From the NCBI GenBank assembly GCA_901538445.1, contig LR594584.1, positions 3,319,586 through 3,383,585 of the forward strand: DNA of 64,000 bases. The letters are read 5' to 3'. The notes beneath the pieces were generated by a model, which saw only the letters and a list, made by a program, of their open reading frames with translations, did no database searches and was not told the DNA's origin. The first letter of the stretch is position 1. Every line of letters starts with the position of its first letter. The position numbers and the translations under genes were made by a program. This document shows, piece after piece, positions 1 to 64,000 of this stretch. Source of the DNA: Gemmataceae bacterium (GTDB lineage Bacteria > Planctomycetota > Planctomycetia > Gemmatales > Gemmataceae).

Positions 1-1664
1 CCCTCGGCCAGCAGCTTCTCGTTGTCCCGGTCGGCCCTCTTGCGGGCCTCCTCGTTCTCGGCGGCGAGCTTCTCGGCCCGCTTGCGCTCGTCGTGCTCCT
101 TGGCGCGCGCCACCTCGGCCGCCTTCGCCTGCTGGTCCTTCTCGGTGACGGCCTCGCGGACCCGGGCGTAGGCCACAGACAGCACGGTGACGAGCGACAC
201 CGTGGCGATGAACGTGAACGACGCCAGCAGCGCCAGCGACGGGTGCCGCCGCGCCCACTTCACGCCCCGGCCCCACGCCGAGAGCGGCCGGGCGACGATC
301 GGCTCGCCCCGCAGGAACCGCTGGAGGTCGTCGCCCAGCGCGTCGGCCGTCAGGTAGCGCTTCGCCGGGTTCTTCGTCAGGCACTTCAGGCAGATCGTTT
401 CGAGGTCGCGGGGGACCGTGGGCTGGAGCTGCCGGGGCGGGACCGGGTCGTCGTGGAGCACCTGGAGGACGGTGTCGAGCGGGGTCTCGCCGAGGAACGG
501 CGGCCGACCGGTGAGCAGCTCGTAGAGGATCGCCCCGAGGGCGTAGATATCGACCGACGGCCCGACCTCGCGGGTCTTGCCCTGGGCCTGTTCGGGGGCG
601 ATGTAGCTCGGCGTGCCCATCACCGCGCCGGTCTTCGTGCCGCCGTCGGGGTTCTCCGTGTCGTTGAGCCGCTTGGCGAGCCCGAAGTCGGTGACCTTCG
701 GGACCGGTTTGACCACCTTGGCCGGGGCCGACTTGCTCCCGCTGTGCCGGTAGCCGAGGACCGGGAACCGGAAGTCGGGCGGAGCGGCCGCGGCGTCGCC
801 CGCCCCCCACGCGCGGGTCGCAGCGTACTCGCCCGCGGGGGCGTCGGCACGCACCCCCTGGAGGAGGACGTTCCCCGGCTTCAGGTCGCGGTGGACGACG
901 CCCTGGTTGTGGGCGTACTGCATCGCCCGCGACAGCACCTCGACCAGTTCCGCCGCGTCGCGGGCCGACCACGGGGACTTCTTGAGGTGCTGCGCCAGGT
1001 TCCCGCCGTCCACGAACTCGAGCGCCAGGTACAGGTGCCCGTCGGCCTCGCCGATCTCGAAGATCTGGACGATGTGCGGGTTCTGGAGGGTCGCGACGGC
1101 CTCGGCCTCGCGGCGGAACCGCTCCCGCTCGTTCCGCCCGGCGTGGCTCCCGGCGAGGATCATCTTGAGCGCGACCGGCCGGTTCAGGCTCAGTTGCCGG
1201 GCCTTGTAGACGACGCCCATGCCGCCGCGGCCGAGTTCGCCGTGGATCTCGTAGCCGGGCACCGCGGGCGGGGCGAACTCGATGGCCTGGGCGAACGGCA
1301 CGACCGAGTCCGGGTTCATCGTGGACTTCGGCTCGGCCATCGGCACGTCGTCGGGGTACGGCGGCGGAGGCGGCACCGGGGCCGCCCCGACCGGCATGCC
1401 GACGAGGGACGAGAACGACGGCGTGTCGCCCGACGACTGGCGGGGCGTGGGCCCGGCCGGGTTGAACTCCAGCGTCGCAACGTCGGCATCGGGGACGTCG
1501 ATCAGGTCGAGCCGGCCGACCGCGCCGCGGGCCGGGGCGGCGGCCCCCGGGGTGCCGTTCACCGGCGTCAACAGCGTGTCGCCGCACACCGGGCAGGCCC
1601 GGGGGGCGTTCCCCTCGCGCGGTGCCCAGGTGTGTCCGAACGAGCAACTGTAGCCGCCGGCCAT
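1..1664 (-). CDS. Membrane-anchored Ser/Thr protein kinase (Pkn2/Hanks type), 3' end outside window
   Basis: Eukaryotic-type Ser/Thr kinase, expected to phosphorylate cytosolic proteins from the membrane. About 554 residues are visible from the ATG at 1664; the C-terminus runs off the window. Residues 6-28 hold a Cys/His cluster (YSCSFGHTW, then CPVCG) resembling a zinc ribbon. The kinase domain starts near residue 137 with GELGRGGMGVVYKAR, then HRDLKPGNVLL (His near 258), DFGLAKR and GTPSYIAPEQA. A transmembrane helix lies at about 473-500, followed by a Lys/Glu/Ala-rich coiled coil (EKLAAENEEARKRA); in this family WD40 or TPR repeats often follow, which cannot be checked here. Odd: 57 residues separate NVLL from DFG where about 10 are usual. 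Divergent from the copper ATPase, with a promoter-like motif upstream. Confidence 0.93.
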   Translation of the reverse strand, partial: MAGGYSCSFGHTWAPREGNAPRACPVCGDTLLTPVNGTPGAAAPARGAVGRLDLIDVPDADVATLEFNPAGPTPRQSSGDTPSFSSLVGMPVGAAPVPPPPPYPDDVPMAEPKSTMNPDSVVPFAQAIEFAPPAVPGYEIHGELGRGGMGVVYKARQLSLNRPVALKMILAGSHAGRNERERFRREAEAVATLQNPHIVQIFEIGEADGHLYLALEFVDGGNLAQHLKKSPWSARDAAELVEVLSRAMQYAHNQGVVHRDLKPGNVLLQGVRADAPAGEYAATRAWGAGDAAAAPPDFRFPVLGYRHSGSKSAPAKVVKPVPKVTDFGLAKRLNDTENPDGGTKTGAVMGTPSYIAPEQAQGKTREVGPSVDIYALGAILYELLTGRPPFLGETPLDTVLQVLHDDPVPPRQLQPTVPRDLETICLKCLTKNPAKRYLTADALGDDLQRFLRGEPIVARPLSAWGRGVKWARRHPSLALLASFTFIATVSLVTVLSVAYARVREAVTEKDQQAKAAEVARAKEHDERKRAEKLAAENEEARKRADRDNEKLLAE

Positions 1665-1700
1665 GTTCGGCCCTGTTCGGGAGAGGACTTGACACCCTTG

Positions 1701-1730
1701 AATGTATCCGGGCGAACCCCGCGGGTGCAA
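1701..1730 (-). promoter_or_regulatory. Putative sigma70-type promoter of the Ser/Thr kinase gene
   Basis: On the minus strand TTGCAC (1730-1725) and TACATT (1706-1701) are separated by 18 nt, and the -10 motif ends 36 nt before the ATG at 1664. Spacing and hexamers fit a housekeeping promoter, but this is motif reading only. The rest of the 243-nt divergent spacer (1665-1907) shows no other clear element. Confidence 0.4.
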
Positions 1731-1907
1731 CCGCATAAGGTGCCCGGACCGCCCGGGTTGTCGCGCGCCACCGGCCCATTCCGACCGCGGCCACACACAT
1801 TAGACGAGACAGACCCCCCCGCCGCACGGTCACGCTTCGAAACTTGATGGCCGCCGTAGACTACTGGTGAGGGCGGTTTCACGCCCGTCCAACCATGAGG
1901 TCACCCC

Positions 1908-4301
1908 GTGTCCCCCACCGACCCCAACGCCCAGAGGCCGCGCCCGACGTCCTTCGGCCTGGCGCTCGTGACCGAAACCGCCACCGACCCCGTGTGCGGG
2001 ATGACGGTGGACCCGGCGACGGCCGCGGGCGCAACCACCCACGCCGGAACCACCTACCACTTCTGTAGCACGCACTGCCTCACGAAGTTCCGGGCCGACC
2101 CGGGCCGCTACCTCGCGTCCGCACCGGTCGCGGGGAGCTGCTGCCACGGGCACGGCCACGACGCGAAGCCGGCTCGCCCCGCGGCCCCCGGCTCGAAGTA
2201 CACCTGCCCGATGCACCCCGAGGTCGTCACCGACGGCCCGGCGTCGTGTCCGCTTTGCGGAATGGCGCTCGAACCGATGACGCCGACGGCGGGCCCGGAG
2301 GACGATTCCGAACTCCGCGACATGACCCGCCGGTTCGTCGTCTCGGCGGCGTTCACGCTCCCGCTGTTCGTGCTGACGATGGCCCCGATGCTCGGCGCGT
2401 CGCTCCCGCACGCGCTACTGGAGGCCACGAACTGGATCGGGCTCGCGCTCTCCACGCCCGTGGTGTTCTGGGCGGCGCGGCCGTTCTTCGTCCGGGCGGT
2501 CGAGGCGCTCCGGCACCGCACCGCGAACATGTTCACGCTGATCTCGCTCGGCACCGCGGCCGCGTGGGGCTACAGCGCCGCCGCGACACTCGTACCGTCA
2601 GCGTTCCCCGCGGGTTTCACGCACGGGCACGGCGTCGAGACGTACTTCGAGGCGGCCGCCGTGATCGTGACGCTCGTACTGCTCGGCCAGATCCTCGAAC
2701 TCCGGGCGCGGCGCAGCACCGGAGCGGCGATCCGCTCGCTCCTCGCACTCGCCCCGGCGACCGCCCGGCGGGTGAACGCGGACGGCACCGAGGCCGACGT
2801 TCCGCTGGAAGACGTCGCGGTCGGCGACCGGCTACGGGTGCGGCCCGGCGAGAAGGTGCCGGTAGACGGCGCGGTCGCCGAGGGCGGGAGTTCCGTGGAC
2901 GAGTCGATGCTGACGGGCGAGCCGCTGCCGGTCGAGAAGCGGGCCGGCGACGCGGTCATCGGCGGCACCGTGAACGCCACCGGGTCGTTCGTGATGGTCG
3001 CGGAGAGGGTCGGCGGCGACACGGTCCTCGCCCGCATCGTCGCGCTCGTGGCCGAGGCCCAGCGGAGCCGCGCCCCGGTCCAGAAGCTCGCGGACCTCGT
3101 CGCGGCGTGGTTCGTGCCGGCGGTCGTCGTCGTGGCGCTGGTCACGTTCGCGCTGTGGGCCGCGTTCGGCCCCGCCCCGTCGCTGGCGTTCGCGCTGGTG
3201 AACGCGGTCGCGGTGCTCATCATCGCGTGCCCGTGCGCCCTCGGGCTGGCGACGCCGATGTCGGTGATCGTCGGGATCGGCCGCGGGGCCACCGCCGGCG
3301 TGCTGATCCGCTCGGCCGACGTCCTCGAACGGCTCGAGACGGTCGACACCGTCGTAGTGGACAAGACCGGCACGCTCACCGAGGGCAAGCCGAAGCTGGT
3401 GACCGTGCGGCCCGTTGGGTCCGCGACCGAGGTCGAGGTGCTGCGGGTCGCGGCGGGTCTGGAGCGCGGGAGCGAGCACCCGCTCGCGGCCGCGGTCCTC
3501 ACCGGCGCGGCCGCGAGCGGGATCACCCCGGCCGCGGTCGAGAGGTTCGAGGCTCTGCCCGGTCAGGGCGTCCGCGGTCGCGTCGAAGGGCGCGACGCGG
3601 CGCTCGGGAACGCCGCGATGATGGAGGCGGCCTGTGCGCCGGTCCCCGCCGCCCTGGCCGACGCCGCCGAGGAGTTGCGCCGCGCCGGGCAGACGGTCGT
3701 GTTCGTGTCGCAGGCCGGGGCCGTGGTCGGGCTCCTCGGCGTGGCCGACCCGGTGAAGGCGACGAGTGCCGAGGCGCTGGCGCGACTGCGGCGCGACGGC
3801 GTGGACGTGGTGATGCTCACGGGTGACAGCGCCGCGACCGCGAACGCCGTCGCCGCAACGCTCGGGATCACCCGGGTGTTCGCGGGCGTGCTGCCGGACC
3901 AGAAGGCCGCGGTCGTTCAGCAACTGCGGGGAGAGGGCCGGGTGGTCGCGATGGCCGGCGACGGGATCAACGACGCTCCCGCACTGGCGGCCGCGGACGT
4001 CGGCATCGCGATGGGCACCGGGACCGACGTGGCGATCGAATCGGCCGGCGTGACGCTGGTGAAGGGCGACCTCCGCGGCATCTCGCAGGCGCGGGCGCTG
4101 AGCCGGGCGACGATGCGGAACATCCGCCAGAACCTGTTCTTCGCGTTCGCCTACAACCTGCTCGGCGTCCCCGTCGCGGCGGGGGTGCTGTACCCCGCGT
4201 TCGGCATCCTGTTCGGGCCGATGCTCGCGGCGGTCGCGATGAGCCTCAGTTCGGTGTCCGTCGTGGCGAACGCCCTGCGGCTCCGGGCCGTTCGATTGTG
4301 A
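1908..4301 (+). CDS. copA: Copper-translocating P-type ATPase with N-terminal YHS and heavy-metal-binding segments
   Basis: P1B-type ATPase that exports Cu(I) across the inner membrane using ATP. The 797 residues show, in order: a YHS-like domain (DPVCGMTV...HFCSTHC, about 27-65), a His-rich HGHGHD stretch, a [14 protein letters not shown] metal-binding motif (about 98-123), paired membrane helices, TGE ([10 protein letters not shown]), the CPC transport motif (441-443), the phosphorylated Asp485 in [16 protein letters not shown] and [14 protein letters not shown] with CPMHP/YHS modules points to copper rather than zinc. The GTG start at 1908 has TGAGG 7 nt upstream; the nearby ATG at 1895 is out of frame. 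No copper-responsive regulator gene is adjacent. Confidence 0.95.
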
Positions 4302-4845
4302 CCCGCAGAATCGCACACCGACGTGTTGCGGAACCATCCAGTGCGTAGGTGCCGCGGACCCGTTCCCGGAGCCTGAGGGCCAAAATCACGGGCGCCGCGG
4401 CCGCGTAAACCGCTTCAATTCCGCAAGTTCCCCGCCGCCCGCACGCGGCACGCTGCCGACTGCGGGGACATTGGCACCGTGCTTGCAATTGGTGGTGACG
4501 AGTCGGATGCGAGTCCCGACTTACGCGAGATGATCTGCCCACCACACGACGGGCGCGAGAGTAGCGGGGTATGCGAGTCCCCCGCCGAATCTCGCGCCCC
4601 ACTTCTTTCTTGTTTTCCCACCAGCACTTCACGCCCCGTCTCTGGACCGGTTTGGGTGCCGTTCGGGTGCCATTCTCCGAGAGAAGGCGGACACGGCCGA
4701 CCCGCGGTCTCCTGATGATCGGGGTGAGCGTGGGGGTCGTGTGTCGGGGCGCTCCAATTCTCGACCCGGGGGCCATTTTTCCTGGCACGGTTCGGCCCGG
4801 GTTCGCGACTGTTCGAGTGTCACGGCCCCCAACCCCACCTGCGCC
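4302..4845. other. 544-nt spacer without a convincing gene
   Basis: Open frames overlapping this stretch lack recognisable protein features and have no good start. The only clear structure is the hairpin at 4551-4599 and a small 6-bp repeat (AGTCGG 4501-4506, CCGACT 4516-4521). Confidence 0.5.
4551..4599 (+). terminator. Hairpin followed by a pyrimidine/T-rich run
   Basis: GGGCGCGAGA (4551-4560) pairs perfectly with TCTCGCGCCC (4590-4599), and inner GCGGG/CCCGC can extend the stem. It is followed by CTTCTTTCTTGTTTTCCC. It could end transcripts from the copper ATPase 250 nt upstream, though the distance is long. Confidence 0.4.
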
Positions 4846-5178
4846 ATGCACCCCGTTCCCGACGCCACGACCACCGCACCACCGCGACTCATCACCGCCG
4901 TGCCCCGGGACGGCGGGTGCGTCGAGGTGGTGACCGAGTTCGAAGCCCTGTCGCCGGTCCCGTGGGCGGCGCTGAGCCCGGAGAACCGGGGGCGGGCCGT
5001 GGCGCTGATCACCGAGATCCACGGGGCCGACGTCGAGGTGGCCGCGGCCCCGGCCTCCGTGCGGGCGCAGTTGCTCCAGTCGCTCCCCGAGGAGATCGAC
5101 CCGTGCGAGTACGCGGCCACGGTCCGCGCGTACCTGGCGGCCGCCCGTCGGGACTGCGCCGAACTCGGACGGGGGTGA
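4846..5178 (+). CDS. Small hypothetical protein (110 aa)
   Basis: No family recognised. From the ATG at 4846 (MHPVPDATT) the protein is soluble, acidic and Ala/Glu-rich, with no signal peptide or membrane helix. The C-terminal half looks helical (VRAQLLQSLPEEIDPCEYA, then YLAAARRDCAEL). It is convergent with the exported protein gene at 5211. G+C and codon use match the neighbours, so it is probably real. Confidence 0.55.
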   Translation: MHPVPDATTTAPPRLITAVPRDGGCVEVVTEFEALSPVPWAALSPENRGRAVALITEIHGADVEVAAAPASVRAQLLQSLPEEIDPCEYAATVRAYLAAARRDCAELGRG

Positions 5179-5210
5179 CCGGCCGGTGCCCCCGTGGCGG
5201 GGGCGACCCG

Positions 5211-5786
5211 CTACTCGTTCGGCTCGGCCTTCGGTCGGAACGACTTCAAGGCCCGCGTCACGACCTCGTCGCCGCCCCGCTTCACCACCCGTTTGACCTC
5301 CCCCACGCCGGGGGCGTACCACGACGTCTGTGCCCCGCCCTCGTGCTCCCACACCACCCGCACTGCGGTGAACGTGCCGGCCGGGACCACGACCTTTTCC
5401 GCCTCGTGGACCGTACGCTTCCCACCGTCGGCGGCGTCCCAGGAGTCGCCGGCCCGGACCCCGACCTTGAGGAGCCACACGGCCACGTCGCTGCCGTCCG
5501 GGCCGGTCCGGTCCTGGCGGAGCCCGGCGGGCGAGACGACCACCTTGGCGTACACCGTCGCGTTCCCGTTCGTGCCCTCCCGGGCGACCACCAGAGCGTC
5601 GCCGTCCTTCTCCACCGCCGCGACGACGACGGTCTCGTCCCCGCGGCCGTCGCGCTCGTAGACCCACTTCGCCCCGACCGCCGTCGGGAAGTAGACCGGG
5701 GCGGCCCCGGCCCCCTTCGGCACCGGTGCGGCGGGGGCGGACACCGGCACCAGAAGGACCACGCACCAGGCGACACGACGAGCCAT
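5211..5786 (-). CDS. Secreted hypothetical protein (191 aa)
   Basis: Unrecognised exported protein. The ATG at 5786 gives a classic signal peptide (MARRVAWCVVLLVPVSAPAA, cleavage near residue 20). The mature part begins YFPTAVGAKWVYERDG and is beta-rich; this opening recalls a group of planctomycete and acidobacterial exported proteins of unknown role that start with a 'Y/FPL.vGtkW.Y' segment. The longer frame up to 5915 is unlikely because it buries the signal peptide. It sits between a small hypothetical gene (convergent) and the endonuclease gene (same strand, 142 nt upstream). Confidence 0.75.
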   Translation of the reverse strand: MARRVAWCVVLLVPVSAPAAPVPKGAGAAPVYFPTAVGAKWVYERDGRGDETVVVAAVEKDGDALVVAREGTNGNATVYAKVVVSPAGLRQDRTGPDGSDVAVWLLKVGVRAGDSWDAADGGKRTVHEAEKVVVPAGTFTAVRVVWEHEGGAQTSWYAPGVGEVKRVVKRGGDEVVTRALKSFRPKAEPNE

Positions 5787-5928
5787 AGTGATCTCCCCAC
5801 CCGGGTCCGGGACGGTCCGGCGACCGGCCGATTCTACACCCGCGGCCGGTCGCGCGACAACCGCGGAGCAGTGGGGCCGCCCTGCCCCGCCGTGGGCCAG
5901 TTTTTCCCGCCGCACTTCTGACGCGGGG

Positions 5929-6840
5929 TCACTCGGCCGCGAGCGGGACGGGAATCTCGTCCCGCTTCGCCCGGAGCTGGTCGGCGATCGGGGGAGGGAG
6001 CAGGTCGAAGAACGTGTAGCCGGTCAGCGACTCCACCTCCCGCACGCTCACCCGGTACCGCCCCCAGTCGCGACCGACGCTCGGGTCGTTGGGAACGATC
6101 ACCGCGATCACACGGGTCGCCGCGGTGACCCGGCCCAGGTCTTCTGCCTTCCCGGTGCCCCCCTCGACCACCACGACCACCTTCCAGCACCGTGCGGGCA
6201 CGGTCACCTTCCCGCCGGCGATCACGTCGGCCGGCCCGTTGTCCCCCGTGCCGCCGACCCCCTCGACCCCGGCGACGGTGTACACGACGGCCCCCCGCCG
6301 GGCGAGGCCGCCGGCGTACTCCTCAAGGCCGCGCCACGCGCCCCGGGTGAGGTGCGGGGCCAGAGGCACGACGTTCGACATCGCGAACGTGGCGTCGGTC
6401 GCCTGCTGCGTGGCGCTGCGGTCAGCGGGCGGGCACAGTTGGCCGCGGTCGAACCCGGTGCCGTGGTAGTCCCCCGGTAGAACTCGCGCGAACGCCGCGG
6501 GCAGAGCCCCGTCCGGGTGGAAGCCGCCCCGCCGCAGCGGCCCGAAGTCGGACCAGTGGAGCCGCCAGCTCACCCAGTTCGGCCCGCCCTTGTCGCGGTT
6601 GTAGCTCGCGGCGAAGGCCGGTCCGGTCAGCAGATAGTTGTTCGGCCCGCCGGGTCCGGCCGCGGCACGCGACGGGTTGCCCAACAGGAGGTGGGGGCCG
6701 GGGTCCGGCGGCGACGGGGCAACCGGGCGGCTCGGGGGCTCAGCAGGCCCCACCCCCTCGCCGCGGGTAACCACCCACGACGCCACCGCGGTCAGGAGGA
6801 TCGCCGCTGCGAGGGCGTGCTGCTTGGTTCTGGTGCCCAC
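5929..6840 (-). CDS. DNA/RNA non-specific endonuclease family protein, active site degenerate
   Basis: Member of the Serratia nuclease/NucA beta-beta-alpha-metal family. The GTG at 6840 is chosen because GGAGG lies 6 nt upstream and it gives an N-terminal membrane/signal segment (HALAAAILLTAVASWVV); upstream in-frame codons look non-coding. The core motif reads FDRGQLCPPADR instead of DRGH, so the general-base His (His89 in Serratia) is Gln134, confirmed by the codon CAA. The Mg-ligand Asn (Asn119 in Serratia, LNQGAW) is Thr165 in HLTRGAW, with matching spacing. The following Glu (GLEEY) remains. It is probably exported or membrane-anchored and inactive as a nuclease, or uses altered chemistry. 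Confidence 0.85.
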   Translation of the reverse strand: MGTRTKQHALAAAILLTAVASWVVTRGEGVGPAEPPSRPVAPSPPDPGPHLLLGNPSRAAAGPGGPNNYLLTGPAFAASYNRDKGGPNWVSWRLHWSDFGPLRRGGFHPDGALPAAFARVLPGDYHGTGFDRGQLCPPADRSATQQATDATFAMSNVVPLAPHLTRGAWRGLEEYAGGLARRGAVVYTVAGVEGVGGTGDNGPADVIAGGKVTVPARCWKVVVVVEGGTGKAEDLGRVTAATRVIAVIVPNDPSVGRDWGRYRVSVREVESLTGYTFFDLLPPPIADQLRAKRDEIPVPLAAE

Positions 6841-7135
6841 GGGTGCCTCCGTGCCGGAGCGGCGGGAGTTCAAGTCAGGCGGGTCTGGGCCGACCACTGG
6901 TGGGGTCGGCGGATGGCGGCCGGAACAATGACGGTCCAGGCGGACGCGACTAACTGATCCACACCAGTCGGTCGGGCGATCCCCCAGATTTCTCATTATT
7001 TGTCCAGATACACCGTTTTGGCATTACATTCAATTGCGTGGGCGGGTCAAGAGCGGACACGTCCGCGCCCGGTGGTCTGCGCTCCGATCAGGTGTGAGGG
7101 GGCGAATTCTGTTAATTCGTACCCGTGGCGTGTGT
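6841..7135. other. Spacer upstream of the nuclease gene, no gene seen
   Basis: This 295-nt stretch contains the nuclease leader and an AT-richer patch around 6985-7030. No gene is convincing. From 7085 the repeat cluster begins. Confidence 0.4.
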
Positions 7136-7495
7136 CCCCTCTCCCCTCGCGGGAGAGGGTGCCGCGAGTCCGCGAGCGGCGGGTAAGGGGTGAAGGCGTT
7201 CGGGGTGAAGACGCTTGACCCCTCACCCGGCTCGCAAAGCCTCGCCACCCTCTCCCGCAAGGGGAGAGGGACAGAGATCGGGGCTCGGGTGCTTGGTTTG
7301 TTGCCCTCTCCCCTTGCGGGAGAGGGTGCCGCGAGTCTTCGAGCGGCGGGTGAGGGGTGAACGCCTCTGAAGGGTTGGGGCTGTACCCCTCACCCGGCCG
7401 CGAGGCGCGGCCGCCCTCTCCCGCAAGGGGAGAGGGCACCGAACCACGACCCGACGGATACGGATTACGGCGATTCGGTGTGAGGAGGCGAATCC
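7085..7495. repeat. Imperfect 25-bp direct repeats flanking a palindromic repeat cluster
   Basis: CGATCAGGTGTGAGGGGGCG (start of the 25-mer at 7085-7109) and CGATTCGGTGTGAGGAGGCG (start of the 25-mer at 7471-7495) match at 21 of 25 positions and bracket the four palindromic units. They may mark the borders of a composite repeat element or be further members of the same repeat family. Confidence 0.55.
7136..7438. repeat. Cluster of four REP-like palindromic repeats in alternating orientation
   Basis: Four related units: A (+) 7136-7199, B (-) 7218-7270, C (+) 7304-7367, D (-) 7384-7438. Each contains the hairpin CCCTCTCCC-(CTTGC or CTCGC)-GGGAGAGGG followed by a short spacer, GAGCGGCGGGTGA-like sequence and GGGGT. 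Neighbouring units are inverted, so A/B and C/D can also fold as larger stems. The form resembles REP/BIME-type intergenic elements of other bacteria. Confidence 0.8.
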
Positions 7496-7554
7496 GAACC
7501 AACTGCACCCTCTAACGGGTACAATGAGGTGAGACGCACCCCGGAGCCGCAGCC

Positions 7555-8253
7555 ATGACCCGTTCCGCTCTCGCCGCCCTTCTCCTCGTCGCACTTCCGG
7601 CCGCGGCCCACGCCCAACCACTGTCACCCGGAATCGCCGCGTCGCCGGCCGGAGGGTTCGGGAGCGGGGGGCGGGCGCCGCTCGCGCCGGGGATTGCCGC
7701 GTCGCCGGCCGGAGGGTTCGGGGGCGGGTGGCGGTCGCCGGTCCCGGCCGCGCCGTCGCCGATCCCGCTCGGCCCGAAGTACCCGTGCGGGGGCGGTGTG
7801 GGCGGTGGGTTCGGGCCGGCGTGCCCGGCCCCGGGGTTCCCGTTCTCCGGGATCTGGACCGGCGGGTACGGCTTCGGCGGCGCGCCGTACTACGGCTACG
7901 GGTTCGGGTACGCTCCCACCACGAGCTTCTCGTTCGTCGCGCCGACCTACGACCCGCCGCCGATCCAGGCCGGGCCGAACCTGGCCATCGGGGACGAGTT
8001 CCCCGCGGTCCTCACGCTGGAGTTCCCGGCCGCGGCCGAGGTGTGGGTGAACGGCAAGAAGGGCGACGGGAAGCCGACCACCGAGTGGACGCTCACGTCC
8101 CCGCTCGTGAAGACCGGGACCGAGTACACGTTCGACGTGAAGGCCCGCTGGACCGTCAACGGCAAGACCTACGAGTACACCCGAACGGTTAACGTGGGCA
8201 GCGGGAACCGGAGCCGGGCGCTGGTCGTCGCCGGGGTGGAATTGAAGGAGTGA
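7555..8253 (+). CDS. Secreted TIGR03000-like planctomycete protein
   Basis: Exported protein with a signal peptide (MTRSALAALLLVALPAAAHAQ) and a low-complexity Gly/Pro/Tyr region. That region includes two copies of a roughly 20-residue repeat (LSPGIAASPAGGFG, LAPGIAASPAGGFG) and GYGFGGAPYYGYGFGY. The C-terminal domain (about 150-232) reads TLEFPAAAEVWVNGK...TYTFDVKARW-like...GKTYEYTRTVNV, the pattern of the planctomycete TIGR03000 domain, whose function is unknown. A paralogue with the same layout lies at 9574-10191. The ATG at 7555 follows GGAG; a TACAAT motif at 7520-7525 may be the -10 element. The stop overlaps the GTG of the phosphatase gene. Confidence 0.85.
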   Translation: MTRSALAALLLVALPAAAHAQPLSPGIAASPAGGFGSGGRAPLAPGIAASPAGGFGGGWRSPVPAAPSPIPLGPKYPCGGGVGGGFGPACPAPGFPFSGIWTGGYGFGGAPYYGYGFGYAPTTSFSFVAPTYDPPPIQAGPNLAIGDEFPAVLTLEFPAAAEVWVNGKKGDGKPTTEWTLTSPLVKTGTEYTFDVKARWTVNGKTYEYTRTVNVGSGNRSRALVVAGVELKE

Positions 8254-8987
8254 CTGCGATCCCGACCCCAACCGCGCGCTCCGCTTACGCGGTCATCTTT
8301 TTCGTTCTGGCGTGTGCTTGTGGGGTCTGCGCCGGGGCCGCGGCCGGAAACGGGAACTGGCTGGGGATCGCCCCTGGTTGGATGGCGGTCGCGTTTCTGT
8401 CCCTCGCGGCCGCGTACGCGGGTGTCGGCCCGCGAGTATTCGGGAAGCGCGACACGGGGCGGCAGTCGCCCGTGAGCCGCGTGCTGTTCGCGCCGTATTT
8501 CATGCTGAACGCGGTCGTCTGGCAGGTCCACCGGGCGGTGAGCCGTGAGCCGGCGTTCGCCGAGGTGGTCCCGAACCTCTTCTTCGGCCGCCGCCTCACG
8601 AACCTCGAGGCCCGCACCGCAGCGGCACGGGTCGGCTGGCACGCGGTCCTCGACCTCGCCCCGGAGTTCGCCGAAGCGCCCGCGTTGCGCACCCTTCCCG
8701 GCCACCGCTCGCTCCCGGTTCTCGATGCGACCGCACCTGACCCCGACCTGCTCCGCGAGGCGGTCCGCTGGCTGGCCGTGGCCGTCGCGGCGGGTCCGAC
8801 CTACGTTCACTGCGCACTCGGTCACGGCCGCACCGGAACCGTCGTGGTCGCGTACCTGCTCGCGACCGGCGCGGCCCCATCGGTCGCGGACGGCGTGAGG
8901 CTCCTGCGCTCGCACCGCCCGGGGGTGCGACTGAGCCGCACGCAGCGCGATGCGGTCGCGACGTTCGCCGGCTCCCGGGTCACCTGA
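8250..8987 (+). CDS. Dual-specificity protein phosphatase-like membrane protein
   Basis: Cys-based phosphatase of the DSP/PTP fold. Two hydrophobic segments at the N-terminus (about 12-32 and 43-60) suggest membrane anchoring. The catalytic loop VHCALGHGRTGT matches HCx5R(S/T), with Cys188 and Arg194, and Asp residues in LPVLDATAPD are candidates for the general acid. The GTG at 8250 overlaps the upstream stop (GTGA), with AAGGAG directly before it, suggesting coupling to the TIGR03000-like gene; the next in-frame ATG would lose the first helix. It may act on phosphoproteins or phosphoinositide/lipid substrates; the fold does not decide. Confidence 0.8.
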   Translation: MTAIPTPTARSAYAVIFFVLACACGVCAGAAAGNGNWLGIAPGWMAVAFLSLAAAYAGVGPRVFGKRDTGRQSPVSRVLFAPYFMLNAVVWQVHRAVSREPAFAEVVPNLFFGRRLTNLEARTAAARVGWHAVLDLAPEFAEAPALRTLPGHRSLPVLDATAPDPDLLREAVRWLAVAVAAGPTYVHCALGHGRTGTVVVAYLLATGAAPSVADGVRLLRSHRPGVRLSRTQRDAVATFAGSRVT

Positions 8988-9573
8988 CACCCGGTCCCGC
9001 GGATCGGGTGCGTGCGGTAGCCGGCCGATGTGATACACGGGAGCCGGTGTCGCGTCCCCACTCGCACATGGCCCTCGGCGCACCCCTGACTTTTTTCGGT
9101 TCAACCAACCTCGCATTCTCCCACCACCGCGCCAAATATGGAGAGTTGGAGTTTGCCTGCCGCGATGCCTTTCTTCTGGCGACCTCAGGTTTGGTTCTGG
9201 AGAGTTGGGCTTGGTTCTGGAGAGTTTTCGTTGATTCTGAGGAGTTTGGGCTGATTCTGGAGAGTTTGCGTTGGTTCTGGAGACCCCACCCCCCACTTCC
9301 GCCAGAACCATTTCACCCCCCACCCCATTCCACACAGGCGCGACCGTCGCGCCGCGAGCACCGCTGCGGCCCGGTGCGAGCCCGGACGCGGGCAGGACAA
9401 ATCGTACAGTCGGCACGCAAGGCCTCCCATGTCCGAGCGTTTTCGGATTACCCCTTCGCGTGCCCGCCCCACGCCGGGGCGCGTGTTCTCATGCCGCGCA
9501 CAGACCACCGCGCGTCCGCCCGCGTTCGGGCTTCCCGGCCCGCTCGGCAAGGGTCGATCAACTGGGAGTTGCC
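8988..9573. other. 586-nt spacer dominated by the 20-bp-period element
   Basis: No gene supported. The stretch has locally low G+C (about 9090-9290) compared with its surroundings and holds the tandem repeat described at 9191-9310. Open frames crossing it on either strand have no start signal or family resemblance. Confidence 0.5.
9191..9310 (+). repeat. Dispersed tandem element with exact 20-bp period, copy 1
   Basis: Units begin at 9191, 9211, 9231, 9251 and 9271, of the form TTGGTTCTGGAGAGTTTGCG with a few changes. The last unit runs into an ACCCCACCCCCCACTTCC tract, then CCAGAACCA (9302-9310), which is the perfect inverse of TGGTTCTGG at 9272-9280. A near-identical copy lies in opposite orientation at 30190-30310. 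The 20-bp period is not a multiple of three, arguing against a coding repeat. Confidence 0.85.
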
Positions 9574-10191
9574 ATGTCCCGTTTCCTGCTCACCGCGGGG
9601 CTGCTTGCCGCCCTGCCACAAGCCGCACCCGCACAGTCGGGTATGGAGGGCGGCGTTCGCCGGAAGCCGCCGGCACCGCCCGCCCCGGCACCAACGCCCC
9701 CTCCGCGACCGCCCCGCGGCGGCATCGGGGGCGGGTTCTGCGCGGTGGACGAGGAGTTGATTCCGCGGCTGGGGTACCCGTACTCGGGCATCTGGACCGG
9801 GTACGAACGCGGATACCCGTACCCTTACGGCGGCGGGTTCGGCTACGGGCGGGCGGCCAACTTCGCCCCGAACTTCTCAGTCCCCGACCCGGCCCCGGAG
9901 CCGATCGCGCCTGGTCGCAACCTGGCGCTGGAGGAGGTCCCGGCAGTCCTCGTCGTCGAGTTCCCGGCCCCGGCCGAGGTGTGGATCAACGGGAACAAGG
10001 TCGCCGGGAAGCCAAGCACGGAGTGGACCTTCACGTCCCCCGCGATCCGGGTCTTCAGCACCTACACGTTCGAGGTGAAGGGGCAGTGGACCCGGAACGG
10101 GAAGACCTACGAGTACACCCGCAGCGTCGAGGTCACCGCCGGGAGCCGCGGCCGCGCGCTCGTCGTGGGCGGGACCGAACTGAAGGAGTAA
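9574..10191 (+). CDS. Secreted TIGR03000-like planctomycete protein (paralogue)
   Basis: 205 residues with a signal peptide (MSRFLLTAGLLAALPQAAPAQ), a Pro-rich segment, a Gly/Tyr-rich segment (YPYSGIWTGYERGYPYPYGG) and a C-terminal TIGR03000-like domain (VVEFPAPAEVWINGNK, then GKTYEYTRSVEV). It shares the order of segments and closing GTELKE with the protein at 7555-8253 (GVELKE), so the two are likely products of duplication. The ATG at 9574 is chosen because it starts the signal peptide; the frame is open further upstream but lies in repeat sequence. Function unknown; likely envelope or periplasmic. Confidence 0.85.
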   Translation: MSRFLLTAGLLAALPQAAPAQSGMEGGVRRKPPAPPAPAPTPPPRPPRGGIGGGFCAVDEELIPRLGYPYSGIWTGYERGYPYPYGGGFGYGRAANFAPNFSVPDPAPEPIAPGRNLALEEVPAVLVVEFPAPAEVWINGNKVAGKPSTEWTFTSPAIRVFSTYTFEVKGQWTRNGKTYEYTRSVEVTAGSRGRALVVGGTELKE

Positions 10192-10197
10192 ACGCGT

Positions 10198-10238
10198 GCG
10201 CGAGCGGCGGACACGTCCCGCGTGTCCGCCGCTCGCGC
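10198..10238. terminator. 18-bp perfect hairpin between convergent genes
   Basis: GCGCGAGCGGCGGACACG (10198-10215) pairs with its exact inverse at 10221-10238 around a 5-nt loop. It starts 7 nt after the stop of the TIGR03000-like gene and 25 nt before the end of the convergent gene. There is no T-run, so it could be a terminator for both genes or a palindromic repeat. Confidence 0.5.
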
Positions 10239-10262
10239 GCGCCCAGCGGTGAGCCGCGCCCG

Positions 10263-10619
10263 TCACGAGTCCGGGTGCTGGTTCTCCCACGTGAGGATGT
10301 GGTGCATCAGGTCGGCCGGGTCGATGGACCGGGTCGGGAGGGGCCACGCGAATCGCTCGGCGGCCGCGAGCTGGCCGGCCGCGCCCCGGTTCTCCGGGTC
10401 GGTCCAGAGCTGCACGAACCGGCTGATCGCCTTCCCGCGGCGGCACAACCGGCGGACGCACGACCAGGCGTCGTCCTCGGTGCGGGCCGCGTCGGCCAGC
10501 AACTCGGTCCAGTCCGTGACCCATTCGATGAGCATCCGCGCCTCGATGTCACCCAGCCCCCGGGTGAGTGACTCGTCGCGGAGCACGTGTCGCAGCAGCG
10601 GGTCGCACGAAATCGCCAT
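10263..10619 (-). CDS. Hypothetical protein (118 aa)
   Basis: Not recognised. From the ATG at 10619 (MAISCDPLLRHVLRDESL) the protein is predicted soluble, mostly helical and Trp-rich (WVTDW, FVQLWTDPENRG, ILTWENQHPDS), without signal peptide or membrane helix. The frame is open further upstream but that part is Arg/Pro/Gly-rich and reads as non-coding. Convergent with the TIGR03000-like gene and divergent from the acyltransferase fusion. Confidence 0.6.
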   Translation of the reverse strand: MAISCDPLLRHVLRDESLTRGLGDIEARMLIEWVTDWTELLADAARTEDDAWSCVRRLCRRGKAISRFVQLWTDPENRGAAGQLAAAERFAWPLPTRSIDPADLMHHILTWENQHPDS

Positions 10620-10894
10620 TCGGTTCCCCCACCTTCGGGCCGCGCGCGGAGCGCGGCCGCCCCCAGTCGGCCACCGCCGGGCGGGTCCCCCACCCACCCC
10701 GGCGTGACCGCCTTCCCCCGTCCGTTCCGTTGTCGTCGCGAAGTAGCGGGGCGTATAACGGCCCGCCGCGGGCGTCGCAAGCGGACTCGGCGAAGAAATC
10801 TCGCCCCGCCGGCGGTCGGCGGTTGGCGGCCCACCGGGAGTCCCGTAATCTGGGGGGCGCACGCGCGATCGCCTCGGTCCCCACGGACGCGACC

Positions 10895-13204
10895 ATGCCC
10901 GACGACCTCTCCGCCGTTGCCCTCGTCCTCGGTGCGCTCCTCGCGGCCGTCGTCGCCACCTGGCTCGTCCCTGGGCTGCTGCGCCCGCTTCTCTGGGTCG
11001 CGGTCCGCGCCCTGTACCGGGTCCGCGTCCACCACCGCGACCGCGTGCCGGCGTCGGGCGGCGTGCTCGTCGTGTGCAACCACGTCAGCGTCATCGACTG
11101 GCTCCTCCTGTGGCTCGCGTGCCCGCGCTCGGCCGCGTTCGTCTCACAGGCGAAGTACGGCCGGAACCCGGTCGCCCGCTTCTTCCTGTCGTGGGCGCGG
11201 CGGAACACGATCCCGGTCGAGACCGACCCCCGCCGCCCGCACGCCGTCGCCGACGGACTGGCCCGGGTCGCCGCGGCACTCGACGCCGGTCGCGTGGTGG
11301 TGATCTTCCCGGAACCCGGCCTGACGCGAACGGGGAACATGTATCCGTTCGGGCGCGGCCTCGAGCGCGTGCTGGGGCTCACGCGGACCGACGTGAAGGT
11401 GGTCCCGGCGTGCCTCGGCGGGTTGTGGGGCGGGTTCTTCAGCCACGGCCGCGGGCCGGTGATGCGGAAACGGCCGCGGGCGTGGCGGCCGCGCGTCGGC
11501 GTGTGGTTCGGCGAACCGCTGCCGAAGCACCTGACTGCCGGCGACTACCGCCTCGCGGTCCAGGAGGCGACGGCCGCACTCGCGCTGCGGGAGAGCGACC
11601 ACGTCGTACCCGTCCACCGTGCGTTCGTGCGGAACGCCGCGAGCCTTCGGAACCTGTTCCGGCCGTGCGTCACCGACAACTCCGCCGGTGCGCCCCGCAC
11701 ACTCACCTGGGGCAAGACGCTCGTCGGCGCGCTGTGCGTCACCGCGTACCTGCGCTCGCGGCTCGGCGACGCCCAGAACGTCGGCGTGTGGATGCCCACG
11801 AGCCTGGGCGGCCTGCTCGCGAACGCCGCCATCGCGTTCCTGGGCAAGACCTCGGTGAACCTGAACTACACGGCCGGTGCCGACCCGGTGCGGGCCTCGC
11901 TGCGAAAAGCCGGCGTGCGGGTCGTCGTCACGTCGAAGCGGTTCCTGCTCCGGGTGCCGCTCGAACTCCCCGACGGCGTGACACCGATCTTCCTCGAAGA
12001 CGTGCTGGCGTCGGTCACGCGGTGGCAGCGGGTCCGCACGTTCCTCACCGTGCTCCTGCTGCCCGCGTGGGCCATCGAGCGGTGCTTCCTCGGCCTGCAC
12101 CGGCACACGGTGGACGACGCGCTCACGATCGTGTTCTCGAGCGGCAGCACCGGCGACCCGAAGGGCGTGGTCCTCACGCACCGGAACATCGGGACCAACG
12201 CACGGTCGGCCGTCGAGACCCTAGGCATCACCCGCGACGACCGGCTGTTCGGCGTGCTGCCGTTCTTCCACAGCTTCGGGTACACCGTGTGCCTGTGGGC
12301 CCCGCTCGTGGTCGGGTGCCTCGCGGTGTACTACCCGGACCCGCGGTCCGCCAAGGAGGTCGGCGAGTTGACCCGGGCCAACCGCATCACGGTCATGCTC
12401 AGCACCGCGACGTTCCTCCGGTTCTACATCCGCCGGTGCGACAGGGACGACTTCAAGTCGGTCGCGCTGCTCATCTGCGGGGCCGAGAAGCTGCCCGTGA
12501 AGTTGCAGGACGAGTTCCAGGCGAAGTTCGGCGTCCTCCCGCTCGAAGGGTACGGCTGCACCGAGGTGTCGCCGGTCGTGTCGTCGAACCTGCCGGACGT
12601 TCGCGGGGACGGGTTCCTCCAGGAGCGGAACCACCGCGGCACCGTTGGCCAGCCGATCTACGGCGTGTGCGTGAGGGCGTTCGGCACCGCGGACCGCGAG
12701 CCGCTCCCGGTCGGGGCCGAAGGGGTGCTGTGCGTGAAGGGGCCGAACGTGATGCGGGGCTACCTCGACGAGCCCGAGAAGACCGCGGCCGCCATCAAGG
12801 ACGGGTGGTACTCGACCGGCGACGTCGGGCTCATCGAGCCGGACGGGTTTATCCGCATCACCGGCCGCGTGTCACGGTTCGCCAAGATCGCGGGCGAAAT
12901 GGTCCCGCTGGAGCGGCTCGACGAGGAACTCCACGACGCGCTCGGGAGCAACGGCGAGCGGGTGCTGGCAGTCGCCGCGGTCCCCGACGAGCGCCGCGGC
13001 GAGCGGATCGTCGTGCTGCACCTCCCGGACGTCGCCGAGCGGCTCCCGTGCGCGCTCGACGCCCTGAGCAAACGGGGGCTCCCGAACTTGTGGGTGCCCG
13101 ACCACCGCGACTGCCACGCCGTGGACGCGATGCCGGTACTCGGGAGCGGGAAGCTCGACCTGAAAAAGCTCGGCGACGTCGCCCGCGAGATCGCCGGACG
13201 GTAG
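10895..13204 (+). CDS. aas: Aas-like fusion: PlsC acyltransferase plus acyl-ACP synthetase/AMP ligase
   Basis: Bifunctional membrane phospholipid enzyme resembling 2-acylglycerophosphoethanolamine acyltransferase/acyl-ACP synthetase, which reacylates lysophospholipids. 769 residues from the ATG at 10895. An N-terminal membrane segment precedes the PlsC domain with the catalytic NHVSVIDW (Hx4D) and FPEPGLTRTGNMYPFG, equivalent to the FPEGRxxxTG motif of Aas. The AMP-binding half has FSSGSTGDPKGVVLTHRN, the GYGCTEVSPV adenylate loop, STGDVG and a C-terminal Lys in GSGKLDLKKL. E. coli Aas (719 aa) has the same domain order. No lplT-like flippase gene or domain is next to it. Confidence 0.88.
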   Translation: MPDDLSAVALVLGALLAAVVATWLVPGLLRPLLWVAVRALYRVRVHHRDRVPASGGVLVVCNHVSVIDWLLLWLACPRSAAFVSQAKYGRNPVARFFLSWARRNTIPVETDPRRPHAVADGLARVAAALDAGRVVVIFPEPGLTRTGNMYPFGRGLERVLGLTRTDVKVVPACLGGLWGGFFSHGRGPVMRKRPRAWRPRVGVWFGEPLPKHLTAGDYRLAVQEATAALALRESDHVVPVHRAFVRNAASLRNLFRPCVTDNSAGAPRTLTWGKTLVGALCVTAYLRSRLGDAQNVGVWMPTSLGGLLANAAIAFLGKTSVNLNYTAGADPVRASLRKAGVRVVVTSKRFLLRVPLELPDGVTPIFLEDVLASVTRWQRVRTFLTVLLLPAWAIERCFLGLHRHTVDDALTIVFSSGSTGDPKGVVLTHRNIGTNARSAVETLGITRDDRLFGVLPFFHSFGYTVCLWAPLVVGCLAVYYPDPRSAKEVGELTRANRITVMLSTATFLRFYIRRCDRDDFKSVALLICGAEKLPVKLQDEFQAKFGVLPLEGYGCTEVSPVVSSNLPDVRGDGFLQERNHRGTVGQPIYGVCVRAFGTADREPLPVGAEGVLCVKGPNVMRGYLDEPEKTAAAIKDGWYSTGDVGLIEPDGFIRITGRVSRFAKIAGEMVPLERLDEELHDALGSNGERVLAVAAVPDERRGERIVVLHLPDVAERLPCALDALSKRGLPNLWVPDHRDCHAVDAMPVLGSGKLDLKKLGDVAREIAGR

Positions 13205-13236
13205 CCCGACCGGGCGGGTAACGGGGCGGCCCGGGG

Positions 13237-13266
13237 TTCGCACCCCTCGTTTCTCTGTTCTATACT
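13237..13266 (+). promoter_or_regulatory. Possible promoter of the histidine kinase operon
   Basis: TTCGCA (13237-13242) and TATACT (13261-13266) are 18 nt apart, about 100 nt upstream of the TTG start. The -10 match is good and the -35 weak. Confidence 0.3.
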
Positions 13267-13369
13267 GAACGCACCTCTCCGCTCGTTCCCGTTCGGGCGG
13301 CCCGTGCCGCACCGGGCGTGTCGCCGTTTCCCTGCGAGAACGCGACCCGCCCAAACGAGGAGGTGTTCG

Positions 13370-17052
<3,683 letters not shown>

Positions 17053-17056
<4 letters not shown>

Positions 17057-18450
17057 GTCAGGTCGTGACCGCGGGCGTCGTGCTCATCGCCGACGACAAC
17101 CCCGAGGCCCGCCGCATGCTCGACGTCCGCGTGAAGCGGGAGGGGCACCGCACGGTCATGGCCGAGAACGGCCGCGAGGCGCTCGATCTGCTCGCCCGCG
17201 AGCAGATCGACGTCGTTCTCCTGGACATCAACATGCCCGAGGTGAACGGGTACGCGGTGCTGGCGGCTGTCCGCGAGGACCCGCGGCTGGCTCACATTCC
17301 CGTGCTCATCATCTCGGGCGGCGGCGACCAGGACGACCTCGTCCGGTGCATCGAGATGGGGGCCGTGGACTACCTGCCGAAGCCGTTCAATCAAGCGGTC
17401 CTCCGCGCCCGCATCGGAGCGTGCCTGGCCCAGAAGCGACAACGGGACCACGAGCGCCAGCTGCTCCACGCCAGCACCCAGCCCGCGGCCCCGACGCTCG
17501 CCGCGCCGCTCTCCGTGTGGCAGCCTCCCCCGGCTCAGGTGGAAGACCCGCGAGCGGCGCTGCCCCACGACCCGATGCCCGCGCGCCTCGGGCGAATCAT
17601 CCTCGGCCGGCCCCTGGGCAGCGGCGGGATGGGCGACGTGTACCTCGGCCACCACGAGTTGCTCGACCTGTTCGTGGCCGTCAAGTTGATGCGGCCGGAA
17701 CTCACGGCGCTGTCGAACGCCCGGGAGCGGGTGCTCCGCGAGGCGCGCCTCGCCGTGCGACTCGCGCACCGGAACATCGTGCGGTTGCTCGAAGTCGGCG
17801 AGACCGACTCCGGCGTGTACCTCGCGTTCGAGTACATGAGTGGGGGCACACTCGCCGATCTTTTGAACCGCCAGCCCGGTCGCCGGCTCCCAATCGCTTC
17901 CGCAGTCCGCATCGCTGCCGATGTCGCCGCCGCGCTCGGGGCCGCCGCAGAGCTCGGAATCATCCACCGCGACATCAAGCCCGCGAACCTGCTCCTGACC
18001 CCGGAAGGCGAGGTCCGCGTCGCCGACTTCGGCCTCGCGCGGCAGGTACTCGCCTCGCCAGACCCGAAGGCGACCGTGGACACCAGCGTCGTCGGCACCC
18101 CGCTCTACATGGCCCCCGAGCAACTCATACTCGGGTCGCGGCTCGACACGCGGACCGACCTCTACGCCCTCGGCGGGGTGCTATACGAAATGGTCGTCGG
18201 CCACCCCCCGTTCGGGAAGGCCGCCCCCGGAGCGCCGACGATCGCGGGCGGGTTCGGGGGCTCGACGCCGGACGTGTTCCACCACGTCGCCAACACCGAG
18301 CCGGTCCCGCCCAGCCGGTTCCGCCCCGAGGTCACTCCGGAACTCGACGCGGTGTGCCTGCGGCTCCTCGCGAAGAAGCCCGATGAGCGGTTCCCCACCC
18401 CCGAGGCGCTGCTCGCCGCGCTTGCGGCGGTCGCCCCACCGGTCCCGTGA
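17053..18450 (+). CDS. Response-regulator receiver fused to Ser/Thr protein kinase
   Basis: 465 residues joining a two-component receiver to a Hanks-type kinase. The receiver (about 6-125) has the acidic pair DDN, phospho-acceptor Asp58 in LLDINMPEVNG and Lys in YLPKPF. After a Pro/Ala-rich linker the kinase domain (about 180-460) shows GRPLGSGGMGDVYLG, AVKLM, IIHRDIKPANLLL, ADFGLARQ and GTPLYMAPEQL. There is no membrane helix, so it is cytosolic. The ATG overlaps the stop of the hybrid kinase (ATGA), implying translational coupling; phosphoryl groups from the hybrid kinase could gate Ser/Thr kinase activity. The ATP-binding and catalytic motifs all look intact. Confidence 0.93.
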
Positions 18451-18503
18451 CCCGGCCGCGGCTATCATGGACGTGTCGCCAGCCCCGTGACGGAGCGCCT
18501 CGA

Positions 18504-19076
18504 ATGGCCCCCCGCCGACCGCCCGTGCCGCCCCCGCACCCGGACGCCCCCTTCGTCGCGATCGACTTCGAGACCGCCGACAACGGGGCCGACAGCGCCT
18601 GCGCCGTGGGCCTCGTCCGCGTCGAGGGCCGCGCCATCGTCGCCCGCGAGAAGGTGCTGGTGCGGCCGCCCCGCGAGCGCGTCCTGTTCTCGTGGCTGCA
18701 CGGGATCACCTGGGACATGGTGAAGGACGCGCCGGCGTTCTGCGAGGCGTGGCAACGCCTGGCCCCGCGGCTCGACGGCGTCGAGTTCCTCGCGGCGCAC
18801 AATGCGCCGTTCGACCGCCGCGTCCTGCACGCCTGCTGCGAGGCGGGGAACGTGCCCCCGCCGCCGCACCCGTTCGTCTGTACGGTACAGATCGCCCGGC
18901 GGCACTGGGGGCTCAAGCCCAACGACCTCGCGTCGGTGTGCCGGCGGCTCGGCATCGGGCTCGTTCACCATGACCCACTCTCGGACGCCGAGGCGTGCGC
19001 CCGCATCCTCCTCGCGGCCACGCACCCTGCGAAACCGGTACTCGCCAGCAATCCAGGCGAGCGCGCGAAAACGTAA
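18504..19076 (+). CDS. DnaQ-like 3'-5' exonuclease (DEDDh family)
   Basis: 190-residue exonuclease domain protein. Exo I is FVAIDFETAD (Asp and Glu metal ligands), Exo II is AAHNAPFDRRVL, and Exo III is HHDPLSDAEA with the His-x4-Asp spacing of DEDDh enzymes. Stand-alone relatives trim DNA or RNA 3' ends, or are described as DNA polymerase III epsilon-like. It starts 53 nt after the receiver-kinase gene on the same strand. The ATG at 18504 gives a short Pro-rich lead before the domain. Substrate unknown. Confidence 0.88.
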   Translation: MAPRRPPVPPPHPDAPFVAIDFETADNGADSACAVGLVRVEGRAIVAREKVLVRPPRERVLFSWLHGITWDMVKDAPAFCEAWQRLAPRLDGVEFLAAHNAPFDRRVLHACCEAGNVPPPPHPFVCTVQIARRHWGLKPNDLASVCRRLGIGLVHHDPLSDAEACARILLAATHPAKPVLASNPGERAKT

Positions 19077-19229
19077 CGCCTGCGGCCACTCTGCGGGTTG
19101 TGCGGCCGGCTCGAACCCCCGCTCGCTTCCCAAGAATTTCAGCTGGGGGCGCGGCACGGCGGGTGCGTATTCACTCGCATCGAACCCACGCCGGCCGCCC
19201 GGCTCACCCGATACGAGCGAGGAGTCGCG

Positions 19230-19382
19230 ATGATCCCCACGCCCCAAACCGCCGACGTTGCCAAGCTGACGCTCGCGGACGACGACGCGGCCCCCCGATT
19301 CTTCCTGGACGCCGCGTTCAACCCGAGCGACGACTCGGGCGACTGGTGGCTGGACCTCGGCGCGGTCCACCTCCCCGCATGA
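19230..19382 (+). CDS. Small hypothetical protein (50 aa)
   Basis: No family recognised. The ATG at 19230 is preceded by GAGCGAGGAG, a strong ribosome binding site with good spacing, which is the main reason to call it. The product (MIPTPQTADVAKLTLADDD...) is strongly acidic, with a Trp pair in SGDWWLDLGAVHLPA. No signal peptide or membrane helix. Confidence 0.5.
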   Translation: MIPTPQTADVAKLTLADDDAAPRFFLDAAFNPSDDSGDWWLDLGAVHLPA

Positions 19383-19491
19383 CGCCGGTAACCGTTGCAA
19401 CCCTGAGCCGGAAGTTCTTACCGCACAGTTCAAACTTTCCCCGCCCCGCGACCCGCACGGTTCGCCCCCCCCGCCCAGGAGCTTGACGAGC

Positions 19492-19686
19492 ATGGACCGC
19501 ACCCACTCGACCCTGACCGCCCTGCTCCTCGACCCGTTTCTGACGCTCGAAGAGGCCCAGCGCGAGGCGTGTGCCGTTTCACACGCGGTCGCCACGCGGG
19601 CCGAGCCGTCGACTCTCCGACGCGTGGTGCAGTCCCGCTCGGTCAGTGTTCCGGCGAACCAATTGACGGAGCCGATCGAAGCGTGA
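19492..19686 (+). CDS. Small hypothetical protein (64 aa)
   Basis: Unrecognised. The ATG at 19492 follows CCAGGAGCTTGACGAGC. The sequence MDRTHSTLTALLLDPFLTL continues with an Ala/Glu/Arg-rich helix (EEAQREACAVSHAVATRAE). It sits just upstream of a very long hairpin and may be the last gene of the unit before tyrS on the other strand. Equally, it could be a chance frame. Confidence 0.4.
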   Translation: MDRTHSTLTALLLDPFLTLEEAQREACAVSHAVATRAEPSTLRRVVQSRSVSVPANQLTEPIEA

Positions 19687-19699
19687 CCCGACCACTCAA

Positions 19700-19761
19700 T
19701 CGCAAACGACCGCGTCCCTGGCACCGGATGCAACCGGAACCAGGGACGCGGTCGTTTGCGA
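19700..19761. terminator. Bidirectional terminator with 22-bp perfect stem
   Basis: The stem starts TCGCAAACGACCGCGTCCCT at 19700 (arm 19700-19721) and pairs without mismatch to 19740-19761 around an 18-nt loop that holds CCGG...CCGG. It ends 12 nt before the tyrS stop and 14 nt after the stop of the small plus-strand gene, as expected for a terminator shared by convergent genes, though the stem is unusually long. Confidence 0.7.
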
Positions 19762-19772
19762 GACCGGCTCCG

Positions 19773-21035
19773 TCAGGCGAGCTTAACCCGCAGGATCTTG
19801 CGGCCCAGGCGGATCACTAGTCCGTCCGTCACGGCCACCGTCGCCTTCACGTCGGTCACCTTTGTGCGGTCCGGGCCGTAGTTGAACGCTCCTTCCTCGA
19901 TCTTACGCCGTGCCTCGCCCTTGCTCGCCGCCAGCTTCGACTCGGCGATCAGGTCGACCGCGAGCAGCGCCCCATCCATGAGCTTGGCCGCGGCAATCGT
20001 GACCTCATCAATGACGTCAGGGTCACGGCGCTTCGAAAACTGGTCCTCCCAGTTCTTCTGAGCTGCCACCGCGGCATCAACGCCGTGGTAGAACTTCACG
20101 ATCTCCGAAGCGAGTGTCTTCTTGGCATCCATCGGGTGGCCTGCAAGGAGGCGGTCGATCCCCTCCGCCGGAAAGTCCGTGAGCAACTCAAACCACTCGC
20201 GCATCACACCGTAGCTCTCGATCACGTTGCCAGTTTCATCCTTAAGGTGGTACTCGTCGGGGATGCTCATTGTCTTTTCGAACATGTCCTTCGCCGACTC
20301 GGCCAGCCCGATGTAGTTGCCCAAACTCTTCCCCATCTTCTTGCAGCCGTCAAGACCGCGAAGAATGGGCATCGTGAAGCAAACTTGAGGCTCCTGACCG
20401 GCACCGCGCTGGAGGTCGCGGCCGACCATCAGGTTGTAGAGCTGTTCGGTGCCGCCGAGTTCGACGTCGGCTTTGATCTCCACGGAGTCCCACCCCTGCA
20501 TCAGCGGGTACAGGCACTCGTGCAGGTAAATCGCGGTGCCCGCTTTTACGCGCTTTGTAAAGTCGTCGCGCTCCAGCATCCGCTGCATCGTGGTCTGCCC
20601 GAGCAGCTTGAGCATTTCCGCGAAGGTGAACCGGTTGAACCACTCGCCGTTCGGGCGCACCTCGGCCTTGCTCACGTCGATCACCTTGGCGATCTGGGCG
20701 AGGTAGGTCGTCGCGTTCTTGTCGATCTGCTCCGTGGTCAGCCCCTGGCGGCTGGCGTCGCGGCCAGACGGGTCGCCGACGGCGGCTGTGGCCGTGCCGA
20801 TGATGAGCACCGGCAGGTGGCCGAGTTCCTGGAACTGCCGGAGCTTCCGCAGCGGGACCGTGTGGCCGAGGTGGACGTCGAAGCCGGTCGGGTCGATGCC
20901 GTACTTGATCCGCAGCGGCGCGCCGGTGGCGTGGCTCCGCTCCAGCTTCTTCTTCAATTCGTCGCGGGTCTCGATCTGGGCAGCCCCGCGGAGGATCACC
21001 GCGAGCTGCTCTTCAACCGGGGGAAAGCTCGGCAT
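19773..21035 (-). CDS. tyrS: Tyrosine--tRNA ligase
   Basis: Class I aminoacyl-tRNA synthetase that charges tRNA-Tyr in the cytosol. 420 residues from the ATG at 21035 (MPSFPPVEEQ). The HIGH-type motif is HLGHT (residues 55-59) and the KMSKS-type motif is KMGKS near residue 233, the combination usual for the TyrZ-like bacterial subgroup. A C-terminal S4-like RNA-binding segment ends in LVIRLGRKILRVKLA. It is separated from yraN by 183 nt holding an inverted repeat, so it probably has its own promoter. The 13 in-frame residues further upstream lie in the repeat and were excluded. Confidence 0.95.
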   Translation of the reverse strand: MPSFPPVEEQLAVILRGAAQIETRDELKKKLERSHATGAPLRIKYGIDPTGFDVHLGHTVPLRKLRQFQELGHLPVLIIGTATAAVGDPSGRDASRQGLTTEQIDKNATTYLAQIAKVIDVSKAEVRPNGEWFNRFTFAEMLKLLGQTTMQRMLERDDFTKRVKAGTAIYLHECLYPLMQGWDSVEIKADVELGGTEQLYNLMVGRDLQRGAGQEPQVCFTMPILRGLDGCKKMGKSLGNYIGLAESAKDMFEKTMSIPDEYHLKDETGNVIESYGVMREWFELLTDFPAEGIDRLLAGHPMDAKKTLASEIVKFYHGVDAAVAAQKNWEDQFSKRRDPDVIDEVTIAAAKLMDGALLAVDLIAESKLAASKGEARRKIEEGAFNYGPDRTKVTDVKATVAVTDGLVIRLGRKILRVKLA

Positions 21036-21055
21036 CACAAACTCCCACAACCACC

Positions 21056-21198
21056 AGAAGGCCGGATTAACCACAGAGTCACAGAGGGCACAGAGACAAA
21101 CAAAAACGCCGAGAGAAGAGTTGTGTTCAAACCCTGCATTCCCTCGGTGTTGGATTGCTCTCTGTGCCCTCTGTAACTCTGTGGTTAATCCGGCTTCT
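21056..21198. repeat. 40-bp inverted repeat of the 'CACAGAGTCACAGAGGGCA' type
   Basis: The left arm 21056-21095 (containing GGATTAACCACAGAGTCACA) and right arm 21159-21198 are inverse copies with about two differences, separated by a 63-nt AT-richer loop (AACAAAAACGCCGAGAGAAG). Its composition differs from the surrounding genes. Sequences of this type recur between genes in several bacterial phyla, so this is likely a small non-coding repeat. It lies upstream of tyrS. Confidence 0.75.
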
Positions 21199-21218
21199 GA
21201 CTTGTGCTTGAATCGGGT

Positions 21219-21674
21219 TCAACTGAACCACTGGAACTTGCCGGTGGCCTCGAAGGCATGACGGATGTGCTTCACCGCGGGTTCGCGGGCGTGATGCGGC
21301 CAGCTCATCGCGAGGACGTCGAACCGCACCGCGACCCTGCCCAAGAGCCGGCGGGTGGCCAGGAAACGCAACGTCGCCCCGGTGATCTTCCGCTGCTTGC
21401 GGAGGTCCACCGAGGCGGCGGTCGTTTCGAGTGCGTCCGGGCGGTCCGAAGCGGTCGAGCGGACCTCGACCACCACCAGGGTCTCGCCGTCGAGGGCGAG
21501 GAGGTCGAGTTCGCCCGCCGCGTCCGAGACGTTGGCGGCCAGAACGCGGTAGCCGAGGGACCGGAGGAACCGGGCCGCGGCCCGCTCGCTGCGGCGGCCG
21601 AACCACCGCCGCCACCAGGGCCAGCGGGTGAACCCGGGTTCACCGGGTGACTCGTCCTGACGGTCGGCGGGCAT
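21219..21674 (-). CDS. yraN: YraN/UPF0102 family endonuclease-like protein
   Basis: 151 residues with the Holliday-junction-resolvase-like fold of UPF0102. The motifs are GERAAARFL-like (RRSERAAARFLRSLGYRVL), GELDLLALDGETLVVVEV (GExDLI...VEV nuclease core) and VDLRKQRKI. The family is associated with rplS/rnhB loci; a nuclease role is inferred from the fold. It begins 11 nt after the rplS stop and is likely the last gene of the rpsP-trmD-rplS operon. The short N-terminal extension ends in WPWWRRWFGRR before the domain. Confidence 0.88.
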   Translation of the reverse strand: MPADRQDESPGEPGFTRWPWWRRWFGRRSERAAARFLRSLGYRVLAANVSDAAGELDLLALDGETLVVVEVRSTASDRPDALETTAASVDLRKQRKITGATLRFLATRRLLGRVAVRFDVLAMSWPHHAREPAVKHIRHAFEATGKFQWFS

Positions 21675-21685
21675 TGCGGCCGGGC

Positions 21686-22192
21686 CTACTTCTTCTTGCT
21701 GGCCTCGGCCTCCTTGCGGGCCTTCTTCTTCTGGGCGGTCTTCGACATCCCGCCCTCGGCCGTGGCGCGAGCGGCGGCCTCCTGGGCGGCCTTCGACGCG
21801 GCCTCGGCGGCCTGCTTCAGGTCGAGATCGATCTTGGTCTGCCGCTTCACATCGTCCTTGATCTTGGTCGCCTTGCCGACGCGATCGCGGAGGTAGAACA
21901 GCTTGGCCCGGCGGACGGCCCCAGCCTTCTTGATGACGATCTTGGCGATGCGGGGGGAGTGGATCGGGAAGATCCGCTCGACGCCCTCGCCCTGGACCAG
22001 GCGGCGGACGGTAACGGTCTCGCGGATCCCGCCGTTCTGGCGGCCGATCACGTCGCCCTCGAACACCTGGACCCGCTCCTTGGCCCCGTCGAGGATCTTC
22101 TGGTGAACCTCGATGCGGTCGCCGATGCGGAAGTCGGGGACGTCGGACTTGAGGTTGGCCCGTTCAACGAGGCCGATGAGGGGTTTCAGCAT
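21686..22192 (-). CDS. rplS: 50S ribosomal protein L19 with C-terminal extension
   Basis: L19 of the large subunit, at the interface with the small subunit. The first roughly 118 residues are canonical: FRIGDRIEVHQKI, RVQVFEGDVIGRQNGG, ETVTVRR, GVERIFPIHSPRIAKI and RAKLFYLRDRVGKATKI. Typical L19 ends near here; this protein runs to 168 residues with a Lys/Ala-rich tail (AAEAASKAAQEAAARATAEG, ending EAEASKKK). The ATG at 22192 gives the usual N-terminus. It lies 104 nt after trmD in the expected rpsP-trmD-rplS order. Confidence 0.95.
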   Translation of the reverse strand: MLKPLIGLVERANLKSDVPDFRIGDRIEVHQKILDGAKERVQVFEGDVIGRQNGGIRETVTVRRLVQGEGVERIFPIHSPRIAKIVIKKAGAVRRAKLFYLRDRVGKATKIKDDVKRQTKIDLDLKQAAEAASKAAQEAAARATAEGGMSKTAQKKKARKEAEASKKK

Positions 22193-22296
22193 GGCCCACC
22201 TTGTCTTTCTGGGCGGTCGGGTCCGCCCCAAATGTCGTCGTTGGTCCGTCTGGTCGTGTTTCGCTCGCCGGCGGCGAGTGTCGGGCCGCCCGGCAT

Positions 22297-23004
22297 TTAC
22301 TCTTTTCGGCTCCGCCGCTCGGACTGCTCGCGCCGCCACTTTGCGACGGCCGCGTGGTTCCCGCTCAGGAGCACGTCGGGAACGTCCAGCCCGCGGAAAC
22401 TCCGGGGCCGGGTGAACTGCGGGTACTCGAGGCGGCCGGGCTCGCTGTGCGACTCGTCGGCCGCGCTCTGTTCGTCGCCAAGCACACCGGGGATGAGCCG
22501 GATCACCGCATCGATGACAACCATCGCGGGGACCTCGCCCCCGTTGCAGACGAAGTCCCCAATGGAGAGTTCCCGGGGGTTCAGGGTCTGGCGAATGCGG
22601 TCGTCGAACCCCTCGTACCGACCGCACAGGAGCAGCAACCGCGGGTCCCGGGCGAGATCCTCGACCACCCGCTGCGTGAGCCTCTCGCCGGCCGGGGTCA
22701 GCATGACCACCGCGCCGGGCGCTTCGGCCTTCGCCTGGACCGCCTCGACCGCGTCGAGCACCGGCTGGGCCATCAGCACCATCCCGGGACCGCCGCCGAA
22801 GGGCCGGTCGTCCACGCGGTCGTGCTTGTTGAGCGTCCAGTCGCGGATGTTCCAGGTATTCACCTGGACCAGACCGGCAGCGACGGCGTCGGCCAGCAGG
22901 CTCTGGCCGACGTAGCTCTCGAAGATGCCCGGGAACAGCGTCAGCACGTCGAACCGGATCGTGCGGCGTGGCGCGGCGGCGGGCGGTTCCGTCGGTGCGT
23001 CCAC
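22297..23004 (-). CDS. trmD: tRNA (guanine(37)-N1)-methyltransferase
   Basis: SPOUT methyltransferase making m1G37 in tRNAs, which prevents frameshifting. 235 residues from a GTG at 23004, 4 nt after the rpsP stop. The family signature is intact: FDVLTLFPGIFESY, VDDRPFGGGPGMVL, LLCGRYEGFDDR, SIGDFVCNGGEVPAM and the trefoil-knot region, then RLIPGVLG and SGNHAAVAKWR. An acidic Pro/Ala-rich N-terminal lead (about 15 residues) precedes the domain; the longer upstream frame overlaps rpsP and was rejected. No Shine-Dalgarno is visible, so translation is probably coupled to rpsP. Confidence 0.95.
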   Translation of the reverse strand: MDAPTEPPAAAPRRTIRFDVLTLFPGIFESYVGQSLLADAVAAGLVQVNTWNIRDWTLNKHDRVDDRPFGGGPGMVLMAQPVLDAVEAVQAKAEAPGAVVMLTPAGERLTQRVVEDLARDPRLLLLCGRYEGFDDRIRQTLNPRELSIGDFVCNGGEVPAMVVIDAVIRLIPGVLGDEQSAADESHSEPGRLEYPQFTRPRSFRGLDVPDVLLSGNHAAVAKWRREQSERRSRKE

Positions 23005-23008
23005 GGGG

Positions 23009-23332
23009 TCACGCCTTCGGGGCGGCCTCGGCCTTGGCCTTGTCTTCGGCGGCCCGTGCGGCCTCCTGGGCTTCAATCTCTTCCCACTTCTTCATGAACT
23101 TGGAGAAGATGGCGGCACAGTGCTCGGACGGCAGCGCTCCTACGCTCTGCCAGTACTTGATGCGGCTCGGCTTGAGCTTGACGCGCGCGTCCTTGTCGGT
23201 GACGTGCGGGTCGTAGACGCCCAGTTCCTCGATCACCTTGCCGTCCCGCGGCTGGCGGGCGTCGATGGCGACGATGCGGTAGTAGTGCCGGTGCGTCCGG
23301 CCCATCTGCTTCATACGAATTCGAACGGCCAC
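23009..23332 (-). CDS. rpsP: 30S ribosomal protein S16
   Basis: Small-subunit protein S16, 107 residues. The GTG at 23332 (VAVRIRMKQMGRTHRHYYRI) has GAGG about 8 nt upstream. The canonical core (DGKVIEELGVYDPH, RIKYWQSVGALPSE) is followed by an Ala/Glu/Lys-rich tail (EAARAAEDKAKAEAAPKA). It heads the rpsP-trmD-rplS-yraN cluster. In many bacteria rimM lies between rpsP and trmD, but here only 4 nt separate them, so rimM is not in this operon. Confidence 0.95.
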   Translation of the reverse strand: MAVRIRMKQMGRTHRHYYRIVAIDARQPRDGKVIEELGVYDPHVTDKDARVKLKPSRIKYWQSVGALPSEHCAAIFSKFMKKWEEIEAQEAARAAEDKAKAEAAPKA

Positions 23333-23496
23333 GGTGGCTACCTCACGGAATCCAACAATACGCAGAGAACGATCATCATAGCGACCCGGCGGGGGGGCGA
23401 CTACGGCACCGGGCGATTTCGGGCGCTGCCGGGGTGAAAAAAATGGGCGCGCGCGACGGAACCCAATCGCGCGGCCCGCCACCAGGTTCGTCTCCG

Positions 23497-24625
23497 TTAC
23501 GCTGTGACCGTGATCTGGGGTGCCTCGGGGGCCTCCGAGCGGCGGTGCCAGACATCGAGAACCGCCGAGGTGACCGCGAGGATGCCGGGGCCGAGGATCA
23601 TGCCGGCCGCACCGAAAATCGCCACCCCACCGAGAAACGCGATCAGCGCGGGGACCTCGTGCAACCGCATCCGGCTCCCGGCCAACCGCGGATAGATGTA
23701 GGTGTTCACAATCAGTGCCGAGCCGATCACCCCCCACCCGGACGATCAGCGCGGCCCCGCCCCACTGCCCCACCAGGGCGAGGTACGCGGACGCCGGCAC
23801 CCACACCATGAACGCCCCGAGAATCGGGACCAGGCTGAGGACGAACATCACCACGCCCCACAGGAACGGGGAGGGGAGGCCTACCCACCAGAACAGAAGT
23901 CCCCCGCACACCGCGTCGATGAGGCTGGTCACGAGGTTAGCGTACAGGTTCGCGTAGACCGACCCGGCAGCGTCCTCGAACACCCGGTCGGCCTCGGGCC
24001 GCGTGACCGGCAGGAGCCGCCGCAGCGACTCGCGGAGCGAGGACCGGTCGCGGAGCAGATAGAACAGGATGAACAGCGCGATGACCGCCTGGAAGATGCC
24101 CATGACTGACCCTTGAACCACCCCCGCCCCCTCGCGGGTGAGCGCCCCGAGGGCGTTGCGTGCCTCGGCGTCGAGGTCCACGCCGACCCGGTCGGTCCAC
24201 GCCACGACCGCGGCCGTCTCGGGCCGCTGGTTCATCACCTCGCGGACCGTGCCGGCGACCTGTTGCTCCTTCATCCGGTCCGCGGCCGATTCCGCCTCCC
24301 GCATCAACTGGTAGGTGACGAACACCCCGGGAACGACGATCGCCAGGAACACGACCACCGACGACAGCGCCGCGGCCGCGTTCGGGGCCGCGGTGACCTT
24401 GCGGAGCACCCAGGAGTGCAGCGGCCACGCGATGATCGCCAGCGCGAGCCCCCATGTCACCGCGGGGAGGAACGGCGTGGTGAGCCAGACGCACAAGGCG
24501 ACGAGGAGAACGGTGAGTGCAGCCAGCGCGACCGGGCGGAACCGGTCGCCGGTCGCGAGCGGGCCCTCGCGCTGGACGATGGGCGGAGCAGGAGTTCGTG
24601 TGGCGACATCACCGTTGGAGACCAT
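23497..24625 (-). pseudogene. AI-2E family transporter (PerM-like), single-base frameshift
   Basis: Polytopic membrane protein of the AI-2E/PerM family; members are proposed exporters or ion-coupled carriers. The frame from the ATG at 24625 covers the first three quarters (PVALAALTVLLVALCVWLTT, VILALFILFYLLRD-type helices, WWVGLPSPFLWGVVMFVLSL), then loses homology after GGAALIVRV. The rest (IGSALIVNTYIYPRLAGS, GAAGMILGPGILAV) continues in another frame from about 23730. Removing one base from the run of six C on the plus strand (23730-23735) restores one open frame of about 375 residues, a normal length. This may be a sequencing error in a homopolymer or a true recent mutation. Confidence 0.8.
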
Positions 24626-24778
24626 GTGAAAACCTCGACAAAGTGGCGACCGCGACGGGCCGCGTGCGTCACCGGGGAGCAAACCGGGTGCCGGGACTCT
24701 CCCGACACGGCGGCGGAATCTTGTTCCGGCACCTCTCCGCCGCGAGTACGCTTGCGGAACACCCTCGGGAGCCCTCCG

Positions 24779-26509
24779 GTGAAACACCTCTTGCTTGCGG
24801 CCGCTTTGCTCACTGCCGCACCCGACTCGCGGGCCGACGACCCCGCCGATCTCATCGTTCACAACGCGAAAGTCGCAACGGTGGACCCGAAGTTCACCGT
24901 CGCGGAGGCCGTCGCCGTGCGGGGCGGGAAGATCGCCGCGGTGGGCACCAGCGCCGAGGTGATGAAGCTGAAGGGTGACAAGACGCGTGTGGTCGATGTG
25001 GGCGGGATGACGGTTCTGCCAGGGCTCTACGACAGCCACGTTCACCCGGTCGGCGCGGCTCTCAGCGAGGTCGGCGACCCGGTACCGCTCCTGCGGTCGA
25101 TTCCCGAAGTTCTGGAGTACATCACGAAGCGCGCCGCCGACACGCCCGAGGGCCAGTGGATCGTCATCCGCTACGCCTTCCCGACGCGGTTGAAAGAGGC
25201 CCGCTTCCCCACCAAAGCGGAACTCGACGTGGCCGCACCGAAGCACCCGGTGCTGTACCACGCAGGCCCCGCCGGGGTCACGAACACGATGGGGCTCAAG
25301 GTGTCAGGCGTCACGAAGGACACGAAGAACCCCGGCACGGGCGTCGTCGTGAAAGACCCGGTGACCGGCGAGCCGACCGGCATGCTCCGCAGCGCGTACG
25401 GCGTGCTGAAGGGGGTGCCCAGCGGCGGCGAGAACGTGTCGCCCGAGAAGAAGCGGGCGGCGGTGAGGAAGCTGTTCTCGCTCTACAACGAGCACGGCAT
25501 CACGAGCGTATCGGACCGCAACGCCGGCCGCGGCGACCTCGATCTGTACCTCGCGCTCAAGGAGGCGAACGAACTGACGGTGCGGGTGAACGTCGCCCGC
25601 GGGTTCTCGCCCGGCGGCACCCGCGAGGAGATCGCGAAGCGGCTCGACGACCTCCCTGGTAAGGACGGCCGCGGCGGCCCGACGGGCGGCGGCGACGAGT
25701 GGGTCCGCATCGGGCCGATCAAGATGTTCACCGACGGCGGGATGCTCAACGGCACCGCCTACATGCGGAAGCCGTGGCCCAAGGGCGACACGTACCAGGT
25801 GACCGAGGACGACTACCGCGGGCTGCTGTTCGCGAAGGCCGAGCAGTTGCAGATCGTCGCCGAGGAGGCGGCGAAGCGGAAGTGGGCGGTCACGTCGCAC
25901 ACCGCCGGCGAGGGCGCGATGGACGTGCTCCTCGACGCGTACGAGACCGCCGACCGCATCACGCCCATCAAGGACCTGCGGTTCTGCATCACGCACGCAA
26001 ACTTCCCGAGCCAGCACAACCTCGAACGGTGCCGCAAACTCGGCGTGTGCGCCGACGTTCAGCCCGCATGGCTCTACAAGGACGGCCATACCTTGCTGAA
26101 AGTGCTCGGGCCGGAACGGATGCGGTGGTTCCAGCCGTACAAGTCGTGGACGGAGTACACGACCATCGGCGGCGGCAGCGACCACATGCTCCGGTTCGAC
26201 CCGCTCGACAGCACGAATCCGTGGTCCCCGTGGCTCGGCGTGTGGGCGGCGGTCACGCGGAAGTTGGAGCGCGGCGGCGTGCTGGAGCCGGCCGAAGCGC
26301 TCACCCGCGAGCAGGCGATCCGCCTGTACACGATCAACAACGCCTACCTGGGCCGCGAGGAGAAGGAGAAGGGCTCGCTCGAAGTCGGCAAGCTCGCGGA
26401 CCTGATCGTCACCGACCGCGACGTGCTCACGTGCCCGGTCGATGACCTCCGCGACACGAAGGTGGTGCTCACGGTCGTCGGCGGGAAGGTCGTGTTCGAG
26501 CGGAAGTAG
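24779..26509 (+). CDS. Exported YtcJ-like amidohydrolase (amidohydrolase 3 family)
   Basis: Metal-dependent hydrolase of 576 residues, probably periplasmic. The GTG at 24779 opens a signal peptide (KHLLLAAALLTAAPDSRA). Beta-sandwich start DLIVHNAKVATVD is followed by LPGLYDSHVHPVG (HxH metal site), SHTAGEGAMDVLLDAYE, ITHANFPS and GGGSDHMLRFDP (later ligands), and the closing strand GKLADLIVTDRDVLTCP. The layout fits N-acyl amidase/N-substituted formamide deformylase-like enzymes; the substrate cannot be read off. It is divergent from the AI-2E gene and convergent, with a 3-nt gap, with the DUF1559 gene. Confidence 0.9.
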   Translation: MKHLLLAAALLTAAPDSRADDPADLIVHNAKVATVDPKFTVAEAVAVRGGKIAAVGTSAEVMKLKGDKTRVVDVGGMTVLPGLYDSHVHPVGAALSEVGDPVPLLRSIPEVLEYITKRAADTPEGQWIVIRYAFPTRLKEARFPTKAELDVAAPKHPVLYHAGPAGVTNTMGLKVSGVTKDTKNPGTGVVVKDPVTGEPTGMLRSAYGVLKGVPSGGENVSPEKKRAAVRKLFSLYNEHGITSVSDRNAGRGDLDLYLALKEANELTVRVNVARGFSPGGTREEIAKRLDDLPGKDGRGGPTGGGDEWVRIGPIKMFTDGGMLNGTAYMRKPWPKGDTYQVTEDDYRGLLFAKAEQLQIVAEEAAKRKWAVTSHTAGEGAMDVLLDAYETADRITPIKDLRFCITHANFPSQHNLERCRKLGVCADVQPAWLYKDGHTLLKVLGPERMRWFQPYKSWTEYTTIGGGSDHMLRFDPLDSTNPWSPWLGVWAAVTRKLERGGVLEPAEALTREQAIRLYTINNAYLGREEKEKGSLEVGKLADLIVTDRDVLTCPVDDLRDTKVVLTVVGGKVVFERK

Positions 26510-26512
26510 CGC

Positions 26513-27208
26513 TCACTGCACGTAGTACATCGCGGGGGTGAACTCGGCGGCGCGCATCATCGAGACGTGGCCGTCGCAGAACTGGACCCCGAACACGCCA
26601 CCGTGCCGGCCCTCGGGGTAGTGGTTCACCGCGTCGGCGTCCGTCACGGGCCACGGGAGCCCGCCCGGGAGTCCGGCCGGTGTTGTGCCGTTCGTCGAGC
26701 ACCCCGGGGCGCGGCAGTGCTCCCACAGGTAGACCACCTGCGACGTGCCGTTGCCGTTCGTGACGTGCAGCAGGGGCCGCCCCGCCGGGCCGCCGGTGAC
26801 GCCGTTGAGCGCGTAGCCCAGTTGCAGCGGTTGGCCCAGCGACGGGCTGCCGGGGAGCCGGTCGAACCCGTTCGGGCACCGGAACACACGGGCGTTCCCT
26901 TCGAGGTACCGCCACAGGATCGACCGCGACGGGTCGAAGTCCGGGAGCGGCGGGGCCGCGTAGCTCACGCGGTCGTCGAACGGTGCCCAGTACGCGCCGC
27001 TCGCGCCGACCGGGGGCAGCCGGCCGTCGTTGTCGCCGGCGTAGTTGTGGGCCGCCAGGCCGAACTGCTTCATGTTGTTGGCGCACTGCGTCCGCGCGGC
27101 CGCCTCACGAACCCGCTGCACGGCAGGGAGCAGCAGGCCGATCAGCACGGCGATGATCGCGATCACGACCAACAACTCGATCAGGGTGAAACCGGGACGC
27201 AAGCGCAT
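26513..27208 (-). CDS. Pseudopilin-like DUF1559 protein
   Basis: 231 residues with a type IV prepilin N-terminus: [16 protein letters not shown] (cleavage before Phe, conserved Glu at +5) leading into a helix ending [14 protein letters not shown]. This is the invariant opening of planctomycete DUF1559 proteins, which occur in many paralogues and are thought to be exported through a type II/IV-pilus-like system. The C-terminal motif FCDGHVSMM matches the family's DG motif. A second member lies at 39894-40829. The large extracytoplasmic domain here is shorter than the usual roughly 300 residues. Confidence 0.92.
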
Positions 27209-27287
27209 GGCGGCCTCCGGGGACGCGGCTCAGCGTCGGCTAGAACGGGGAGCGGTGCGGTTCGTTGGTAACGGCCGGGGCCGGGCG

Positions 27288-27773
27288 ATGAGACTGGAGC
27301 GGGTGATCTCGGGCGGGCAGACGGGTGCCGACCGCGGGGCGCTCGTCGCCGCACGCGCCGCCGGAATCGCTACCGGCGGGTGGATGCCCGCGGGGTTCCT
27401 CGCGCACGACGGAAACCACCCCGAGTTCGCGGAACTGTTCGGGATGCGCGAGACGGCCGGGGCTCAGTACCCCCACCGCACCTCGCTAAACGTCAACGAG
27501 GCTGACGCGACGCTGCGGTTCGCGACGCTGTGGGACTCGCCCGGCGAGGTACTCACGCTGTCACTGTGCCGCGATCACGGCAAGCCGGTCCTTGACGCGA
27601 CCCCCGGCGGCGGCGTCACGCCGGAAGAGGTGTACGAGTGGCTGGTCGCGACACGGGCCCGGGTGCTGAACGTGGCGGGGAACTCGGAGCGGACGTCGCC
27701 GGGGATTCAAAAGTTCGTTGAGGAGTTCTTGGGCGACGTGTTCCGGCTGCTGGTGCTCTCCGGAAACACATGA
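27288..27773 (+). CDS. Putative molybdenum carrier (MoCo-carrier/LOG-like Rossmann protein)
   Basis: 161-residue protein with the opening RLERVISGGQTGADRGALVAA and a PHRTSLNVNEAD segment, as in the putative molybdenum-carrier family (Pfam PF12694), a Rossmann-like fold related to SLOG/lysine-decarboxylase-like nucleotide binders. The later motif VLNVAGNSERTSPGI is also typical. The name derives from a family annotation, and nucleotide binding is the safer inference. The ATG at 27288 follows a spacer shared with the divergent DUF1559 gene; a compact hairpin follows the stop. Confidence 0.82.
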   Translation: MRLERVISGGQTGADRGALVAARAAGIATGGWMPAGFLAHDGNHPEFAELFGMRETAGAQYPHRTSLNVNEADATLRFATLWDSPGEVLTLSLCRDHGKPVLDATPGGGVTPEEVYEWLVATRARVLNVAGNSERTSPGIQKFVEEFLGDVFRLLVLSGNT

Positions 27774-27792
27774 GCCCCGGCGAACCGGGGCT
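27773..27792. terminator. Compact hairpin between convergent genes
   Basis: AGCCCCGG (27773-27780), loop CGAA, CCGGGGCT (27785-27792): an 8-bp perfect GC-rich stem located between the stop codons of the MoCo-carrier-like gene and the glycosyltransferase gene. Confidence 0.6.
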
Positions 27793-27799
27793 CGGTGGG

Positions 27800-28855
27800 T
27801 CACTGGTGGGCGATGCCGAGGCGGTACAGCCAGTTGTGCCAGGCGTGCGCGATCATGTAGCCGCGGAGGTTGGCGCGGATGTTGTCCATTGTCACCGTGT
27901 CGCCGTGGAGCCGGTGGCGGATCCGCTGCATCTCCGGGGTGCCGGTCGAGGAGAGTTCGGCAGACGTTTTCTGGCTCGGGTGGATGCGGAACGCCCCGAG
28001 GAACCGCGGGAGCCGCTTGAACCGCGCGCCGGCGTCCCGGAACCGCAGGAGCAGGTCCCAGTCGAGCGCGAACTGGAACGATTCGTCGATCTTCCCGCCG
28101 GCCTTGTCCCAGATCCGCCGCCGCCAGAACATGGTCTCCTGAGGGACGTAGTCGGCCCAGAGGAGCATCTTTTCGGAGTGCGCCGGCAGCACCCAGCGGC
28201 CGACCTCCTGCGTGTGGTGGTCGACGATGACCCGGTGCCCGTAGACGACGTCCACCTCGGGGTGGGCGGCGAAGTACGACGCGACGTAGTTCAGGGACCC
28301 GGGCAGGAGCAGGTCGTCGGAGTTCAGGTACGCCATGATCTCGCCCTTGCGGGCGTGGTCGAACCCCAGGTTGATCGCGTTGCCCTGCCCCTTGTCGCGG
28401 CGGGACTCGCCGTGGACGAGCTTGGCCCGGTACTTCTCGATGAGCGCGGCCGACTCGTCCTTCGACCCGCCGTCCTGGATCGCGTACTCGAGCCGCGGGT
28501 AGTTTTGGTCGAGGACGCTCTTGATCGTCTCCTCGAGGAACCGGCCCTGGTTGTAGGACGGGGTGACGATCGAGATGAGGGGCGGGTCCGCGGGCGGCTT
28601 CGTGCGGTGGTACGCGGCCGGGACGCGGACCGGCCGCGACCGGTACTGGTCGAGCTTGTGGAGCCGGGCACCGACGAGGGCCGCGCACAGGCGGCGGAGC
28701 CGGCCCCGGACCGTCACGTTTCGGAGGTTCACCTCCAGGGCCGCGACGTAGGCCCTGAGGTCGCGCACCTCGGCCTGGAGTTGAGCCAGCACGAGGTGCG
28801 ACGGCCCGCCGTCCTGCTGGTGCGTCCGCTCCGCGTCCCGCGAATCGCTGCTCAT
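27800..28855 (-). CDS. Family 2 glycosyltransferase
   Basis: 351-residue GT-A glycosyltransferase, cytosolic face of the membrane, probably building surface polysaccharide. An N-terminal coiled coil (LQAEVRDLRAYVAALEVNL) precedes the GT2 domain with ISIVTPSYNQGRFLEETI, a nucleotide-sugar-binding IQDGGSKDESAAL (QDGGS), YLNSDDLLLPG (DxD-like NSDD) and a W-rich acceptor region (QETMFWRRRIWDKAGG, FALDWDLLLRF). It follows the GDP-fucose synthase gene by 113 nt on the same strand, so a fucosylation or related sugar-transfer role is plausible but unproven. Confidence 0.9.
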   Translation of the reverse strand: MSSDSRDAERTHQQDGGPSHLVLAQLQAEVRDLRAYVAALEVNLRNVTVRGRLRRLCAALVGARLHKLDQYRSRPVRVPAAYHRTKPPADPPLISIVTPSYNQGRFLEETIKSVLDQNYPRLEYAIQDGGSKDESAALIEKYRAKLVHGESRRDKGQGNAINLGFDHARKGEIMAYLNSDDLLLPGSLNYVASYFAAHPEVDVVYGHRVIVDHHTQEVGRWVLPAHSEKMLLWADYVPQETMFWRRRIWDKAGGKIDESFQFALDWDLLLRFRDAGARFKRLPRFLGAFRIHPSQKTSAELSSTGTPEMQRIRHRLHGDTVTMDNIRANLRGYMIAHAWHNWLYRLGIAHQ

Positions 28856-28881
28856 CCGTGGCTCCGTGTCGGGATAACGCG

Positions 28882-28905
28882 CGGGCCGCCCTGTGTGGCG
28901 GCCCG
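28882..28905. terminator. Hairpin between GDP-fucose synthase and glycosyltransferase genes
   Basis: CGGGCCGCC (28882-28890) pairs with GGCGGCCCG (28897-28905) around a 6-nt loop. Read on the minus strand it lies after the GDP-fucose synthase stop and before the glycosyltransferase start. There is no T-run after it, so it might attenuate rather than end transcription. Confidence 0.4.
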
Positions 28906-28968
28906 ACAAGCAAAACGTCTCGGGTCGTGGCGGAGCGCCGGGGATCAACCCGGGGGCTCCGGGTCCGT

Positions 28969-31774
<2,806 letters not shown>

Positions 31775-31891
31775 GGGCGGGCTCTCGTGGGTGTGGGCGG
31801 GAACTGAAGTGTACCGCGAGCGGTCGGGCGTGTCACGGGGCCGCCGCGGCGTACACCTAACGGGGCCGCGCCACTCAGCCAGAGGTGACCG

Positions 31892-32581
31892 ATGAAGCTC
31901 CTCGTGACCGCCGGGAACACCCAGACGCCGGTGGACGACGTGCGGTGCATCACGAACATTTTCACCGGCCGAACGGGCGGGGGCATCGCGGCCCGCGCGT
32001 TCGACCGCGGCCACGCCGTCACGCTGCTCACGTCGCACCCGGCGGTCGTGGACGCGATCCCGGCGACCCGGCCCCGCACGGACCCCGACTGGCGCGTGAA
32101 GCCGTACCGCACGTTCGACGACCTCGAAGCGCTGATGGCCGCGGAGGTGTCGGGCGGCGGGTTCGACGCGATCGTCCACGCCGCGGCGGTGAGCGACTAC
32201 CGCGTCGCCGGTGCGTTCACCTTCACCGACGGGGTATTCGAGAACGTGACGGCCGGGAAGGTGAAGAGTTCGCACCCGGAACTGTGGCTGAAGCTGACGC
32301 CGACGCCGAAGCTCGTGGACCGCGTCCGCTCTGCGTGGGGCTTCACGGGCGTGCTCGTGAAGTTCAAACTCGAAGTGGGTCTGACCGACGACGAGCTGCT
32401 CACCGTCGCCGAGGCCGCCCGCGTCCACTCGGGGGCCGATCTGATCTCGGCCAACACGCTGGAGGGGATGCACGAGTGGGCGCTGGTCGGCTCGGCCCCG
32501 CTCGGCTTCGCGCGCGTGACCCGGGCGGAACTGGCCGACCACCTCATCGACCGCATCGCGGCGCTGCGGCCCGGCGCGTGA
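31892..32581 (+). CDS. Stand-alone CoaB-like phosphopantothenoylcysteine synthetase domain protein
   Basis: 229 residues of the DNA/pantothenate metabolism flavoprotein (DFP, CoaB) fold. The start KLLVTAGNTQTPVDDVRCITN matches the TAGGTxEPIDxVRxItN motif of CoaB, followed by GRTGGGIAARAFDRGHAVTLLT, VHAAAVSDYRV and FKLEVG. CoaB ligates cysteine to 4'-phosphopantothenate using CTP. No CoaC domain is fused, and the LVANDl-type loop reads ISANTL, so it may be a paralogue rather than the main CoA enzyme. It ends 4 nt before the convergent DUF1963 gene. Confidence 0.8.
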   Translation: MKLLVTAGNTQTPVDDVRCITNIFTGRTGGGIAARAFDRGHAVTLLTSHPAVVDAIPATRPRTDPDWRVKPYRTFDDLEALMAAEVSGGGFDAIVHAAAVSDYRVAGAFTFTDGVFENVTAGKVKSSHPELWLKLTPTPKLVDRVRSAWGFTGVLVKFKLEVGLTDDELLTVAEAARVHSGADLISANTLEGMHEWALVGSAPLGFARVTRAELADHLIDRIAALRPGA

Positions 32582-32585
32582 GTGA

Positions 32586-33581
32586 TCAGCAGCACTGCAT
32601 CTCGAGCCGGATGCGGTCGAACCGGTGGGCCTTCAGGTCGGCGGCGTCGATCAGGAAGTAGAGCGAGCCCCCGTCGACCCAACTCCAGTCGGTTTTGTCG
32701 TCCGCGTCGATCGTCAGCAGGTGCCGCACCGACTTCTTCCCGAGAACGTCACCCTGAATCGGTGCCGGGTAGCCGAGGAGTTGGTGCCCGCCGACCGGCC
32801 CGACGATCGCCTCGCGGTACATGTCCTCCGCGTCATCGTCGTGCCCGAACCCGATGGTCTTGTTCCACGGCGAATCCGGGTCCGGCACCGTGAGCCCCTC
32901 GGTGAACGCGAGCCGGCAAGGGTTGAACGACACTTCGGGCGGCAGGTTGCGGGTGAGCCTGGACACGTCCGGGAAGTGGAACAGCTTCCAACTTCCCTTG
33001 GGGAAGTCGTCGTTGCCCCCGTCCGGGTCGAAGTGGCAGAAGACCGAGAACATCCCGCTGGCGGGTAGTTCGCGGGCCGCGGGACTGACGGCGAGTTCGG
33101 AGAGGTTGATCTGGGCAACGAACGCGAGCGGCGCGCCCTTGAAGACCGGCCACGCGGTGCCCGGCGGGAGGTCCGGGCCGCCGCCGAACTTGCTCGCCCC
33201 GACGGGGATCTTCGCCTCGGCCGCGCGCTTCGCGACGAAGTTCACCGCCGGCCGCGCGAGGCCCAGCACCGTCTGGCTGAACTTCGTGGGCGGCGTGTTT
33301 TGCCAGAGGCTCCGCATCAGATCGACGCCGACGAGGTCGGTCCACGCCTTCCAGGCCCGCGACTCGCGGGGCAGTTTGGCGCCGCGGCGGAACGCGGTGA
33401 CGGTGTCGCGGAGGTGCGCGCCGCGAGGGTCGTCGTGCTCGTCGAGCCAGTCGGCGTAGGCGAGCCGGGCGGTGTCGTCGCCGGGGTCCGCGAGGACCGC
33501 CGCGAGCAGATCGGCCTCGCCGGGGATGGTCGCGGCCGGGTCGGGGAAGTTCGCGTGCGGCTTCGGGCTCTTGGGCGGCAC
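32586..33581 (-). CDS. TIGR02996 repeat-companion domain plus DUF1963 (YwqG-like) protein
   Basis: 331 residues in two parts. Residues about 20-60 are the Gemmata repeat-companion domain (AAVLADPGDDTARLAYADWL, then DEHDDPRGAHLR), nearly confined to Gemmata relatives. The rest resembles DUF1963/YwqG: SKFGGGPDLPPGTAWPVFKG, LAFVAQINLSEL, FSVFCHFDPDGGND, ending with YFLIDAADLKAHRFDRIRLE. YwqG-like proteins have no proven function but are linked to SUKH/polymorphic-toxin immunity folds. A second TIGR02996 gene, disrupted by an IS, lies at 45095. Convergent with the CoaB-like gene. Confidence 0.88.
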   Translation of the reverse strand: MPPKSPKPHANFPDPAATIPGEADLLAAVLADPGDDTARLAYADWLDEHDDPRGAHLRDTVTAFRRGAKLPRESRAWKAWTDLVGVDLMRSLWQNTPPTKFSQTVLGLARPAVNFVAKRAAEAKIPVGASKFGGGPDLPPGTAWPVFKGAPLAFVAQINLSELAVSPAARELPASGMFSVFCHFDPDGGNDDFPKGSWKLFHFPDVSRLTRNLPPEVSFNPCRLAFTEGLTVPDPDSPWNKTIGFGHDDDAEDMYREAIVGPVGGHQLLGYPAPIQGDVLGKKSVRHLLTIDADDKTDWSWVDGGSLYFLIDAADLKAHRFDRIRLEMQCC

Positions 33582-33649
33582 GGCGAACCCCCGGGGTCAG
33601 ACGTCCGACGCCGGTGCCGGAACGCGGCACCGGAGGGTCCCCCTCCTCG

Positions 33650-34855
33650 TCACGCGCCGTACTTGCCGAGGCGGCCGGCGTTGGCCATCGCCAGGAGCAT
33701 CAGGTGCATCGCCTGGAACTGGCCGAGGCCGCCCCGCAGGCACGCCCGCTCGCTGAACTCGGTCACCTCGTCCGGCCGGCACACGTCCGACACCAGGAGC
33801 GTCGGCACCGGGTGCCACGAGTGCGACTTCATCTTGCTCGGGGTGCTGTGGTCGCCGGTCACGATGAACACGTCGGGCTTCAGCGCCCGGATCTGGGGCA
33901 CCACCTCGTCGAGCTTCTCGATCATCTGCACCTTCGCGGGGAAGTTGCCGTCCTCGCCGGTGCTGTCGGTGTACTTGTAGTGCAGGAAGAAGAAGTCGTA
34001 GTCGTTCCACACCTTCTTGAGCGTGTCCACCTGGCCCTGGAGCGACGTGCCGGGGTCGAGGATGTCCATGCCCACGAGCCGGGCGAGCCCCTTGTACATC
34101 GGGTACACGGCGATGGCCGCCGCCTTGAGCCCGTACACCTCCTCGAACTTCGCGATCTTCGGGTAGGTGGCGAACCCGCGGAGCGTCGCGCCGTTGACCG
34201 GCGACTCCGGGGCCAGCACCTTCGTCGCCTCGGCGATGAACTGGTTGACGACCGCGGCCGTCTTCGCGCCGGCCGCGTCCCTCCCCTCGGCCCTGAGCGG
34301 GGGCACGCCGACCGCCTGCGGGTCGGTGTCGTTCACGGCGTCGCCGAGCCCGTCGCCGCGGATCACGAGCACGAACCGGTGCTCCTTGACCGGCTCGACG
34401 AACAGCTCGACCCCGGGGATCTTGATGGTCCGCAGCCGCTCGACGGCGGCCTTGTTCTTCTCGTTGGTCGGGCGGCCGGCCCGGCGGTCGGTGATCTTGC
34501 CGTCGGCACCCAGGGTGCAGAAGTTGCCGCGGATCGCGACGTCCTTCGCGCCAACAGCGAAGTTGATGCCGAGGGCTTCGAGAATCCCGCGGCCGATGCG
34601 GTACTCGAGGGGGTCGTAGCCGAACAACCCGAGGTGCCCGGGGCCACTGCCGGGCGTAATTCCGGGCAAAACCGGGACGGAAAGTCCGGTTATACCGTCG
34701 CGCGCGGCGGCGTCGAAGTTGGGCGTCGCGGCGGTCTCAAGTTCGGTCTTACCACCGGGTTCCAGTGGTAAACCACCGAGCCCGTCGGCGACCAGGAGGA
34801 CGATTTTGCTGGCGCTGGGTTCGCGGAGTTCGCGAACAAGGTCGTGGATGTTCAT
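33650..34855 (-). CDS. apgM: Archaeal-type cofactor-independent phosphoglycerate mutase
   Basis: 401-residue member of the alkaline-phosphatase superfamily interconverting 3- and 2-phosphoglycerate. The ATG at 34855 gives MNIHDLVRELREPSASKIVLLVADGLGGLP, with the metal-binding Asp in VADGLGG. Other family segments: AATPNFDAAARDGITGL, LPGITPGSGPGHLGLFGYDP (catalytic Ser region), ILDPGTSLQGQV, FFLHYKYTDSTGEDGN and FIVTGDHSTPSKMKSHSWHPVP (metal-binding Asp-His). Length and motifs match ApgM rather than GpmI. It is divergent from pgi, giving a glycolytic pair around one control region. Confidence 0.92.
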   Translation of the reverse strand: MNIHDLVRELREPSASKIVLLVADGLGGLPLEPGGKTELETAATPNFDAAARDGITGLSVPVLPGITPGSGPGHLGLFGYDPLEYRIGRGILEALGINFAVGAKDVAIRGNFCTLGADGKITDRRAGRPTNEKNKAAVERLRTIKIPGVELFVEPVKEHRFVLVIRGDGLGDAVNDTDPQAVGVPPLRAEGRDAAGAKTAAVVNQFIAEATKVLAPESPVNGATLRGFATYPKIAKFEEVYGLKAAAIAVYPMYKGLARLVGMDILDPGTSLQGQVDTLKKVWNDYDFFFLHYKYTDSTGEDGNFPAKVQMIEKLDEVVPQIRALKPDVFIVTGDHSTPSKMKSHSWHPVPTLLVSDVCRPDEVTEFSERACLRGGLGQFQAMHLMLLAMANAGRLGKYGA

Positions 34856-34905
34856 GGAGGATAGTTTACGTCCCGTCGGAAATGACGTACAGTAGCAACA
34901 GTCCC

Positions 34906-35025
34906 TCGTCCTTAGTCCATGCTCCTGCACCGGTTGGCGGCCCCTATGCATGGCGGCCCGCACCCTTCACCGGCGGGGCAAGGCTACGGACGGACCGTCG
35001 CTCGCGGCCCATGGACTAAGGACGA
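34906..35025 (+). promoter_or_regulatory. Structured leader of pgi with SD-masking inverted repeat
   Basis: TCGTCCTTAGTCCATG (34906-34921) and its perfect inverse CATGGACTAAGGACGA (35010-35025) flank an 88-nt GC-rich segment. The right arm carries AAGGA, the ribosome binding site of pgi (ATG at 35029). If both arms are in one transcript the site is sequestered, suggesting a cis-acting switch. It could also be an operator pair or a repeat element. Confidence 0.5.
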
Positions 35026-35028
35026 ACG

Positions 35029-36534
35029 ATGCAACTGCCCGACGAGAACATCGAGTACAACTACCAGCGCGCCCTGGCCCAGCCCGCCGAGGCCTGGACC
35101 CCGCTGGCCGAACTGCAGAGCCAGCACCTGATCTCGACGGACCGGTTCGACGCGTTCAAGAAGGTCGCGATGGACGTCCGCGGGGTCGTCGGGGCCGAGC
35201 GCGAGCTCCTGAACCCGCCCGCGAAACTGCGGCCCCTTCACTCCGGGTTCATCGACCTCCCGCAGAAGCTCCTCGACCAGTTCAAGCGGAAGCAGGACGC
35301 CAGCGAGGTCGGGAAGATCATCCGGATCTCGAACCGGCTCCGCGAGGACGTGGACCGCATCGTCGTGCTCGGCACCGGGGGCAGCTACCTCGGCCCCCGC
35401 GCGCTCATCGAGGCGCTGTGCCACTCGTACCACAACGAGATGCCCGCGAAGCTCCGCATGGGCAAGCCGCGGATGTACTTTGAGGGCAACAACCACGACA
35501 ACGACCCGCTCCAGGACCTGTTCGAGCTCCTGGAGAACACCTGCGTCGATCCGGACCTGACCGACGAGCGGTGGGGCGTCATCGTCGCCAGCAAGTCCGG
35601 CGACACCCTCGAAACGGCCGCGACGTACCGGGCCGTGAAGGCCGAGGCGGCCAAGTTCTACGGGCCGAAGTCGCCCATGCTCAAGCGGGTGATCGTCCCG
35701 ATCACCGGGGCCAAGAGCAAGCTCCGCGAGTTGTGCCGGGCCGAGGGGTACGCCGACGAGGACGTCCTCAGCATCCCCGAGGAGGTCGGCGGCCGGTACA
35801 GCGTGTTCACCCCCGTCGGGCTGCTCCCGGCCGCGACCGTGGGCCTCGACATCCGGGCCATGCTCCTCGGGGCCGCCACCATGACCCGGCGGTTCCTCGA
35901 GGAGCCGTTCGACCGCAACCCCGTCCTCCAGTTCGCGGCCGTCAACTACCTGCTCACCGAGGAGCAGAAGAAGCACACCCGCGTCACCGCCGTGTGGACC
36001 CGGAAGCTGGAGGCCGTCGGCTGGTGGTACGACCAGCTCCTGAGCGAGTCGCTGGGCAAGACCGGCCGCGGGCCGACCCCGGTCACCATGGTCGCCAGCC
36101 GCGACCTGCACAGCCGCGGCCAGCAGCACCAGGACGGCCCCCGCGACAAGATGGTCAACAACCTGGTGGTGCGGACGGTCGCGCACCCGGCCGTCATGGT
36201 CGGCATGGCCGACCGCAACGAGGACGACCTCAACCAGTTCAGCCGCAAGGGGCTCCCGGACCTGATGGAGTCGGCCCACAAGGGCGTGACCGACGCCTAC
36301 GCCGAGGCCGCGCGGCCGACCGCCGACGTCCTCCTGCCGGCGCTCACCGAGCACACGATCGGCCAGTTGCTCCAGATGCTCATGCTGGCCACGGTGGTCG
36401 AGGGGCGGATGATGGGGGTGAACCCCTACGGCCAGCCCGGGGTCGAGGCGTACAAATCGAACCTCACCCGGCACCTGAAGGCGACCCCGAACCTGCCCAA
36501 GGGCGAGGTCCGCGACGCCGCCAAGGGCGCGTGA
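35029..36534 (+). CDS. pgi: Glucose-6-phosphate isomerase
   Basis: 501-residue SIS-domain isomerase converting glucose-6-phosphate to fructose-6-phosphate. Motifs: VVLGTGGSYLGPRALIEAL (first SIS domain), IVASKSGDTLETAATYRAVK (phosphate-binding SKSGxT), EEVGGRYSVFTPVGLLPAA (GGRYS signature), catalytic-loop QQHQDGPRDK, EHTIGQLLQMLMLATVVEG and VNPYGQPGVEAYK (second signature with catalytic Lys). The start follows AAGGACGAACG, placed inside a long inverted repeat. Divergent from apgM, so upper and lower glycolysis genes share this spacer. Confidence 0.95.
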   Translation: MQLPDENIEYNYQRALAQPAEAWTPLAELQSQHLISTDRFDAFKKVAMDVRGVVGAERELLNPPAKLRPLHSGFIDLPQKLLDQFKRKQDASEVGKIIRISNRLREDVDRIVVLGTGGSYLGPRALIEALCHSYHNEMPAKLRMGKPRMYFEGNNHDNDPLQDLFELLENTCVDPDLTDERWGVIVASKSGDTLETAATYRAVKAEAAKFYGPKSPMLKRVIVPITGAKSKLRELCRAEGYADEDVLSIPEEVGGRYSVFTPVGLLPAATVGLDIRAMLLGAATMTRRFLEEPFDRNPVLQFAAVNYLLTEEQKKHTRVTAVWTRKLEAVGWWYDQLLSESLGKTGRGPTPVTMVASRDLHSRGQQHQDGPRDKMVNNLVVRTVAHPAVMVGMADRNEDDLNQFSRKGLPDLMESAHKGVTDAYAEAARPTADVLLPALTEHTIGQLLQMLMLATVVEGRMMGVNPYGQPGVEAYKSNLTRHLKATPNLPKGEVRDAAKGA

Positions 36535-36564
36535 CCGGCGGCCGCGCGGAGCCGAGGGGATGAC

Positions 36565-37332
36565 ATGCCGTCACCGTTCCCGGGGATGAACCCGTACCTG
36601 GAGCAGGCCGGCTTGTGGCGGGGCGTCCACACCCGATTGCTCACGGACCTGCAAGCCCTGCTCACCCCTCAGGTCGTGCCCCGGTACTTCGTAGAACTTG
36701 AGGAATCCCTCTACATTGACCCGACACAGGACGAGCCGCGGCTCCTCGGAGTCGCCGACGTTGCCGTGTCTGCCCCCGGGGACGCGGCCGGCCCCGGGGC
36801 CACCGCAACCGTTCCCGCCCCGGCGACCGTGACCGTTCCGGGGATCGCCCGCAAGAAGGTCCGACGGCTCGTGGTCCGGGACAACAGCAGTCTCGAAGTC
36901 GTCACGGTCCTTGAGCTGCTCAGCCCGTCGAACAAGCAGCCCGGGGCCGACCGCGACCGCTACGTCGAGAAGCGGCACGAGGTACTCACGAGCCGGACCA
37001 GCTTCATCGAGTTGGACCTGCTCCGTGGCGGGAAGCGGCTCCCGGTCCGCCCCCTCCCCACGTGCGACTACTACGCACTCGTCAGCCGCTGGTGGGAGCG
37101 CCCCGAAATGGGATTGTGGCCGGTCCACCTCCGTGAGCCGCTCCCGCGGATCCCGGTCCCCCTTCGCCGGGGAGAACCGGAGCCGCTGATCGACCTCAAG
37201 GCGGCCGTGGACCGAGCATACGACGCGGCCGGATACGAGTACCGCATCTACCGCACCGCTCCCGAGCCCCCTCTCGCCCCGGCCGACGCCGAGTGGGCAC
37301 GCGCGTTCGTCCCCGCGGCCGCCGCGGGGTGA
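36565..37332 (+). CDS. DUF4058 family protein
   Basis: 255 residues beginning [20 protein letters not shown], the hallmark of DUF4058, common in cyanobacteria and planctomycetes. Further family segments: LLTDLQALLTPQVVPRYFVE, VTVLELLSPSNKQPG (a Glu...Lys motif resembling a PD-(D/E)XK-like core) and FIELDLLRGGKRLP. Function unproven; a restriction-endonuclease-like fold is an inference from those motifs. It starts 30 nt after pgi on the same strand and may be co-transcribed. Confidence 0.88.
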   Translation: MPSPFPGMNPYLEQAGLWRGVHTRLLTDLQALLTPQVVPRYFVELEESLYIDPTQDEPRLLGVADVAVSAPGDAAGPGATATVPAPATVTVPGIARKKVRRLVVRDNSSLEVVTVLELLSPSNKQPGADRDRYVEKRHEVLTSRTSFIELDLLRGGKRLPVRPLPTCDYYALVSRWWERPEMGLWPVHLREPLPRIPVPLRRGEPEPLIDLKAAVDRAYDAAGYEYRIYRTAPEPPLAPADAEWARAFVPAAAAG

Positions 37333-37345
37333 CGGCGCGCCGCGG

Positions 37346-38770
37346 TCACTTCTCGGGCGGGAGGCGGCCCGGCTCGCGGGTGCCCTTGCCGACCTTCTTG
37401 GCCAGTGCATCGCCCAGGTCCGCACGGGCGGCGTCCGCGAGTTCTTCCAGCCGCTTCACGACCCCCGGGTTCGCGGCCGCGACGTCCTTCGCTTCTCCCA
37501 CGTCCGCGTCCAGGTCGAACAACATCTGGGATTCGATCTTCACCACCCGGTACTTCCCGGGGGTGCCGTCCTTCCCCTCCGGTTGCCCGTCCATCGTTCG
37601 GTACGCGTGGGGGAACACCAGCTTCCACTTCCCGCTGCGGACCGCCTGCAACTCGTTGGTGCCGTAGTAGTGGAAGTACGCCTCGTGCGGGCACTTCGCG
37701 CCCGGCTCGCCGCGGAGCAGCGGGCCGATGTCCTTGCCGTCGATGGGCAGCGCGGGCGCCTTGGCCCCGATCGCGGCCGCGACCGTGGGTAGGACGTCGA
37801 TCGTCATGGCCGGTTCGCGGCACACGGACCCCGCGGGGATCTTCCCCGGCCACCGCGCGACGAACGGCACCCGGACCCCGCCCTCCCACACCGTGCCCTT
37901 CCCCTCGCGGAGCCCGCCGGAACTGCCCCCGTGGTTCCCGTAGCTGAGCCACGGGCCGTTGTCGGAGGTGAAGATCACCAGCGTGTTGTCGGCCACCTTG
38001 TGCGCGTCGAGCGCTGCGAGGACCGCGCCCACCGAGGCGTCGATCTCCTGGATCACGTCGCCGTACAGGCCCTGCTTCGCCTTGCCCCCGAACCCGTCGC
38101 CGGCGAACAGCGGGACATGCGGCATCGAGTGCGCGACGTAGAGGAAGAACGGCTTGTCCTTGTTCTCGGCGATGAACGCGACGGCCCGCTTCGTGTACAG
38201 CCCGGTCAGTCGGGCCTGGTCCTTGGCGGTCACGTTCGGGTTGGTCACCTTCTCGCCGTCGATGAGCGGCAGGTTCGGGTACCCGCCCTTCGCCTGCGGG
38301 TGGAACGGCCACATGTCGTTCGAGTACGGGAGCCCGAGGTACGAGTCGAACCCGTGCCGCGTGGGCAGGAACTGCGGGTGGTGCCCGAGGTGCCACTTCC
38401 CGACCATGCCGGTCGCGTACCCGCGGCCCTTGCAAACCTCCGCGAGCGTGGTCTCGGCGGCGCTGATGCCGTGGCGGGCCGCGGGGCTCAGCGCGCCGTG
38501 GATGCCGATCCGGTTCGCGTAGCACCCGGTCATCAGGGACGCCCGCGACGCGGAGCACACCGGCTGCGACACGTGGAAGTCGGTGAACCGGACCCCCTGC
38601 TCGGCGAGCTTGTCGACGTGCGGGGTGGCGAACCCGGTCGCGCCGTAGCACCCGAGGTCCCCGTACCCCTGGTCGTCGGTGAAGATCAGCACGACGTTCG
38701 GCAAGCGGTCCGCGGCCGTCGCCGCGGCCGGCACGAGGCCCAGACAGGTCGCCAACAGTAACCGGAGCAT
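37346..38770 (-). CDS. Exported type I sulfatase (arylsulfatase family)
   Basis: 474-residue formylglycine-dependent sulfatase, periplasmic or secreted, cleaving sulfate esters. Signal peptide MLRLLLATCLGLVPAAATAA, then PNVVLIFTDDQGYGDLGCYG (metal-binding Asp pair). The active-site motif is VCSASRASLMTG with Cys72 in the C-x-A-x-R form, which needs conversion to formylglycine. Also present: GMVGKWHLGHH, FTSDNGPW (metal ligands) and GGVRVPFVARWPG. Large sulfatase sets are a planctomycete hallmark for degrading sulfated polysaccharides. The maturase is not in the window. Confidence 0.93.
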   Translation of the reverse strand: MLRLLLATCLGLVPAAATAADRLPNVVLIFTDDQGYGDLGCYGATGFATPHVDKLAEQGVRFTDFHVSQPVCSASRASLMTGCYANRIGIHGALSPAARHGISAAETTLAEVCKGRGYATGMVGKWHLGHHPQFLPTRHGFDSYLGLPYSNDMWPFHPQAKGGYPNLPLIDGEKVTNPNVTAKDQARLTGLYTKRAVAFIAENKDKPFFLYVAHSMPHVPLFAGDGFGGKAKQGLYGDVIQEIDASVGAVLAALDAHKVADNTLVIFTSDNGPWLSYGNHGGSSGGLREGKGTVWEGGVRVPFVARWPGKIPAGSVCREPAMTIDVLPTVAAAIGAKAPALPIDGKDIGPLLRGEPGAKCPHEAYFHYYGTNELQAVRSGKWKLVFPHAYRTMDGQPEGKDGTPGKYRVVKIESQMLFDLDADVGEAKDVAAANPGVVKRLEELADAARADLGDALAKKVGKGTREPGRLPPEK

Positions 38771-38792
38771 CGCGGTCCCCCGTGAGGTGTGT

Positions 38793-39632
38793 TCACCCGC
38801 CGTACTTCGCCGCCCACGTCCCGAGCATGTTGCACAGTTCGCCCGTGCTCAGGTCCTTGCCCACGTAGCCGTCGAAGCCGGCCGCGGCCTTCCCCGCCTC
38901 GAAGTCCTTGACGTACCGCTCCACCGTCTTCTTCGGGCACCCGGTGAGCGCCGCGATCGCGTCGGCGGTCTCGCCCCGGCGGTGCAGCGCGAGGACGAGG
39001 TGCGGCTTGCCCTTCGTGACCAGACGCGGCTCGGTGAGGAACCGGTACGGCCGCCCGACGAACCGCGGCGCGTCCGGCTTCCCCTTCGCCTTCTTCAGCG
39101 ACAGCCCGACCCGCGAGCACCGGTACACCGGGGCCGACCGTTCCTGCTCGCTCTCGCGGATGAACAGCGGCGCGGTCGCGTCCCACACCTTCCGACCCGA
39201 GATGAGGCTGTCGAGGGTCGCCACGTCCTTCGCCTTGGTGAGGGCGAGGAGGTGATCGACCGTCACGCACGGGCCGTCGAGGACCGTGCCGTCGGCCCCG
39301 ACGACGGTGCGGATCAGGATACCGAAGTGGGCGGTGCCGTCGCCGAACGCGAGGTCCAGCCCCTTGAACGACCCGCCCCGGTACTCGCCGCGGGTGCGGT
39401 GGAAGTACCACCGGCCGTTCTCGAGTTGCACCGGGTCGCGGTGGGCGAACAGGTCGAGGTGCCCCGGCCCGTGGTAGTACGCCTCCAACTCGGCGAACCG
39501 GTAAACGGCCCCCGCCGCGACCAGATCGACGCGATTGAGGAGGTACTCGACCAGGCCACTTACCCACGGGTCGATTTCGGCCTCGGAACCGGCGCTGGCG
39601 GGCTTGCGGCCGAGTTCGCTCAGTGGGGGCAT
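38793..39632 (-). CDS. Hypothetical protein, possibly DNA-3-methyladenine-glycosylase-like
   Basis: 279 residues, soluble. The middle (RFAELEAYYHGPGHLDLFAH, then YRGGSFKGLDLAFG and FGILIRTVVGADG) has the order and spacing of alkyladenine glycosylases (ETEAY..pxDxAxH...Y...G.LIRA), but this is a weak resemblance seen by eye. The C-terminal part (LALHRRGETADAIAALTGCP, then KKTVERYVKDFEAGK) reads like a helix-turn-helix. The ATG at 39632 has GGAG upstream. It follows the sulfatase gene by 22 nt in the upstream direction on the same strand and may share a transcript. Confidence 0.55.
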   Translation of the reverse strand: MPPLSELGRKPASAGSEAEIDPWVSGLVEYLLNRVDLVAAGAVYRFAELEAYYHGPGHLDLFAHRDPVQLENGRWYFHRTRGEYRGGSFKGLDLAFGDGTAHFGILIRTVVGADGTVLDGPCVTVDHLLALTKAKDVATLDSLISGRKVWDATAPLFIRESEQERSAPVYRCSRVGLSLKKAKGKPDAPRFVGRPYRFLTEPRLVTKGKPHLVLALHRRGETADAIAALTGCPKKTVERYVKDFEAGKAAAGFDGYVGKDLSTGELCNMLGTWAAKYGG

Positions 39633-39893
39633 GGTCGCGGCTCCGGTACGTGGAAGGCCCCGTCAAGCGTAGCGCGAGAGGCCGGGGCTCGCAAGGGAGC
39701 GCATCGGCACGAACATCGCGGTGCGGTGTTTTTACATTTTCCTGCGGTCCGGCTCCAAGACATTGAATGGACGGGTGTGTGAAAATGCGCCCCATCGTCG
39801 GGACGCGGGTACGGGGTTGTTGGGACTCCGCCCCGCGTCCGCACATCGTCTCTCGTGTCGCACCGTTCGCCACGTCATCGTTCGAGGTGCATC

Positions 39894-40829
39894 ATGTCCG
39901 AGCGCCGGACCCGCGGGTTCACCCTCATTGAGTTACTGGTCGTGATCGCCATCATCGCGATCCTGATCGGACTGTTGTTGCCGGCCGTGCAGAAGGTCCG
40001 CGAGGCCGCGGCCCGGCTCCGGTGCCAGAACAACTTGAAGCAACTCGGCATCGCGCTCCACGCGCACCACGACGCGACCGGCTCGCTGCCGACCAGCCGC
40101 AGTTACGGCTCGCAGGGCCCGAACCCGGTCGCGCCGTTCAACGGCCGCGGGTGGATCATCGGCACGCTCCCGTACCTGGAGCAGGCGGGCCTGTACCAGG
40201 CGCTCGAACCGACGCGCACGGGCAACCTGGCCAGCCCGAGCGGCGGCCTGTTCGCGTGCTCGACGGCCAACGGGTCAACCGTGCTCCAGACCCCGGTGAA
40301 GGTGCTCCAGTGCCCGACCGACCCGAGCGCGGCGGCCCTCGTCGTTCAGTCGCACCAGATGTCGGGCGTCGAGCAGACGAGCACGAACTACAAGGGGAAC
40401 ATCGGGGCCACGCCGATGGGCGGGTACAACGCGGGCCAGCCGGGGGTGGACGCGAGCGACTGCCACAACACGGTCGGGTGCTCCGGCCTGTTCTACCGCA
40501 ACAACTACCAGGAGCCGGTCCGGCTCACCCAGATCACCGACGGGCTGAGCAACACGTTCGCGGTCGGCGAGGACGTGGCGAAGTGGAACACCCACACCGC
40601 GGCGTTCTTCTCCAACGGCGACTACGCCTCGTGCCACGTCGCGCTGAACACGTTCCACACGGACCCGACGTACTGGCCCATCACCATCTCGTTCCGGAGC
40701 CTGCACCTCGGCGGGGCGAACTTCTGCATGGCCGACGGGTCGGTGCGGTTCGTCCCGGACAGCGTCAACGTCGTCGTGTACCGCCACCTGGGGACCAAGG
40801 CCGGCGGGGAAGTGGCGGACCTCCCGTGA
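39894..40829 (+). CDS. Pseudopilin-like DUF1559 protein
   Basis: 311-residue prepilin-like protein: [17 protein letters not shown] with Glu at +5 of the cleavage site, then [20 protein letters not shown] and [19 protein letters not shown], the standard DUF1559 core. The C-terminus has NTFAVGED and [19 protein letters not shown] (H...G...ADGSV motif). The ATG at 39894 is the first start before the prepilin signal; earlier in-frame codons add nothing recognisable. Followed after 35 nt by a lipoprotein gene; DUF1559/lipoprotein pairs of this kind recur in planctomycetes. Confidence 0.93.
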
Positions 40830-40864
40830 CCACCCCAACGAACGCCGTCACCGGAGGGCGCGCG

Positions 40865-41281
40865 ATGCAACGTCCGTGTGCGTGGGCGGCGGCCCTGACC
40901 GCGGGTCTGTTCCTGACGGGGTGCAGCAACCAACTCGACGCCACGGTGACCGGGAAGGTCACCGTGGGCGGCCGCGACGCGCCCATCGGCGAGGTGACGT
41001 TCTACCCCGCCGACGGCGACGCGGCCCGGCCGACGCCGCGGGGGATGATCGCCCGGGACGGCACGTACACCCTCAAAGTCGGGTCCAAGTCGGGCCTGCC
41101 GGCCGGCGATTACAGGGTCGCGGTGCAGGTCATGGACACGCCCCCGCCGCCCAGGGGGAACGAGCCGCCGGCCGCGCTGCCGCTCTCCCCGCGGCGGTAC
41201 GGCGACCCGAAAACGAGCGGCCTGGAGTTCACCGTGAAGCCCGGGGCCAACACGATCGACCTGCCACTGGCGGCAAATTGA
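40865..41281 (+). CDS. Lipoprotein with carboxypeptidase-regulatory-like fold
   Basis: 138-residue predicted lipoprotein: signal peptide with lipobox LTGC (Cys20). The mature domain starts ATVTGKVTVGGRDAPIGEVT and continues FYPADGD, ARDGTYTLKVG and LPAGDYRVAVQV, the transthyretin-like carboxypeptidase-regulatory pattern common in planctomycete lipoproteins. It ends in KPGANTIDLPLAAN. It is likely co-transcribed with the DUF1559 gene upstream and partners it in the envelope. No enzymatic residues are apparent. Confidence 0.88.
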   Translation: MQRPCAWAAALTAGLFLTGCSNQLDATVTGKVTVGGRDAPIGEVTFYPADGDAARPTPRGMIARDGTYTLKVGSKSGLPAGDYRVAVQVMDTPPPPRGNEPPAALPLSPRRYGDPKTSGLEFTVKPGANTIDLPLAAN

Positions 41282-41320
41282 TTCGAGTCGTTCCGTGCGG
41301 CGGCCACGGCCCATCGAAAA

Positions 41321-41342
41321 CACCCCCGGCTCTCCGGGGGTG
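41321..41342. terminator. Bidirectional rho-independent-type terminator
   Basis: CACCCCCGG (41321-41329), loop CTCT, CCGGGGGTG (41334-41342); preceded by GAAAA and followed by CTTCGTT. It sits between the lipoprotein stop (41281) and the convergent DUF4139 gene stop (41364). Confidence 0.75.
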
Positions 41343-41363
41343 CTTCGTTGTGCGGGGCGCGGG

Positions 41364-43568
41364 TCAGTCGGAGATGTTGGCGAGGAAGTCGTCGTACTTC
41401 TTGCGGGCCGCGAACTCGCCGGTCATGAGCGACTTCTGCCGGTCGGTGAGCGCGTCGATCTCCTTCTCCTGGTCCGACAGCTTCTTGAGGTACGTGGCGT
41501 ACACCTCGGCCTCCTTCGGGGTCTCCCGCAGGTTCTTGCGGATCCGGTCCTGGTCCTGGTTCAGCCGCTGGAGGTCCAGGTTCACCTGGGCCAGCTCCCG
41601 CCGGGCCAGGTCCCACGTCCCCTTCACCTTGAGCGCCTCGGTGAGCTGGGCCTTGAGCCCCGGGCTCGCCTCGGCCAGGTTGATGAAGTGCCGGATCGTG
41701 TCGTCCCCGGTGTTGGTCAGGGTCACGCTGCTGGCCAGCTCCTTCTCCTCCGTGACCACGAACGTGGTGCTCTCGGTGGCCTTGACCGGGACCTGGAACC
41801 GGTACACGTCCGGGGTGTCCTCGACCGGCTTCTCGGTGCCCACCAGCTTGAACTGCTGGTTCGTGCGGTTCGCGTGCTCGATGAGGAGCGTGCGGTCCGT
41901 CTGGGACCGGTTCACGATCCGGTACTTCTTCTCCTCGGTGAGCCGGGTCTTGGTGGTGATGATCCCGCGGACCGCCCGGACGCTGGTGATCTTCTGGGTG
42001 CCGGGGCCGGTCTGCGGGTCCACCTCGGTGCCCAGGTCGATGGCGTAGCTGACCAGCCGCTCCTCGTTGGGCTGGACGTCGAGGACCCGGGTGTCGCCGG
42101 CGTACACGCTCCCTTCGAAGACCGTGATCGGCCCCTGGTTCAGGTGCGCGCCCGAGGTGTTCTTGAACTTGAGGCCCAGGAGCGGGTGCGTCTTCTGCAC
42201 GTTCTGGTTGTAGATCGAGACCTTCTGGCCCTCGACGTCCTTCCCGACGATCGGGAGCATGGCGCTCTTCTGCCGGCCGAGCGTGACCGGGTGGTCGATC
42301 GTGTACTGGAAGAAGTCCCCCAACGCGCCGGCGGTCGCGGAGTTACCAACGGTGCCGGTCCGCATGCGATTGCCGAGTTCGCGGCCCACGTCCGCGGCGA
42401 ACTTCTTGGCATCCTGGGACTTCTCCACCTCGGCCAACTCCATCCGCCCCGGGCCGCCCGCACCACCGAACCCCGCACCGGGGGCCGACGGCGGCATCGC
42501 GGCGCGACGGCTCTTGCCCAGAGCCTCCTGCGCGTCCTTGCCGGGCAGGCCCGGGTCGAATGCGAAGCCGTCGGCGTTCTGCTTGAACCCGCCGCGGTAC
42601 GTCACCGGCCGGAGCGAGGCGAACAGCTCGGGCTCGACGGTCGGGCGGCTGATGTACAGGGGGTTGTACAGGTCCATCTTGAAGCTGATCGGGCGGCCGC
42701 TGATGAGCGCCATCTTGACCCCGGCCCAGTCCTCGTCGGTCGGGTTCTCCACCAGGGCCCACCCCTGCAGGTACGGCTTCTCCTTGTCCGCGAGGACCAT
42801 CCGGTAGCTCGTCTTCCAGATCGGGGCCTCGACCACGTACCCGACCTGCACCTTCCGCGGGCCGTCCCCCGCGAAGTGCAGCGACACCGCCTTCTTCTGC
42901 GAGTCGTGGGTCAGCGCGAGCGTGTCGAGGGCGCGGCGGAACTCGCTCTCGATGACCGGGTTCGCGAACCGCAGTTGCTGCACTTCCGAGAGCTTGATGG
43001 CCCGGAGCCCCTCGGCGCACCACATGTTCATGACCTGGGCGTCCACCGTGGTCGTGCCGGCCGGGACCTTCTGGGTCTCGACGCCGACGATCACCCCCGA
43101 CAGCTTGCCCGGCTGGTTCGATGCGCCGGGGGTGGTCACCACCTCGACCCGCTCGCCCCGCATCTGGCTGACGATGTTGGCGAACGTGGGCTGGCCGTTC
43201 AGGTTGATGGCGTAGCTGCTCAGGGTGCGGGAGATGGGCTCCCGGCTGTCGTAGCTCACCGCGGCGATCCGGCCCTTGCCGAAGTCCTCGAGGACCATGC
43301 TCTTGAGCAGGTCGTTGATGTCCGTCTCCTGGAACGAGAGATCGACCCGCGCGTCGTCGGTGACCTCGCCGGAGCGGGAGAAGTAGCCGACGCCGCTGTT
43401 GAACATGACCACGCGGGTGATCGGGAGCGACACGGCCGGCTTCACGTCCTGCTTCGCGGCGGCGGCCTCGGGGGCCGCGGTCACCAGCTTGTCGGCCCCG
43501 ACCCCGAGCCCCACGCCCAGCCCGACCACGCCCGCGACCGGGGCGACCTTCAGCCACTTCGACGCCAT
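41364..43568 (-). CDS. Exported DUF4139 domain protein
   Basis: 734 residues from the ATG at 43568. The N-terminal helix (KVAPVAGVVGLGVGLGVGADK) is a signal or anchor. Then VVMFNSGVGYFSRSGEVTDD, the typical beginning of DUF4139/mucoidy-inhibitor-A-like proteins, and the DUF4139 part with VGYVVEAPIWKTSYRMVLAD, GWALVENPTDEDWAGVKMAL (conserved W..v.l.L.sgrP), FQYTIDHPVTLGRQKSAMLP and GITTKTRLTEEKKYRI-like strands. The C-terminus is a coiled coil (LDLQRLNQDQDRIRKNLRET, LSDQEKEIDALTDRQ). Function unknown; envelope localisation likely. A nested hairpin lies in its leader. Confidence 0.85.
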   Translation of the reverse strand: MASKWLKVAPVAGVVGLGVGLGVGADKLVTAAPEAAAAKQDVKPAVSLPITRVVMFNSGVGYFSRSGEVTDDARVDLSFQETDINDLLKSMVLEDFGKGRIAAVSYDSREPISRTLSSYAINLNGQPTFANIVSQMRGERVEVVTTPGASNQPGKLSGVIVGVETQKVPAGTTTVDAQVMNMWCAEGLRAIKLSEVQQLRFANPVIESEFRRALDTLALTHDSQKKAVSLHFAGDGPRKVQVGYVVEAPIWKTSYRMVLADKEKPYLQGWALVENPTDEDWAGVKMALISGRPISFKMDLYNPLYISRPTVEPELFASLRPVTYRGGFKQNADGFAFDPGLPGKDAQEALGKSRRAAMPPSAPGAGFGGAGGPGRMELAEVEKSQDAKKFAADVGRELGNRMRTGTVGNSATAGALGDFFQYTIDHPVTLGRQKSAMLPIVGKDVEGQKVSIYNQNVQKTHPLLGLKFKNTSGAHLNQGPITVFEGSVYAGDTRVLDVQPNEERLVSYAIDLGTEVDPQTGPGTQKITSVRAVRGIITTKTRLTEEKKYRIVNRSQTDRTLLIEHANRTNQQFKLVGTEKPVEDTPDVYRFQVPVKATESTTFVVTEEKELASSVTLTNTGDDTIRHFINLAEASPGLKAQLTEALKVKGTWDLARRELAQVNLDLQRLNQDQDRIRKNLRETPKEAEVYATYLKKLSDQEKEIDALTDRQKSLMTGEFAARKKYDDFLANISD

Positions 43569-43585
43569 TGCCGTGCCCTCAGAGG

Positions 43586-43645
43586 AGGTGAGAGTTGTTC
43601 CGGTGACCGTGGCCCCAGGACGGGGCCAGTGTGCGAGTCTCACCT
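43586..43645. promoter_or_regulatory. Nested hairpin in the leader of the DUF4139 gene
   Basis: Outer arms AGGTGAGA (43586-43593) and TCTCACCT (43638-43645) enclose a perfect TGGCCCC (43610-43616)/GGGGCCA (43622-43628) hairpin. It begins 18 nt upstream of the DUF4139 start on the minus strand, where it could affect translation initiation. Confidence 0.35.
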
Positions 43646-43718
43646 AAGCGACGAGGGAGCCGCCCGGCGCGCTTGCCGGGGCGGAGGAAAAATCTGAGGT
43701 GAGTGCGCACAGGGCCGG

Positions 43719-44975
43719 TCAGGCCGGAACGGCCGCAGCGGTGCGGGCGACCGACCGCCACACGGCTTCGAGCTTGTCAGCGAGCGGGTTCCACGAGTAC
43801 CGAGCCAGAACACGGCGGCGGCCGCGCTCGGCCGTTTCCCGCAGTTCCTCGGGCTGTCGGATGCCTTCCAGAATCCGGTCCGTCATCTCACTTGGCGTCT
43901 CGGTGACGACCAGTTCCCGCTCGGCCGCGAGCGTCAGCCCCTCGGCCCCGACCCGGGTGCTGATGACCGGGGTTTCCATCGCCAGCGCTTCCAGAATCTT
44001 CAGCCGCGAGCCGCCGCCGATGCGCAGCGGCACCACGAGCATCCCGCACGTCGCGAGGAACGGGCGGACGTCCGGCACGTCGGCGAACACCCGCACTCCC
44101 GGCGTGTTCGCGGCGCGCTCCTTCAACCACTCGGGCGGCCGCCGGCCGACGAGCGAGAGGGTCGCGTTCGGGTGCTTCGCCCGGACCTTAGGGAAGATGT
44201 CGTCGAGCAGGAGCGCGACGCCGTCGAGGTTCGGCCGCCAGTCGAGGCTACCGAGGAACAGGAGCTTGCTCAGGTCGCGTTCGACGTCGTGCTGCGGTTG
44301 GAAGTACCCGACATCGACGCCGTTATCGACCACGTCGGCCCGTGTCGCGCCGTACTCCTCGCGCATGAGCTTGGCGTCCTCGGGGCTGACCGCGATGGCG
44401 CGCGTCGCGGCAGAGTACGCCCACCGCTCGAACCGCTCGAACTTCTGCCACTGCTTGCGGACGTACCACCGCCGCACCGGGTTCAACTCGGCTTCGAGGT
44501 ACCGCTTCCAGATGAGCGACTCGACGTTGTGCGCCATCACGGTCCACGCCGAGCGGTCGAGGTCGTCGCCGAGTGCGCTCCGCAGCACCTGCGCGTACGG
44601 CGTCCACTCGCAGTGCCACACATCGACCGCGTTGGCGTCGGCGAACTCGCGGATCGCGCCCGCAAGCGCGGGGCTGGTGTGCGTTGCGACCGAGTACGGC
44701 AGCGGCGACAGCAGGTTCCCGGCGAGCCGCGCGTAGAACCCCGGCCCGGACTTCGAGGGAACGGCGCGATCGACCACGACTGTTTCGATGCCCGCGGCGC
44801 GGCACGCGTCCTCGGCGTCGAGTTCCTCGCGGCGGTCCGGGTTTCGGTGGCACAGCACGGTGACGCGGTGCCGGCCCGCAAGGCGGCGGAGCAGGTTGAA
44901 GGTGCGGATCCGCTTGCCCGAGGTGAGCGGGAACGGCAACTCTTCGTCGAGGACGGCGATGTTCAGCGAGCGCAC
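43719..44975 (-). CDS. Family 4-type glycosyltransferase
   Basis: 418-residue GT-B glycosyltransferase. The GTG at 44975 is preferred because AAAGGAG lies 5 nt upstream and the protein then starts RSLNIAVLDEELPFPLTSG, a first beta strand followed by a donor-side loop (GKRIRTFNLLRRLAGRHRV). The C-terminal domain holds LLFLGSLDWRPNLDGV, VRVFADVPDVRPFLATCGML and PLRIGGGSRLKILEALAME (E-x7-E-like nucleotide-sugar motif), typical of glycosyl transferase group 1. The domain order with WRPN is found in PEP-CTERM/exosortase-linked glycosyltransferases, but no exosortase is in view. Confidence 0.9.
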   Translation of the reverse strand: MRSLNIAVLDEELPFPLTSGKRIRTFNLLRRLAGRHRVTVLCHRNPDRREELDAEDACRAAGIETVVVDRAVPSKSGPGFYARLAGNLLSPLPYSVATHTSPALAGAIREFADANAVDVWHCEWTPYAQVLRSALGDDLDRSAWTVMAHNVESLIWKRYLEAELNPVRRWYVRKQWQKFERFERWAYSAATRAIAVSPEDAKLMREEYGATRADVVDNGVDVGYFQPQHDVERDLSKLLFLGSLDWRPNLDGVALLLDDIFPKVRAKHPNATLSLVGRRPPEWLKERAANTPGVRVFADVPDVRPFLATCGMLVVPLRIGGGSRLKILEALAMETPVISTRVGAEGLTLAAERELVVTETPSEMTDRILEGIRQPEELRETAERGRRRVLARYSWNPLADKLEAVWRSVARTAAAVPA

Positions 44976-45247
44976 GGGGACTCCTTTCCGACAACTCTCG
45001 GGCGGCGGATTGTGGCCGGTGGGCAATTTGCGGTCAACCCCGGTGTGCAGTAGGCTGAAGTGATCACCTCCCCTGCCCCGTTCCGGGTTCCGCCATGTCC
45101 GCCCCGCTCAGCTTCGAGGACAAGGCGTTCGTCCGCGCCATCCTCAACAGCCCCGCCGACCTCACCGGCTGGCTCGCCTACGCCGACTGGCTCGACGAGC
45201 ACGAGGACCCACGGGCCACGTTCATCAGGCTCGAAGTGAAGCGCCTA

Positions 45248-46465
45248 GTGGTCCACCACATTTCATTTGGCATTCCGTAAGGTCTCCTCCACCCTTGGAG
45301 GAGATCTCGTGTCACGGAAGCCCAAGCATGTCGTCCGCCTGACCACCGACGAACGCCAACGGCTCGTCCGGCTGGTCCGAACGGGTACGCACCCGGCCCG
45401 CGTCCTCACTCACGCCCAGGTCCTGCTCAAGGCCGACGCCGATGGGCCTGGCTTGGGCGACGAAGCAATTGCAACGGCCCTCGGCTGTGGTGTCCGGACC
45501 GTCGCCCGCATCCGCAAGGCATTTGCAGAGGGCGGGTTGGATGCGGCCGTGCATCGGAAGAAACCGACCGGGCGACGATACCGGAAGCTGGACGGCGAAC
45601 AGGAAGCCCGACTCGTTGCCCTGGCGTGCTCCCCAGCCCCGGACGGTCGTGGGCGGTGGACATTGCAACTGTTGGCCGACCGCCTCGTCGAGCTGCGGGT
45701 GGTGGATGCCGTCTCCGACGAGACGGTTCGGCGGACGCTGAAAAAAACGACATCAAGCCGTGGCTCAAGCAGCAGTGGGTGATCCCGCCGAAGGCCAACG
45801 CCGCGTTCGTGGCGAACATGGAAGACGTGCTGGCCGTGTACCACCGGCCGCCCGACGACACCCGCCCCGTGGTGTGCGTCGACGAGGGTGGTAAGCAACT
45901 CATCGGAGACACTCGGGAGCCACTGCCGATCCGCCCCGGCTCCGTGGCGAAGGTCGATCACGAGTACGTCCGGGCTGGTGTGGTCAACCTATTCCTGGCG
46001 TTCGAGCCTCTGGCCGGGCGGCGGCACGTGGAGGTCACGGAGCGAAAGACGAGCGTGGACTTCGCCCGCTTCGTCCGACGGTTGGTGGATGAGCAGTACC
46101 CGGACGCCGAGAAGGTGGTGCTGGTGCTGGACAACTTATCCACCCACACACCGGCCTCGCTCTACCAGGCATTCGAGGCGGCTGAGGCCCGGCGGTTGTG
46201 CGAGCGGTTGGAGTGGCACTACACGCCCAAACACGGGTCGTGGCTGAACGTGGCCGAGTGCGAGCTGAGTGTTCTGGCCCGGCAGTGTCTGGATCGCCGC
46301 ATCCCCGACATGGAAACCTTGAGGCGAGAGGTGGCTTCCTGGGAGCGGGATCGCAATGCTGCCGCTGTCGCAGCCGATTGGCAGTTCACGACGACCGACG
46401 CAAGAACGAGGCTGAAACGGCTCTACCCGGTGATCGAAACAGACAAATCAGCCGTGGTGAACCAC
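45248..46465 (+). mobile_element. IS630-family insertion sequence, 1218 bp, complete
   Basis: The ends are GTGGTCCACCAC (45248-45259) and GTGGTGAACCAC (46454-46465); as inverted repeats they match at 11 of 12 positions. They are bounded by TA on both sides (45246-45247 and 46466-46467) within a CTAG target, exactly the IS630/Tc1-mariner preference. One transposase in two overlapping frames fills the element. Both ends, target duplication and coding region are intact, so it may be active. Confidence 0.95.
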
Positions 46466-46468
46466 TAG
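45309..46468 (+). CDS. IS630-family transposase, expressed by -1 frameshift
   Basis: DDE transposase of the Tc1/mariner superfamily. The GTG at 45309 has GAGGAG upstream. Frame 1 encodes the helix-turn-helix part (RLTTDERQRLVRLVRTGTHP, DEAIATALGCGVRTVARIRK, winged-helix RWTLQLLADRLVEL). At the A7 run 45741-45747 a -1 shift joins frame 2, giving a single 386-residue product with catalytic VCVDEGGKQ (Asp), LVLDNLSTH (Asp) and HGSWLNVAECE (Glu). The stop TAG is made from the duplicated TA plus the flanking G of the target. Confidence 0.92.
45741..45747 (+). other. Slippery A7 site for programmed -1 frameshifting
   Basis: Seven A follow CTG in the transposase gene. In frame 1 the codons are CTG AAA AAA ACG; slipping back one base gives CTG AAA AAA AAC GAC, which enters the DDE frame precisely where transposase similarity continues. 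Such A6-A7 sites are well known in IS elements. Confidence 0.8.
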
Positions 46469-46909
46469 ACCCGAACATCGCCCAGACGGAACGGTTCGGT
46501 GTGATCGGGGAACTTGAAGATGTGCGTGCCAGACTTGACCCATATTGGGTGGCAATTTTTGAAAGACCACGGATTGAGAATTGCGACGTGCTGTTCGCGT
46601 TCAAGTGCCCGAAGCAGTGGGAAAAGCTCAAAGGCACCGACAATCCGCTCGTGCGAGATTGCGATGCTTGCCAGAAGAAGGTTTACTATTGCCTCACCCA
46701 GCAAGAAGCCCGCGACCATGCTCAACAGGGAGATTGTGTAGCTGTGCAACCCGGCCTGTCACGATTCCCCAACGATCTTTCGAGGGAGTACCCCGCCGAT
46801 GTCTTCGAGGATACCCGAATCGTGATGGGTATGTTGGCAGGGTACGACGAACCCGAGCCACGGCGGCCGTGGTGGAAGTTCTGGTGAGCCGGTCGCATAC
46901 AATTGCCGC

Positions 46910-47923
46910 ATGACGATCCCCGTTAATCTCATCACCGGGTTCCTCGGCGTCGGCAAGACGACCGCGGTCATCGACCTCCTCAAGAACAAGGCCGCCGGGT
47001 CGCGGTGGGCGGTGCTCGTCAACGAGTACGGCGACGTCAGCATCGACGGCGCGATGATCGAGGGCAGCGCTCCAGACGGCGTCTCGGTCCGCGAGGTCGG
47101 CGGCGGGTGCGTGTGCTGCGCCACCGCACCGTACCTCCCCGTCGCCATCCACTTCCTGCTACTCGACGCCAAGCCCGACCGGCTCATCATCGAGACGACT
47201 GGCCTCGGCCACCCGGCCCGGCTACTCGACATGCTGCGCCAGAACTACGCCGATCGCCTCGACGTCCGGGCCACGCTCGGCATCGTCGATCCGGCCGACT
47301 TCGCCAAGCCCGAGATGCGCGAGAACCCGATCTTCGTCGATCAGGTGCAACTGGCCGACGTCGTCGTGATGAACAAGCTCGACACCGCCACCCCCGAACT
47401 GGTGAGCGACTTCCAGCGCTGGGCCGAAGGGCTGTTCCCGCCGAAGCTCCTCATCGCCGGCACGACGCACGGCCGCCTCGACCCGGCGTGGCTCGACCTG
47501 AGCGCGAACGACGAGCGCCTGCCACTGTTCCCCGAGGCGCACGCACACCACCATCACCACGATGCAAGCCCTCCCATCGCGATGGGAGGGCTTACGGCCA
47601 AAAAAGGTGCGCCGGTGCGGTACCCGTCGCCCCCCGGGGTGAAGCCGGCGTGCTGCGGGTGGGTGTTCGACGCCGCCGACGTGTTCGACGAGAACCGCCT
47701 CCTTTCGCTGCTCGCGGGCACGAAGGGCGTGTCGCGGCTCAAGGGCGTGTTCCACCTACCCGACGAGTGGGAGGCGGTGAACCGCTCGGGCACGGCCGTG
47801 AGCGTCGCCCCCACCGCGTACCGCCGCGACAGCCGCTTAGAAGTGTTCTCGGACGCACTCGACTGGGCCGCGTTCGAGCGCGAGTTGGTCGGGTGCCTGC
47901 TCGCTCCCGTCGCTCGGCAGTAA
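46910..47923 (+). CDS. CobW/P47K-family metallochaperone GTPase
   Basis: 337-residue G3E GTPase thought to deliver metal ions (zinc, cobalt or iron depending on the member). Walker A GFLGVGKTTAV, the metal-binding GGGCVCC (CxCC), IIETTGLGHPA (Walker B-like) and NKLD (base specificity) are intact. A His-rich segment HAHHHHHD around residue 216 fits metal handling. The C-terminal domain starts near CCGWVFDAADVF. Odd: directly after the His-rich stretch the DNA is a perfect 28-bp palindrome adding SPPIAMGGL. The gene starts 22 nt after the IS-disrupted gene. Confidence 0.92.
   Translation: MTIPVNLITGFLGVGKTTAVIDLLKNKAAGSRWAVLVNEYGDVSIDGAMIEGSAPDGVSVREVGGGCVCCATAPYLPVAIHFLLLDAKPDRLIIETTGLGHPARLLDMLRQNYADRLDVRATLGIVDPADFAKPEMRENPIFVDQVQLADVVVMNKLDTATPELVSDFQRWAEGLFPPKLLIAGTTHGRLDPAWLDLSANDERLPLFPEAHAHHHHHDASPPIAMGGLTAKKGAPVRYPSPPGVKPACCGWVFDAADVFDENRLLSLLAGTKGVSRLKGVFHLPDEWEAVNRSGTAVSVAPTAYRRDSRLEVFSDALDWAAFERELVGCLLAPVARQ
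47566..47593. repeat. Perfect 28-bp palindrome inside the CobW-like coding sequence
   Basis: AAGCCCTCCCATCG (47566-47579) is followed immediately by its exact reverse complement CGATGGGAGGGCTT (47580-47593). It translates in frame to SPPIAMGG within a linker after the His-rich motif. A palindrome of this length in a GC-rich gene is unlikely by chance and suggests insertion of a small palindromic repeat. Confidence 0.85.
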
Positions 47924-48005
47924 CTCGTTCCCCCCGTCGCGATCCGTGCGTACAATCACGGTTCCTGCCCACCGTACTTTTCGCTTCTCCCCCCGGAGAG
48001 TTCTC

Positions 48006-51000
48006 ATGCCCGGCGGACGTTCCCTCGCCAGCGCCGCCCTCGCGCCGGCCGCACTCGTTGCCGCACTCGCGTACCTGAGTTTCCCCGCGACGCGCCCGGT
48101 CGAGGCGGATGCGGCCGAGCAACCCCCGGCCGCAAAGGCGTTCGCCTTTGAGAAGGGCGACCACGTCTGCATCATCGGCAACACGCTCGCCGAGCGGATG
48201 CAGCACGACGGCTGGCTCGACGCCCGTCTCCACGCGCGGTTCCCGAAGCACGACCTCGTGATCCGCAACCTCGGGTACTCGGGCGACGAGGTCGGCGGGT
48301 ACACCGACAAGCCGGACTTCAACAAGCGGCTCCGGTCGCAGGACTTCGGCTCCGCCGACCAGTGGCTCCGCGGCAGCGCCCCGATCCCGCAACCGAACCA
48401 GGTCGCCGACAAGGCCGCGGTGAACGAGAACCGGTTCCTGAACGTGAACACGAAGCCGGACGTGATTTTCGCGTTCCTCGGCTACAACGAGTCGTTCGCG
48501 GGCGAGGCAGGGCTGCCGAAGTTCAAGGCCGACCTCGAAGCGTTCATCAAGCACCAGCAGTCGCAGAAGTACAACGGGAAAACGCCCCCGCGGCTCGTGC
48601 TATTCTCCCCGATCGCGTTCGAGGACCACAAGTCGCCGAACCTGCCGAAGGGCGAGGAGACGAACAAGAACCTGGAGCTGTACGCGAAGGCGATGGGCGA
48701 GGTCGCGGCGGCGGCGAACGTGCCGTTTGTGGACCTCTACGGCCCGACGAAGGCCGCGTACGCGAACGCCAAGACGCCGCTCACCATCAACGGCGTCCAC
48801 CTCAACGACGCCGGGAACCGGGCGGTCGCCGAGATCATCGACGCCGCGCTGTTCCCCGCCCCGAAGGTCGACGCCGAGGACGTCGCCAAGCTGATCCCAG
48901 CGGTGAAGGACCGGAACTTCCACTGGTTCCAGCGGCACCGCGTCACCGACGGGTACTCGGTGTACGGCGGCCGGGCGTGGCTCAAGTTCGTCGGCGGTCA
49001 GACCAACTACGAGGTCGCCCAGAGGGAACTCGACATCCTCGACCTGATGACCGCGAACCGCGACAAGGTCGTGTGGGCCGCGGCGCAGGGGCAGGCGAGC
49101 ACGGCCGACGACAGCAACCTGCCGAAGCAGATCGCCGTGCCGACGAACAAGCCCGGCACCGGTCCGGAGAAGCAGCACCTGTTCCAGAGCGGCGAGGACG
49201 CGATCAAGAGCATGACCGTCGCCAAGGGGCTGAAGGTCACGCTGTTCGCGAGCGAGGAGAAGTGGCCGGAACTCGCGAAGCCGGTGCAGATGGCGTGGGA
49301 CACCAAGGGCCGGCTGTGGGTCGCGGTGTGGCCCAACTACCCGCACTGGAAGCCGGGCGACCCGTACAACGACAAGCTCCTGATCCTGGAGGACACCGAC
49401 GCCGACGGCAAGGCCGACAAGATGACGGTGTTCGCCGACAACCTCCAGAACCCGACCGGGTTCGAGTTCTACAACGGCGGCGTGCTCGTCGCTCAGGCCC
49501 CGGACCTCTGGTTCCTCAAGGACACCAACGGCGACGACAGAGCCGACGTCGGGCAGCGGGTGATCCACGGCCTCGACACGGCCGACACCCACCACGCCTC
49601 GAACAGCTTCGTGCTCGACCCGGGCGGCGCGCTCTACTTCCAGGAGGGCACGTTCCACCACTCGCAGGTCGAGGACCCGTACGGCCCGCCGAAGCGGCTC
49701 GCCAACGGCGGCGTGTTCCGGTACGAGCCGCGGACCCAGAAGTTCGACGTGTACGTCACCTACGGGTTCGCCAACCCGCACGGGCACGTGTTCGACCGGT
49801 GGGGCCAGGACGTCGTCATCGACGGCACCGGCGCGAACCCGTACCACGCCCCGCTGTTCTCGGGCTACCTGCCGTTCCCGCAGAAGCACGCCCGGCCCCC
49901 GCAAGTGTACCAGCAGCGGACCCGGCCGAGCGGCGGCATGGAGATCCTCTCCAGCCAGCACTTCCCGCCGGAGTACGACGGCAACCTGCTCGTCACCAAC
50001 TGCATCGGGTTCCTCGGTGTGCTGCGGTACAAGCTCTCCGACGTCGGCGGCAGCCTCACCGGTGAAGAGCTGGAGCCGGTGCTGAAGAGCAGCGACCCGA
50101 ACTTCCGGCCGGTGGACTGCAAGACCGGGCCGGACGGCGCGATCTACGTCGCCGACTGGCAGAACCCGATCATCGGCCACATGCAGCACAACCTCCGCGA
50201 CCCGAGCCGCGACCGGCTCCACGGCCGCATCTACCGCGTCTCGGCTGAGGGCCGCGAACCGTCTCGGTCGCCGAAGATCGCCGGCGAGAGCGTCGAGAAC
50301 CTGCTCAAGTTGCTGACTCACCCCGAGGACCGCGTCCGCTACCGGGCGAAGGTGGAACTCGGCGGCCGCACGACCGAGGAGGTCGTCCCCGCGGTGCAGG
50401 CGTGGGCCGCGAAGCTCGGTGAGAAGGACAAGGATTTCGAGCACAATCGCCTCGAAGCCCTGTGGCTCCACCAGTACCACAACACGGTCAACGCCGACCT
50501 GCTGGAGGCCGTGCTGAAGTCGCCGGTGTACCAGGCGCGTGCCGCGGCGGTTCGCGTGCTGTGGGCGTGGCGCGACCGCGTGCCCGAGGCGCTCGAACTG
50601 CTGAAGGTGGCCGCGGGCGACGACCACCCCCGCGTGCGGCTCGAAGCGGTGCGCGCCGCGAGCTACCTGACCGTGCCCGAGGCGGCCGAGGTCGTGTTCA
50701 TCGCCCAGGACAAGCCGGCCGACCAGTTCGTGAACCACGTCGCGCTCGAGACGATGAAGGCGCTGACGCCGATCGTGAACAAGGCGATCGCCGACAAGCG
50801 GCCGATCAAGTTCACCACGCCGGCCGGTGCGCGGTTCTTCCTGAAGTCGGTCGGCACCGACGAGCTCCTGAAGATGGACCGCACCCCCGGCGTGCTGCTC
50901 GAACTGCTGTTCCGCCCCGGGGTCCGCGACGAGTTCCGCCGCGACGCGCTCGCCGGCCTCGCGAAGATCGACAACAAGCCCGAGGCGGCGGTTCTCGTGA

Positions 51001-53126
51001 CCGCGATCAAGTCACACGACGACTCGGCCTCGACCGAGGAGTCGGTCGCGTTCGACCTCGCCCGGCTCCTCACGTCGCGCCCGCAGCCGGAACTCGCCAC
51101 GAGCCGCGCCGATCTCGAAGCGATGGCGACCAAGGGGCGCACCGCGCTGACGCGGCAGATCGGCTACGTCGCACTGCTCACCGCCGACGGCGGCCTCGAC
51201 CCGTCGTGGAAGCTCGCGACCAACTCGGTCGGTGCGCTGCAAGACTTCGTCGCCGCGGTGCCGATGGTCCGCGACCCGGCCCTTCGAGCGGCGCTCTACC
51301 CGAAGGTGAAGGAACTGCTCGGCGGCCTGCCCCCGGACCTCGCGAAGACCGTTAGCAACGGGAAGGCCGCCATCGGCCGGTTCGTCCGCATCGAACTCCC
51401 CGGCAAGCAGCGCACGCTGACGCTCGCCGAGGTCGAGGTGTTTAGCGACGGCGTGAACGTCGCCCGCAAGGGCAAGGCCACGCAGTCCAGCACCTCGAAC
51501 AACGGGCCGGCGAGCAAGGCAATCGACGGGAACCGCAGTGGCACCTTCGGCGACGGCGGGCAGACCCACACCCAGGAGGGGACCGACGACCCGTGGTGGC
51601 AGGTGGACCTCGGTGCGGACCTGCCGATCGAGAAGATCGTGGTGTGGAACCGCACCGACGGCGCGCTCGGCACGCGGCTCAAGGACTTCACCGTCCGCGT
51701 CCTCAACGAGAAGAAGGAGGAGGTGTTCCTGAGCGAGAAGAACCCGACGCCGAAGGAGAGTGCCGAAATTGCTGTCGGGGCCACGTCGCCCGAGCGCATC
51801 GTGCGGAAGACCGCGATGTTCGCGCTCACGAGCGTCCGCGGGCAGGAGGCCGACGCGTTCAAGGCGATCGCGAAGTACCTCGCCGAGGACAGCGACCGCG
51901 CGGCCGCGGTTCAAGCAATCCTTCGCATCCCCGCGAAGGACTGGCCGAAGGACGACGCCAAGCCGCAGCTCGACGCGGTGCTGAAGTTCATCCGGTCGCT
52001 GCCGGTCGCCGAGCGGACCACCCCGGTCGCGCTCGACATGATGCAACTCGGTGAAGGACTGGCGGCGCTGCTGCCGGCCGCCGACGCACGGGCCGCCCGC
52101 AAGGAACTCGCGGAGGTCGGCGTGCGGGTGATCCGCGTCGGCACGCTCTTCGACCAGATGAGCTACGACAAGGAGCGGCTCGTGGTGGCGGCCGGCAAGC
52201 CGGTCGAGTTCCACTTCGAGAACACCGACATCATGCCGCACAACTTCGTGATCGTGGCGGCCGGCACGCTGGAGAAGGTCGGCAACGCGGCCGAGGCGTT
52301 TGCCACCGACCCGACCGCCGCGGCCAAGCAGTACGTCCCGCCGATGCCCGCGGGCACGGTTCTCCTCGCGAGCAAGTTGCTCCAGACGCGGCAGGCCGAG
52401 CAGTTGAAGTTCACCGCCCCGAAGGAACCGGGCATCTACCCTTACGTCTGCACCTACCCGGGCCACTGGCGGCGGATGCACGGGGCGCTGTACGTCGTCG
52501 CGGACCTCGACGAGTACCTGGAGAACCCCGAGGCGTACCTCGCGAAGAACCCGCTGCCGGTGAAGGACGACCTGCTGAAGTTCAACCGGCCGCGCACCGA
52601 GTGGAAGCTCGAAGAGCTGGCCGACGCGGTAGTCGAGATGCAGGCCAAGGGCGGCCGCAGCTTCGCGAACGGCCGGCAGATGTTCACCGTGGCCACGTGC
52701 GTCGCGTGCCACAAGTTCGGCGGGCAGGGGAACGAGTTCGGCCCGGACCTCGCCAAGCTCGACCCGAAGGTGTTCACGAACGCGACCGCGGTCACCGAGC
52801 ACGTCCTCGACCCGGCCAAGCGGATCGAGGACAAGTTCGCGATGTACCGCCTCGTGCTGGATAACGAGAAGGTCATCACGGTGATGATCGTCGAGGAGAA
52901 GGACGGCGTCGTGAAGGTGATCGAGAACCCCTTGGCGAGCACGAAGCCACTGGAATTGAAGGCGGCGGCGATTGTCGAACGCAAGAAGCTGACGACATCG
53001 ATCATGCCGAAGGGCCTGCTCGACAAGCTGACCCGCGACGAGATCCTCGACCTGCTGGCATACGTGTGGGGCAAGGCCGACCCGAAGGCGAAGGTCTTCG
53101 GCGACGCCCACGACCACAAGCACTAA
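48006..53126 (+). CDS. Giant exported redox protein: SGNH-like, PVC propeller, HEAT, discoidin, cupredoxin and cytochrome c domains
   Basis: 1706 residues with a signal peptide (ALAPAALVAALAYLSF). In order: SGNH-hydrolase-like domain (about 51-281; IIGNTLAERMQHDGW, NGVHLND; the usual GDS nucleophile reads GNT), PVC 'membrane-bound dehydrogenase' propeller (about 392-748; TIGR02604-like, QMAWDTKGRLWVAVWPNYP), HEAT-like repeats (about 758-1108), F5/8 discoidin domain (about 1122-1244; DPWWQVDLG), cupredoxin (about 1373-1499) with a full type-1 copper set (His in MPHNF, Cys/His in VCTYPGHW, Met in RRMHG), and a TIGR02603-type haem domain with CVACH at 1565-1569. The copper and haem sites suggest periplasmic electron transfer from a propeller-bound substrate. 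The ATG at 48006 follows GGAG. Confidence 0.93.
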   Translation: MPGGRSLASAALAPAALVAALAYLSFPATRPVEADAAEQPPAAKAFAFEKGDHVCIIGNTLAERMQHDGWLDARLHARFPKHDLVIRNLGYSGDEVGGYTDKPDFNKRLRSQDFGSADQWLRGSAPIPQPNQVADKAAVNENRFLNVNTKPDVIFAFLGYNESFAGEAGLPKFKADLEAFIKHQQSQKYNGKTPPRLVLFSPIAFEDHKSPNLPKGEETNKNLELYAKAMGEVAAAANVPFVDLYGPTKAAYANAKTPLTINGVHLNDAGNRAVAEIIDAALFPAPKVDAEDVAKLIPAVKDRNFHWFQRHRVTDGYSVYGGRAWLKFVGGQTNYEVAQRELDILDLMTANRDKVVWAAAQGQASTADDSNLPKQIAVPTNKPGTGPEKQHLFQSGEDAIKSMTVAKGLKVTLFASEEKWPELAKPVQMAWDTKGRLWVAVWPNYPHWKPGDPYNDKLLILEDTDADGKADKMTVFADNLQNPTGFEFYNGGVLVAQAPDLWFLKDTNGDDRADVGQRVIHGLDTADTHHASNSFVLDPGGALYFQEGTFHHSQVEDPYGPPKRLANGGVFRYEPRTQKFDVYVTYGFANPHGHVFDRWGQDVVIDGTGANPYHAPLFSGYLPFPQKHARPPQVYQQRTRPSGGMEILSSQHFPPEYDGNLLVTNCIGFLGVLRYKLSDVGGSLTGEELEPVLKSSDPNFRPVDCKTGPDGAIYVADWQNPIIGHMQHNLRDPSRDRLHGRIYRVSAEGREPSRSPKIAGESVENLLKLLTHPEDRVRYRAKVELGGRTTEEVVPAVQAWAAKLGEKDKDFEHNRLEALWLHQYHNTVNADLLEAVLKSPVYQARAAAVRVLWAWRDRVPEALELLKVAAGDDHPRVRLEAVRAASYLTVPEAAEVVFIAQDKPADQFVNHVALETMKALTPIVNKAIADKRPIKFTTPAGARFFLKSVGTDELLKMDRTPGVLLELLFRPGVRDEFRRDALAGLAKIDNKPEAAVLVTAIKSHDDSASTEESVAFDLARLLTSRPQPELATSRADLEAMATKGRTALTRQIGYVALLTADGGLDPSWKLATNSVGALQDFVAAVPMVRDPALRAALYPKVKELLGGLPPDLAKTVSNGKAAIGRFVRIELPGKQRTLTLAEVEVFSDGVNVARKGKATQSSTSNNGPASKAIDGNRSGTFGDGGQTHTQEGTDDPWWQVDLGADLPIEKIVVWNRTDGALGTRLKDFTVRVLNEKKEEVFLSEKNPTPKESAEIAVGATSPERIVRKTAMFALTSVRGQEADAFKAIAKYLAEDSDRAAAVQAILRIPAKDWPKDDAKPQLDAVLKFIRSLPVAERTTPVALDMMQLGEGLAALLPAADARAARKELAEVGVRVIRVGTLFDQMSYDKERLVVAAGKPVEFHFENTDIMPHNFVIVAAGTLEKVGNAAEAFATDPTAAAKQYVPPMPAGTVLLASKLLQTRQAEQLKFTAPKEPGIYPYVCTYPGHWRRMHGALYVVADLDEYLENPEAYLAKNPLPVKDDLLKFNRPRTEWKLEELADAVVEMQAKGGRSFANGRQMFTVATCVACHKFGGQGNEFGPDLAKLDPKVFTNATAVTEHVLDPAKRIEDKFAMYRLVLDNEKVITVMIVEEKDGVVKVIENPLASTKPLELKAAAIVERKKLTTSIMPKGLLDKLTRDEILDLLAYVWGKADPKAKVFGDAHDHKH

Positions 53127-53133
53127 TCGACTT

Positions 53134-53211
53134 GGCGAGCGGGGGACGTGAGTCCCCCGGTGTGTGAGGATCGCGCTTCACCGGGGGACTCACGTCCCCC
53201 GCTCGCCTTTT
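53134..53211 (+). terminator. 29-bp perfect inverted repeat followed by T-run
   Basis: Left arm 53134-53162 (beginning GGCGAGCGGGGGACGTGAGT) pairs perfectly with 53179-53207 around a 16-nt loop; TTTTCTT follows. It starts 8 nt after the giant redox gene. Each arm contains its own small palindrome (GGGGGAC...GTCCCCC), so the element may be both terminator and repeat. Confidence 0.8.
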
Positions 53212-53229
53212 CTTCCGGAACCAATTCCC

Positions 53230-54189
53230 ATGAGCCGCACCAGCCGCGTGCCGTACCACCAGAACGTGTACGATCTGCTCCTCTTGGAGCCGCGTCCGCT
53301 GGTCGGTCCGCTGGACGCGATCCGGGCGTGGGAGCGGCAAACCGGCCACACCTTCCCCGCCGCGCTGGTCGAGTTCTACACCACCGAGGGCGTTATCCCG
53401 TTCGGGATCGGAGCGTCGGATCAATGGGTGCTGCCCCTCACGGAGGTCTGGCACCAGTACAGCAACATGGAGCCCCCGTACCCTCATGATCGGGTTTTGG
53501 TAGGCGAAGAACGTCCCATCCGCGTTCGGGGAGGTGTTGAACCCGGACCCTACCTCCGCCTCCAGTGTGAAAACCAAGGCTGCTGGATCATCTACGCGCG
53601 GGTCGATGGTTCAGATGACCCACCGACGTACTCGACGGACGGCGGCCCCTTCATGTATTCCGACCGGTCGGAAGCGTGGCCCAACCAGGAGTGGTGTCGG
53701 CTCGGGACGTTCAGCGAGATGTTTTTCCGCTGGATCGCATGGTATTACTACGATCTTGATCGAGAGATGGGCGGTTCGTTCGTCCCGCTCCGTTTTCACA
53801 GTGATTACGCCGATCCTGCCGAGGCGAACCTGGCACCTCCAAAACCCTACCACAACGGGCTCTGGCTCCGGACGCCCGCGGACCCGTTCGAGCCGGCGGT
53901 AATCGATTACCTCACCGAGGCGTTCGACGAACCGGAGCGCACGCCGCGGTCGGGGAACGTCACGACGTACACGTTCCGGCCGCCCGGCGGCACCGTGCGC
54001 GTCACGGCCGACGAACCGGGACTCGGTGGCGCTTTCTCGGCGTGGTGGGTCCACGCCGACACGCCCGAACGCCTCGCCGAACTCGGCCGGCTAATCCTTC
54101 CGTTCGGGACGCTTCGCGACACCCTCCGTGCCGACACCGAACCCGCAAGCTTGGTGCTGAACACGCTCTGCGGCACGGCCGGGAAGTAA
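53230..54189 (+). CDS. SMI1/KNR4 (SUKH)-like protein
   Basis: 319 residues. The N-terminal third resembles the SUKH fold: AIRAWERQTGHTFPAALVEF, YTTEGVIPFG, then WVLPLTEVW. The rest is Trp/Tyr-rich (WCRLGTFSEMFFRWIAWYYY) without known motif. SUKH proteins are often immunity proteins against polymorphic toxins, though many are stand-alone with unknown roles, and no toxin gene is adjacent here. The ATG at 53230 is used because the upstream in-frame part lies in the terminator stem. Local codon use is slightly less GC-rich between 53440 and 53850. Confidence 0.65.
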   Translation: MSRTSRVPYHQNVYDLLLLEPRPLVGPLDAIRAWERQTGHTFPAALVEFYTTEGVIPFGIGASDQWVLPLTEVWHQYSNMEPPYPHDRVLVGEERPIRVRGGVEPGPYLRLQCENQGCWIIYARVDGSDDPPTYSTDGGPFMYSDRSEAWPNQEWCRLGTFSEMFFRWIAWYYYDLDREMGGSFVPLRFHSDYADPAEANLAPPKPYHNGLWLRTPADPFEPAVIDYLTEAFDEPERTPRSGNVTTYTFRPPGGTVRVTADEPGLGGAFSAWWVHADTPERLAELGRLILPFGTLRDTLRADTEPASLVLNTLCGTAGK

Positions 54190-54256
54190 TCCGTGGCTCG
54201 CGGTGCGGCGCGGCGTAGCATAACCGCATCTCGCTCCCGCACCCGGAGGCCTCTCG

Positions 54257-55720
54257 ATGTCCGCTACCGCCGCGCCGCCCACCAAGAACCGTCAGCTCTA
54301 CATCAACGGGGCGTGGTGCGACGCCGCCGCCGGCAAGAAGCTCGCCGTCACCAACCCGGCCACCGAAGAAACGCTCGCCGAGATCAGCTTCGGCGGCCGC
54401 GCGGACACCGCACGTGCAGTCGGAGCCGCGGCCGAGGCGATGAAGTCGTGGTCGAAGCTCACCGCCTACGACCGGGCCAAGGTGCTCAAGAAGACCGCCG
54501 AGTTGATGCGCGAGCGGGCCGACGCCATCGCCCGCACCATGACGCTCGAACAGGGCAAGCCGCTTGCCGAGGCCAAGGGCGAGGTGCTGCACTCGGCCGA
54601 CACGTTCGAATGGTTCGCCGAGGAGGGCAAGCGAGCCTACGGGCAGGTCGTTCCGCAGTCCGTCGCCAACAAGCGGCACCTCATCATCAAGCACCCGGTC
54701 GGCGTCGTCGGCGCGATCGCCCCCTGGAACTTCCCGCTCACGCTCCTGTGCCGCAAGATCGCCCCGGCGATGGCCGCCGGTTGCACGGTCGTCGCGAAGC
54801 CGTCGGAACTCACCCCGCTGTGCGGGATCGCGCTGTTCGAGTGCCTCGCCGACGCCGGCACCCCGCCGGGGGTCGCGAACCTCGTCACCGGACCGGGCGA
54901 GGAGGTCGCCGCCGAGTTCATGCAGAACCCCGCGGTGCGGAAAGTCAGCTTCACCGGCTCGACGCGCGTCGGCAAAATCCTGCTGCAACAGTCCGCGGAT
55001 CAGGTGAAGCGGATGAGCCTGGAACTGGGCGGGCACGCCCCGTTCATCGTGTTCCCGGACGCCGACCCCGAGGTCGTCGCCAAGGCCGCGGTCACCGGCA
55101 AGTTCCGCAACAACGGGCAGGTGTGCATCAGCCCGAGCCGGTTCTTCGTCCACAAGGACGTGCAGAAAAAGTTCACCGAGGTCGCGGTGGAAGAGGCGAA
55201 GAAGCTCAAGCTCGGCAACGGGCTCGACGAGGGCGTGGTCGTCGGGCCGATGATCGCCCAGGCGCGGCTCGACGCGACCCGAGACTTGGTCGCCGACGCG
55301 ACCGCGAAGGGGGCGAAGTGCCTCACGGGCGGGAATCGGCCGGCCGGGCTCGACCGCGGGTACTTCATCGAGCCGACGATCCTCTCCGGCCTCTCGCCGG
55401 ACGCCCGCATCCTGACCGAGGAACCGTTCGCGCCGGTCATGCCGGTGCTCGACTTCGCGAGGATCGATGACGTGATCGCCGCGGCGAACAACACGAAGTA
55501 CGGCCTCGCCGCCTACGTGTTCACGAACGACCTGAGCGTCGCGTGGCGGATGGCCGAGGGACTGGAGGCCGGCATCATCGGGCTCAACGACCCGGTGCCG
55601 GCGACCCCGCAGTGCCCGTTCGGCGGGATGAAAGAATCGGGCCTGGGACGCGAACTCGCTCATGAGGGGCTGGAGGCGTACCTGGAGACCAAGTACGTTT
55701 CGATGACTCTGCGAGGGTGA
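54257..55720 (+). CDS. gabD: NAD(P)-dependent aldehyde dehydrogenase, succinate-semialdehyde type
   Basis: 487-residue ALDH. Motifs: YINGAWCDAAAGKKLAVTNP, APWNFPLTLLCRKIAPAMAA, FTGSTRVGKILLQQ (cofactor loop), LELGGHAPFIVF (catalytic Glu) and FRNNGQVCISPSRFFV (catalytic Cys), ending CPFGGMKESGLGRELAHEGL. The combination fits GabD-like succinate-semialdehyde dehydrogenases, which oxidise succinic semialdehyde to succinate, although some relatives use other semialdehydes. The ATG follows GGAGG. No GABA aminotransferase gene is beside it. Confidence 0.9.
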   Translation: MSATAAPPTKNRQLYINGAWCDAAAGKKLAVTNPATEETLAEISFGGRADTARAVGAAAEAMKSWSKLTAYDRAKVLKKTAELMRERADAIARTMTLEQGKPLAEAKGEVLHSADTFEWFAEEGKRAYGQVVPQSVANKRHLIIKHPVGVVGAIAPWNFPLTLLCRKIAPAMAAGCTVVAKPSELTPLCGIALFECLADAGTPPGVANLVTGPGEEVAAEFMQNPAVRKVSFTGSTRVGKILLQQSADQVKRMSLELGGHAPFIVFPDADPEVVAKAAVTGKFRNNGQVCISPSRFFVHKDVQKKFTEVAVEEAKKLKLGNGLDEGVVVGPMIAQARLDATRDLVADATAKGAKCLTGGNRPAGLDRGYFIEPTILSGLSPDARILTEEPFAPVMPVLDFARIDDVIAAANNTKYGLAAYVFTNDLSVAWRMAEGLEAGIIGLNDPVPATPQCPFGGMKESGLGRELAHEGLEAYLETKYVSMTLRG

Positions 55721-55747
55721 GTGACCTCTACTTGCGTGCCAGCGGGC

Positions 55748-55978
55748 TCACGCCCCTGGCACGGCCGCGGGCAGCGGGCGGCCGAACTCGTTGAACCCGT
55801 AGCGTGCGAAGATCTCCGCGGGAGTGAACCACACGACCTTCCCGCCACGCCCTTCACACACCGACCGGCCCATGCGCGCGTGTTCGAGAAGCGCGTCACG
55901 CGCCGCGAGTTCAAGTGCGCGATTGACCGCGTCGTGATCGATCCAATCAACCATCGGTTCCGTCGTCTGCTGCGACAT
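55748..55978 (-). CDS. Small protein overlapping the zeta-like kinase gene (76 aa)
   Basis: Unrecognised 76-residue protein. The ATG at 55978 has GAGGAG 8 nt upstream and lies inside the 3' end of the kinase gene (32-nt overlap), so the two are translationally linked. The sequence runs MSQQTTEPMVDWIDHDAVNR, then ALELAARDALLEHARMGRSV and ends with PAEIFARYGFNEFGRPLPAA: a helix rich in Ala and acidic residues, then a basic turn. Size and overlap suit an antitoxin or accessory partner of the kinase, though antitoxins of zeta proteins usually precede the toxin. Function not established. Confidence 0.7.
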   Translation of the reverse strand: MSQQTTEPMVDWIDHDAVNRALELAARDALLEHARMGRSVCEGRGGKVVWFTPAEIFARYGFNEFGRPLPAAVPGA

Positions 55979-56567
55979 CACCTGCACTCCTCTGAAAGAG
56001 ATCCCAGCGCTCGTCGTCTTCAACCGTGGTGAAGTAGCCATTGTGTTGAGCGAGCAGGCGCGACCGACCGTGGGTATTATCATACACCTGCCACGTTGTC
56101 ACCGCTGGCCGGTAGAGGTCGAAAAAGCTCCGCACGCTCCGCGTGTGACGCCGGCGGATCGTGTCGTCTGGTACGAAGTGCCCACCCGAACGCACCCGTG
56201 CAGCAACCCGCCCGATAGCCACGTCGGCGCTTTCGAGCCAGAAGTAAAACAGATGCACGGCGTAACCGGCGCGGCGCATGTCCGCGACCCAGCGGGCGTA
56301 GGTGCGGGCCGCGAGTGTTGTCTCGAAGGCGAAACTGCGGCGAGCCGCGATCATCGCCCGCATGTGTGCGAGCATGATCCGGCCGGCCGCCACCGCCTCC
56401 GACTCGGGGTCGAAGGCGTTCAACCCACGGGCGATGGCGTCCGCGTTGGTGAACACGGGAATCTGCATCGCGTCCCGCAAGATGCGCTGCGAAGCGGTCG
56501 TCTTACCCGCCCCGTTGATGCCGCCGAGAATGGCGACCTGCGGGCCGCGTGCCGTCTGGGCGTTCAT
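55947..56567 (-). CDS. Zeta-toxin-like P-loop kinase
   Basis: 206 residues of the zeta toxin/AAA_33 P-loop kinase type. Walker A is GGINGAGKTT (residues 15-24), followed by FTNADAIARGLNAFDPE (NAD.IA.GL, seen in zeta-like kinases), FAFETTLAARTYARWV (FETT with conserved Glu) and FYFWLESADVAIGRVAARVR (L...d.ai.Rv..Rv). Classical zeta phosphorylates UDP-N-acetylglucosamine and blocks wall synthesis; many chromosomal relatives have other substrates. It is followed, with overlap, by a 76-residue gene on the same strand. Confidence 0.88.
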   Translation of the reverse strand: MNAQTARGPQVAILGGINGAGKTTASQRILRDAMQIPVFTNADAIARGLNAFDPESEAVAAGRIMLAHMRAMIAARRSFAFETTLAARTYARWVADMRRAGYAVHLFYFWLESADVAIGRVAARVRSGGHFVPDDTIRRRHTRSVRSFFDLYRPAVTTWQVYDNTHGRSRLLAQHNGYFTTVEDDERWDLFQRSAGDVAADDGTDG

Positions 56568-56715
56568 CTCGCGGCCTCCCCGCGCGTCATTTGAACCGGC
56601 TTCCCTGGAAAAAGTCTACCCAAACCGGCGGCCGCGTGGTAAAGATGGAGTGCGATACGAACGAATAGTTCCGTACGGCCCGCGCCCGCCCGCGGGAAGC
56701 CACCGAGAGGGTGCC

Positions 56716-56994
56716 ATGACCCGCATGTCCCGTGAGTTCTCCCTGGTGTTGCTCGGCACGGGTCTGCTCACGGCCGGCTACTTCGCCTGGCCCGAGCCCG
56801 ACTTCGAGAAGCGGGCCGAGGAGCACGCCGCACGCCGCACCGGGAGCCGCACCGGCGGCCACATCCTGTTCATCGGCCACTTCGGCGGCGGCCCCAGCTC
56901 GGTCTCCGGCGGCGGCCGCTCGGCCGCGTTCGCCAGCGTCTCCAAGGGCGGCCTCGGCTCCATCGGCGGCCGCGTCGCCAGCGGCGGCGGCTGA
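56716..56994 (+). CDS. Small Gly/Ser-rich membrane or exported protein (92 aa)
   Basis: The ATG at 56716 follows GAGAGGGTGCC. An N-terminal hydrophobic helix (FSLVLLGTGLLTAGYFAW) is followed by a charged stretch (DFEKRAEEHAARRTG) and a Gly/Ser-rich tail (GHFGGGPSSVSGGG... RVASGGG). This layout suits a small anchored protein with an extracytoplasmic low-complexity tail. No family recognised. Confidence 0.6.
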   Translation: MTRMSREFSLVLLGTGLLTAGYFAWPEPDFEKRAEEHAARRTGSRTGGHILFIGHFGGGPSSVSGGGRSAAFASVSKGGLGSIGGRVASGGG

Positions 56995-57015
56995 CCCGGG
57001 AGTAATTCAAAATTT

Positions 57016-57087
57016 GAAAGGTAAAAAGTAAAACAGAAGACGGCCGCGCGTTGGGTCGGTGTTCTTCGCTTTTACTTTTTACCTTTC
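57016..57087. repeat. 18-bp AT-rich inverted repeat
   Basis: GAAAGGTAAAAAGTAAAA (57016-57033) is the exact inverse of 57070-57087. The AT-rich arms stand out in a 70% GC region, flank a GC-rich loop and lie just upstream of the GTG of the next gene. They may be a terminator for the 56716 gene (T-rich right arm) or a dispersed repeat. Confidence 0.65.
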
Positions 57088-57118
57088 TCATTGACCACAT
57101 CGCCCCGGAGGGGCAGGC

Positions 57119-58273
57119 GTGCGCCGCGTCAGCATCGACCCCCGCATCGGCTGGCAGAAGCGGGTCGAAGAGTACGGTCTGTACTACCACACCCTCCGCG
57201 GCGAACCGTACTGGGACGAGTCGGCCTGCTACCAGTTCACCTCGCACGAAATCGACACGATCGAGCAGGCCACGCAGACCCTCCACGAGATGTGCCTCGA
57301 CCTCGTCGGCGAGGTCGTCGAGAAGGGGATGCTCGACCTGTTCTTCATCCCGAAGGAGTACCAGGACTACGTCACCCGCTCCTGGGAGCAGGGCGAGCCG
57401 TCGATCTACGGCCGGTTCGACCTCGCCTACGACGGCACCGGCGCGCCGCGGCTCCTGGAGTACAACGCGGACACCCCGACCGGGCTGGTCGAGGCGGCGG
57501 TGGCGCAGTGGTTCTGGCTCAAGGACGTGGACGACCGCGGCGACCAGTACAACAGCATCCACGAGCGGCTGATCGACGCCTGGAAGAAGCTCCGCGACCG
57601 CGACGCCGGCCCGCTCCACTTCGCCGCGATGACGAGGACCGACAGCCCCGAGGACTACATCACCGCCGAGTACCTGCGGGACACCGCGATCCAGGCCGGG
57701 TTCCGCACGTCGTTCCTCGACATCGGCGACATCGGCTGGGACCGCACCCGCAACGTGTTCGTGGACAACACCGGGTTCCCGGTCCACCGGTGCTTCAAGC
57801 TGTACCCCTGGGAGTGGATCTTCCGCGAGGAGTTCGGCCCGAACGTGGCCCGCAGCGCGACCCGGTGGGTCGAGCCCGCGTGGAAGGCGGTCCTGAGCTG
57901 CAAGAGCATCCTCCCGCTGCTCTACGAGCGGCACCCGGACAGCCCGTTCCTGCTCCCCGCGTCGTTCGACCCGCTCCCGACCGGGAGCTACGTCCGCAAG
58001 CTGGTCCACGCCCGCGAAGGCGCGAACATGCAGGTCGTGGTGAACGGCAAGCTCGCGTTCGAGACCGACGGCCCCTACGCGGGCGGGGAACTGTACCAGC
58101 AGCCGGCAATCTACCAGGCGCTGGCCACCGAACTGAAGCCGCACGACGGCCGCTACCCGGTCCTCGGGAGCTGGGTCGTGGACGGCGTCGCGTGCGGGCT
58201 CGGCATCCGCGAGGACGACTCGCTCGTCACCCGCAACACCAGCCGGTTCGTCCCGCACACGATGGTGGATTAA
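57119..58273 (+). CDS. Glutathionylspermidine synthase-family ATP-grasp ligase
   Basis: 384 residues resembling the C-terminal synthetase domain of glutathionylspermidine synthase (YgiC/YjfC type), which uses ATP to form an amide between a peptide and an amine. Key segments: PYWDESACYQFTSHEID, GRFDLAYDGTGAPRLLEYNA (acidic metal-binding motif LEYNADTPT), VFVDNTGFPVHRCFKLYPWE, KSILPLLYERHP and YVRKLVHAREGANMQVV (ATP-grasp Lys and Arg region). YgiC/YjfC-like proteins lack the amidase half, as here. The GTG start at 57119 follows GGAGGGG. It precedes an unknown membrane protein gene. Confidence 0.88.
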   Translation: MRRVSIDPRIGWQKRVEEYGLYYHTLRGEPYWDESACYQFTSHEIDTIEQATQTLHEMCLDLVGEVVEKGMLDLFFIPKEYQDYVTRSWEQGEPSIYGRFDLAYDGTGAPRLLEYNADTPTGLVEAAVAQWFWLKDVDDRGDQYNSIHERLIDAWKKLRDRDAGPLHFAAMTRTDSPEDYITAEYLRDTAIQAGFRTSFLDIGDIGWDRTRNVFVDNTGFPVHRCFKLYPWEWIFREEFGPNVARSATRWVEPAWKAVLSCKSILPLLYERHPDSPFLLPASFDPLPTGSYVRKLVHAREGANMQVVVNGKLAFETDGPYAGGELYQQPAIYQALATELKPHDGRYPVLGSWVVDGVACGLGIREDDSLVTRNTSRFVPHTMVD

Positions 58274-58274
58274 C

Positions 58275-58377
58275 GTCATCAAGTCTACAGGTCGTCAGGT
58301 CGTCGAGTCTTCGGGAGATTGACGAGGGCTTGACGACTCGACAACCTGATGGCCTGACGACCTGTAGACTTGATGAC
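58275..58377. repeat. 25-bp perfect inverted repeat with nested arms
   Basis: The left arm 58275-58299 begins GTCATCAAGTCTACAGGTCG and the right arm 58353-58377 is its exact inverse. Inside, GTCGAGTC and GACTCGAC add further pairing, so almost the whole 103-nt gap can fold. It starts just after the ligase stop and ends 15 nt before the next gene. It could be a terminator, attenuator or dispersed repeat. Confidence 0.75.
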
Positions 58378-58392
58378 TCTCCGGGGTAGCCC

Positions 58393-59985
58393 ATGTCCCA
58401 GACGTTCGTGTTCGAGGAACTCGACTCCGCCACCCGCGACTACCTGACCGACGTGCGCGCGACCGGCGGCCAGGGGGCCCCGGGCGTGTTCGCGCTCACC
58501 AGCGACTCGATGTCGGGGTGCGGGTGCGTCAGCGGGATCATCGTGGTCGTCGCGACCCTCGTGGTCACGCTGACCTCGATGGTGGACGTCGTGTACAAGG
58601 ACCCCGGCCGCGTCGCACTGCTCCAGACGGGCGGGCTGCTGCTCGGCGGGTGGCTCATCTTCGCGGCGACGCGGACCTCCGCCCGGGGCAACGCGAAGGT
58701 CGCGGGCACGTGGGTGTACGTGGACCCGCTGCACGTCTACGAGGCGTTCCGAGAGCAGGTGACCGTCACCCCGACCGACGGCGTCACCGAGGCGAGCTTC
58801 ACGCACAACTACAACGACGGGACGTACCAGAACAGCGTGGTCCGGGCGATCCGCTCCGGCGCGCCGCCGGTCGTGCTGACGCTCAAGAACGAGCTGCGGG
58901 CCGAGCAAATGGTGGTGTTCCTGAACTACCTCGCGTGGGCCCGCGGTCCCGAGGGCGGCGGGCGCGCCGAGTTGCCGCCGGCCGCCCTCGGGGCGCTGGC
59001 GAAGTACGTCGCCGAGAACGACCACGAGCCCAAGGACGCCGAGGGGAACATCAGCCTCGACCTCGTGGGGGGCCGGTTCGAGTCGGTCCCCGAGGAGCCG
59101 AAGCGCGAGGGCCGCGCCGCCCCGGCGTTCCTACCGTACGTCGTGCTGCTCGTCGCGGGAGTCGCCCTCTACTTCGTCATGAAAGAGGTGGTGAACCCGC
59201 CGATCCACGACGACGCGATCTACTCGGCCGTCTCGACCGAGCCGTGCGAGCCGTGGTTCCTCCAGATGTACCTGCTCGACGAGAAGAACAACACCCGCCA
59301 CCGTCAGCAGGTGCAGGCGCGGCTGGCAATGGAATATGACCGGGCGATCCACCAGCTCCGGGCACAGAAGAACCCCGACTCGCCGCTGCGGCTGGGCATG
59401 ACCAAGACCCTCGACTCGCTGAAGCCGACCATCCGGCCGGTCGTGTCGCTGACCGTGTCGGAAGCCAGCCCGAAACCGGGGGCCGAGAAGCGGGTCGAGA
59501 AGCTCCGCGACGACCTCGTCGGCACGGTCAAGGGCATGAAGGCCGGCGGCGACTCGCCGGACCCGGACTACTACGTCGCCGAGGGCGGGATCATGGGGAA
59601 GATGGCGGAACTCATGCCGCCGGTGCAGCCCCGCGAGCCCGGCACCACCTTCCCGGTCCCGCGGACGGCCGTAGGCATCCAGCTCATCGAGTTCGCCTCG
59701 AAGCCCGAGGACGCGTCGCACGCGCACTTCGAGGTCACCTACGAGTTCGTTCCGGGTGCGAAGGCGAAGGGGCTGTACCGGATCAAGGCGAAGGTAGAGG
59801 TGCGGACGGACCTCGAGGCGGCGCCGGTCGCGACGTACACCGACGAGCCGACGAACGAGTTCACCGAGGGCCAGTTCGACTCCGAGTTGCTCAAGCTCAA
59901 GGACCGAATTCTGTTCGGACTCGTCGGGGCGGGGCCGACCGGGTTCCAGCTCCCGAAGAACTTCCCTCAGCTCAACGTGGAGTGA
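58393..59985 (+). CDS. Membrane protein of unknown function (530 aa)
   Basis: Not recognised. Two helices near the N-terminus (GCVSGIIVVVATLVVTLTSM, and VALLQTGGLLLGGWLIFAAT) and a third in the middle (AFLPYVVLLVAGVALYFVM) divide it into a cytoplasmic segment resembling a pleckstrin/bPH-like beta domain and a large C-terminal soluble part (about 270-530) rich in beta strands (VVSLTVSEASPKPG, IQLIEFASKPEDASHAHFEV). The ATG at 58393 has no strong SD. It follows the ligase gene with a folded spacer. Confidence 0.65.
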   Translation: MSQTFVFEELDSATRDYLTDVRATGGQGAPGVFALTSDSMSGCGCVSGIIVVVATLVVTLTSMVDVVYKDPGRVALLQTGGLLLGGWLIFAATRTSARGNAKVAGTWVYVDPLHVYEAFREQVTVTPTDGVTEASFTHNYNDGTYQNSVVRAIRSGAPPVVLTLKNELRAEQMVVFLNYLAWARGPEGGGRAELPPAALGALAKYVAENDHEPKDAEGNISLDLVGGRFESVPEEPKREGRAAPAFLPYVVLLVAGVALYFVMKEVVNPPIHDDAIYSAVSTEPCEPWFLQMYLLDEKNNTRHRQQVQARLAMEYDRAIHQLRAQKNPDSPLRLGMTKTLDSLKPTIRPVVSLTVSEASPKPGAEKRVEKLRDDLVGTVKGMKAGGDSPDPDYYVAEGGIMGKMAELMPPVQPREPGTTFPVPRTAVGIQLIEFASKPEDASHAHFEVTYEFVPGAKAKGLYRIKAKVEVRTDLEAAPVATYTDEPTNEFTEGQFDSELLKLKDRILFGLVGAGPTGFQLPKNFPQLNVE

Positions 59986-59991
59986 GCCCGG

Positions 59992-60708
59992 TCACGCGAC
60001 GCTCACGCCGACGAGGACGTCGTACCCGGCGTGGGCACCGACCGCCACGCCGAAGCCCCGCAGCACGAACAGCAGCGTGAAGTACAGCCCCGCGACGGTG
60101 CGGAACACGAAGTAGTCGGCCCGCATCGGCTCGCCGTAGGGGCCGACGTGGTGGGCGGCGGCGAACGCCAGCGACGCCGCCGCGACCGCCAGCGGCAGCG
60201 CGACCGCCCGCGGGAGTTGCACGGCCCGCAGCGTCGCGAGCAGGCCGACGAACAGCACGAGCCGGAACAGCACCTCTTCGTAGATCCCCGCTCCGATGAA
60301 CGTGAGCGTCTTCGCGACCGGTGCGGACTGCCCCGCGATCTGGAGCCGGACGCCGAGGCCGTCGAGGATCGGGCCGAAGTTGCGGCTGAACTGCCACAGC
60401 CCGACCGCGAACAGGCAGCTCTCGAAGGCCATGCCGAACACGGTCGTGACCAGGTCGGTCGGCCGGTCGGCCCACCGCCACCAGCTCCACACCAACATCA
60501 CCGCGACGACGACCGCCGGGGCCGCGAGCACCTGCCCGGCCCCGAACCGCTCCAGCCCCCACCGGAGCCAGGCGTCGGCCCCGTTCCGCATCCGGTCTGC
60601 CTGGTCCCCGCCGAGCCACAGCACCCCGCCCTCGTACACCGCCAGCAGCGGGACCAGGAACAGGAAGCAGGCCCACGGGTGACGGGTGGCGTGGATGTAG
60701 GTCGTCAT
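59992..60708 (-). CDS. CPBP family intramembrane metalloprotease (Abi/Rce1-like)
   Basis: 238 residues with about seven membrane helices. The catalytic motifs of the CPBP (CAAX-protease and bacteriocin-processing) family are present: GIYEEVLFRLVLF (EExxxR), FAAAHHVGPY (first His) and VGAHAGYDVLVG (second His). These Glu/His residues bind zinc or act as a glutamate protease. The ATG at 60708 is the likely start because it precedes a short N-terminal segment before the first helix. Substrates are unknown. Convergent with the 58393 gene, 6 nt apart. Confidence 0.9.
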   Translation of the reverse strand: MTTYIHATRHPWACFLFLVPLLAVYEGGVLWLGGDQADRMRNGADAWLRWGLERFGAGQVLAAPAVVVAVMLVWSWWRWADRPTDLVTTVFGMAFESCLFAVGLWQFSRNFGPILDGLGVRLQIAGQSAPVAKTLTFIGAGIYEEVLFRLVLFVGLLATLRAVQLPRAVALPLAVAAASLAFAAAHHVGPYGEPMRADYFVFRTVAGLYFTLLFVLRGFGVAVGAHAGYDVLVGVSVA

Positions 60709-60761
60709 GCTTTGTGGGTGGTCGAAGCCCCTGCGTCGCGACGCCGGGGCCCGGTGGGGTC

Positions 60762-62210
60762 TCAGCACAGGTCCGGGTAGCGCGAGCCCAGCACCTCGCG
60801 GCGGCGGCCGGCGGGCAGCGCGCGGAGGATGCCGCCCCGGTCCGCGGTCGCGAGGTCCACGTGCTCCGGGTGCGGGAGCAGCACGCCGCTCGCGTCGGCC
60901 AGCACCGCGATCACCGGGCGGCCCGGGGTCCGCGGGTCGACCGGGTTCGGGTGGTTCGCGGCGACCACGCCGGTGCGGCCGTCGGTCAGCTCGACAACCG
61001 TGCCGACCGGGTAGAACGAGAGCCGGATCAGGAACCCCGCGTAGGTGCGGTCGAGCTGGCCGTGCTCGGCCATCAGCAGCGTTTCGGTGAGGGCCGCGCG
61101 GCCGTCGCGGGCCGGGCGGTGCGGCCGCGGGGTGCTGAGCGACGCGTACACGTCCGCAACCGCGAGCAACCGGCCGAGGGCCGGGGCGGTCGTGCCGCGG
61201 AGCGCGTTCGGGTACCCGGTGCCGTCGAACCGCTCGTGGTGGGCCGCGACCGCGGCCGCCATCGGCGCGATCTCCGGGAAGCACTTCAGGATCAGCTCCG
61301 CGCCCGTCTGCGAGTGCGCGTCCACGAGCCGCCGCTCGCCGGCCGAGAGGCCGCCCGCGTTCGCGAGGACCGCCGCGGGAACGGTCGTCATCCCGCAGTC
61401 CACGAGCAGCGCGGCGACCACCGCGAGCAGCGGCCGGGCGGCGAACTCCGCGTCGGCCGGCGCGATGCGGGCGATGACCTGCGCGACGTTGACCGCGTGG
61501 GCCGCGAGGAACCGCACCGGGGCCGGGAACGTTTGCGAGCCGCGGTGCGCGGCGACCGACTCGACCGGCGCGTAGACGAACCGCAGCGGTTCCGACTTGC
61601 GGGCCTCTTCGAGCAGCTCCTCGGCCAGCGCCGCGACCGCGGGCAGCCCCACCGCCCCGCCGGTCGCCATCGCGGTGTAGACCGTCGCGAGCTTGTCGAT
61701 CCGCGCGCCGTCGGCCTTGCGGCGGGCGAGGGCGCGCTCCTGGACCGTGAGTCGCTCCTGAACCACGCCGAGCAGCCCGTCGAGCCCGGTGCACTGCTTC
61801 AACTGGAGCGACGGCGAATCGGGGAACGACTGCGCGAGTCGGACGGCGGAATCGGTGACGGCGACCGTCTCGGCGTGGTACGCGACGAGCGGGTCCGGGG
61901 TGCCGGACTCGGCCGCGAGCGCGGCGTAGAGCGGGTCGGTGGTGAACGCCCGCTGGCGGTCGAGGAGGCTCTTGGCCGCGGCGAGCAGTCGGCGGGCGCG
62001 GTCCGTAAACTGGGGGGCCGGCGGCCCCTCGGGGACCGGCGGGGACGCGACAATCTGCTGGAGCCGGAGCCGGAACGCCTCGGACTCGTTGACGATGCCG
62101 CGGTCGGCCCCGGGATCGACGGGGATCATGTCCGGGATCAGGTACGGCGCGGATTCCAGCCGCTGCCGGAACGCGGTGATGCGGTCGAGCAGACCCCGTG
62201 AGTCGCTCAT
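60762..62210 (-). CDS. HD-GYP domain protein with substituted metal ligand
   Basis: 482 residues. The C-terminal half is HD-GYP-like, the c-di-GMP phosphodiesterase fold: first His in AAHAVNVAQVI, then ALLVDCGMTTVP where the canonical HDIGK reads VDCGM (His to Val270), then DAHSQTGAELI, AAHHERFDGTGYP (HHE and GYP intact) and AVADVYASL. Loss of the HD histidine may weaken or remove catalysis. The N-terminal half (about 1-200) is helical and unrecognised (QQIVASPPVPEG). The start ATG at 62210. Same strand as the CPBP protease gene, 53 nt apart. Confidence 0.85.
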   Translation of the reverse strand: MSDSRGLLDRITAFRQRLESAPYLIPDMIPVDPGADRGIVNESEAFRLRLQQIVASPPVPEGPPAPQFTDRARRLLAAAKSLLDRQRAFTTDPLYAALAAESGTPDPLVAYHAETVAVTDSAVRLAQSFPDSPSLQLKQCTGLDGLLGVVQERLTVQERALARRKADGARIDKLATVYTAMATGGAVGLPAVAALAEELLEEARKSEPLRFVYAPVESVAAHRGSQTFPAPVRFLAAHAVNVAQVIARIAPADAEFAARPLLAVVAALLVDCGMTTVPAAVLANAGGLSAGERRLVDAHSQTGAELILKCFPEIAPMAAAVAAHHERFDGTGYPNALRGTTAPALGRLLAVADVYASLSTPRPHRPARDGRAALTETLLMAEHGQLDRTYAGFLIRLSFYPVGTVVELTDGRTGVVAANHPNPVDPRTPGRPVIAVLADASGVLLPHPEHVDLATADRGGILRALPAGRRREVLGSRYPDLC

Positions 62211-62335
62211 GGTTCCAAGCCCCCGTCGCAAGCAGAACGGTCCCCCGCATAGGAGATCGGTCGCCACGGGGTGTGAACTTGAGACGACTTTGCGGGGCGT
62301 GCCGTATTTGCGGGCCAGCAATGCCCCCAGCTTCC

Positions 62336-63319
62336 CTACTCCCCGTAGCCGGTCGGGTGGCTCTTGTGCCAGTTCCATGCGGTCTCGACGATCGACTTGA
62401 GGTCGGTGTACTTCGCGGCCCACCCGAGTTCGCGCTGGATCTTGTCGGAACTCGCGAAGAGTGCGGGCGGGTCGCCGGCCCGCCGCGGCCCCTCCTTCAC
62501 CGGCACCTTCTTCCCCGTCACTTCCTCCACCGTGCGGATCACCTCGCGGACGCTGTACCCGCGGCCGGTGCCGACGTTGTACGTGAGCCCCGTGCCGGGC
62601 GCGATCCTGTCGAGCGCGAGGATGTGGGCCGCGGCGAGGTCATCGACGTGGACGTAATCGCGGACGCAGGTGCCGTCGGGCGTCGGGTAGTCGGTGCCGA
62701 AGACCTCGACGTGCGGCCGCTTCCCCATCGCCGCCTGGATCACGAGCGGGATCAGGTGCGTCTCGGGGTCGTGGTGCTCGCCGATGGTGCCGTCCGCGGC
62801 CGCGCCGGCGGCGTTGAAGTACCGCAGCGCGCAGTACCCGATGGGGTACGCGGCCGCGTAGTCAGAGAGCGCGTTCTCGAACGCGAGCTTCGTCTGGCCG
62901 TAGGGGTTGATCGGGCTCCGCTTCTCGGCCTCGGTGATGGGCACCGCGGTCGGGGTGCCGTACACGGCGCAGGTGCTGGAGAACACGAACTTGCCGACCC
63001 CGTGGCGGCGGCACCGGTCGAGCAGGTTCAGCGCGTACACGACGTTGTTCGTGTAGTACCGGGCCGGCTCCTGCACGGACTCGCCGACCGAGGCGAGCGC
63101 CGCGAAGTGGACGACCGCCTCGATGCGGTTGCCCAGGAGGAGTTGATCGACGTGGTCGATGTCGCGGAGGTCGCCGACGACGAGCCGCTCGGCGGGGACG
63201 GCCTTGCGGTGCCCGGCGTGGAGGCTGTCGTACACCGTGACGTCGTGCCCGCGGGCGAGGAGCTGCTTGACCGTGTGGCTGCCGATGTAGCCCGCACCGC
63301 CCGTAACAAGGATTCGCAT
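62336..63319 (-). CDS. galE: UDP-glucose 4-epimerase
   Basis: 327-residue extended SDR interconverting UDP-glucose and UDP-galactose with bound NAD. Motifs: [61 protein letters not shown] (catalytic Ser/Thr), SPINPYGQTKLAFEN (YxxxK), ALRYFNAAGAAADGTIGEHH, GTCVRDYVHVDDLAAAH and YNVGTGRGYSVREV. All catalytic residues are intact. The ATG at 63319 opens the Rossmann strand directly. It could supply sugar nucleotides to the glycosyltransferases elsewhere in the window. Confidence 0.95.
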   Translation of the reverse strand: MRILVTGGAGYIGSHTVKQLLARGHDVTVYDSLHAGHRKAVPAERLVVGDLRDIDHVDQLLLGNRIEAVVHFAALASVGESVQEPARYYTNNVVYALNLLDRCRRHGVGKFVFSSTCAVYGTPTAVPITEAEKRSPINPYGQTKLAFENALSDYAAAYPIGYCALRYFNAAGAAADGTIGEHHDPETHLIPLVIQAAMGKRPHVEVFGTDYPTPDGTCVRDYVHVDDLAAAHILALDRIAPGTGLTYNVGTGRGYSVREVIRTVEEVTGKKVPVKEGPRRAGDPPALFASSDKIQRELGWAAKYTDLKSIVETAWNWHKSHPTGYGE

Positions 63320-63401
63320 GGTTCCGGTATCTGAGTGACGAACCCCGCGCCCGCCGCGGGAACCACGTCGTTATATGGTTCGCGGCGGCGCGGCACCGCG
63401 G

Positions 63402-64000
63402 TCACTTCAGCCACACGTCCGCGAACTCCAGGTACGCCTTCCAGTCGGCGGGGGTCATCGCATGCTTGCCGGGGCGGATGAAGTACCCGAGCCGCTCGGC
63501 CGCGAGCTTCCCCGTCTCCGGCATCTTCTCGGCGACGACGGGCTTGGCGACGCCGTACAGCTCGTAGGCCGGGGCGGCCGCCCGGAGCACGTCGAACTGG
63601 CCGCCCGGGTTCGCCCACTGGTCCTCTTCGGCGTTCGTCATCAGCACCGGCCGCGGGGCGCAGATCGCGACGAGGTCGTTCTGGTCGAACGGCAGCTTCG
63701 TCGTGTCGGGGCCGAACGCGGTGAAGTTCGCGCAGAACCAGTGCGGGAATGCCTTCGTGATGCGGGCTACCGGCTCGGCCTTGTCGTTATTCGACCGGCT
63801 CGGCCCGGCCCCGCCGCACCCCGACTGGTGCGGGATCACGACCGCGATCCGCTCATCAAAAGCGCCCGCGAGCAGCGCCGTCTTGCCGAGTCGCGAGTGG
63901 CCCACGACCGCGATCCGCTTCGGGTCGATGGCCCCGTCGGTCACGAGGTAATCGACGGCCCGGTGGACGCCCCACGCCCACCACATGACGGTCGCGGTCT
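63402..64000 (-). CDS. Glucuronoyl/acetylxylan esterase-like alpha/beta hydrolase (CE15-like), N-terminus outside window
   Basis: About 199 C-terminal residues are visible and the frame stays open to the window edge (TATVMWWAWG), so the start lies beyond 64000. Features: WWAWGVHRAVDYLVTDG, the nucleophile elbow VVGHSRLGKTALLAGAF (CE15-type G-x-S-R-x-G-K), HQSGCGGAGPSRSNND, HWFCANF, and the catalytic His in RPGKHAMTPADW. The family splits lignin-glucuronoxylan or acetyl-xylan esters and is usually exported. The Met in MWWAW is internal, not the start. Confidence 0.88.
   Translation of the reverse strand, partial: TATVMWWAWGVHRAVDYLVTDGAIDPKRIAVVGHSRLGKTALLAGAFDERIAVVIPHQSGCGGAGPSRSNNDKAEPVARITKAFPHWFCANFTAFGPDTTKLPFDQNDLVAICAPRPVLMTNAEEDQWANPGGQFDVLRAAAPAYELYGVAKPVVAEKMPETGKLAAERLGYFIRPGKHAMTPADWKAYLEFADVWLK

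Follow-up and report, generated by a model that had tools for sequence, protein, structure and literature searches.

The 20-bp tandem repeats found at two places in the window, the 64,000-nucleotide stretch of planctomycete DNA analysed here, are copies of an array in which a wider, patchily distributed repeat family has been amplified locally. This family seems to be a hitherto undescribed group of small repeats that occurs in some planctomycetes and bursts within single species; judged by analogy, its closest known kind is that of BOX-like modular small interspersed repeats. The element is probably a non-autonomous, interspersed intergenic repeat of BOX-like type, one that would be moved in trans or hitch-hike and would fold when transcribed.

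Anatomy of the element

The first-pass annotation had described five exact 20-bp repeats ending in a C-rich tract and an inverted 9-mer, with a near-identical inverted second copy. Direct reading confirmed the tract and the 9-mer, the right arm CCAGAACCA being complementary to the left arm TGGTTCTGG (Table 1). The second copy was likewise as described: the two align without gaps with 140 identities in 161 positions (copy 2 side 30170-30330, minus strand) and hold the same parts in the same order. The 20-bp period is indeed exact, but the units differ from one another, since their four-base middle varies (TTCTGAGGAG, for instance, is unit three of copy 1), and a count of five holds only if the last half-unit is included, there being four full 20-nt units besides a divergent first unit of 21 nt. 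In copy 1, TTCTG starts at 9174, at the four unit starts listed in Table 1 and at 9275, where the last one runs into the C-rich tract. TRF reported period-20 arrays at 9191-9283 (4.7 copies, score 93) and, at the second locus, at 30219-30309 (4.6 copies, score 112). By eye, the leader and first unit of copy 1 look like a conserved box of the relatives that begins TTTCTTCCGGNCRNGT.

Table 1. Parts of the two copies of the element in the window
Feature	Position	Strand	Basis
Copy 1, element	9170-9313	+	Compared with copy 2
Copy 1, leader TTTC (9170-9173) and divergent 21-nt first unit (9174-9194, TTCTGG at 9174)	9170-9194	+	Sequence; alignment with other copies
Copy 1, four 20-bp units starting at 9195, 9215, 9235 and 9255	9195-9274	+	TRF, direct reading
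Copy 1, hairpin left arm TGGTTCTGG, reaching back into the fourth unit	9272-9280	+	Direct reading; arms covary between genomes
Copy 1, C-rich hairpin loop	9281-9301	+	Direct reading
Copy 1, right arm CCAGAACCA (9302-9310), then TTT	9302-9313	+	Sequence, comparison with copy 2
Copy 2, element	30187-30330	-	Same part order as copy 1, other strand
Copy 2, right arm CCAGAACCA, then TTT	30187-30198	-	Sequence, comparison with copy 1
Copy 2, hairpin left arm TGGTTCTGG	30220-30228	-	Direct reading
Copy 2, four 20-bp units	30226-30305	-	TRF, direct reading
Copy 2, leader ATTC and divergent 21-nt first unit	30306-30330	-	Sequence; alignment
Copy 2, putative -10-like hexamer TACGAT (TANNNT)	30353-30358	-	TANNNT at the same offset in 45/60 box-bearing copies
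Copy 2, conserved upstream box ATCCGACATCG (consensus ATCCGACATGG)	30379-30389	-	Comparison of copies

Copy 1 is preceded on the same strand by a dual-specificity-phosphatase-like gene (8382-8987, plus), and copy 2 is flanked, on its own strand, by genes for a PQQ/BamB-like repeat protein (30515-32542, minus) and an NAD-dependent epimerase (28969-29919, minus). A further upstream repeat, resembling GTGACCCACGGGATCCGGTGTCGCGTCCCGC, is common to both copies (9030-9060, plus; 30426-30456, minus) and is also present upstream of several others.

The same layout was found in copy after copy of the source genome: a divergent first unit, about four 20-bp units opening with TTCTGG, a last TTCTGG as left arm, the C-rich loop and the right arm. 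Mean column identity in a core alignment of 40 copies was 92%. The number of repeats upstream of the left arm, which takes in the divergent first repeat where it passed the tolerance of the script, was 5 in 56 of 89 copies, 4 in 20, 6 in 4 and 1-3 in 9. Each unit position tends to keep its own middle word (for instance GGGC in the first full unit), from which it follows that the copies descend from an ancestor that was already arrayed. The common unit carries GGAG. A CRISPR array was rejected because the stretches between arms are recurrent words common to several copies and not unique spacers.

Upstream of the array, 60 copies carry a box like ATCCGACATGG (at most three substitutions), which the other copies lack. 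A TANNNT hexamer starts 31 nt after the start of the box in 45 of these 60 and at 30 nt in one more, with 1.16, 1.24 and 1.10 bits of information at its T, A and last T, and 0.79, 0.39 and 0.11 bits at the three middle bases. Such an information profile is that of a -10 hexamer. The upstream part, with its box off the usual -35 distance and in copies related by descent, may be called promoter-like in the sense of resemblance only.

Copy number, flanks and gene neighbours

The source genome (G000; the window is G000:C3:3319586-3383585) comprises 7.86 Mb in four contigs. A covariance model of the last unit and the hairpin (R1, built from 44 sequences, 42 of them from this genome) gave 97 strong copies at E <= 1.1e-8. 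At E <= 0.01 the total was 103, the remaining six being weak matches, five of which coincide with a subfamily of the same genome that has no extra unit (see below). Pattern matches were far more numerous than chance would give: a two-unit pattern with up to two mismatches had 302 matches against 0 for its reversed control, and a tail pattern with up to three mismatches had 86 against 0. All 40 sequences scored among the 120 candidates of a DNA search matched. Flanks were available for 90 of the 97 strong places, and once L076, a duplicate of L075 in the stretch that was parsed, had been removed, 89 parsed copies remained.

Shared homology often stops just outside the array and its tail. In 7,824 pairwise alignments, 3,838 left ends fell in the bins from -120 to -81 relative to the tail start and another 910 in the -180 bin, and 5,525 right ends fell in the bins from +20 to +79. 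Comparison of the flanks, in which two left flanks were masked and one was empty, classed 15 of the 89 copies as unrelated to any other on both sides, 16 as related on the left only, 7 on the right only and 51 on both sides. These 15 copies in unrelated surroundings mean that the element was not multiplied simply by duplication of gene blocks. The alternative raised at the outset, that only two copies exist and that a simple segmental duplication together with the flanking genes accounts for them, is thus ruled out by the 97 strong copies and the unrelated flanks of these 15. The initial proposal, a single non-coding element of 150-200 bp, mobile or amplified and of no recognised class, is supported by the number of copies, homology that often ends near the core, and the unrelated flanks; movement of the core by itself is putative, given the related flanks on both sides of 51 copies and one core that lies inside another repeat.

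All but one of the 89 copies lie between predicted genes, called with our own simple codon-usage gene caller; the exception (L028) overlaps a predicted open frame. A protein-coding repeat was rejected on this ground and because 20 bp is no multiple of three. Where a gene was called on both sides (n = 84), the neighbours were convergent in 30 cases, tandem in 42 and divergent in 12. Convergent neighbours were thus in excess, at 30 of 84 gaps with the element and 15 of 123 without it (Fisher p = 1.2e-4; p about 1e-13 when weighted by length), the background gaps being drawn from the same loci and the window, that is, from short stretches around copies and not from an unbiased sample of the genome. 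Tandem cases split 26 to 16 by strand, which is no significant preference (p = 0.16). Of the 84 left neighbours, 56 point towards the element. Right-hand neighbours share its direction in 38 of 84 cases, which gives no clear association with gene 5' ends.

The wider family and its paired arms

Relatives carry the same layout in other letters. Model R1 matched one of them, G005, weakly, and the copies there revealed a common layout: TCTGATATAG, TTTCTTCCGGACRRGTRAAATGG, units of the form TTCCGG-N-GG, and then TTCCGG, a loop and CCGGAACCAATGAGAA. A pattern for this layout had 90 matches in G005, 18 in G009 (of the same genus as the source genome) and 4 in G115 (of another genus), with 0 in controls, and 0 in the other 92 of the 95 family genomes. 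A leader-box pattern (up to two mismatches) matched 7 of 397 class genomes: G005 127 times, G009 22, G115 22, G000 11, G114 2, and G004 and G218 once each, the reversed control giving 0 in each. The single matches in G004 and in G218, which belongs to another family, could be remnants or chance, and that in G218 also contamination. Any match, by the two pattern searches or R1, was found in 6 of the 95 family genomes. The layout is thus present with other letters in four further genomes, with single matches in two more, and the family is patchy.

The source genome itself thus holds two subfamilies, the amplified array and a form without extra units. The latter occupies 13 places there (model R3), and a search of 392 phylum genomes with R3 under strict filters matched the source genome only, in a sample that was drawn evenly and may omit G005, G009 and G115. 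Versions with two and three TTCTGAGGAG units were found in G009 (L041, L043). A degenerate two-unit pattern, run against a collection of 84,980 species that possibly lacks the source genome itself, matched two stretches of one metagenome-assembled "Planctomycetaceae bacterium", identical to these two G009 loci. A phage origin was rejected, two exact patterns having 0 matches in a viral collection.

Unique copies of the relatives carry 0-2 extra units in G005 (n = 16), 0, 1 or 5 in G009 (n = 14) and 0 in G115 (n = 7), and the zero-unit subfamily of the source genome has none (n = 12). Spacing is mostly 20 or 21 bp, within a range of 19-21 bp; one G005 locus (L200) reads with more units at irregular spacing. 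With a hairpin that is otherwise conserved and a number of tandem arms that runs from none to several, the relatives form a natural series for testing how BOX-like modular repeats originate and what competing hairpin arms do to an RNA.

The arms differ between genomes. They read TGGTTCTGG and CCAGAACCA in the source genome, TGGTTCCGG and CCGGAACCA in G005, and, in single copies of G009, TGATTCCGG with CCGGAATCA and CGGTTCCAG with CTGGAACCG; in G115, TGGTTCGGG or TGGTTCAGG faces CCGGAACCA or a similar sequence, and one pair is broken. In zero-unit forms hand-picked from the fetched loci (n = 30, 29 distinct; set A5), 93.9% of cells pair, and 8 cells in 4 pairs are changed on both sides, against 2.1 +/- 1.2 in shuffles, 0 of 500 being as high; sliding the partner by 1-3 columns left 0 or 1 cell. 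A mixed set (n = 57, 55 distinct; set A4) gave 19 cells against 9.3 +/- 2.3, again with 0 of 500 shuffles as high. This set excludes L200 (wrong arm picked), L205 and L215 (no arm found by the script), L225 and L226; L208 and L219 were placed by hand to match four sister copies, and the shuffle test includes L041 and L043, which the aligner set on a neighbouring repeat. The counts exceed the number of events, because the copies are related. These comparisons show that the two arms change together across genomes.

The stem formed by the last unit gave no covariation in set A3 (44 rows, 42 from the source genome), with 1 cell and 314 of 500 shuffles as high; 27 of the 44 rows fail one pair, mostly with A opposite C. 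At least one unit nevertheless holds a perfect TGGTTCTGG in 80 of 89 copies, so a partner for the right arm usually exists even where the last unit mismatches. Wobbles in the zero-unit forms (15 G-U, 2 A-C) favour the plus strand; the bias is slight in the mixed set (20 and 14, or 16 and 12 when L041 and L043 are left out). Folding of single sequences gave no clear advantage over shuffled ones (z = -0.91 and +0.38; -1.64 to +0.73 for six short forms), and a consensus fold of 33 extended copies had 40 pairs, 3 of them with change on both sides. In some G115 forms (L180) the leader could pair with the right arm as well, but a stem between leader arm and right arm was rejected, its covariation being no higher than that of shuffles (253 of 500 as high). 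We also dropped the idea that the loop was inverted between G005 and the source genome, which had been prompted by loops that are G-rich in relatives and C-rich here, the zero-unit copies of the source genome having an intermediate loop.

These observations bear on what the element might do. As a BOX-like repeat, it would be built from a leader unit, a variable number of 20/21-bp units each opening with a copy of the left arm, and the hairpin, extra left arms arising by tandem duplication of the arm-plus-spacer unit. The plus strand would be transcribed either from the element's own promoter-like upstream part, in about half of the copies, or within the untranslated RNA of a neighbouring gene, and the right arm would then pair with one of the left arms, the extra ones competing for this single partner. 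Copies would spread by means of a trans-acting enzyme or by riding in other repeats, in a burst within a single species, and would persist chiefly downstream of genes, where they are least damaging. Transcription, its strand, competition between arms, mobility and any benefit to the host are all inferred.

A regulatory RNA role is possible. In that case the copies would be dispersed small RNA genes or switches in untranslated regions, the competing left arms acting as a graded switch or as a protein-binding array, to which the GGAG of the common unit would lend itself. In its favour are the constant offset of TANNNT (45 of 60 copies), the covarying arms, the G-U bias in zero-unit forms, a unit count centred on one value in the source genome (5 repeats in 56 of 89 copies) and a leader box conserved between genera. 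We nonetheless consider it unlikely, as right-hand neighbours (38 of 84) give no clear tie to gene 5' ends, unit number varies among relatives, and a patchy presence, in 6 of 95 family genomes, would be no less expected of parasites. Its boldest version, a genome-wide RNA control network, appears quite improbable: some 110 loci would give promoter-bearing or UTR-borne RNAs whose left arms compete for one right arm, unit number would tune a switch or protein sponge, and species would change the letters of the units while keeping their pairing.

The strict 20-bp period in the source genome would suit a protein-binding array acting as DNA, such as an iteron-like or nucleoid site with binding sites spaced by two helical turns. 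That relatives often have no extra unit, or a spacing of 19-21 bp, and that the hairpin arms are kept by paired changes would be unexpected for iterons, and we regard this interpretation as very improbable.

Spread and comparison with known repeats

In G005, shared homology begins a median of 11 bp before the leader box (n = 17 copies), copies bear a short, imperfect inverted end pair (TTCTGAT / ATGAGAA), and ends in both G005 and G115 look sharp by eye. Both ends were located in 17 of the 23 listed G005 and G115 copies, and none of these 17 has a target duplication by eye; neither an empty site nor a target duplication was found for the core itself. In G009, copies share about 125 bp upstream (median), and the 13 zero-unit copies of the source genome (L235-L247) share about 300 bp (median). 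Within this latter stretch, an arm-like CCAGAACCATCC is present in the five copies read. Taken with the 51 array copies related on both sides, the upstream sharing in G009 indicates that larger units may account for some of the spread.

In one locus of the source genome, L020, the core and its flanks form a composite that interrupts a palindrome left intact in L214. By eye this composite resembles a small transposon, with inverted ends that have TCA at either side. Inverted ends of a similar kind enclose other contents, again by eye, in L036, where TCA stands at either side, and in L104, where TTA does. Hitch-hiking of the core is therefore likely in at least one copy. Could the core always have been a passenger, immobile itself and multiplied inside larger MITE-like or palindromic repeats? 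The L020 composite, the roughly 300 bp shared upstream of zero-unit copies and the 51 of 89 array copies with two related flanks argue for it, but 15 of the 89 have no related flank, homology in G005 starts close to the leader box with ends that look sharp there and in G115, and both inverted ends surround only 3 of 89 copies under a loose pattern, some of whose matches look like chance. We hold this explanation to be rather unlikely as a general one and keep to that of a BOX-like repeat moved in trans or hitch-hiking.

Movement of the hairpin by a REP-associated tyrosine transposase (RAYT) was also considered, with the hairpin, the high copy number, the intergenic position and the excess between convergent genes in its favour. 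Y1 transposase genes (PF01797) were found at 22 loci in three genomes, four of them in the source genome. None of the 10 loci examined, which include these four, was bracketed by the element; a partial Y1 match (L163, G000:C3:4325406) has a copy, L030, about 1.3 kb away on one side only. RAYT mobilisation was rejected for want of any association in the loci examined, and with a consensus that has no GTAG or CGTC tag beside the hairpin, a REP/RAYT origin is highly unlikely.

According to PMC3049150, BOX elements of Streptococcus pneumoniae (boxA-(boxB)n-boxC) are modular, with a variable tandem middle, over-represented between convergent genes and predicted to form a stem-loop if transcribed, boxB being predicted to interact little with boxA and boxC. 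The planctomycete element has the same arrangement of two end modules around a variable tandem middle, this likeness being one of layout, not of homology. It is also, like BOX, small, interspersed, over-represented between convergent genes and endowed with a predicted stem-loop. Unlike BOX, its tandem unit of 20/21 bp is a copy of one hairpin arm, and it belongs to another phylum.

Other known repeats share fewer traits. MITEs are short, non-coding and of high copy number, and probably moved in trans. The planctomycete element is likewise short, non-coding, present in many copies and probably moved in trans, but no target duplication was seen; the short, imperfect end pair of G005 copies could be a candidate terminal inverted repeat. 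REP families have been reported from Planctomycetes too (PMC3733652). With REP, BIME and REPIN, our element has in common that it is a high-copy extragenic hairpin forming mosaics with other repeats; it differs in the GTAG/CGTC tag, absent beside the hairpin by eye in the consensus of 40 copies, in the lack of a RAYT association and in its tandem array of arms. The TAACTGA direct repeats of Beggiatoaceae and others, described in PMC4679880 as 169 sets of two to six in one genome with a patchy distribution, resemble it in being direct repeats that are patchily distributed; they are heptamers, most of them within several nucleotides of a putative start codon, and the abstract reports no covarying hairpin. 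Rfam gave 0 matches in the window and none at gathering score at the element; in ten loci at E <= 1, two tRNAs alone reached gathering, and miRNA-family matches to the array of L178 (E 0.04 to 0.8) were far below it. No published description of the element was found in the open-licence PMC literature, to which the search was restricted.

Several other repeats were noticed along the way. At 53134-53207 of the window, GGGGGACTCACGTCCCCCGCTCGCC occurs twice without a mismatch, in opposite orientations and with 24 bp between, forming the palindrome that is intact in L214 and interrupted in L020; its recurrence in these loci makes it look like a second dispersed repeat family of the source genome. 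The MITE-like unit of L020, L036 and L104 has inverted ends near TCCCGARTCGCGTGGATCAGTTG / CGGATCCACGCGACCCGGTA, with contents that differ by locus. A REP-like palindrome, GCCGGCCTCTGTGAGGCCGG, lies downstream of the core in L022 and L036, and sequences of the CCGGTCGGTGTGAGGCCGG type follow several copies. Finally, beside the element in G009 (L043, 1634-1850), apparent inverted repeats of a CAGCCTGAAAGGCTGTGACAACATAGCCCAGGGC motif can be seen by eye.
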